This document shows, one piece after another, positions 1 through 27,972 of a stretch of 27,972 nucleotides of DNA. The number at the start of each line of letters is the position of its first letter. The stretch's first letter is position 1. The stretch comes from a virus. The notes under the pieces were generated by a model. That model did not search any database, was not told the origin of the DNA, and saw nothing but the letters and a program-made list of their open reading frames with translations. The stretch is taken from the IMG/VR virus record IMGVR_UViG_3300035698_012069, positions 1 through 27,972 of that record; one strand, written 5' to 3'. The position numbers were made by a program, and so were the translations under genes.

Positions 1-1121
1 CTGATTTTGAGAACGGTGAAGGCGAGGACGGTACTTTGACGGCTGCATCCGCTCTAAACTTTAAATTAAGTGATGTAGAGTCTATTAAATGGATATTACC
101 GGCCCAAAGACTGCTAATTGGAGCGGCCAATGGGGTTTATTCCATGTCGGGAGCGGCTGAAACGGGTATTAACCCCCTTTCCTCTCCTCTTTTTAGACGT
201 ATTACGGACACACGTGCCTCAGACACACGCCCCTTATTTTTCCAGGGTACTACCTTCTTTACGCACACGAACGCCACTAAACTTGGAAGCATTATCTTTC
301 AGAGCGGTGAGTTTTCGGGTTTTAGTTTTGAAGATATTTCGAAATTCTCTAGTCACCTAACTACTAACGGCATTAAAGAGATGTGTATTGCCGAAGATGT
401 ATTATGGATAGTAAGTAGTGGTAACGAATTAGTAGGTGTCACATACAACGAAGAAAATAAAATTATGGCTTGGCACAAGCACGTAGCTACGGATTTATAT
501 GAGTCTATCCAAGCAGTTGGTACCTCAGTGTATACGTCTATCACAAGGGCCGGCGGACAGTATATAGAAATACTTTCTGCGGATATTGAGAATCTAGCTA
601 AAGAAGATGTGATTTGTGTGGACTCTGCCTTGACATATGACGGAGCTTCTGCTACAATAATTACAGGCCTGGACCACCTAGAAGGTGAAACAGTCGATAT
701 TTTAGCCGATGGGGCGGTACATCCGCAACAAGTAGTAAGCGGGAACCAGATTACATTGGTGACGGCTGCATCGGTTGTGCAAGTAGGGCTGCCTTATACG
801 TCCACTTTAAAGACGACTGAAGTCGTAGGGGGGAGTACTAGAGGTTCAAGAGAATCAAAAAAGACAAGAATTCACGAGATAGGTGTTAAGGTGCTAAGTA
901 CCAACGGGGCTGAAGTCCAAGTAGGTAGTTCGGCCGTATCTAATATTGAATTCAATGCAGGGCAAGTGGCCGGAGAAGGGCCAACCTTGTTTACAGGTAC
1001 TAAAGTAGAAACACTCAACGGAGGCAGTAACTTAAAACCCTCCGCTACAGTGACTTCTGTAGGAGGCCTACCACTTTCAATCCTCGGCATTAGTGTCGAC
1101 ACCAACGTTTCGGAGACATAA
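1..1121 (+). CDS. Tail nozzle protein (tail tubular protein B / T7 gp12-like), C-terminal part
   Basis: The frame is open from the left edge (first full codon at base 3) to a TAA at 1119-1121, so the N-terminus lies outside the window; the TTG at 36 is not a convincing start. The visible part has features I associate with podovirus tail nozzle proteins: a segment reading IKWILPAQRLLIGAANGVYS near the start, HLEGETVDILADGAVHP with VSGNQITL in the middle, VGLPYTSTLKT, and a C-terminus ending in LPLSILGIS. In T7 this protein forms a hexameric nozzle at the tail tip through which DNA leaves. The downstream neighbours (core protein, long internal proteins, tail fibre) match the expected gene order. 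Family assignment is from remembered motif patterns and gene order, not from a search. Confidence 0.85.
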   Translation, partial: DFENGEGEDGTLTAASALNFKLSDVESIKWILPAQRLLIGAANGVYSMSGAAETGINPLSSPLFRRITDTRASDTRPLFFQGTTFFTHTNATKLGSIIFQSGEFSGFSFEDISKFSSHLTTNGIKEMCIAEDVLWIVSSGNELVGVTYNEENKIMAWHKHVATDLYESIQAVGTSVYTSITRAGGQYIEILSADIENLAKEDVICVDSALTYDGASATIITGLDHLEGETVDILADGAVHPQQVVSGNQITLVTAASVVQVGLPYTSTLKTTEVVGGSTRGSRESKKTRIHEIGVKVLSTNGAEVQVGSSAVSNIEFNAGQVAGEGPTLFTGTKVETLNGGSNLKPSATVTSVGGLPLSILGISVDTNVSET

Positions 1122-1122
1122 T

Positions 1123-1779
1123 ATGGCAAGTTTAGCAGACCTTCAATTCCAAGCTAGAAAAAACAGGTTACCCCACCCAGGCGAAGAGCTTTTTATACCT
1201 GGCCCTAAATCTACACGGGCCCTTCGGAGGGCCGAAGCCAGGTTCGACGAACGTAGAAGTGCACAAGATGCACAGCAACGTACCAGAAATTCCCAGCAAA
1301 AAGCTAGGTTACGTGGTGCGGCCATTTCAGCTAGAGGTCGTGTGGAGGGCGCGGCTGCGGCAGGATCTATACGGGTAGCAGGTGCGGCAACAAAAACCAA
1401 TAGGTTACTCTCGGAATTTAATCGAGAAAGAACATTGCAAGAAGATCAAAGGCGCCGTCAAACAGCTCAGATTATAGGGCGTAAGAAAGCGTCTTTTGGG
1501 GCTGCGGGCATTCAATCTATAGGGGCAGGCCAGGAAGCGGCCAGACAGTCAACACTTGCGGGTAATATACAGGCTTCCCAAGGAGTCACGCGCAGGGAAA
1601 ATATTCTAAACATTACACGAGATGCTATAACTGGAACATTGGCTTCTACTAAAGGCGCTAGCGTCTCAGGGGCAGCTAATGTAAGGGCGGCTTCGCAATT
1701 TGGTGAGCTATTCCAAGGGACAGTTCAGGGGCCGCAATTAGAAAAACTAGATGGCACTATAATAAAGTTTTTAAAATAA
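1123..1779 (+). CDS. Internal virion protein, T7 gp14-like (218 aa)
   Basis: The ATG at 1123 lies one base after the upstream stop, suggesting translational coupling. A GTG 30 bases upstream is in frame but would overlap the nozzle gene, so ATG 1123 (MASLADLQF) is preferred. The protein is rich in Ala, Arg, Gln and Gly, with long predicted helices at about residues 45-125. It contains GRKKASFGAAGIQSIGAGQ at about residues 117-135. This resembles the small-residue segment of podovirus gp14-type internal core proteins, which are ejected into the envelope at infection and help form the DNA channel. Position between the nozzle gene and two very long internal proteins supports this. Sequence similarity is weak, so the call rests mainly on position and composition. 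Confidence 0.6.
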   Translation: MASLADLQFQARKNRLPHPGEELFIPGPKSTRALRRAEARFDERRSAQDAQQRTRNSQQKARLRGAAISARGRVEGAAAAGSIRVAGAATKTNRLLSEFNRERTLQEDQRRRQTAQIIGRKKASFGAAGIQSIGAGQEAARQSTLAGNIQASQGVTRRENILNITRDAITGTLASTKGASVSGAANVRAASQFGELFQGTVQGPQLEKLDGTIIKFLK

Positions 1780-1789
1780 AAGGGTAAAA

Positions 1790-3973
1790 ATGGAAAATTC
1801 TAATACTCCAGACTCAGGAAAAATGGTAGCCTCAGGGAAAACGACAGACCTAGGGAAAATGAGGGAGGCGTATCAAAACGGCGAACTCGGCGATCAAATC
1901 ACTGAAGCAATAGAAAATAAAGATACAAAATTCTTTGGAGATTTGACAGAGTCCCTCACAGGACAACGTCCTCCTAATGAAGGCGTGACGCCTGAAGGCG
2001 ATGCCTCTAGGCAGGCCGGTGTAGCGCCGGAAGGTGCTGATTTAGCCGGTACCTCCTTAAAAGAGGCACGTAGAGTATACGAAGAAACTAAAGAGGTTGA
2101 CGGTAATGCGTCAGTCGATACCTTGGCGGGATTAGTGGGTTCAAAAGAAGCTAACTCGACTCTGGATACGGCAATCGGTGCTGCAATAGAGACTCCGGAA
2201 AATAAGGCGGCTATTCATGAAATAGCGGCTGCACAACTGAAAGCTGAAGGCTATAGTAGGGGCACACTGAGTTCTCTCGGTCGTGAAGGCAACAAAGTTG
2301 GAAGTGGCCCTAGTCGGTTTAATGGTAGCGGTCAAAACAATGGTATATCTTTAGGGGAAGTCATCAAAAGCTTGTCAGGTAAGAATTATTCAGATCCGGT
2401 AGAAGCACGTTTAGATTTACGCACGACTATACAAAACTTTAAAAAGCAATTTCCAAATGAATCCGCAGCAACCTACGAAGATGCATATAAAGGTGCTTTG
2501 GGGTATGTAAGCAGTAAAATAAGACATAAAAACGATAATGGTCACGGAGGTGATACGGAGCAGTCCAGCGCATTGCGCCAAGGATTCGACACGGCCATAC
2601 GTACAGAAGACGTGGGTATCGAAGCGAAACGGTTAGCTACAGAGGCAAGAGACTTGGCCGATGGGCGTTTAGACTCTACAATGGATGGAATCGGCAGTGT
2701 ATTAAGCGGCCTGGATGAAGATCCCGATAGTTTGGAAGATGCTACGCAAAATTGGACGAATGAATTCTATAAAACTGCTCGCCGAACGGGCATGACAGAA
2801 GGTAACATTCAAAAAGGCTTGAAAAAAGGTACTGACCAGCTAATAAATACAGCTGTGGGCTCTATGATACGTAAAAACCCTACCCAGGCATTGGAATGGC
2901 TTAAAACAAATTCCGATAAAGTTGGAAAAAATGTAATACGCCTTAAAAATGCCGCTAGAAATAAAATAGACGCTAATGCACGCAAGGCCGAAATCCTTGC
3001 TGATAGAAGCGTACGCAAAGAAAAGAAGCTCACACTAAAAGAAATTAAAGCCAGTCTTCCCTTTAATATGCAGGAACTTGTTACGCTAACAAAATCTGGC
3101 AATAAGGAAATCCGTGAAGCGGCTATTTCCAAGCAAAACGACATTGTGAAGAAACCACTAGATGCTGCTATTGCAAGCGGTCTTGTGGAAGAGCACATTG
3201 GCGACCTCAGCTCAGCGTCCGAACTTGAAGATCGGGCGTCAGATATTGAAGTGGCCTCTAAAGTGTTGGGGGACAAAATACCTTTCTACTCTAAATCTTC
3301 TGAGCTTGCACGCGTTAAAGCTCTCATAGACAACCCTGAGGGAGGTCGTAGGCACTTAGATGCCACGGCAAATCTCGACGGAGGTACGCGTGACTCTATG
3401 GCTGAACAACTCGATCCTACCGATGCAATGGGCTTTGCTTTGCGTATGGGCAACAAACATAAAGAGCTACAAGATGATATCTTAATTGGCCGTGCGAGTC
3501 CTTTAAAGCCAGGCGCAGATGAACCTAAACACTCTTTTGGCAATACTACTCCTTACCAAGGCGCCGCATCCGATCACGCGAACGCGCAAATGTCCGCCGC
3601 TGTAGTGGCCCTCATGAGAGGGGGCATGAGCGAAAATGATGCAGTAAAAGCCATTGTGAATACACAAAAAATAGGTACTTTTGGTTTTAGACAGTCTTTA
3701 ACGTTACCCCAGGGCACCACAGCAGAACAATTTGAAGCCGGTGTAAGTGAACTTTTCGCGGACCGTGAAAAACTTACTGAATTTTCTAACGGCCAAGTTG
3801 ACAAAGCACGTACCTTAGCAGGAGACCCTGTAAAATTCGATGAAGACGACATTGAATGGGTACCTTTGGCTTATGGCGTATACGGTTTAAATGTAGACGG
3901 TACGCCTCTTGTGATTGAAGATGGTGAAACTAGATTCGAAATAGACATGGGAGATTTCTTAGATGGCGAATAG
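1790..3973 (+). CDS. Large internal virion (ejection) protein, gp15-like position (727 aa)
   Basis: This long, acidic, mostly helical protein has no membrane segment that I can see. It starts at ATG 1790 after an AAAGGGT ribosome binding site. The N-terminal 130 residues are low complexity and rich in Glu, Asp and Gly; the middle (about residues 270-480) is charged and helical. The C-terminus has a short all-beta-looking end (DDIEWVPLAYGVYGLNVDG) of a kind found at the C-termini of long podovirus virion proteins. It sits second of the three long genes between gp14-like protein and tail fibre, where T7 has gp15. No lysozyme or transglycosylase motif was recognised. Its last 11 bases overlap the next gene. 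Function is inferred from length and gene order. Confidence 0.55.
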   Translation: MENSNTPDSGKMVASGKTTDLGKMREAYQNGELGDQITEAIENKDTKFFGDLTESLTGQRPPNEGVTPEGDASRQAGVAPEGADLAGTSLKEARRVYEETKEVDGNASVDTLAGLVGSKEANSTLDTAIGAAIETPENKAAIHEIAAAQLKAEGYSRGTLSSLGREGNKVGSGPSRFNGSGQNNGISLGEVIKSLSGKNYSDPVEARLDLRTTIQNFKKQFPNESAATYEDAYKGALGYVSSKIRHKNDNGHGGDTEQSSALRQGFDTAIRTEDVGIEAKRLATEARDLADGRLDSTMDGIGSVLSGLDEDPDSLEDATQNWTNEFYKTARRTGMTEGNIQKGLKKGTDQLINTAVGSMIRKNPTQALEWLKTNSDKVGKNVIRLKNAARNKIDANARKAEILADRSVRKEKKLTLKEIKASLPFNMQELVTLTKSGNKEIREAAISKQNDIVKKPLDAAIASGLVEEHIGDLSSASELEDRASDIEVASKVLGDKIPFYSKSSELARVKALIDNPEGGRRHLDATANLDGGTRDSMAEQLDPTDAMGFALRMGNKHKELQDDILIGRASPLKPGADEPKHSFGNTTPYQGAASDHANAQMSAAVVALMRGGMSENDAVKAIVNTQKIGTFGFRQSLTLPQGTTAEQFEAGVSELFADREKLTEFSNGQVDKARTLAGDPVKFDEDDIEWVPLAYGVYGLNVDGTPLVIEDGETRFEIDMGDFLDGE

Positions 3974-5903
3974 ATTTACGAATACTAAAGTTCGAGCAGG
4001 CGAAGGTGCGGGACTAACTGATCTCGACAAAAATATCGACGATTTATTTGATGCCGAAAATATCGGCGATTCATTTGATGCCGTCCGGAAATCTTTCGGT
4101 GTATCTCTAGAATCTGGCCAGTTAGGGTTAGCTAAAGACGACCTAAAAGCCTATTTGGATAAAGTGGAAAAAGCTACGGGTGTGAAAATTAAACCTGAGC
4201 TAGGTATAAGTGAGCCGATAAGAGGTAACTATAAAGGTACTCGTGGGGGTTTCGTTTTCGGAGAGCCTTTTCAGGATACAGCTGATAAGTTCGACACACA
4301 AATACAAGAACTAGGCAAGAAATTTCCCGGTGCTTTTGACGTTAAGACTATTAACGATCTAAATGCTGAATTCAACTCTAATAGAGATAAGATAGCCGAA
4401 GGTGATGGCAAGGATAAGAATATAATAGGGGCAGTAGGGGCAGGTATTGTCGCATTAGCCACCGACTTTCCTACTGTAGCTTCTGCTTTAACAGGAGGTA
4501 TCGTAAGTAAGCTTGTTAAAGGTGCAACTCTCGCTGGAAAAGTAGTTTTAGATGCAACTATAGGGGCTGTATCGGAAGCTGCCATACAATCTCAGCTTGA
4601 AGGATCCTTTGCTGAAAAATCCACGGCCGTTGCAGGTGCTACTTTTGGGCCTGGGATTCTCAGAGTTTTGGGTATCTCTACAAAGGCTGCCACGAAGATT
4701 GCAGGTAAAGGGCTTGCCAAGCTATTGAAGAAAAGCGGTAACTCCACTTCAAAATTTATATATGAGTCGGAGAAGGCAATTAGTAAACTGTCTCCTGAAG
4801 TGCAAGCAGCTGCAAAATCTGAATTAAACCAATTAAAGGCCTATGGTGGGCGCTTAGACGAGGCCCTTGCGACACGGGGCAACCAAAAAGCAGCCTTTGT
4901 GAACGATATGATGGTACCTAATGCTAAGGCCAACGTTAAATTCAACCCTACTGTGCAGTTTAAAAGTGCAATTAAGCAACTCGATTCAAAAGCAGTCACT
5001 AAAAAGGCCGCTGCAAACCTTGAAAGGTTCGTTAAAAGACGTGCTGACGGAAATTTAACACCTAGGCAGGTACTTAAAGAGCTATTACTTGCAAGGCCAG
5101 ACGTAGATGCAAGAGCTGCTTTAGACGATTTAGAGCGCCTAACTAGAGGCGGACAGAATATTGAGGTGGTTATAGCCACTCGTATTGCCTCGGATTCAGT
5201 ACCTCCGCTTACCTCATCAGGTAAATTTGCGACTAATCTAGAGCAAGTTGGCGTATTAGGTAAAAGGGGGCAACCTCTTAAAGGCAAATCGGCACTGAAA
5301 GCGTCTGTATATGACACTTTAGATGAAGCGCGAGATAACCTCAAAAGACTCAGAAAAAGCGACGATGCTTTGGCGAACTTGCAGGTATTCAAAACTAAAG
5401 ATGGCAAATATGCTTTAGTGGGAAATACTGAACTCAAGACTTTACCTAAGGGCGGCTCATATGCCACCAAAGATGCGGCCGATGCAGCTCTACCTAGATT
5501 TGCTGCAAAGTTTGGTGTGGATCCAAGTGAATTAACGCCAGTTAAGACGCGTTTCTTCAGTGATGCGACAGGTAAAACAGACTTTACGTATAAGTTGGCG
5601 CTCAGGGCGTCGGAGAGAGATGTACACGCCTTTGACCTGGACCTACCTGGTTCTATGGAAGAAGCCTACATGCGCCTACAAACCACTGCTCCAGAGGGCG
5701 TCCTAGAGGTTCCTATAACAAACACTATAGATAGCTTTAAGACCTTGAAAGCGCAGGCGCCGGAAGTTACTGCAGACTTATCTGCGAGGATGGATCGTTT
5801 AGCGGTGGCTGAAGGTGCTTCGGAACTTGGCTATAAGAAGCTAAATGGGCAAGTGAAGAATTTAAGAGAAGTTGCCAAAGCTCTAAAAGCGTGTAATATA
5901 TAA
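3963..5903 (+). CDS. Internal virion protein with hydrophobic central segment (646 aa)
   Basis: ATG 3963 overlaps the end of the preceding gene by 11 bases (ATGGCGAATAG), so the pair is probably translationally coupled. Residues about 155-250 form an unusually hydrophobic, Ala/Gly-rich stretch (for example GAVGAGIVALATDF and GATFGPGILRVLGIS) within a charged helical protein. Such stretches occur in podovirus ejection proteins that insert in the host envelope. The remainder is Lys/Ala/Leu-rich and helical. No enzymatic motif was recognised. Together with its two long neighbours it replaces the T7 gp15/gp16 pair. It could also be a structural protein with another job; the assignment rests on gene order and composition. 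Confidence 0.5.
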   Translation: MANRFTNTKVRAGEGAGLTDLDKNIDDLFDAENIGDSFDAVRKSFGVSLESGQLGLAKDDLKAYLDKVEKATGVKIKPELGISEPIRGNYKGTRGGFVFGEPFQDTADKFDTQIQELGKKFPGAFDVKTINDLNAEFNSNRDKIAEGDGKDKNIIGAVGAGIVALATDFPTVASALTGGIVSKLVKGATLAGKVVLDATIGAVSEAAIQSQLEGSFAEKSTAVAGATFGPGILRVLGISTKAATKIAGKGLAKLLKKSGNSTSKFIYESEKAISKLSPEVQAAAKSELNQLKAYGGRLDEALATRGNQKAAFVNDMMVPNAKANVKFNPTVQFKSAIKQLDSKAVTKKAAANLERFVKRRADGNLTPRQVLKELLLARPDVDARAALDDLERLTRGGQNIEVVIATRIASDSVPPLTSSGKFATNLEQVGVLGKRGQPLKGKSALKASVYDTLDEARDNLKRLRKSDDALANLQVFKTKDGKYALVGNTELKTLPKGGSYATKDAADAALPRFAAKFGVDPSELTPVKTRFFSDATGKTDFTYKLALRASERDVHAFDLDLPGSMEEAYMRLQTTAPEGVLEVPITNTIDSFKTLKAQAPEVTADLSARMDRLAVAEGASELGYKKLNGQVKNLREVAKALKACNI

Positions 5904-5928
5904 GAAGATAAATGCTTGGAATTTAAAA

Positions 5929-8313
5929 ATGAGTAGAATTACAGAATGTTTAGGTGAAATGGTCAAAAGTGGCCTGTTAACCAATGCCGAATCGGCCCGC
6001 TACGTTAGAATGCAGGAAACTTTAGCGTCGCATCTTGGCGACCAAAAAGAGGCGGGAAGAAGAGTTGCGGCTTTAGTTGGCCATGAGGCCGACCAGCTTG
6101 TACGGCGTGCCTCAGCCTTTGATGAGGTTGTCGGGCAAGTCGACCGCACAGTTGCCGGAGTAAAACCAGGCCAAAAGGCAAGAATTGGCTCTTTAGTGCG
6201 TGAATTGACGCTAACTAAGCACGCAGACCTGCAGGATGGCCATTTAAACGCCTATAGCGTGCCCGTACGTACTGCTACTTCTAATTTACAACAGAAGGCA
6301 CTGCGAAATATGGAAAGCGGCGCTCAGGAGCAGATAGCGCGTTCTATGATGGGCGATGCTACGATCAAAGGCGAGTCCAAAACTATTGCCGAAGGCATGC
6401 TTGAATCCTTAAAAGTGGGTCGCGATACTTTACGTAAATTGGGCGGTGGATATTTGAATGATCCCCCTAAGAATAATATGGCTCTCGATATACAAAGAGG
6501 CTCTTTACAAGAGCTCACTGAAGCTGAGTTCGTTACTGATATTTCTAAAGTACTAAACAAAGAACATCTAATATCTAATGTGCCGGCGGCTGTCGCACAT
6601 AAAGAGGGTTTTGATGGCTACCTACGCAGCGTATTTAAAGCACTGAAATCCGGAGCACGTTCACTCACTAAAGAAGAGCTGGACGGTAAATCTCCCGCTG
6701 AATTCTTGCGGGACTTCCAACATAATGCCTTTTCGGGCGATTTTGACGGGTGGCGCGCCATGCAGAAGAAATATGGCTCAGGTAAACCTGGTCAAATGAA
6801 CATTTTAGGTTCTCACCTCAAACAAATGAAAGATATGGCGGCAAGTAGTGCCGATATGGAGGGTTTCGGCGGAGATTTAAACCGATATCGCAACCTCGTT
6901 AATGCCTCTATGAAGGAAGGCGGCCTAGTTGGCGGCGAATCTACTATCGATTCTAACATTAAATACATGAAAGGCGGCTATGATACAGTATGGAATGCCT
7001 ATAACTCAGTTGGTTTAAACCGATTCCTAGTGACGCCTACATATGTCCTTAACGTAATAAAAGCAGCCAGCCCGGTGAAACTGCTAAAAGGCGCTCAAAT
7101 TACTGCATTCTTTTCCGATACAAACTTCCGTAAAGGTGTTTCGGAATTTTACGGTCTACCTAAGGGCGGCTTTAAAGATTTAGGGGCGGGTATAGACCTT
7201 CAAATGGGATCTATTCTTCGCGACAATAACGCATTCGTGGCCGAATTAGGCCTGAGTTCTACACACTATAATGACGTAATGCAAGATGCCGTACGCGGTT
7301 ATGTTAGCGTATACGGCCTAGAAAACGTGGAGAGATGGTCCTCTGCAGCTTTACGTTCCAGCGGTCTGCCTTTAGTTACCGATATGGGACGCGCTTTAAA
7401 CGTTAAACGCTTCAGTATGAACCTCGGCAGCTACAAGAAAGTGGGTTTTGACGAACTTCATCCTCAGCTACAGGCTGATATGGAACTTTTTGGTATTGGG
7501 GCGGCCGATTGGGACATCATGCGTGCAGGTGGTATTGAATTGAGAGAGGGAGTACCTTTTATGGCTCCAGCATTCCTATCGAAGGCACACCCGAAGCAAT
7601 CACGACAGCTCGCCTCTTTGGTGGCACGTGTGGAACAAATGGGTACACCTACCACATCTGCGCAGGTACAGAAATTCCGCGCTCAAGTTAAGCAAGTGAA
7701 TCCAGCATTAGGCATTGTAGCCGACATGCTCACGACATTCCAAGGCTTTAATGGCGCACAATTTGAAAGATGGCTCTCTAGAGGGGCCGGAAAAGGTGCA
7801 TTATTTGCTAAACTAGCCGTAAGAGGCTATGTACTTGGCCAAGCGGTCATGATTACACGTAACGCCGTTAATAATAAGACTACCGACTTTACCGATCCGG
7901 AACATCATACAGATGCGCTCCTGCAAAGCGGCATGACCGGCTTCTTTGGCGATATAGTCATGGCAGTGGCCGGTTCAGCGGGTATTGGTTTTAATCAAAG
8001 CATGGCCGAATTCGCCGGAAGAAAGGCCTCAGGAGTCGCCTTAGGTACTGTAGCGGACATAGGCGATGCCTTTCTCAGCAACGCAGTTAAAGCCGCACAA
8101 GGTAAAGACACTAAATTTGCCAGTGACCTACTAAGAGTGGCCGAGGGCTTTAACCCTCTTAAGCAACATGCAGTAACGGGGGAACTCTGGGATGAAACTA
8201 TAGGAACTTGGATGAAAGAATCCTTTTTAAGCCAGAAACAGTTTAAAAGAATATCTAATCTCGAAAAAGCCCGCCTAGCAAAAGCAGGCCAAGAGAAGAT
8301 TATTGAGCCGTAA
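5929..8313 (+). CDS. Large internal virion protein, gp16-like position (794 aa)
   Basis: This is the longest protein in the window and the last before the tail fibre gene, where T7-like phages place gp16. Starts at ATG 5929 (MSRITECLGEM) after a weak ribosome binding site. The N-terminal 170 residues are charged and helical (AGRRVAALVGHEADQL). The centre and C-terminal half are mixed, with several Gly/Ala-rich hydrophobic stretches at about residues 620-700 (GMTGFFGDIVMAVAGSAGIG) that could contact membrane. I see no soluble lytic transglycosylase motif, so any peptidoglycan-cleaving activity must lie elsewhere. After its stop there are 69 bases before the tail fibre gene with no clear terminator. 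Confidence 0.55.
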   Translation: MSRITECLGEMVKSGLLTNAESARYVRMQETLASHLGDQKEAGRRVAALVGHEADQLVRRASAFDEVVGQVDRTVAGVKPGQKARIGSLVRELTLTKHADLQDGHLNAYSVPVRTATSNLQQKALRNMESGAQEQIARSMMGDATIKGESKTIAEGMLESLKVGRDTLRKLGGGYLNDPPKNNMALDIQRGSLQELTEAEFVTDISKVLNKEHLISNVPAAVAHKEGFDGYLRSVFKALKSGARSLTKEELDGKSPAEFLRDFQHNAFSGDFDGWRAMQKKYGSGKPGQMNILGSHLKQMKDMAASSADMEGFGGDLNRYRNLVNASMKEGGLVGGESTIDSNIKYMKGGYDTVWNAYNSVGLNRFLVTPTYVLNVIKAASPVKLLKGAQITAFFSDTNFRKGVSEFYGLPKGGFKDLGAGIDLQMGSILRDNNAFVAELGLSSTHYNDVMQDAVRGYVSVYGLENVERWSSAALRSSGLPLVTDMGRALNVKRFSMNLGSYKKVGFDELHPQLQADMELFGIGAADWDIMRAGGIELREGVPFMAPAFLSKAHPKQSRQLASLVARVEQMGTPTTSAQVQKFRAQVKQVNPALGIVADMLTTFQGFNGAQFERWLSRGAGKGALFAKLAVRGYVLGQAVMITRNAVNNKTTDFTDPEHHTDALLQSGMTGFFGDIVMAVAGSAGIGFNQSMAEFAGRKASGVALGTVADIGDAFLSNAVKAAQGKDTKFASDLLRVAEGFNPLKQHAVTGELWDETIGTWMKESFLSQKQFKRISNLEKARLAKAGQEKIIEP

Positions 8314-8382
8314 ACCGGCCCTACTATGGCGCCTAATTAGAATTATAACACAAGATCAGAATTAACACAAGGAAAAAATAAA

Positions 8383-9771
8383 ATGACCGTAACAAGTACC
8401 TCAAAATCGATAACGTATGCGGGTAATAGCTCGACTGTGGCATTTGCTACCGACTTTAAACTGTATGATGTAAGCCATGTAGAGGTCACCTTGGACGCTG
8501 TAGTGCAGACTATTACCACACATTACACAGTAAGCGGTATAGGAGACAGTACAGCCACCGTTACTATGGTCACTGCCCCGGCAACTGGTGAATCCCTAGT
8601 TCTAAATTTGAATCCGCCCTTCACACAAACGGTTAATTTATCTAATGGGGGCCCTTTAGATGCGGAATCCCTAGAACAGGCCCTAGACTTGAATGTACAA
8701 CTATCTAGAATCTCAGTAGGTACCCCAGGAGCCACAGGGGCCACAGGGCCTACAGGTTCCACAGGTTCCACAGGTTCCACAGGGTCTACAGGGGCAACCG
8801 GACCTACAGGCGCTACGGGACCTACAGGACCGGCCGGATCTGGTATTGCGGATGTTGTAGACGATACAACCCCTCAGTTAGGCGGTGCTTTAGACGTCAA
8901 CGGCGCAGCAATCGTGTCGGCAGCGGCTGGAAACATTGCGATCACCCCAGATACTACAGGCGATATTATTTTAGATGGCCTTAAATGGCCACAAGCGGAT
9001 GGAACAGCTAACTACGTAATTGAAACCGACGGAGCAGGTCAATTAAGCTGGATAGCCAATACAGGAGGTATAGCATCCGTAGTAAATGACACTACACCTC
9101 AACTAGGCGGTGACCTAGACCTAAACGGCAATCAAATTACCTCTCCGGACGGTACAGACCTCATAGATATACCAAACGGATCGATTGATTTACAAACGGC
9201 TTCTACTAGCAGAGCAGACATTAATGATACAGGATTACGATTAGGTGCAGCAAATGCTCGTGTAACAACTATTCTTGATGAAGATGCGATGGGTACTGAT
9301 TCAGCGACAGCACTGGCCACTCAACAATCTATTAAAGCGTACGTAGACAGTGGTACAGTTACTTTAACTAACAAAACCATTGACGGCAACACAAATACAG
9401 TTATAGATTTACCATACGATATAGCTTTAGTGGCGGGCTTTGATGCCACAATGGTCAAAGAAAATGTAGCAGTTCAAACATACGGTGAGATGGTCATGAG
9501 CCGGTCAGGTTCAATTACAGGCGAAGCAGGATATATAGACACTGTAGCGACAGGAGCAACAGTCATTGTAGATATAGAAAAGAATGGCGTGACAGTATAT
9601 GCAACAGCACCTTTATTTGCAGTATCCACAGCTACACTAACAGCAGGTACGTTAAAGACAGATGGTACTGAAGATTTCGTGTCAGGAGACAGAATCACAT
9701 TTAAAGTAACACAAATAGGATCTACAATTGCAGGTCAAGGCGTTAGATTCACAGTAAAAGCAGAGGTATAA
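8383..9771 (+). CDS. Tail fibre protein with T7-type N-terminus and collagen-like stalk (462 aa)
   Basis: Residues 1-112 match the pattern of the T7 tail fibre N-terminal (virion-attachment) domain: [20 protein letters not shown], a short YTVSGIGDS hairpin, and [19 protein letters not shown]. Residues 113-152 are a collagen-like run of Gly-Ala/Pro/Ser-Thr triplets, which would trimerise as a stalk. Residues 155-174 and 230-249 are a duplicated motif ([17 protein letters not shown] / [17 protein letters not shown]) common in phage tail fibres. Further on, [17 protein letters not shown] is another common fibre element. The C-terminal 120 residues look all-beta. Ribosome binding site AAGGAAAA precedes ATG 8383. 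The separate downstream gene at 9775 probably supplies the receptor-binding tip. Confidence 0.88.
8752..8787 (+). repeat. 9-bp tandem repeat in the collagen-like stalk
   Basis: ACAGGTTCC occurs three times back to back (8752-8778), followed by a degenerate fourth unit ACAGGGTCT (8779-8787). The unit is three codons long, so loss or gain of copies keeps the frame and would only change stalk length. Confidence 0.9.
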
Positions 9772-9774
9772 AAT

Positions 9775-10638
9775 ATGGTCATGTTAATAGCCCCGAGATT
9801 TATAGGTCCATCAGTGTCAGGTTTTACATTTATGTCTGCCACAGGAGGCACTATTACTACAGATGGAGACTATAAAGTACATACATTTAATTCATCTTCT
9901 ACTTTCACACCTACAGTGGGCACTGATCCTACGGATGGTGATAAGGTTCAATACTTAGTGGTGGGCGGAGGTGGCGGGGGCGGAGACGTTGCAGGTGGTG
10001 TAGGTTGTGGAGCAGGCGGTGCAGGTGGTTATCAAGCATCTTCTAATTTTACTGTGACAGATACAGTATATACAACTACTATTGGAGCAGGAGGAGCCGC
10101 TGGATCTAGTGCCGATGGTTCAAACGGTTCTAACTCTACTTTCTCTACTATAACAGCAAATGGAGGCGGTGGAGGAGCTGAATCTCAAACAACTCCTTTT
10201 GACGGTTTAAACGGAGGCTCAGGTGGTGGTGGTTCTTGGACCGGTTCTGGAGGTACAGGCTCTCAAGGCAATACTGGTGGTAATGGTTACTCTGCGGGAG
10301 CTGACTATGGTGGAGGTGGAGGTGGTGGTGCCTCAGTTGCTGGAGGTAATGGATCATCTACCAACGGAGGTTCGGGAGGTAATGGCACAGCTAATACTAT
10401 CACAGGTTCTTCAGTAACTTATGCTGGAGGCGGCGGTGGTGGTATTGGTGGCTCAGGTACTGGAGGTGTTGGAGGTACCGGAGGCGGGGGTACTGGAGCT
10501 GAACATAATACAACTTCTGCTACAGCAGGCACAGCCAATACAGGAGGCGGAGGCGGAGGCGGTGTTTCGGGTTCTGGTTCAGGTGTAGGTGCGGCTGGTG
10601 GTTCAGGTGTAATCATAATAAGATACAAATTTCAATAA
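9775..10638 (+). CDS. Glycine-rich tail fibre adhesin / receptor-binding tip (287 aa)
   Basis: This follows the tail fibre gene by three bases. AGAGG at 9762-9766 serves as ribosome binding site; a second in-frame ATG at 9781 is possible. After about 30 residues the protein shows GGTITTDGDYKVHTFNSSST and VQYLVVGGGGGGG, the entry to a glycine-rich domain. At least eight polyglycine tracts then alternate with short Ser/Thr/Asn/Ala segments, ending in GGSGVIIIRYKFQ. Glycine-rich domains of this layout occur in phage adhesins such as T-even gp38, where polyglycine II-like sandwiches present variable loops to the receptor. Its place directly after the fibre suggests a tip protein that sets host specificity. 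The reverse-strand proline-rich frame is a shadow. Confidence 0.75.
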   Translation: MVMLIAPRFIGPSVSGFTFMSATGGTITTDGDYKVHTFNSSSTFTPTVGTDPTDGDKVQYLVVGGGGGGGDVAGGVGCGAGGAGGYQASSNFTVTDTVYTTTIGAGGAAGSSADGSNGSNSTFSTITANGGGGGAESQTTPFDGLNGGSGGGGSWTGSGGTGSQGNTGGNGYSAGADYGGGGGGGASVAGGNGSSTNGGSGGNGTANTITGSSVTYAGGGGGGIGGSGTGGVGGTGGGGTGAEHNTTSATAGTANTGGGGGGGVSGSGSGVGAAGGSGVIIIRYKFQ

Positions 10639-10644
10639 ACAGAT

Positions 10645-10657
10645 AGCGCTTTGCGCT
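10645..10657 (+). terminator. Short GC hairpin after the adhesin gene (possible weak terminator)
   Basis: AGCGC-TTT-GCGCT forms a perfect five-pair stem with a three-base loop seven bases after the adhesin stop. It is followed by CCTAGTTTT rather than a clean T run. It could be a leaky terminator or an mRNA-stabilising hairpin between fibre genes and the next cistron. Confidence 0.35.
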
Positions 10658-10691
10658 CCTAGTTTTAACTTTAAAAGGAGGCCCATGGCCT

Positions 10692-11030
10692 ATGGCACAT
10701 TATGCTAGAATAGAAAATAACACAGTGACGCGAGTCGTAAAATCCAGTAGAGCCTTCGCAGAGTCTTTGGGAGGTGAATGGGTTAGAACCTCATATAACA
10801 CGAAAGGTGGGGTCCACCTAAGGGGAAATATCCCTTTAAGAAAGAACTTTGCTGGGGTAGGGCACGAATATAATAGAAAATTAGATGCTTTCACGGCACC
10901 TCAACCTTACAAGTCGTGGTCCTTAAATGAAGTTACTGGTTTATGGATAAGTCCGAACCCTATACCTGAGGACACTAATGCATACAGATGGAACGAAGGA
11001 GCTTTAGAATGGCGTATTATGCTGAAATAG
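10692..11030 (+). CDS. Small tail-fibre-associated phage protein (112 aa)
   Basis: ATG 10692 follows AAGGAGG at 10675-10681. The protein (MAHYARIENNTVTRVVK ... GEWVRTSYNT ... KNFAGVGHEYN ... WSLNEVTGLWISP ... YRWNEGALEW) belongs to a short, Trp- and Tyr-rich family often found beside fibre genes in phages, especially of aquatic bacteria. Its function is unknown to me; a structural decoration or fibre-assembly role is a guess from position. Its last 22 bases overlap the start of a degraded second copy of the same gene. Confidence 0.65.
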   Translation: MAHYARIENNTVTRVVKSSRAFAESLGGEWVRTSYNTKGGVHLRGNIPLRKNFAGVGHEYNRKLDAFTAPQPYKSWSLNEVTGLWISPNPIPEDTNAYRWNEGALEWRIMLK

Positions 11031-11318
11031 AAAATAATGTAGTGAAACAAGTCGTAGTAACAACTAAGTGTTAGCTTCAATAAATGGGTTAAAACCGATA
11101 TAGACGGGACCATCCGCAACAAATATGCTGGAATTGGCGATGAATACCATGTAGATATAGATAAGTTTGTACCTACGGTACCCTTCACCAGTTGGACATT
11201 AGACAAAGAAAAAGGGCTGTACCTCCCAAATATTCCCCGGCCTTTGGCCATTACAATGGGATATATGTGGAAGTGGAGCGTTGAATTAAATAATTGGGTA
11301 AAAAGGAAGTTAAGATAA
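11009..11318 (+). pseudogene. Frameshifted tandem duplicate of the preceding gene
   Basis: ATG 11009 opens MAYYAEIENNVVKQVVVTTK, closely matching the N-terminus of the gene at 10692, then stops at TAG 11072-11074. One base to the right (+1 frame) the family sequence resumes: SFNKWVKTDIDGT, NKYAGIGDEYHVDID, SWTLDKEKGLYLP and MWKWSVELNNWVK, ending at TAA 11316-11318. The two parts together cover the whole length of the upstream paralogue. The reading frame is therefore broken by a one-base insertion (or two-base loss) at about 11063-11066. It may be a true pseudogene, an assembly or sequencing error, or a recoded gene; no classic +1 slippery signal is evident. Confidence 0.8.
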
Positions 11319-11351
11319 TATGAAGATAAACGAAAACCGGAGGTTGTTCGC

Positions 11352-11720
11352 ATGGGATTTTTAAGTGCAATACCTCTAATAGGTACATTAATAGATAAAA
11401 TCTTTCCCGACGCAGGGGAAGCCGATAAACTTAAGTTGGAAATGCTTAAAGCGGTGCAATCGGGTGATTTAAAGGAGCTAGAAGGGCGCTTTAACGTCAT
11501 AAAGACCGAGGGGGCTTCAGAGCATTGGTTAGTGGCCGCTTGGCGACCCATCACTATGCTTACCTTTTTAGGTATGGTAGTAAGCTGGTGGTTTGGATAT
11601 ACCCCAGAAAACGTCACAGAACCTCAGGTGATCGAATTATTTAGTCTACTGAAGATAGGGCTCGGCGGTTACGTTGTAGGACGTTCAGTAGAAAAAGCAG
11701 CAAAGATATGGAAAAGTTAA
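11352..11720 (+). CDS. Holin of the 3TM / gene-transfer-agent type (122 aa)
   Basis: GGAGG about 10 bases before ATG 11352. The pattern is that of the Holin_3TMs family: an amphipathic N-terminal helix (FLSAIPLIGTLIDKIFP), a charged linker, then EGASEHWLVAAWRPITMLTF opening a hydrophobic segment (about residues 59-83), and a C-terminal LFSLLKIGLGGYVVGRSVEK. Holins of this family open the cytoplasmic membrane so that endolysin can reach the peptidoglycan. The endolysin is not adjacent but lies in the leftward operon at 21229-21669. The next cistron starts one base after its stop. Confidence 0.82.
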   Translation: MGFLSAIPLIGTLIDKIFPDAGEADKLKLEMLKAVQSGDLKELEGRFNVIKTEGASEHWLVAAWRPITMLTFLGMVVSWWFGYTPENVTEPQVIELFSLLKIGLGGYVVGRSVEKAAKIWKS

Positions 11721-11721
11721 C

Positions 11722-11934
11722 ATGACAAAACGCGTAACAAACTCAGATATACACCACGAACTAGGAGAGCTGAGCTCCTCCCTTAAGGACATTCGCCACG
11801 ACCTTAAAGATATAGGCCCCCGGCTACGAGAGCTGGAGACCTTTAAGTCTTATGCGAAGGGCGGTTTTGCTGTGGTGTCTGCCTTAGTAGTGGGCGTCTT
11901 TGCCTTATTGAAAGGTGCGTTTGGTCATTTTTAA
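11722..11934 (+). CDS. XhlA-like / accessory lysis membrane protein (70 aa)
   Basis: ATG 11722 is separated by one base from the holin stop and has no ribosome binding site of its own, so it is probably translated by coupling. The first ~45 residues are a charged helix with heptad-like spacing (ELSSSLKDIRHDLKDI, LRELETF). The C-terminus is a single membrane segment (FAVVSALVVGVFALLKGAF). This architecture fits haemolysin XhlA-type proteins and other lysis accessory proteins. No lipobox or periplasmic domain suggests a spanin. Last rightward gene before the convergent leftward block; I see no strong terminator in the 17 bases between them. Confidence 0.55.
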   Translation: MTKRVTNSDIHHELGELSSSLKDIRHDLKDIGPRLRELETFKSYAKGGFAVVSALVVGVFALLKGAFGHF

Positions 11935-11951
11935 TTAGACACATGTATATG

Positions 11952-12209
11952 TTATATGTCCTTGTTTAGATACTTGCTATATGCATTCATACCTACTGCT
12001 TTCCTAAATCTTTTAAGCATGTGTTGCCCCTGATCTTTTATGTGTTCTGAGTCCTCTAATCTCATATCTTTACTAAAACCTGAGACTTCATCTTTCATAA
12101 AAACGTATACAGGTAAACCAGGCATATCTACACAGGTCTTCATATCTATTACTGTCTCACTTGGTTTTCTATATAATTCTATAAATATTTTAATGTCTTG
12201 TATGCCCAT
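11952..12209 (-). CDS. Hypothetical protein (85 aa)
   Basis: Last gene of the leftward operon. AGAGGA lies upstream of ATG 12209. A mixed alpha/beta soluble protein with no motif I recognise (MGIQDIKIFIELYRKPSE; central PGLPVYVFMKDE). The start falls five bases beyond the stop of the gene before it. No clear terminator follows it. Confidence 0.6.
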   Translation of the reverse strand: MGIQDIKIFIELYRKPSETVIDMKTCVDMPGLPVYVFMKDEVSGFSKDMRLEDSEHIKDQGQHMLKRFRKAVGMNAYSKYLNKDI

Positions 12210-12213
12210 CTTT

Positions 12214-12465
12214 TTATTCCTCTATTCTTTTTCTGATTAAATACGTTATATTTGTTAAATATGCTCCTTCTATTGCTGCATATTCAGTAGATAATTTTAG
12301 GTCTTTATATTCTCTATCTCCTATGCTTTTAATAATATTTTCTACCGTTTCTAACTGTAAATATATAGGCATAGGACTATCTTTGTGTTCTACCCAATGT
12401 GTCACCTTCTCCCATAGTCTATGTTCTATAAGTAGTTCAACTCGTCTAAGGTCTTTAATGTCCAT
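12214..12465 (-). CDS. Hypothetical helical protein (83 aa)
   Basis: ATG 12465 follows AGGAATTAGAG. Highly charged and probably all helical (MDIKDLRRVELLIEHRLWEK ... YLIRKRIEE). No family recognised. Part of a run of five small cistrons spaced 2-12 bases apart at the distal end of the operon. Confidence 0.6.
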   Translation of the reverse strand: MDIKDLRRVELLIEHRLWEKVTHWVEHKDSPMPIYLQLETVENIIKSIGDREYKDLKLSTEYAAIEGAYLTNITYLIRKRIEE

Positions 12466-12467
12466 CT

Positions 12468-12662
12468 CTAATTCCTAATTCTATTATATAGTTTACCTAG
12501 CAATATGAAAATAGATACCAGTACGTGTGTTATACTGGCAAATACACATACAAGCCCGACTTCCACCTCTCCAAAATATAGTGCTATTAGCCCTACGATA
12601 AAAATAATATAAAATATTACAAAGTCACTTTTATCGGGTTCTTCGCCTATCATTTCATACAT
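12468..12662 (-). CDS. Small membrane protein, two TM segments (64 aa)
   Basis: AGGAG eight bases upstream of ATG 12662. After a polar N-terminus (MYEMIGEEPDKSD) two hydrophobic stretches follow: VIFYIIFIVGLIALYFG and VGLVCVFASITHVLVSIFILLG, then a basic tail KLYNRIRN. Expected in the inner membrane; function unknown. Confidence 0.6.
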   Translation of the reverse strand: MYEMIGEEPDKSDFVIFYIIFIVGLIALYFGEVEVGLVCVFASITHVLVSIFILLGKLYNRIRN

Positions 12663-12673
12663 GTTTAATTCTC

Positions 12674-12961
12674 CTAAGATAAAAAGTATTTCCGAGGTTT
12701 AGGCTCCACTGGAAGACCTTTTCCTATTCGGGCTGCTATATGTCTTTGATGAGGTTCAAGATAAGTTTCTATAATAAAACTTTTTATTATTTTTCGATGT
12801 TCTGGTTTAGCGTTTTTCCATCCAGTGAACGCTGCAACTATTTCTTCCCTCTCATCATAAGAAAAGTAACAATGGTAATAATTGTATTCGGCTTCAAGTA
12901 GGGGCCTAATTCCAGGTGTGTACGCTTCTGCTAGTTCAAATATATAATCTGTTGTATACAT
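12674..12961 (-). CDS. Hypothetical protein (95 aa)
   Basis: AAAGGAA upstream of ATG 12961. Soluble, rich in Tyr, His and Glu (EAEYNYYHCYFSYDEREEI), with a basic C-terminal end. No recognised domain. Confidence 0.6.
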   Translation of the reverse strand: MYTTDYIFELAEAYTPGIRPLLEAEYNYYHCYFSYDEREEIVAAFTGWKNAKPEHRKIIKSFIIETYLEPHQRHIAARIGKGLPVEPKPRKYFLS

Positions 12962-12963
12962 GT

Positions 12964-13161
12964 TTATTCCTTTATTCTTTTTCTATTAATTCTATCTTTT
13001 TTAAGAGCCTCTCTCTCACTTAAGTTATATTTACGCATCAAATTACTAATCCTGAGCTCGTCTATACATCTATGAGCCGCGACACTTATTGACACAGGGG
13101 TTAATTTAGAAAACATTTTTAAACGTGGGCGCCGTGTCACCCAGCGTAAATCTCTAAACAT
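12964..13161 (-). CDS. Hypothetical basic protein (65 aa)
   Basis: AGGAG upstream of ATG 13161. Strongly basic with many Arg and Lys (MFRDLRWVTRRPRLKMFSKL ... INRKRIKE), so nucleic-acid binding is possible but not shown. Two bases separate it from the next cistron and two from the protease gene before it. Confidence 0.55.
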   Translation of the reverse strand: MFRDLRWVTRRPRLKMFSKLTPVSISVAAHRCIDELRISNLMRKYNLSEREALKKDRINRKRIKE

Positions 13162-13163
13162 AT

Positions 13164-13826
13164 TTATTCTCCTATTATGTGGGTGGCGATTCCAGATGCC
13201 TTTGCTTCTCTCGCAGTCATGTAAGTATCATATCCATGCCTCAATACCTTTTCGGCTGCAGGCTTTCCTATAATTGCCGCCAGTGCCGACATGAACTCCG
13301 CATCAAGTTTAGACATTTCTTCAGCCAATTTTTCTAGCTTCTCTTTAGACCCTCCTGTTATCAATATAGCCATAAATACCTTGTCTAGGTCTTTTTCGTT
13401 TCTACTTATCACATTATACATGTCGCGAGACGTAAGCCCTGCGTATGACGGGAAGTGAAACATTATGATCGCAGATTCGGTCATGATGCGACTTTCTCCG
13501 GCTAAAAACATCATAGCGCCGCAAGAGAAGGCATATCCCTCTATGAATGTATCTACAGGCACTTCTGAAGCCTCTAGCGCATGCATAATCTGATACAGGG
13601 CATCTACCTGACCCCCAGGTGAATTAATACTCAGTAGGGTGCGCTCTTTGACTTCTACTACTTTGTTGGTTTCACCTATAAGCTTTTCCAGTTTAGAAGC
13701 AGTGGCCGGTACGAAAACACCTGAAAAAGTAATGAAGTTTGTGGTGGCAGCCTGAGCGGCGCCTATGGCAATTAAGATGATTGCAGCCATTACAATTAAT
13801 TTACTTTTAAGTATTTGAATGTTCAT
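13164..13826 (-). CDS. Exported ClpP-like serine protease (220 aa)
   Basis: A longer frame begins upstream, but ATG 13826 is preferred: AAAGGAG lies at good distance and the first 26 residues are then a textbook signal peptide (MNIQILKSKL, hydrophobic core IVMAAIILIAIG, cleavage after AQA). The mature part has the ClpP/crotonase fold signatures: INSPGG (68-72) as oxyanion segment, Ser101 in GYAFSCGAMMFLAG, His124 in IIMFHFPS, and Asp200 in GYDTYMTAREAKASGIA. All three triad residues are present. A signal peptide is unusual for ClpP and places the enzyme in the periplasm or envelope, away from cytoplasmic ClpX. It has its own likely promoter (13851-13880). Possible roles are envelope protein cleavage during infection or exclusion; these are guesses. 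Confidence 0.8.
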   Translation of the reverse strand: MNIQILKSKLIVMAAIILIAIGAAQAATTNFITFSGVFVPATASKLEKLIGETNKVVEVKERTLLSINSPGGQVDALYQIMHALEASEVPVDTFIEGYAFSCGAMMFLAGESRIMTESAIIMFHFPSYAGLTSRDMYNVISRNEKDLDKVFMAILITGGSKEKLEKLAEEMSKLDAEFMSALAAIIGKPAAEKVLRHGYDTYMTAREAKASGIATHIIGE

Positions 13827-13850
13827 TGTTAAATCTCCTTTATACATACA

Positions 13851-13880
13851 AGAATAGCACCCGAAGGTGCCATTTGTCAA
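13851..13880 (-). promoter_or_regulatory. Leftward sigma70-type promoter for the exported ClpP-like gene
   Basis: Read leftward, TTGACA (13880-13875), an 18-base spacer and TATTCT (13856-13851) precede the gene. The -35 overlaps the stop codon of the preceding two-TM gene. A hairpin (next entry) occupies most of the spacer. Confidence 0.5.
13855..13872 (-). terminator. UUCG-tetraloop hairpin between two-TM gene and exported protease gene
   Basis: Leftward sequence TGGCACC-TTCG-GGTGCTA forms a stem of seven pairs (one G-U) with a stable UUCG loop, followed by TTCTTGT. The tail is weak for a terminator. Because the hairpin lies in the promoter spacer it might instead be an operator-like palindrome or an mRNA 5' stabiliser. 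Confidence 0.4.
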
Positions 13881-14059
13881 GCATTAATCCACGCAGCTAC
13901 GACTAAGACGAATCCTGTTGCGGATGTAAAGAATGAGAGCAGGAGAAAAATATTGTCTAGTTCATGTTTTTTGTTATAACACGCTAATACTGCAATTAGG
14001 AGCGCGGAAGAAGCCCCTAGGGCCAGTATAGACATTAGTATATGTAATAAAATTAGCAT
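13877..14059 (-). CDS. Small membrane protein, two TM segments (60 aa)
   Basis: AGGAG upstream of ATG 14059. Two hydrophobic helices (LHILMSILALGASSALLIAVL and IFLLLSFFTSATGFVLVVAAW) flank a short charged loop (YNKKHELDN). Function unknown; the start adjoins the stop of the diphosphohydrolase-like gene. Confidence 0.6.
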   Translation of the reverse strand: MLILLHILMSILALGASSALLIAVLACYNKKHELDNIFLLLSFFTSATGFVLVVAAWINA

Positions 14060-14413
14060 TTAGTTTCTCCTACTGTCTTTATATTCTTTTTTAACTATTC
14101 GCTGAGTTTCCCGAAGACTCAGATTGTGAACCTCCATATTTCGATAAAGTATCTCTATAGCCATCATGAGGCTAGTAGCGCCGTGTGCCAAATGCATTTC
14201 TGAAGATTCCTCGTCTAATAGTTCCCCTTTCTGGTGTTTTAGAAGGTGCCTGCGGGCCGCCTCTACTAAAGCATCGACAGATACTTCTGTGACATAGCTA
14301 TCGGGATTTCCCGGATACTTCTTATTTCCAAATTCTCGTACCCGCGCTACGGCCTCTAATCCACAATTTGGTACCAGATTTAATCTTAGCTTTCCTTTTG
14401 TGTCTTTAATCAT
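14060..14413 (-). CDS. dATP/dGTP diphosphohydrolase-like protein (DUF5664 family, 117 aa)
   Basis: AAAAGGAAC precedes ATG 14413. The family pattern is clear: KLRLNLVP near the N-terminus, EAVARVREFGNKKYPG, then the helical segment EAARRHLLKHQKGE (51-64), DEES, and HLAHGATSLMMAIEIL (74-89). These acidic and His residues are the metal-binding face of MazG-like all-alpha NTP pyrophosphohydrolases. The likely role is hydrolysis of dNTPs to dNMP and pyrophosphate, tuning nucleotide pools next to the replication genes. Related proteins act in phages that replace adenine, but no PurZ-like gene is visible here. A 13-codon frame just upstream (14452-14411) is coupled by TAATG/ATGA overlaps and may be only a leader. 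Confidence 0.65.
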   Translation of the reverse strand: MIKDTKGKLRLNLVPNCGLEAVARVREFGNKKYPGNPDSYVTEVSVDALVEAARRHLLKHQKGELLDEESSEMHLAHGATSLMMAIEILYRNMEVHNLSLRETQRIVKKEYKDSRRN

Positions 14414-14450
14414 TTTATGTTCCTTTTTATATCTTCCATTTCTCTGTCCA

Positions 14451-14777
14451 TTATAGTGTGCCTAATAGGTAATTAGCTGCTAAGGCAACTAGTCCTATGC
14501 CTACAATTATACCTAAAAGAGTCTTCCAGTTCCTCTTTAGCATTCTAAAGAACTTCATTGTATATGAATTGTCCCATTCCTGTTTAATCATGATATCCCT
14601 TACCTCCGATGTGTCTAGGTAGTCGTGTATTGCCTTAACAATATCCTCCAATACTAGACGGGTTTTTATTATTTTGGCTTTAGATGAGTCAACATGCCCT
14701 AAGATTATTATGGCCTTGTTCCCCTTAACCCTTAAGCTAATATCCAAACGGGGGTTTTTTCTACTATATAACTGCAT
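14451..14777 (-). CDS. Membrane-anchored hypothetical protein (108 aa)
   Basis: The ATG at 14777 is chosen over upstream TTG/GTG codons (14789, 14786); it overlaps the end of the ClpP-like gene by 14 bases. About 80 soluble residues (beta-rich start LDISLRVKGNKAIIILGHVD) are followed by a C-terminal membrane helix (LLGIIVGIGLVALAANYLLG). This is a tail-anchored arrangement with the bulk of the protein probably in the cytoplasm. Direct overlap with a cytoplasmic ClpP-like gene hints at a related job, for example membrane tethering, but nothing in the sequence proves it. Confidence 0.55.
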   Translation of the reverse strand: MQLYSRKNPRLDISLRVKGNKAIIILGHVDSSKAKIIKTRLVLEDIVKAIHDYLDTSEVRDIMIKQEWDNSYTMKFFRMLKRNWKTLLGIIVGIGLVALAANYLLGTL

Positions 14778-15324
14778 CTGCCGCACCAAATTTAACTACT
14801 GCATCGCCTTCTAACCATACATCTTTCTCGAACAACTTAAGAACCTCTTTCAAAGTCTTACCTGTGGCCTTTGCAATCAATGTGTGCAGTTTCAAGTTCA
14901 AGTGTTTTGTGTGTTCGAAACGAACCTCCATATCGGAAACTCGGCCAGAAGCGCCGGCACTTACTTCGTGAAACATCACTTGTGCGTTAGGCATTACTTT
15001 TCGCAGCCCCTTCTTTCCACCGCAAGTCAGCATAAATGCTCCCATACTTGCAGCCATTCCTACAGCCACTGTAGCCACGTCACGCTTCATATGTTTAATT
15101 GTGTCATAAATGGCCAAGCCGCTCACTACACACCCTCCAGGACTGTTAATATAGATCTGTACGGGCTCTTTAGTGCCGAGAGTATCTAAATATAGCAGTT
15201 GTTGGATAATTACGGCCGCCATATGTGGGTTAAAGTCTGTATCCAGCATAATGATGCCGGATTCGAGCAGGTTGGAGCGTAAGTCAATGTTCTTACCGCC
15301 CTTAATAATTAATGGTTCCCTCAT
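14764..15324 (-). CDS. ClpP-like serine protease, cytoplasmic (186 aa)
   Basis: AGAGGAG upstream of ATG 15324. A compact, near-canonical ClpP: YINSPGG (58-64), Ser93 in VGMAASMGAF, His119 in PNAQVMFHEVSAGASG, and Asp168 in EKDVWLEGDAVVKFGAADAV. It also has the N-terminal segment typical of ClpP (DLRSNLLESGIIMLDTDF). Length is slightly below bacterial ClpP (about 190-205) and there is no propeptide. ClpP forms a two-ring barrel that degrades proteins fed by ClpX or ClpA. The phage has its own ClpX-like gene at 23267. No capsid gene is near, so it does not look like a prohead protease. Lies in the replication operon beside a DEDD exonuclease. Confidence 0.88.
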   Translation of the reverse strand: MREPLIIKGGKNIDLRSNLLESGIIMLDTDFNPHMAAVIIQQLLYLDTLGTKEPVQIYINSPGGCVVSGLAIYDTIKHMKRDVATVAVGMAASMGAFMLTCGGKKGLRKVMPNAQVMFHEVSAGASGRVSDMEVRFEHTKHLNLKLHTLIAKATGKTLKEVLKLFEKDVWLEGDAVVKFGAADAVI

Positions 15325-15325
15325 A

Positions 15326-16078
15326 TTATATTACTCCTCTTGTATTATTGTTTCGTTTTGAAGTGGTTCCTACAGTTGCAGTAGATAAGCAATCTTTACA
15401 CCTGTATCTTTGCACTTCAGCCGATGCTGTAATGTATGTGCCAAATTTAACCAGATCTTCCGACCCACAGCTCGCACATGAATGATCAATACCACTTAAC
15501 TTACCTACGTGATATGCCGGCTTGCAATACGGTTTAAGCTTATTGTATACATCTTGCAATGCCACAACGTCACCTACACAATACTTACATAGTTTCTGAT
15601 ACTTGTCCCAGTCATTTAAAGCCTTCACGAACAAATTCTTTTCATTTTCAATCTTTAAAGATACCTTCAATTCTATACATAGGGCACCTAGTGCGTGACT
15701 ATCAAACTTCATTTGTGATCTCACCATCTTTAAAGTATCCACCAATTTTGGCTTCTTTAAAGGGGGTAAGTTGTGTTTTAGTACTAAAGCATTGAACTTC
15801 TTCCAATCAAAACCGTCGCCGTTATGTGCTACCATAACATCTGCTTCGTTAATAATCTTGGACATCTTCTTAATTATGGACCTATCGTTTCTTGGGTCCT
15901 TATTCCACTCCGCTTTTGACAGGTGTATTACTTTTACTTCATCTTCATGTTCCCACTTATAGGCAATGCACGAAATTGACGTACGTTCGATTTGGTAGAA
16001 TGGCTCGTATCGCATACTCCACCCGTAATATAGTCCGGGATTGGTCTCAATATCCCAGAAAAGTACCTTTTTAGTCAT
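15326..16078 (-). CDS. DEDD-type 3'-5' exonuclease with C-terminal zinc ribbon (250 aa)
   Basis: GGGAGATG upstream of ATG 16078. The RNase H-like exonuclease fold is indicated by Asp9 and Glu11 in LFWDIETNPG (Exo I), Asp88/Asp91 in VAHNGDGFDWKKFN (Exo II), and Tyr166-x3-Asp170 in YCVGDVVAL (Exo III). LVDTLKM and SHALGALC lie between, as in YprB/RNase_H_2-type phage exonucleases. A four-cysteine zinc ribbon follows (Cys201, Cys204, Cys227, Cys230), probably for nucleic acid binding. The protein likely trims DNA ends or degrades host DNA. It is distinct from the exonuclease domain of the polymerase two genes upstream. Confidence 0.8.
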   Translation of the reverse strand: MTKKVLFWDIETNPGLYYGWSMRYEPFYQIERTSISCIAYKWEHEDEVKVIHLSKAEWNKDPRNDRSIIKKMSKIINEADVMVAHNGDGFDWKKFNALVLKHNLPPLKKPKLVDTLKMVRSQMKFDSHALGALCIELKVSLKIENEKNLFVKALNDWDKYQKLCKYCVGDVVALQDVYNKLKPYCKPAYHVGKLSGIDHSCASCGSEDLVKFGTYITASAEVQRYRCKDCLSTATVGTTSKRNNNTRGVI

Positions 16079-16295
16079 TAAACATCTCCCATGCCGCTAC
16101 AATGTAGCTATTGTTTTTCTTAGTTTCCTCTGAAGTATCGCCTAATTCTATTATGGCTGTAAAATCCCCTCCCCGTCTTATATAGTCTTGTCCGCCGTCT
16201 GTATAGATTAAACCGCACTTACATCTTACAAAATCATGTCGATGCTTACTTTCAATTATATCTTTACATTTCAAACACTGTACTTTATTAATCAT
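16071..16295 (-). CDS. Small zinc-ribbon protein (74 aa)
   Basis: AGGAGCT upstream of ATG 16295, which overlaps the end of the polymerase gene by eight bases. VQCLKCKDIIESKHRHDFVR and CKCGLIYTDGGQDYIRRGG give a four-Cys/His zinc knuckle followed by the GGQDYxRRGG stretch I know from a widespread small phage/bacterial family of unknown function (DUF7695-like). Its stop region overlaps the exonuclease start by eight bases. Confidence 0.65.
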   Translation of the reverse strand: MINKVQCLKCKDIIESKHRHDFVRCKCGLIYTDGGQDYIRRGGDFTAIIELGDTSEETKKNNSYIVAAWEMFND

Positions 16296-18381
16296 GCTTT
16301 AGCTCCTGTGAATTCGGATCCATCCAATAAAGACGTTCAAATGAGCCATCTCCATCTTTGCTCCAGTATGTCATTGCAGCTGCCTCAACATTAATACGTA
16401 CGCTGGGCAACACCTTCTGCATAGATGATAGCATTATTTTTGCCACTTTGTCAATGGAATTTGTGAAATTTCCATTATCTTTTACTTCTATTACGATTTC
16501 ATCATGGATAAAGGCCAGTAATTCAACGTCTCCGGAATCACGGAACATATGCCCGACTTCCCAAAGCATTTGTTTAGCGCCTTGAGCTGAAGGTGATTGC
16601 ATTAGGAATCCATTACAAAATTGAGTGTACATAGCGTAATCTCTCTTCATGCCTACAATATTGAATCTGTAGAGAGGTTCTTTTTCCCACTCATCAAACT
16701 CATTCTTTTGCATTTTATGGTCGCCGGTTAAGAAGTAATTATGCGTTTCTTTTAGAAATGTTTCAATTTCCGGGTACATTTCATAATAGCGCTGCTTTAG
16801 TCCAACTAATTCATCTACAATAAAAATCCAAGCGCGCTTCCCTATTCGTTTTACACGTAGGTTAGGGTTCTTTTTACGTCCTAACTGTAGGTAATATGTA
16901 GCTTGCTTCTCTGTGAAAGCTATTAAAGGCTTATTATCGGGCCCTTTGAGGGTAAAGTTAGGAATATCCACACCTCGTTTAAATAGTTGACCCCCCATTA
17001 CTTCATATCCGATACCTCCTGGAAAACCTAAGTTCAAAGCTTTACATATTTGGCGATACCTGGCGTATTCGGGTTCTTTTTTGTTTGCTAGAAATTTCTC
17101 ATATGTAACAGTTTCGCACTTTTCCATGCTCATTACCTGCGCTGCGAACCTACTGTGTAGATCGGTAGGTGTGTCGCCTTCGTTTAGATAGTCACGCATG
17201 GCACTATATCCATATACGGAATATAGTTGGTGAGCTGTAGAGCTCAATTCCAGGCCTCCGTAGTCGATGGATACTAATTTATACCCGTCCCGTGCTTTAT
17301 AACAGTTTCGCACATCGTATGTAACGCCTTTTAAAGCCCGTGGCATCTGTTGAATGTTAGCAGAGGGATAAAGTTTAGATCCAGAGGATGAAGTACGTCC
17401 AGTGCTTACTACAGGGTTGTAGTTTGTGCGTATTACTCCTCCGTTAGCTGCTGCTGCCTTAAGTGTAGGTATAAAAGCCGAAAGAATCTTCTCGTATACT
17501 GCTAAATTTAAAAAAGTATCTAGTACTCCTTGAAATTCTGCGTGGGCACCCTCTATAGGCATATATCCGGACATACATTCGGCTTTAGTCCTAATGGCTC
17601 CTTTATTAGTACGTTGAGGGTTCTGCACATTATTTTCGATATATGCTTTAAATATCTTCATATTCTTTTTAAATTTGCCAGTAATCCTACATATACTACC
17701 CATTCCTTGGGTTTCTAGGTACTCATACCCAGGTGTTAGTTTCTCCCTGATCTCAGACTCTAATACAGATACTCTCTCGACATCTACGGACATTCCACGA
17801 TTCGCAGTTAACCCTAGAACAAAGTCGGCCCTTGTGGATACGTACGACAAAGGCGATTCTATCGACGCTTGCTGCATATTGTGTACTTGTAATGTATATA
17901 TGGAATCTTGTATTGAATAGTCGATAGCTTCCTTAGGCCAGGCGGACAGGGTTAAATCCTCAAGTTCGCCATAGCGTAGGCGCCATGCATCGGGGTTTTT
18001 CTTTCCGGCTGTAATGTCGATCTTTAAGTATTTCTGTACCAGGGTGGCTAGGTCGAATCTACGTTGGGGATTTTTGTTTTGGAAATTGTTCATGATCTTT
18101 TCGTTAACCATGGTGCATATTAGGCGCCGCTCTTCGTAGGCTTTCCATGTGAGTTCGCGTAATGCGGGAAACCATTCGTGTATACAGAGCATTTCGAATT
18201 TTAAATTGTGTGCTATAAGAGTATTATTACTGCTTAATAGCTTAAAAAGAAATGGTTCCATGTCGTTGCCAGTTAGGATTCCAGAATCATCGCCTTCGGC
18301 CCAGCTCAAACAGATTGGTTTAGGTGCAGGATGTTCTACGGATATTAGGTGTGTTTCAAAGTCAAATGCTATGTATCTCAT
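16288..18381 (-). CDS. Family A DNA polymerase with 3'-5' exonuclease domain (697 aa)
   Basis: AAAGGAGCG precedes ATG 18381. Exonuclease domain: Asp7/Glu9 in AFDFET, N59-LKF-E63 in LIAHNLKFEML (Glu where Asp is usual), and Tyr155-x3-Asp159 in YSIQDS. Polymerase domain: TGRTSSSGS (327-335) and NIQQMPR, motif A LVSIDYGGLELS (Asp373), motif B RQICKALNLGFPGG (Arg443, Lys447), motif C FIHDEIVIE (His626-Asp627-Glu628). Length is close to T7 gp5 (704). The residue equivalent to E. coli Pol I Phe762 is Leu451. It replicates the phage genome; helicase and primase must be encoded outside the window. A leftward terminator-like hairpin stands between this gene and the SSB-like gene. Confidence 0.95.
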   Translation of the reverse strand: MRYIAFDFETHLISVEHPAPKPICLSWAEGDDSGILTGNDMEPFLFKLLSSNNTLIAHNLKFEMLCIHEWFPALRELTWKAYEERRLICTMVNEKIMNNFQNKNPQRRFDLATLVQKYLKIDITAGKKNPDAWRLRYGELEDLTLSAWPKEAIDYSIQDSIYTLQVHNMQQASIESPLSYVSTRADFVLGLTANRGMSVDVERVSVLESEIREKLTPGYEYLETQGMGSICRITGKFKKNMKIFKAYIENNVQNPQRTNKGAIRTKAECMSGYMPIEGAHAEFQGVLDTFLNLAVYEKILSAFIPTLKAAAANGGVIRTNYNPVVSTGRTSSSGSKLYPSANIQQMPRALKGVTYDVRNCYKARDGYKLVSIDYGGLELSSTAHQLYSVYGYSAMRDYLNEGDTPTDLHSRFAAQVMSMEKCETVTYEKFLANKKEPEYARYRQICKALNLGFPGGIGYEVMGGQLFKRGVDIPNFTLKGPDNKPLIAFTEKQATYYLQLGRKKNPNLRVKRIGKRAWIFIVDELVGLKQRYYEMYPEIETFLKETHNYFLTGDHKMQKNEFDEWEKEPLYRFNIVGMKRDYAMYTQFCNGFLMQSPSAQGAKQMLWEVGHMFRDSGDVELLAFIHDEIVIEVKDNGNFTNSIDKVAKIMLSSMQKVLPSVRINVEAAAMTYWSKDGDGSFERLYWMDPNSQELKHD

Positions 18382-18420
18382 TTTATTTTCGCTCCTTTTT
18401 CTTACATCCCGTTAAGGTTG

Positions 18421-18440
18421 AAAAGGGGCCGGAAAGCCCC
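18421..18440 (-). terminator. Leftward intrinsic terminator between SSB-like gene and DNA polymerase gene
   Basis: Read leftward, GGGGC-TTTCCG-GCCCC followed by TTTT. The five-pair GC stem and short U run suggest a leaky intrinsic terminator. It would lower polymerase transcription relative to SSB. I found no good promoter between it and the polymerase start, so read-through is probably needed. Confidence 0.65.
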
Positions 18441-18468
18441 TATAAGTGTTAAATAGACCCTATCGGGA

Positions 18469-19014
18469 CTACCCTTTCATTGCGGCTAGTGAGTCCGTTG
18501 TATTGTTCAGTGCGTCTAGAAAAGTTGCCTTTCCTGTACCCTCATCAGCCTGGATCTCGCGTTTTGATGTGTCGTGTTCGAGAATCTTAACTGCATTTAG
18601 ACGTAGCGCCTTAGCCTTTTTACCTTCAAATTCGTAACCGTATTCGCTAATGCTAAGTACCACTTTCATGACATCCCCAGCATTAATACGTACGTCGGTA
18701 GGTGCATCAATGATGTCGCCGGCTGCATTAGCTACTGAAGGTTTAAACTTCGTGCCCGCAGATAGTTGCACTAGAATCTTACCGTCCACTACAACTTCTT
18801 TAATTGACACATTACCTTTTAGCTGTGTTAGCAGCGCCTTAGTGCCTTTATCCGTCGCATCGAGCAATACTCGCACGCTAAGCTTACCATTGGTCACCAT
18901 GCCTTTTTCGTTAAATTCGGCCTCGTGTACACCAAAAGGAGCATCTAGAGTGTAGAAATTTACTGTGCCTGTAGGTGTAATGAATACGTTTTCTTCTTTT
19001 GTGATTACTGTCAT
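18469..19014 (-). CDS. Putative single-stranded DNA-binding protein, phage OB-fold type (181 aa)
   Basis: AGGAAAATAAAAT precedes ATG 19014. The protein is beta-rich with a layout resembling phage SSB-like proteins (T7 gp2.5 / DUF2815-like): an N-terminal strand-rich half (FITPTGTVNFYTLDAPFG), a basic TKFKPSVANAAGDIIDAPTD segment, INAGDVMKVVLSISEYGYEF and ALRLNAVKILE, followed by a flexible tail. It lacks a strongly acidic C-terminus. Position between a recombination exonuclease and DNA polymerase, and separation from polymerase by a terminator (giving higher expression), fit an SSB. Motif similarity is moderate. Confidence 0.6.
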   Translation of the reverse strand: MTVITKEENVFITPTGTVNFYTLDAPFGVHEAEFNEKGMVTNGKLSVRVLLDATDKGTKALLTQLKGNVSIKEVVVDGKILVQLSAGTKFKPSVANAAGDIIDAPTDVRINAGDVMKVVLSISEYGYEFEGKKAKALRLNAVKILEHDTSKREIQADEGTGKATFLDALNNTTDSLAAMKG

Positions 19015-19025
19015 ATTTTATTTTC

Positions 19026-19229
19026 CTATCTTGTTATAAAAGAGGGCATTATTGCCATCTTCTCAGAAATCCTCCCTTGGACTTCCCTAAAAAAGCACGT
19101 CACGGCTCTTTGAGGCAGGTCCACCTGAATGTCCGGTAGTTTTATCTGTTGTAACCCTTTGATAGCGGGCCTAGGAGCTCCATGAAAGATACCGTCTGTC
19201 CGCCAAAATGTCCGGTACCCTTCATGCAG
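19026..19229 (-). other. Possible cryptic or non-ATG coding frame in the exonuclease-SSB gap
   Basis: The 233 bases between the exonuclease stop (19248) and the SSB-like start hold one long open frame. It runs leftward in the same frame as the exonuclease, right after its stop, to TAG at 19028-19026. From a CTG at 19229 it would encode 67 residues, including TFWRTDGIFHGAPRPAIKGL and DLPQRAVTCFFREVQGRISE, which look protein-like. No ATG or clear ribosome binding site starts it. The same stretch carries a 20-base direct repeat at DNA level and is GC-richer than its neighbours. It may be a degraded gene, a gene with an unusual start, a read-through extension, or non-coding. Confidence 0.3.
19119..19217. 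repeat. Pair of 20-base direct repeats upstream of the SSB-like gene
   Basis: GTCCACCTGAATGTCCGGTA (19119-19138) and GTCCGCCAAAATGTCCGGTA (19198-19217) match at 17 of 20 bases, with the last 11 identical. Start-to-start distance is 79 bases, not a multiple of three, so they are not a protein repeat. They could be protein-binding sites or arms of an RNA structure. Confidence 0.6.
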
Positions 19230-19247
19230 CCCCTGGGTGGGCCGTTT

Positions 19248-20222
19248 TTACTTCCTCGTTATGTATTTAAGTGATTCAACTACAAAATGTCTTAGGCAGT
19301 TAATGTCTAGGTTTTTTGCATGTTTGCCTTCTACATATCCGTTTACACAAGCTCCTATCTGTATTAGGAAGTTACGTGAGTTATCTTCGCATCCTTTAGC
19401 AATATCGAAAAAAATCTTCTCTTCAATTACATATGCTAGTTCGATTACTGCGTCTGTCGGTAGTTGCGGACACATCTTAGCTGCCGCTTTAAGGCATGTT
19501 TGACGGATAATCGATAGCTGGTTCGGTTCAATTTCGAATTTCTGCATAATTATGTTACCTCTATACATTTCACAAGTGCTTTTTAATAGGTTTGTGTGAT
19601 ACTCTGTTTCGGTCTTGTTCGCCCGAAGTGTTGTACCTTCTTCTAAAGCTTGCCAGAATTTCGCCACTTTGTCAATACATATTTTAATTATTTCTTCATT
19701 GTATTCAATTTTGTACATTCTATCTGCACCTGGCTCACATTCTTTTTCAGGCCAGTTGTAAAAAAATCGCGCATGCAGGTAGTTTTCTTTAGCACCTACC
19801 ACGTACATTTGCACCTGACATTGCATAATATAATAGACAGGGGGAAATTGGTTCCACTTACTAAGGTTACGTATGCCTGTACACTTTGCTTCAATCATGC
19901 GTCCATCTGATAAAATCCCATCGGGTGTGGCAGATATACGTGTTTCAGGGTTAGCGTAGAATCCTTGAGACTCCACTAAGGTGCCCTCTAACCATTCCTC
20001 GGCCTTATCTAGTACTGATTGCTCATTCTCCAACCCTCTATCTAGGTACGGACTAATTAATTTTGTAGGGGGTAGTGGTTTCTCTTTAAGTAGCTTTGAC
20101 GCAGTTACGTAGGGGTTCACACCTAGTAATGCCGAGGCCTCTGTGGCCGTAATAAATAGTTTACGTTGCAGTAGCCAAGCCTCTTGTGTGAGGTCCGTCA
20201 TATAAGGTTCATTTAAGATCAT
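19248..20222 (-). CDS. YqaJ/lambda-exonuclease-like recombinase nuclease (324 aa)
   Basis: PD-(D/E)XK nuclease motifs are in order: Glu67 in DRGLENEQ, Asp101 in ISATPDGIL, Glu111-x-Lys113 in MIEAKC, and QCQVQMYVVG (134-143) as the QxxxY-type motif. ITATEASALLGVNPYVTASKL (residues 24-44) is the helix-rich start typical of YqaJ nucleases. The first ~200 residues form this domain; the last 120 are helical and unassigned. It would digest 5' ends of dsDNA for recombination or replication, working with an annealing protein or the SSB-like protein. ATG 20222 overlaps the preceding miniprotein by ATGA; Met8 (20201) is an alternative start. Confidence 0.85.
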   Translation of the reverse strand: MILNEPYMTDLTQEAWLLQRKLFITATEASALLGVNPYVTASKLLKEKPLPPTKLISPYLDRGLENEQSVLDKAEEWLEGTLVESQGFYANPETRISATPDGILSDGRMIEAKCTGIRNLSKWNQFPPVYYIMQCQVQMYVVGAKENYLHARFFYNWPEKECEPGADRMYKIEYNEEIIKICIDKVAKFWQALEEGTTLRANKTETEYHTNLLKSTCEMYRGNIIMQKFEIEPNQLSIIRQTCLKAAAKMCPQLPTDAVIELAYVIEEKIFFDIAKGCEDNSRNFLIQIGACVNGYVEGKHAKNLDINCLRHFVVESLKYITRK

Positions 20223-20314
20223 TCCATATACCTATTAAATACAACTATAACTGCAATAATTATTACCGCAAATATAGTTGCTTCCCCTAATTCAGTCCAA
20301 TTCATACTGATCAT
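20219..20314 (-). CDS. Single-TM miniprotein between two nuclease genes (31 aa)
   Basis: MISMNWTELGEATIFAVIII, then AVIVVFNRYME. ATG 20314 overlaps the endonuclease stop (ATGA), AAAGGAT lies at proper distance, and its own stop overlaps the exonuclease start (ATGA). The overlaps on both sides argue strongly that it is translated. A single hydrophobic helix spans residues 13-25, with a short polar N-terminus and basic end. Function unknown. Confidence 0.65.
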   Translation of the reverse strand: MISMNWTELGEATIFAVIIIAVIVVFNRYME

Positions 20315-20712
20315 TTTATCCATCCTTTCGGTATTATTCCTTTATCAGACCAGGGAATTCCCATTTTAGTGGCCCAGTCGCCTAGGTTTGATTTATACCT
20401 CTTATTAAATTTCTTTTTTGCATCCAAGAAGACAATCCTATAGTCCACATCTGGATTTTGCTGTACAAAGTGTTTTATTTTTGCAGTCCATTGCTGCATT
20501 CCTGCATGATATCCTTTAACTTCGATATACATAGGCCCTTTTTCAGTGTGCACTACAAAATCGGGTGTGTAAGTGGCCGGTATATCGTACTTAAATGAAT
20601 GTGGTTCGAAAGAAAATGACACTTTTGCGTCATTTAACTGTTCCGTTACGGCCAGTTCGCCTGCATTTTGCTTTAACTTCTTCCTTTTTCTCTTAACTAC
20701 ATTATTCTTCAT
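20311..20712 (-). CDS. T7 endonuclease I-like Holliday junction resolvase (133 aa)
   Basis: After a basic N-terminus (KRKRKKLKQ) the endonuclease I pattern follows: Glu24 in AVTEQLND, FSFEPHSFKYDIP, Asp51 in YTPDFVV, Glu64-x-Lys66 in YIEVKGYH, a His/Gln helix, DYRIVFLDAKKKFNKR, and a C-terminal IPWSDKGIIPKGWIK like the T7 protein's end. Glu/Asp/Glu/Lys are the metal-binding catalytic set. It resolves branched replication intermediates and may help digest host DNA. Starts at ATG 20712, overlapping the upstream small acidic gene. Confidence 0.88.
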   Translation of the reverse strand: MKNNVVKRKRKKLKQNAGELAVTEQLNDAKVSFSFEPHSFKYDIPATYTPDFVVHTEKGPMYIEVKGYHAGMQQWTAKIKHFVQQNPDVDYRIVFLDAKKKFNKRYKSNLGDWATKMGIPWSDKGIIPKGWIK

Positions 20713-20833
20713 CTTGCATTACCATAATTATGTCCGCCAGTATGTCTATACATACATCTGTAGCGTCGCTTTCGGGTAACTTAAATAATTCTTCCATTAC
20801 AATGTATAGTTCTTCTAGCTTATATTCTTTCAT
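20702..20833 (-). CDS. Small acidic hypothetical protein (43 aa)
   Basis: ATG 20833 directly follows the stop of the upstream gene (TAAATG), and its own end overlaps the endonuclease start by 11 bases. MKEYKLEELYIVMEELFKLP and the DEE C-terminus make an acidic, probably all-helical peptide. No family recognised; an intact coupled position supports translation. Confidence 0.55.
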   Translation of the reverse strand: MKEYKLEELYIVMEELFKLPESDATDVCIDILADIIMVMQDEE

Positions 20834-21229
20834 TTAAGTCCACCAACTACATAAATACTTACTCATATATTTTCCTAACATATCTAGGTCAGCCTCTTTT
20901 AATTTATCTGCTTTGCGTATAGCGCGTCTAAACTTTTTCACATCCGATACCTTACAACGTTCAATAAAATTGGTCGGGGGACCTTCAGTGTAGCTTGAGT
21001 CTATGGCTATTATATTATATTCATCTTTAAGTAACCTGCCTACCAACTCTACACAAATGGCTAATCGTCTCATGCTTTTGTGGTTGTCTATACGTTCACA
21101 GGCAGACTGTTCTTTATGCATATTTTTCAGTTTATAGTGCATTACTTCCAGTAAATACTGGTAGTCCCAATCTCGGTCTCGTAGTATTACGCCTTTCCAT
21201 TTCCAAAAATTCTTTATTATCTCAAACAT
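20834..21229 (-). CDS. Conserved-type phage hypothetical protein (131 aa)
   Basis: A longer frame runs upstream into the lysozyme gene, but ATG 21229 (MFEIIKNFWKWKGVI) overlaps the lysozyme stop as TAATG with GAGGA correctly spaced, so it is preferred. DWDYQYLLEVMHYKLKNM is a pattern seen in small phage proteins of unknown function. The rest is charged and helical, ending in KYMSKYLCSWWT. Confidence 0.6.
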   Translation of the reverse strand: MFEIIKNFWKWKGVILRDRDWDYQYLLEVMHYKLKNMHKEQSACERIDNHKSMRRLAICVELVGRLLKDEYNIIAIDSSYTEGPPTNFIERCKVSDVKKFRRAIRKADKLKEADLDMLGKYMSKYLCSWWT

Positions 21230-21669
21230 TATATGTCCTCGCGTCTGTTGAATAATGAGCGTTCCGCTTCTCTTCTGCGTTCCAACCCTCTTAATTTCTT
21301 TCCTCCTGCTCTTACCCATCTAAGGAATTCTACTGAGGCACCCTCAAAGTCTCCATCATTTAGTTTACGTAGAAGGGTTGATTTGCGCAAAGCGCCTCCT
21401 CCCAGGTTATACGTGAAAGACACTAGTGCATCAAATTGATGTTTTGTTAGGGTTACCTTTACTGCCTTACTAACCGCTTTTTCGTATATGGTTAAGTCTT
21501 TAGATAACAGTAGCTCGGCAGCCTCTTCATTTTCAAGTCGGTCACCTCTTCGTACTCCTTTAGTATGGCCATATCCAATAGTCCATACATCTGCTGGACA
21601 TTTATATGCGTTTAATTCTAATCCTTCAAAGGATTTAATTAGGTTTATACCTGCTCTATGTGTTCTCAT
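21229..21669 (-). CDS. Endolysin, GH24 T4-type lysozyme (146 aa)
   Basis: The catalytic spacing E-x8-(D/C)-x5-T is present: Glu15 (SFEG), Cys24 (YKCPA), Thr30 (VWTIGYGHT). Cys thus takes the place of the usual Asp. FDALVSFTYNLGGGALRKST and LRGLERRREAERSLF are also typical of GH24. It cleaves the glycan backbone of peptidoglycan. No signal peptide or SAR helix is visible, so release needs a holin; the likely one is at 11352, in the oppositely directed late block. ATG 21669 overlaps the previous stop (ATGA). Confidence 0.9.
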   Translation of the reverse strand: MRTHRAGINLIKSFEGLELNAYKCPADVWTIGYGHTKGVRRGDRLENEEAAELLLSKDLTIYEKAVSKAVKVTLTKHQFDALVSFTYNLGGGALRKSTLLRKLNDGDFEGASVEFLRWVRAGGKKLRGLERRREAERSLFNRREDI

Positions 21670-21857
21670 TCGTGCTTCCCCTCTCCGTTATTTTTCACTT
21701 CACGTAATATTTTATTATATTCTTCCGTCTCCATTACCTTTTTACTGGTCTCGCACGATTTTTTTAAACCGGCTAGTTCTGTAAGCATTCTTCTTAATTC
21801 TTCTATAGAGTGTGTCTCAGGACACCTGTCTAACCAACTTGAACCGAACATTGCCAT
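21666..21857 (-). CDS. Small coiled-coil-like protein, first gene of the leftward operon (63 aa)
   Basis: AAAGGAG nine bases before ATG 21857, directly downstream of the leftward promoter. A short hydrophobic start (MAMFGSSWLDRCPE) is followed by a charged helical body (IEELRRMLTELAGLKKS, YNKILREVKNN). No family recognised. As the first product it may be made earliest. Confidence 0.6.
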   Translation of the reverse strand: MAMFGSSWLDRCPETHSIEELRRMLTELAGLKKSCETSKKVMETEEYNKILREVKNNGEGKHE

Positions 21858-21886
21858 GTGTGTGTACTCCTTTACTTTCTATATAT

Positions 21887-21915
21887 ATCATACCGTATAT
21901 GTGCGGAAAAAGCAA
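21887..21915 (-). promoter_or_regulatory. Leftward sigma70-type promoter of the replication operon
   Basis: Read leftward: TTGCTT (21915-21910), 17-base spacer, TATGAT (21892-21887), then AAAGGAG and ATG 21857. The match and spacing are good for a host sigma70 promoter, suggesting early transcription by host RNA polymerase. Confidence 0.7.
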
Positions 21916-21940
21916 GTACTAAATAAATCAATCTTTTCCC

Positions 21941-21969
21941 TTGACTTTTTAAAATATGTGTGCTAAACT
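21941..21969 (+). promoter_or_regulatory. Rightward sigma70-type promoter, distal
   Basis: TTGACT (21941-21946), 17-base spacer, TAAACT (21964-21969). It faces away from the leftward promoter and lies about 200 bases before the first rightward gene, giving a long untranslated leader that contains the palindrome and repeats below. Confidence 0.6.
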
Positions 21970-22035
21970 ATTAGGGAAAGGTTCGAAAAGATATCTATAA
22001 GGGCCCGGCGAGTATTCAGGACTTATTTGAGAGAT

Positions 22036-22052
22036 GTATCACAAAATGATAC
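22036..22052. promoter_or_regulatory. Palindrome in the divergent control region
   Basis: GTATCA-CAAAA-TGATAC is a perfect six-base inverted repeat with a five-base spacer. It could be a dimeric repressor site or a small RNA hairpin in the leader from the 21941 promoter. A possible 11-codon frame starting at 22034 has no credible ribosome binding site. Confidence 0.5.
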
Positions 22053-22083
22053 GTAGGTACTTTGAATAATGAAATATGGTTAC

Positions 22084-22130
22084 TTCCCATGAAAAACTGT
22101 AATAAATGCTTGCTTTCCGTGAAAAACTGT
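22084..22130. repeat. Direct repeats overlapping the proximal rightward promoter
   Basis: TTCCCATGAAAAACTGT (22084-22100) and TTTCCGTGAAAAACTGT (22114-22130) differ at two of 17 bases and are spaced 30 bases apart, about three helical turns. The second copy fills the spacer between -35 and -10 of the promoter at 22110-22138, so a bound protein would block or modulate RNA polymerase. Confidence 0.7.
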
Positions 22131-22138
22131 TGTATACT
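22110..22138 (+). promoter_or_regulatory. Rightward sigma70-type promoter, proximal
   Basis: TTGCTT (22110-22115), 17-base spacer, TATACT (22133-22138). Transcription would begin about 20 bases before ATG 22167. The region 21858-22166 contains no gene; its content is this promoter, two others, a palindrome and a repeat pair. Confidence 0.75.
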
Positions 22139-22166
22139 ATAAAGGAAGAGTCAAAGGGATATATAC

Positions 22167-22508
22167 ATGAAGATATACAATAAGATTAAAAAGGCCGTAA
22201 AGGACATGGTTACGTTCACTCCTGAAGTGGGCGGGGCATATAATTTCGTGTATAGGTACGGGATTGTTACATCGGGACCTAGAGAAGGGCGCGTATTAGC
22301 GTTTTTCGATGCGGACAGTGAGGAATTATTAGAGAGGTATATTGCAATATTAGATGCGAAATTCCATCTCTACACGGATACTCTGGCGGACAGAGAGTAT
22401 GTCGAGGATGAGGATTGCTGGTATTGCACCTACGCAGTTCTCTACCCTTTCGATACGGAAAATATGAGCGGGAAATTTGATGGGCAGAACGCCCGCCCGC
22501 TATTTTAG
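22167..22508 (+). CDS. Hypothetical early protein (113 aa)
   Basis: AAAGGGAT before ATG 22167; first gene of the rightward early block. A basic N-terminal helix (MKIYNKIKKAVKDMV) precedes a mixed, acidic body with an EYVEDEDCWYCTYAVLYPF stretch. No domain recognised. Early position makes a host-takeover role plausible but unproven. Confidence 0.6.
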   Translation: MKIYNKIKKAVKDMVTFTPEVGGAYNFVYRYGIVTSGPREGRVLAFFDADSEELLERYIAILDAKFHLYTDTLADREYVEDEDCWYCTYAVLYPFDTENMSGKFDGQNARPLF

Positions 22509-22518
22509 GAGGTAAATT

Positions 22519-22650
22519 ATGAATGAAGAGGATTTAGAAATAATACGCAGGCTCATTGAAGATATGGAGTTAGATGTATCTGTGGCGGACTTCGTTGCAG
22601 GTATTGAGAAGGCTAATCGCGAAGAGGTGGAGGAGTTATATCATGAGTAA
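22519..22650 (+). CDS. Acidic miniprotein overlapping the ClpP-like gene (43 aa)
   Basis: One of the best ribosome binding sites in the window, TAGGAGG, lies eight bases before ATG 22519. MNEEDLEIIRRLIEDMELDV then SVADFVAGIEKANREEVEEL: strongly acidic and helical. Its last eight bases overlap the start of the ClpP-like gene (ATGAGTAA), so the two are translationally coupled. Placement at the head of the Clp genes makes it a candidate adaptor or regulator; that is inference. Confidence 0.65.
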   Translation: MNEEDLEIIRRLIEDMELDVSVADFVAGIEKANREEVEELYHE

Positions 22651-23263
22651 GATGGGATTTGGACTCAGCGACATGCTGAAAGGAACGAGTCTTTATAAAG
22701 TTGGGCATAACACGATGTTACTACGGGGTGATGTTGGGCGTACAGACCTAATGCATCTGAAGAATTGGATTATGACGCTAAAGATTGATGCTGTGCAGGA
22801 TGCGTGCTTAATCATTGACAGTGCAGGGGGCGCTACAGATCCTTCTATTATTGCTGAGATGGTGCAAATACCAATTCATTGTCACGTCGCCGGTAAGGCG
22901 GAATCATTTGCCGCACTACTTTTGTTGGCTGGTTCCAGTAAGACGTTATCGCCGGGAGCGCATATTATGTTACATGCGGCACGTTGGGGCGACACGAAAG
23001 ATTCTAACCTTGTAGCGCTTGATGAGAGTGTTCTATTTAGGCACCGGTATAAAATGGCTTCATTTGTAAGCACAGTTGCGCCAGGCAGGGCTAAAAAGCT
23101 CATGGTAGATGCTGTTACGGGGAGCGAAGATGTTTTCTTCTTAGATAAGTACTTAATGGAGGTCGGCGTTGTCGATGGAGTAGTGGACTACACGGGGGAA
23201 GCGCTCGGGCTTGTAGAAGAGACGGCTAAGTGGTATAATGAAACATATGGACAAGAGGAGTAG
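22643..23263 (+). CDS. Divergent ClpP-like serine protease, paired with ClpX (206 aa)
   Basis: ATG 22643 (MSKMGFGLSDM) follows GGAGGAG and is preferred over an in-frame start 69 bases upstream. Clp-protease fold landmarks: LIIDSAGGATD (57-66) as oxyanion segment, Ser88 in GKAESFAALLLLAGS, His111 in GAHIMLHAARWG, and Asp163 in SEDVFFLDKYLMEVGVVDGV. The triad is intact though the surrounding sequence is far from canonical ClpP (AESFA instead of AASMG; shortened link between oxyanion segment and active Ser). It is followed three bases later by the ClpX-like gene, so the two probably form a protease-unfoldase pair in the cytoplasm. It could also have become a non-proteolytic ClpR-like partner, but the catalytic residues are present. 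Confidence 0.8.
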   Translation: MSKMGFGLSDMLKGTSLYKVGHNTMLLRGDVGRTDLMHLKNWIMTLKIDAVQDACLIIDSAGGATDPSIIAEMVQIPIHCHVAGKAESFAALLLLAGSSKTLSPGAHIMLHAARWGDTKDSNLVALDESVLFRHRYKMASFVSTVAPGRAKKLMVDAVTGSEDVFFLDKYLMEVGVVDGVVDYTGEALGLVEETAKWYNETYGQEE

Positions 23264-23266
23264 AAC

Positions 23267-24307
23267 ATGAGAGACGATTACACAGTAAGAATTAACGGAC
23301 GATTATTTCCTCCGGCAGGTAAAATGTACGAGGGACCGTTTGATCCTAATTTTGAAGCCCAAAAGGAAGTAGAGGAAGTTGCAATTCCGACACCCTTGGA
23401 GATTCGCGAATATTTGGATCGACACGTTATTGGTCAGGATTACGCCAAAAAGGCTATTTCTACTTTAATGGTCAATCATATGCATCGCGCAAAGTACAAT
23501 GCAACAGTGAAAAAGTCCACGGAAAAGCTAAGCAAATCGAATATTTTGCTAATCGGCGATTCGGGAGTAGGTAAAACACTCACAGTTAAGGTCGCGGCTG
23601 AATTTGTAGATGTGCCTATGGTAATCGAGGATGCCACTAAACTAACGCAAGAAGGCTATGTAGGCGATTCCGTTGAGACAATTTTGACGTCGCTATATGT
23701 CGCAGCAGATAGTGATATCGATAAAACTCAAAGAGGTATTATTTTTCTCGATGAGTTCGACAAATTAGCTACATCCTCGCAAGACCGGGGAAATGTCAGT
23801 ACGGGAGCCGTACAACAGTCGCTTTTAAAGATGGTTGAAGGCGGTATATTCCATATATCTAAGACACATTCTGAAAAGCAAGGTGCAGCGAAGATAGAAA
23901 TTGACACAACAAGTATCACTTTTGTATTTGCCGGCGCTTTTGGAGGTCTAGCCTCGAAAGTTAAAGGTAAAGTGAGCCTCGGTTTCAACGAATCCACTCG
24001 AGAGAGGGCAATTTTAGAGAGTGATATTATCGATTATGGAATTATGCCGGAAATCTTAGGTAGAATTGGTACATATATCACGCTGCACGAGCTAAGCGAC
24101 AAGGATATGCTCAAAGTTCTAACTGAAGTTGAGAATTCCATCGTGAAACAGTACCAGAAACTGTTTGAAGTACGCGGAATTAAGTGGAAACTGAAGAAAA
24201 AAGACTACAATGCCATCATTAAGAAGGTAAAAGAGACCAAGTTAGGTGCTCGCGGCCTGCAAAGGCAGATTGAACAGCTACTGCTTGAAGATATGTATGC
24301 GGTGTAG
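23267..24307 (+). CDS. ClpX-like AAA+ protein unfoldase lacking the zinc-binding domain (346 aa)
   Basis: GAGGAG precedes ATG 23267. A clear ClpX core: PTPLEIREYLDRHVIGQDYAKK with Walker A GDSGVGKT (97-104), pore loop GYVG (130-133), Walker B IIFLDE (158-163), arginine-finger box YGIMPEILGR (257-266) and sensor 2 GARGLQRQ (327-334). L238-G239-F240 sits where ClpX carries its IGF ClpP-docking loop, between FAGAFGGL and the YGIMPEILGR box. The N-terminal ~40 residues contain no C4 zinc motif, so the adaptor-binding domain of host ClpX is absent; length (about 420 usual) agrees. It would unfold substrates into the neighbouring ClpP-like barrel or engage host ClpP. Downstream genes overlap it. 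Confidence 0.92.
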   Translation: MRDDYTVRINGRLFPPAGKMYEGPFDPNFEAQKEVEEVAIPTPLEIREYLDRHVIGQDYAKKAISTLMVNHMHRAKYNATVKKSTEKLSKSNILLIGDSGVGKTLTVKVAAEFVDVPMVIEDATKLTQEGYVGDSVETILTSLYVAADSDIDKTQRGIIFLDEFDKLATSSQDRGNVSTGAVQQSLLKMVEGGIFHISKTHSEKQGAAKIEIDTTSITFVFAGAFGGLASKVKGKVSLGFNESTRERAILESDIIDYGIMPEILGRIGTYITLHELSDKDMLKVLTEVENSIVKQYQKLFEVRGIKWKLKKKDYNAIIKKVKETKLGARGLQRQIEQLLLEDMYAV

Positions 24308-24557
24308 CAGGACAATTATAGAGGTAATAGGCATTCGGGAGCCTATTCCTTGCAGTTTAGATGTGCGGCCAATTGAAATACAGAGGCCTAAATACTTTAC
24401 TAAACCAAATAAGAAGAGGTTTATTGCGGTCCAGACGGCCGGACGAGATTTGGATATAGTTAAGTTGGAAATATTTAATACGGCAATTCGCCTATACAAA
24501 GTAGAAACAATTTCTTACCTTTTATACGGTGAGACAATGGTAGGAGTAATAAAATGA
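24297..24557 (+). CDS. Hypothetical protein coupled to the ClpX-like gene (86 aa)
   Basis: ATG 24297 overlaps the ClpX-like gene by 11 bases. MRCSRTIIEVIGIREPIPCS and RPKYFTKPNKKRFIAVQTAG indicate a small basic mixed alpha/beta protein. No family recognised. Tight coupling to the ClpX-like gene makes a substrate adaptor or inhibitor possible. It ends with an ATGA overlap to the next cistron. Confidence 0.55.
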   Translation: MRCSRTIIEVIGIREPIPCSLDVRPIEIQRPKYFTKPNKKRFIAVQTAGRDLDIVKLEIFNTAIRLYKVETISYLLYGETMVGVIK

Positions 24558-24856
24558 ATATAGAATTAATGTTCCATACATGGGGAATCAGCCACGACAT
24601 ACCTACTATGATGCATTTAACGCACCACCATGTAGGAAATAAAGAGGCTATCATGCGTCTTAATGCCATTTTGGTCGGATCATACCGCTCCGATGAAATA
24701 CCGGCAGTATTGCGGCAGTATAGCCCAGTATTAAACGGCCTACTAAGAAAACAATACGCAGATAAAGAAGTCGGCGGCTGTATTCTTGACTATTTATGTC
24801 AAGTAGATAATGGCGCAGAACACATAATACAGATAATAGAAGGCGAGTCCCTATAA
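24554..24856 (+). CDS. Hypothetical protein, end of the Clp operon (100 aa)
   Basis: GGTAGGAG before ATG 24554. His-rich segment near the N-terminus (PTMMHLTHHHVGNKEA), then a helical body (YRSDEIPAVLRQYSPVLN) and an acidic C-terminus. The ORF's 3' end runs into the terminator stem. No family recognised. Confidence 0.6.
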   Translation: MNIELMFHTWGISHDIPTMMHLTHHHVGNKEAIMRLNAILVGSYRSDEIPAVLRQYSPVLNGLLRKQYADKEVGGCILDYLCQVDNGAEHIIQIIEGESL

Positions 24857-24871
24857 GGGGCCGCCTTTTTT
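24841..24871 (+). terminator. Intrinsic terminator of the Clp operon
   Basis: AGGCG pairs with CGCCT (24841-24845 / 24862-24866) and inside it CCCT with AGGG around an ATA loop, followed by TTTTT. It overlaps the last codons of the 100-residue gene. Confidence 0.85.
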
Positions 24872-24873
24872 CC

Positions 24874-24903
24874 TTGACCGAAGGCAGGTTCAAGGTGTAT
24901 ACT
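24874..24903 (+). promoter_or_regulatory. Rightward sigma70-type promoter after the Clp operon
   Basis: TTGACC (24874-24879), 18-base spacer, TATACT (24898-24903). The -10 is the left arm of a palindrome, TATACT-AAG-AGTATA (24898-24912), which recurs at 26628. Confidence 0.75.
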
Positions 24904-24935
24904 AAGAGTATAAGTTAATTAAGGGAGCTAAGACA

Positions 24936-25076
24936 ATGTACAAGGGGATCATGATTTTACTAGCCTTTATAGTAGTTATGGTCCAGCCCGACGGTTCGGG
25001 AAAACGTCAACTAGGTAAAATAGCAGGAGAACCAAAAATGCAAACTCTTAAAAAGATCGAAAGAGAGGTGATCTAA
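24936..25076 (+). CDS. Small membrane-anchored protein (46 aa)
   Basis: AAGGGAG about nine bases before ATG 24936. MYKGIMILLAFIVVMVQPDG gives one hydrophobic helix near the N-terminus, then a basic cytoplasmic or periplasmic tail (GKRQLGKIAGEPK). Could be a cleaved or uncleaved signal anchor. First product from the 24874 promoter; function unknown. Confidence 0.6.
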   Translation: MYKGIMILLAFIVVMVQPDGSGKRQLGKIAGEPKMQTLKKIEREVI

Positions 25077-25084
25077 AGTCTAAC

Positions 25085-25103
25085 GAAGGGCTAATCCCCC
25101 TTC
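25085..25103 (+). other. Intercistronic hairpin
   Basis: GAAGGG and CCCTTC pair around a seven-base loop. No T run follows (AAAACCC), so it is more likely an mRNA-processing or stability element than a terminator. Confidence 0.4.
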
Positions 25104-25129
25104 AAAACCCACAACGCAGGAGAGATAAA

Positions 25130-25300
25130 ATGTCAGCAAGAATTATAGATTTTGAAATGGCAGCACTAAAGCGCGACTTAGCTTTACTGGAGGCCGAAGT
25201 TAATGACCCAGATTCTGAATTTTGGGAGGGATATGACGAATATGTTCTAGCGGAACTGGAAAAAGAAATGGAAGAAGCATTAAATTGGGAGGCACCATAA
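25130..25300 (+). CDS. Small acidic helical protein (56 aa)
   Basis: AGGAGAG before ATG 25130. MSARIIDFEMAALKRDLALL then EAEVNDPDSEFWEGYDEYVL: strongly acidic and helical, possibly a coiled coil or DNA-mimic type protein; function unknown. Too short for most ORF cut-offs but with a clear ribosome binding site. Confidence 0.6.
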   Translation: MSARIIDFEMAALKRDLALLEAEVNDPDSEFWEGYDEYVLAELEKEMEEALNWEAP

Positions 25301-25302
25301 AT

Positions 25303-25518
25303 ATGTATAGAATTCAAGTACAATCAAACACCCCAACACTTCACACAGTATTTAAATCAAAATTGGCAGAATATGGCTTTAAGAAAGTCAGCCCGACTAT
25401 GTACACCAGCACCGAAACTGTCGGCGATCTAATGGGCCTATTATTCTACCAAGAACGCCTCTGCGGTCCTTCAAGCCCTCTAAGCGTAACGGCAAAGCGA
25501 ACAAGGAGATTAGCATGA
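25303..25518 (+). CDS. Hypothetical protein (71 aa)
   Basis: ATG 25303 (MYRIQVQSNTPTLHTVFKSK) follows GGGAGG at some distance and is preferred over an upstream in-frame start inside the previous gene. A short alpha/beta protein with SPTMYTSTETVGDLMGLLFY in the middle and a basic end. Ends with an ATGA overlap. Confidence 0.55.
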   Translation: MYRIQVQSNTPTLHTVFKSKLAEYGFKKVSPTMYTSTETVGDLMGLLFYQERLCGPSSPLSVTAKRTRRLA

Positions 25519-25742
25519 TAATGGGTATTTTTGAGATGTTGGAGGGAGGCGCTGAGGCCCTTCCTGAAAAAGAATTCTCAGTAGGACTCTTCCTGTTTTG
25601 TGTCGGAGTTTTAGGGTTGATAGTATTCGGTTTTATTTCAATGCATAATTACAATACTGACAAAATGAGTGCATATGTGGAGGGGGCTGAAAAGCCGAAA
25701 CCACGTCAATGCGCATACGTTAAAAGCGGGGTATGTTATTAA
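25515..25742 (+). CDS. Single-TM protein (75 aa)
   Basis: AAGGAG before ATG 25515. One hydrophobic helix (FSVGLFLFCVGVLGLIVFGF) separates an acidic N-terminus from a polar tail with two Cys (RQCAYVKSGVCY). Inner-membrane location likely; function unknown. Confidence 0.6.
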   Translation: MIMGIFEMLEGGAEALPEKEFSVGLFLFCVGVLGLIVFGFISMHNYNTDKMSAYVEGAEKPKPRQCAYVKSGVCY

Positions 25743-25744
25743 TC

Positions 25745-25948
25745 ATGAAAATTCAAAGAGATATACAGCACGTCGGCCGAGCAAATAAACGCTCTACTCC
25801 CCGACTGTCCGCTGCTAAAAAGGAAGAACTTGCCGAGCTAATGAGCCGAATGAGGTTCTTAATTGGCTCAGAGGTAGACAAAGGTGCACATACAGTGCAA
25901 ATAGTCTTTACTTCCGACAAACATGAATCGGTGTTAACCCTCTTTTAG
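25745..25948 (+). CDS. Hypothetical basic protein (67 aa)
   Basis: MKIQRDIQHVGRANKRSTPR then LSAAKKEELAELMSRMRFLI. An in-frame ATG four codons upstream (25733) overlaps the previous gene and is an alternative. Basic N-terminus, helical centre, short beta end (VQIVFTSDKHESVLTLF). No family recognised. Confidence 0.5.
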   Translation: MKIQRDIQHVGRANKRSTPRLSAAKKEELAELMSRMRFLIGSEVDKGAHTVQIVFTSDKHESVLTLF

Positions 25949-25974
25949 CTAAATGAAATTAATGGAGAATTAAA

Positions 25975-26595
25975 ATGTATAAAATAGAAAAAATAACTGA
26001 TCTAGAGGCTGTCAAACAAAACGGAAATGCACTTGAATATGTAAAAGAACAAACACATGAACTTTGTATTGAAGCTGTTAGACAAAATGGATATGCCTTT
26101 AGACATGTAAAAGAACAAACACCTGAACTTTGTCTTGAAGCTGTTAAGCAAGAAGGAAATGCCCTTAGATATGTAAAAGAACAAACACCTAAATTATGTT
26201 TTGAAACTGTTAAACAAAATGGATATGCCCTTAGATATGTAAAAGAACAAACACATGAACTTTGTCTTGAAGCCGTCAAACAAAACGGAAATGCACTTGA
26301 ATATGTAAAAGAACAAACACCTGAACTCTGTCTTGAAGCCGTCAAACAAAATGGATATGCCCTTATATATGTAAAAGTACAAACACCTGAAATATGTCTT
26401 GAAGCTGTTAAGCAAGAAGGAAATGCCCTTAGATATGTGAGAGAACAAACACCTGAACTTTGTCTTGAAGCTGTTAAACAAAACAGAAATGCCCTTAGAC
26501 ATGTAAAAAACACACTACAGAGGATGCTAATTTTCTTAAAACAGCTAAGAAAACATTTTGAAGATGCTTTATTTTTAATAAAACCAGTAAAATGA
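25975..26595 (+). CDS. DUF4116-type tandem repeat protein (206 aa)
   Basis: GGAG before ATG 25975. The protein is almost entirely eight copies of a 22-residue unit, consensus EQTPELCLEAVKQNGNAL followed by RYVK; the first is partial and the last begins at about residue 157. This matches the DUF4116 repeat known from bacterial and large-virus proteins, thought to form a helical solenoid for protein binding. After the last repeat the zero frame continues NTLQRMLIFLKQLRKHF for 28 residues, which is unlike the repeats. An A AAA AAC heptamer at the junction offers a -1 frame that ends 16 codons later. The gene is more A-rich than its neighbours, suggesting separate acquisition. Confidence 0.75.
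   Translation: MYKIEKITDLEAVKQNGNALEYVKEQTHELCIEAVRQNGYAFRHVKEQTPELCLEAVKQEGNALRYVKEQTPKLCFETVKQNGYALRYVKEQTHELCLEAVKQNGNALEYVKEQTPELCLEAVKQNGYALIYVKVQTPEICLEAVKQEGNALRYVREQTPELCLEAVKQNRNALRHVKNTLQRMLIFLKQLRKHFEDALFLIKPVK
26047..26508 (+). repeat. Seven 66-bp tandem repeats encoding DUF4116-type units
   Basis: Seven consecutive 66-base units, each starting GAACAAACAC or a close variant, code for the 22-residue repeats. Copies share long identical stretches, consistent with recent unequal duplication. All are in frame, so this is a coding repeat and not a CRISPR array. Confidence 0.85.
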
Positions 26596-26627
26596 AAAAT
26601 CTTTACTGAAAATTAACCTTTTTCGTA

Positions 26628-26642
26628 TATACTAATAGTATA
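26628..26642 (+). promoter_or_regulatory. Second copy of the -10-overlapping palindrome
   Basis: TATACT-AAT-AGTATA, identical to the element at 24898-24912 except in the central base. TATACT is a good -10 hexamer but no convincing -35 lies 16-19 bases upstream, so promoter activity may need an activator. AAGGAG and ATG 26662 follow. Confidence 0.55.
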
Positions 26643-26661
26643 GCAAATAAGGAGAGATACA

Positions 26662-26733
26662 ATGAAGTATAGATTTAAAACTGAAGATAGAATGATGTAT
26701 GTAGACCTTCTTAAATTTGGTAGAAGATCATGA
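26662..26733 (+). CDS. Putative miniprotein (23 aa)
   Basis: AAGGAG nine bases before ATG 26662; MKYRFKTEDRMMYVDLLKFG then RRS. The stop overlaps the next start (ATGA). Strong ribosome binding site but very short; may serve as a leader for the next two cistrons. Confidence 0.4.
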   Translation: MKYRFKTEDRMMYVDLLKFGRRS

Positions 26734-26840
26734 ATGACCTATATATAGGAGTTAACGGGAAGTTACATTGGCTCATACAAAGAGCCGAGGACCTTCAGGT
26801 CAAGCTAGATAAACAATCAGAAGAGAGGAAACCACTATGA
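26730..26840 (+). CDS. Putative miniprotein (36 aa)
   Basis: Starts in the stop of the 23-codon frame (ATGA) and ends in an ATGA with the next gene. MNDLYIGVNGKLHWLIQRAE, then a charged helix. No own ribosome binding site; translation by coupling is likely. Confidence 0.45.
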   Translation: MNDLYIGVNGKLHWLIQRAEDLQVKLDKQSEERKPL

Positions 26841-27001
26841 CAGAGAGATGGAAAATGGACCGGTTCAATCAATACGCAGCTGACTATCTGTACCTAGATC
26901 AAGCAAGATACGAAGCAATATACCAAGAATTACTTGATGACGGATATAGTGAGGAAGAAGCCGAGGTACTGGCGCTAGAAATATTGGGAGATGAAATTTG
27001 A
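26837..27001 (+). CDS. Small acidic protein (54 aa)
   Basis: GAGAGGAAA before ATG 26837, with ATGA coupling to the previous cistron. MTERWKMDRFNQYAADYLYL, a Tyr-rich middle, and GYSEEEAEVLALEILGDEI. Resembles a small three-helix acidic protein; possible DNA mimic or inhibitor but no family recognised. Confidence 0.55.
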   Translation: MTERWKMDRFNQYAADYLYLDQARYEAIYQELLDDGYSEEEAEVLALEILGDEI

Positions 27002-27051
27002 TAGACTTTATGTACAAAGAAATAGAGAAATTGTAAAAAAGGAAATACAAA

Positions 27052-27447
27052 ATGTATAACACTAAATTCACCAAAGTAGAAGATAAACTAGTATTTAATG
27101 CCGAATACAAGGATCAAGACCTTAAAACAAAGCTAAATGACGTGAAAAGCCTAGATGAGGTACTAAACCACCTACTTCTAGAATTCAAAGTAAACGTATT
27201 TTCCATTATAGACATATTGAAGAATGGTATTGCTCTGGACGTACTAAGAGGCGAACGCGAAGAGCTTCCTGCCGTCATTGGCATGCTTAAACTGGCCGGT
27301 AAAGACTTCAAAGTACGCGAAGGCGACACATTAGATAGTGTATTAGCCCAGCACGGCGCTGAAGTGCCTGAATTAATTCGCACGTTCTATCAAGTATACT
27401 TTAAGATCGAGTTCAATAAAGCCTTCGATGAGAATGTAGGAGTATGA
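27052..27447 (+). CDS. Hypothetical protein (131 aa)
   Basis: AAAGGAAA before ATG 27052. Predicted mostly helical and soluble (KTKLNDVKSLDEVLNHLLLE ... GKDFKVREGDTLDSVLAQHG ... FYQVYFKIEFNKAFDE). No domain recognised. Overlaps the next gene by ATGA. Confidence 0.6.
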   Translation: MYNTKFTKVEDKLVFNAEYKDQDLKTKLNDVKSLDEVLNHLLLEFKVNVFSIIDILKNGIALDVLRGEREELPAVIGMLKLAGKDFKVREGDTLDSVLAQHGAEVPELIRTFYQVYFKIEFNKAFDENVGV

Positions 27448-27764
27448 GGAACCGCAAGGACGTCCCATTTAAGGAGAGGTGGCACATAGATGCCATCCAC
27501 GTCCTCCATTCCGCAGTCATAATAGCCCTCGTATTCGCAACTCTCGAGGACCTGTGGCACTGGAATTGGGGAGACCTTATATTCGACCTTACATTACTCG
27601 GCAACCAACTACTACCCGCTCGCGCCTGCATCCTCACGTTTGTAGAGAACATATGGCGACGCAATGCAGGAATACGACCCATTAAGGGCTACATTAGCCA
27701 TTACTACCTCAAAGAGCACCTAAAAGAGGTATCTAAAGACTTCAACCAAGTACCGGAGGATTAA
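27444..27764 (+). CDS. Putative membrane protein (106 aa)
   Basis: Coupled by ATGA to the previous gene. A basic N-terminus, then two hydrophobic stretches (VLHSAVIIALVFATLEDLW and LIFDLTLLGNQLLPARACIL) and a polar C-terminus (ISHYYLKEHLKEVSKDF). Likely inner membrane; function unknown. Confidence 0.55.
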   Translation: MRNRKDVPFKERWHIDAIHVLHSAVIIALVFATLEDLWHWNWGDLIFDLTLLGNQLLPARACILTFVENIWRRNAGIRPIKGYISHYYLKEHLKEVSKDFNQVPED

Positions 27765-27767
27765 GGC

Positions 27768-27962
27768 ATGACAACAGCAGGAGCAAATTTCCTACTAATA
27801 ACTATTATCGTAGCTGTTATATATGGGTGGTTGAAACCCATAGGAGGCGATAGATGCGTGTACGAACGCGTTTGGACCATGCTTATGTCCTTCGTCTGTA
27901 TATGGGTAGCTCTAGCGCTTCTAACGGCTATGGGAAGATTGGCTCAAACGGCATTTAATTAA
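27768..27962 (+). CDS. Small membrane protein, two TM segments (64 aa)
   Basis: GGAGG before ATG 27768. Helices FLLITIIVAVIYGWL and MLMSFVCIWVALALLTAMG flank a short loop with GGDRCVYERVW. Last complete gene before the right edge. A holin-like role is possible by size, but no evidence beyond topology. Confidence 0.55.
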   Translation: MTTAGANFLLITIIVAVIYGWLKPIGGDRCVYERVWTMLMSFVCIWVALALLTAMGRLAQTAFN

Positions 27963-27972
27963 AATGTACATA

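Follow-up and report, generated by a model that had tools for sequence, protein, structure and literature searches.

A ClpX-type unfoldase gene beside a diverged ClpP-like peptidase gene in a phage fragment with T7-like genes

The phage fragment analyzed here carries a gene for a ClpX-type AAA+ unfoldase directly downstream of a gene for a ClpP-fold serine peptidase, ClpP3. We assign a probability of roughly 0.55 to the reading that the phage makes its own ATP-dependent ClpXP-like protease, with the diverged ClpP3 as the most likely chamber. The likeliest account of the pair is a dedicated ClpXP-like protease of the phage whose choice of substrates has changed.

Genome setting and operon layout

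The window, meaning the whole stretch analyzed, corresponds to a linear virus record in IMG/VR, 27,972 bases long, with T7-like genes. Its plus strand encodes a tail protein (PHROG 376), large virion proteins, one of them resembling PHROG 684, and a collagen-like tail gene. The minus strand holds a replication block with a family A DNA polymerase, exonucleases, a T7-type endonuclease I, a gp2.5-like SSB and a lysozyme. A block of small genes on the plus strand follows, starting at 22167. Since terminase and capsid genes are absent, the window is a fragment. Pattern scans of IMG/VR with the DNA polymerase, the tail protein and the internal virion protein found no phage relatives, and the nearest DNA polymerase among phage records is 25% identical at best; this is a phage without a findable close relative. 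The window also encodes a 206-aa protein with seven DUF4116 repeats (25975-26595; Pfam E 4.4e-58) and, on the minus strand at 14060-14413, a protein with a dATP/dGTP diphosphohydrolase N-terminal domain, possibly a nucleotide-pool or DNA-modification enzyme.

The features of the small-gene block that concern us are as follows.

22084..22130, plus strand: direct repeat TTYCCRTGAAAAACTGT, two copies at 30-nt spacing, upstream of the operon only
22167..22508, plus strand: 113-aa ORF, first in the operon, no family
22519..22650, plus strand: 43-aa acidic ORF, overlapping the start of clpP3 by 8 nt; best PHROG match E 0.05, nothing above background
22643..23263, plus strand: ClpP-fold serine peptidase ClpP3, 206 aa (Pfam, AF2 model, Foldseek, triad)
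22904-22906, 22973-22975 and 23129-23131, plus strand: ClpP3 catalytic codons for S88, H111 and D163
23267..24307, plus strand: ClpX-type AAA+ unfoldase, 346 aa (PDB, AF2 model, residue mapping, phage survey)
24297..24557, plus strand: 86-aa basic ORF (pI 9.6), overlapping the end of clpX by 11 nt, no family
24554..24856, plus strand: 100-aa ORF, last in the operon, no family
24840..24872, plus strand: intrinsic terminator-like hairpin (-20.3 kcal/mol, then T6) that closes the operon

The six-gene operon thus ends in a strong terminator-like hairpin, and clpP3 and clpX are separated by a gap of 3 nt; both this spacing and the gene positions agree with the first-pass annotation. The direct repeat TTYCCRTGAAAAACTGT was found twice where 0.12 matches were expected by chance, and may be a regulatory site. 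Two other proposals about the operon fared less well. An early-type promoter had been invoked as driving the pair, but promoter-like matches are no commoner in the window than in shuffled sequence (15 vs 17.6). The acidic 43-residue protein described as translationally coupled does have an 8-nt overlap with clpP3 and a pI of 4.1, but it is unremarkable against the genome background: three further small ORFs in the window have a pI of 4.05, and 13 of the 41 pairs of same-strand neighbors overlap, with 26 of 41 lying within 10 nt. Because small acidic ORFs recur and close packing is the rule, this miniprotein carries little weight.

A pared ClpX and a diverged ClpP

The best PDB matches of the window ClpX were ClpX chains (E 3.5e-64). 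Its AlphaFold2 model (pLDDT 83.0) resembles the ClpX chains of ClpXP complexes (Foldseek E 5.5e-30), and its AAA+ core shares 37% identity with that of E. coli ClpX. The motor is complete: Walker A K103, Walker B D162/E163, the GYVG residue Y131, the arginine finger R266 and the sensor 2 residue R329 correspond to E. coli K125, D184/E185, Y153, R307 and R370, respectively. The docking loop L238-G239-F240 (23978-23986) aligns with E. coli I268-G269-F270 and has the form [ILMV]-G-F, in a region of low local model confidence (pLDDT <50 at 237-243). The earlier description of a ClpX-like ATPase retaining Walker A/B, GYVG, sensor 2 and LGF is therefore confirmed, as all of these map onto E. coli ClpX positions.

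Three accessory parts are gone. The window ClpX has no Cys pairs and no zinc-binding domain, an N-terminal domain found in 83 of the 86 phage ClpX proteins in the aligned set, the window's included; the other two without it are encoded at the end of a contig or close to one. The RKH pore-entry loop is missing (R228>E, K229 kept, H230>Q), as it is in 30 of the 86, the window's among them, while 56 keep it. The C-terminal tail is also missing, and the other 85 of the 86 run at least 18 residues further. ClpX-like proteins without a zinc domain exist in some bacterial genomes, but all those compared retain the C-terminal extension. Judged by sequence, the window ClpX is a bare motor without these three parts. 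It scores below the NCBIfam ClpX equivalog cut-offs (301 vs 359 and 274 vs 371 bits), and in a tree it sits on a long end branch (2.06) with no reliable sister.

An identity as HslU was rejected (HslU equivalog 131 vs 362 bits). A ClpX tail supplied by the next ORF through a frameshift was likewise rejected, the composite scoring 18.4 bits against 21.0 without it and 340 of 500 shuffles doing as well. PADLOC returned generic AAA matches only, so that membership in a known defense system was discarded. The survey also turned up a phage ClpX split at Walker A by an apparent intein (L011:8624-10945; an insert of ~350 aa with an HN end before the SGKT motif). ClpX-like proteins from Bacilli/Tenericutes MAGs (L219-L227, L243), with a non-zinc N-terminal region of ~200 aa, LGF or IGF loops and no ClpP nearby, apparently form a distinct ClpX subfamily.

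The ClpP3 reading frame opens mechanically at 22574. The plausible start is the ATG at 22643, which gives 206 aa and, with it, the residue numbering S88/H111/D163 under which the catalytic ClpP-like protein had first been described. That description holds. ClpP3 matches Pfam CLP_protease at 37.1 bits (E 3.8e-9, above the cut-off of 20.2), and its S88, H111 and D163 occupy the positions of S97, H122 and D171 in E. coli ClpP, a triad that does not vary among the 33 ClpP proteins aligned, divergent ones from phages included. Its AlphaFold2 single-chain model (pLDDT 79.7) matches ClpP crystal structures in the PDB (Foldseek E 1.7e-11; TM 0.62-0.68, normalized by query length). Ahead of the active serine, the helix is shorter by 4 residues, and the score against NCBIfam PRK00277, the model of true ClpP, is 25 bits vs a cut-off of 249. 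On these profile and alignment results we class ClpP3 as a member of the ClpP superfamily and not as an orthologue of housekeeping ClpP. Its PHROG matches include head maturation proteases, weakly. No relatives of ClpP3 were found by tblastn in phages and plasmids or by a pattern scan of IMG/VR and GTDB genomes.

Precedent in phages and bacteria

Phage ClpX and ClpP are not new. Searched by tblastn, the window ClpX found ClpX-like matches in 297 phage records, a good many of which come from jumbo phages. Not every clpP-clpX record labeled 'phage' is viral: an Acinetobacter tig-clpP-clpX contig (H12) is bacterial DNA, L072 probably is too, and neither was used as precedent. ClpP is also encoded by 20 of 50 ClpX-bearing viral contigs, and by 14 of the 17 that exceed 70 kb. 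Canonical clpP lies directly upstream of canonical clpX in the jumbo IMG/VR contigs L006 and L007 (207-224 kb). Most clpX genes of phages are solitary: no ClpP is encoded within ~6 kb of them. The earlier statement that ClpP homologues occur in phages mainly as prohead proteases or single accessory genes underrates how widespread phage ClpX and ClpP are and that they are sometimes adjacent. In jumbo phages, ClpX, ClpP and other Clp proteins have been reported, with roles guessed at in replication, assembly or host takeover (PMC6102473, PMC7824862, PMC11242549). In a literature search of partial coverage, none of the papers described a small podovirus-like phage with a clpP-clpX pair. As single Clp parts are common in giant phages, the pair described here is an unusual variant and not a new type of machine.

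Three comparisons place this variant. With bacterial ClpXP (E. coli) it shares the clpP-clpX gene order, the ClpX AAA+ core with Walker A/B, GYVG, arginine finger and sensor 2, the x-G-F loop, and the ClpP fold and triad. It differs from the bacterial system in the three parts missing from ClpX, in a diverged ClpP with a changed groove, and in its small phage operon without tig or lon. L006, L007 and phage ClpX proteins such as Atu_ph07 gp2 (PMC6102473) are likewise phage-encoded, and the first two also have clpP just upstream of clpX. Unlike the window ClpX, however, these ClpX proteins keep the zinc domain (those of L006 and L007 also RKH); the ClpP of L006 and L007 is canonical whereas ClpP3 is diverged, and these are jumbo genomes of 200-500 kb rather than a 28-kb fragment with T7-like genes. 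The clade of divergent phage ClpPs L127-L206 shares with ClpP3 the triad, an S-x-G-G motif (mostly non-proline), a WG that follows the region of the catalytic histidine and the presence of more than one ClpP per phage. ClpP3 nevertheless falls below threshold against the profile of this clade and has the shorter helix, and it adjoins clpX while the clade ClpPs are never within 4 kb of clpX. At 43 of 80 loci the divergent ClpP lies 0-2.5 kb upstream of a canonical ClpP, always on the same strand, with clpX elsewhere. This arrangement suggests that the ClpPs of large phages form mixed rings or act as a functional pair.

Possible partners and proposed mechanism

Whether ClpX works with ClpP3 turns on the groove that receives the docking loop. 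At the positions that form the IGF groove of E. coli ClpP in ClpXP structures, ClpP3 carries Y60>C, Y62>I, F82>M, I90>H, F112>T and L114>S, so the conserved hydrophobic groove for the IGF loop is not found in ClpP3. The LGF tripeptide noted at the ClpP-docking position does align with IGF, but the receiving groove in the neighboring ClpP3 is not conserved. Either the groove co-evolved with the LGF loop or ClpX docks elsewhere. With the groove remodeled, it is from gene order that we infer the ClpX-ClpP3 partnership, the order being that of bacteria and of L006 and L007. Two further ClpP-family proteins bear on the choice of partner.

13164..13838, minus strand: ClpP1, a ClpP/SDH-like protein with an apparent signal peptide (Pfam CLP_protease, 55 bits); the ORF is open from 13880, with a likely ATG start just inside 13838
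14764..15324, minus strand: ClpP2, a canonical-type ClpP of 186 aa within the replication block (Pfam 170 bits, E 7.5e-50)

One 28-kb fragment thus encodes three ClpP-family proteins, two of them within a stretch of ~2 kb (13164-15324, minus strand). The first-pass annotation described a single ClpP-ClpX pair; the pair is there, but ClpP1 and ClpP2 were overlooked. Its proposal of a dedicated proteolysis machine is still the best reading of a real pair, with the qualification that the pairing comes from gene order and that the canonical ClpP2 could be an alternative partner of ClpX. ClpP2 scores 175 bits against NCBIfam PRK00277, under the cut-off of 249. Next after its gene, and overlapping it, comes a small ORF (minus strand) that likely encodes a membrane segment.

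It is possible, if rather unlikely, that the window ClpX serves ClpP2 or the host ClpP. ClpP3 would then be a peptidase in its own right, or would join mixed rings as a minority or regulatory subunit (cf. ClpP1P2). ClpX has kept its LGF motif while the ClpP3 groove has degraded, a canonical ClpP2 is at hand, the divergent ClpPs of large phages stand upstream of canonical ones with clpX elsewhere, and most phage clpX genes have no adjacent clpP. Yet clpP3 and clpX belong to one operon, whereas ClpP2 is encoded ~8 kb away on the opposite strand and has a partly altered groove of its own (Y60>Q, F82>H, F112>K).

The frequency of phage loci with ClpX and no ClpP would also suit a ClpX that acts as a solo unfoldase or remodeler, for example of replication or virion complexes, while ClpP3 independently processes phage proteins in the manner of the head maturation proteases that it weakly matches; in a review of jumbo phages, phage ClpX is given a proposed role in assembly or as a translocase (PMC7824862). 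We consider this improbable, as ClpX retains the LGF loop, which serves no purpose other than ClpP docking, and 14 kb separate the operon from the genes for tail and virion proteins, which lie beyond the replication block. Head genes, from which the pair had been described as distant, are not in the fragment. Decay or chimerism, in which the pair would be degenerating, functionless cargo or the contig would join unrelated DNA, would fit the very long branch, the absence of close relatives and the loss of domains at both ends. It is nonetheless very improbable: all catalytic and motor residues are kept, the frames are open, the ribosome sites are good, and the GC and GC3 of the pair resemble those of other phage genes.

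The analysis shows the families of both proteins, their catalytic and motor residues, the layout of the operon and the domains that are missing; for the ClpXP-like protease that we favor, we infer ring assembly, docking, activity and substrates as follows. A bare-motor ClpX hexamer would grip its substrate by the GYVG loop, unfold it with ATP and thread it into a ClpP-type chamber, probably ClpP3 docked via the LGF loop to its remodeled groove. The client set would be narrow and chosen by the phage, perhaps delivered by an operon neighbor; with the zinc domain and the ssrA-reading RKH loop lost, host SspB- and ssrA-delivered clients should be ignored. A more speculative version, which we hold only tentatively, is a minimal orthogonal ClpXP: the ClpX without zinc domain or tail and the remodeled-groove ClpP would have co-evolved as an exclusive lock and key, shielded from the ClpX and ClpP of the host. 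An adaptor encoded in the operon would direct the pair to a few targets of the phage's choosing, and the three ClpP paralogues of this small phage would serve different compartments or stages.

Should it prove active, the pair would form a ClpXP-like machine of very small size. It would then show, as a test provided by nature, which features a ClpX requires (motor, pore loop and docking loop) and which are dispensable (zinc domain, RKH loop and tail). If orthogonal, it would be a useful tool for targeted degradation. Trapped substrates would reveal the targets of phage-encoded Clp proteases, a question that genome papers have so far met with conjecture (PMC6102473, PMC7824862).
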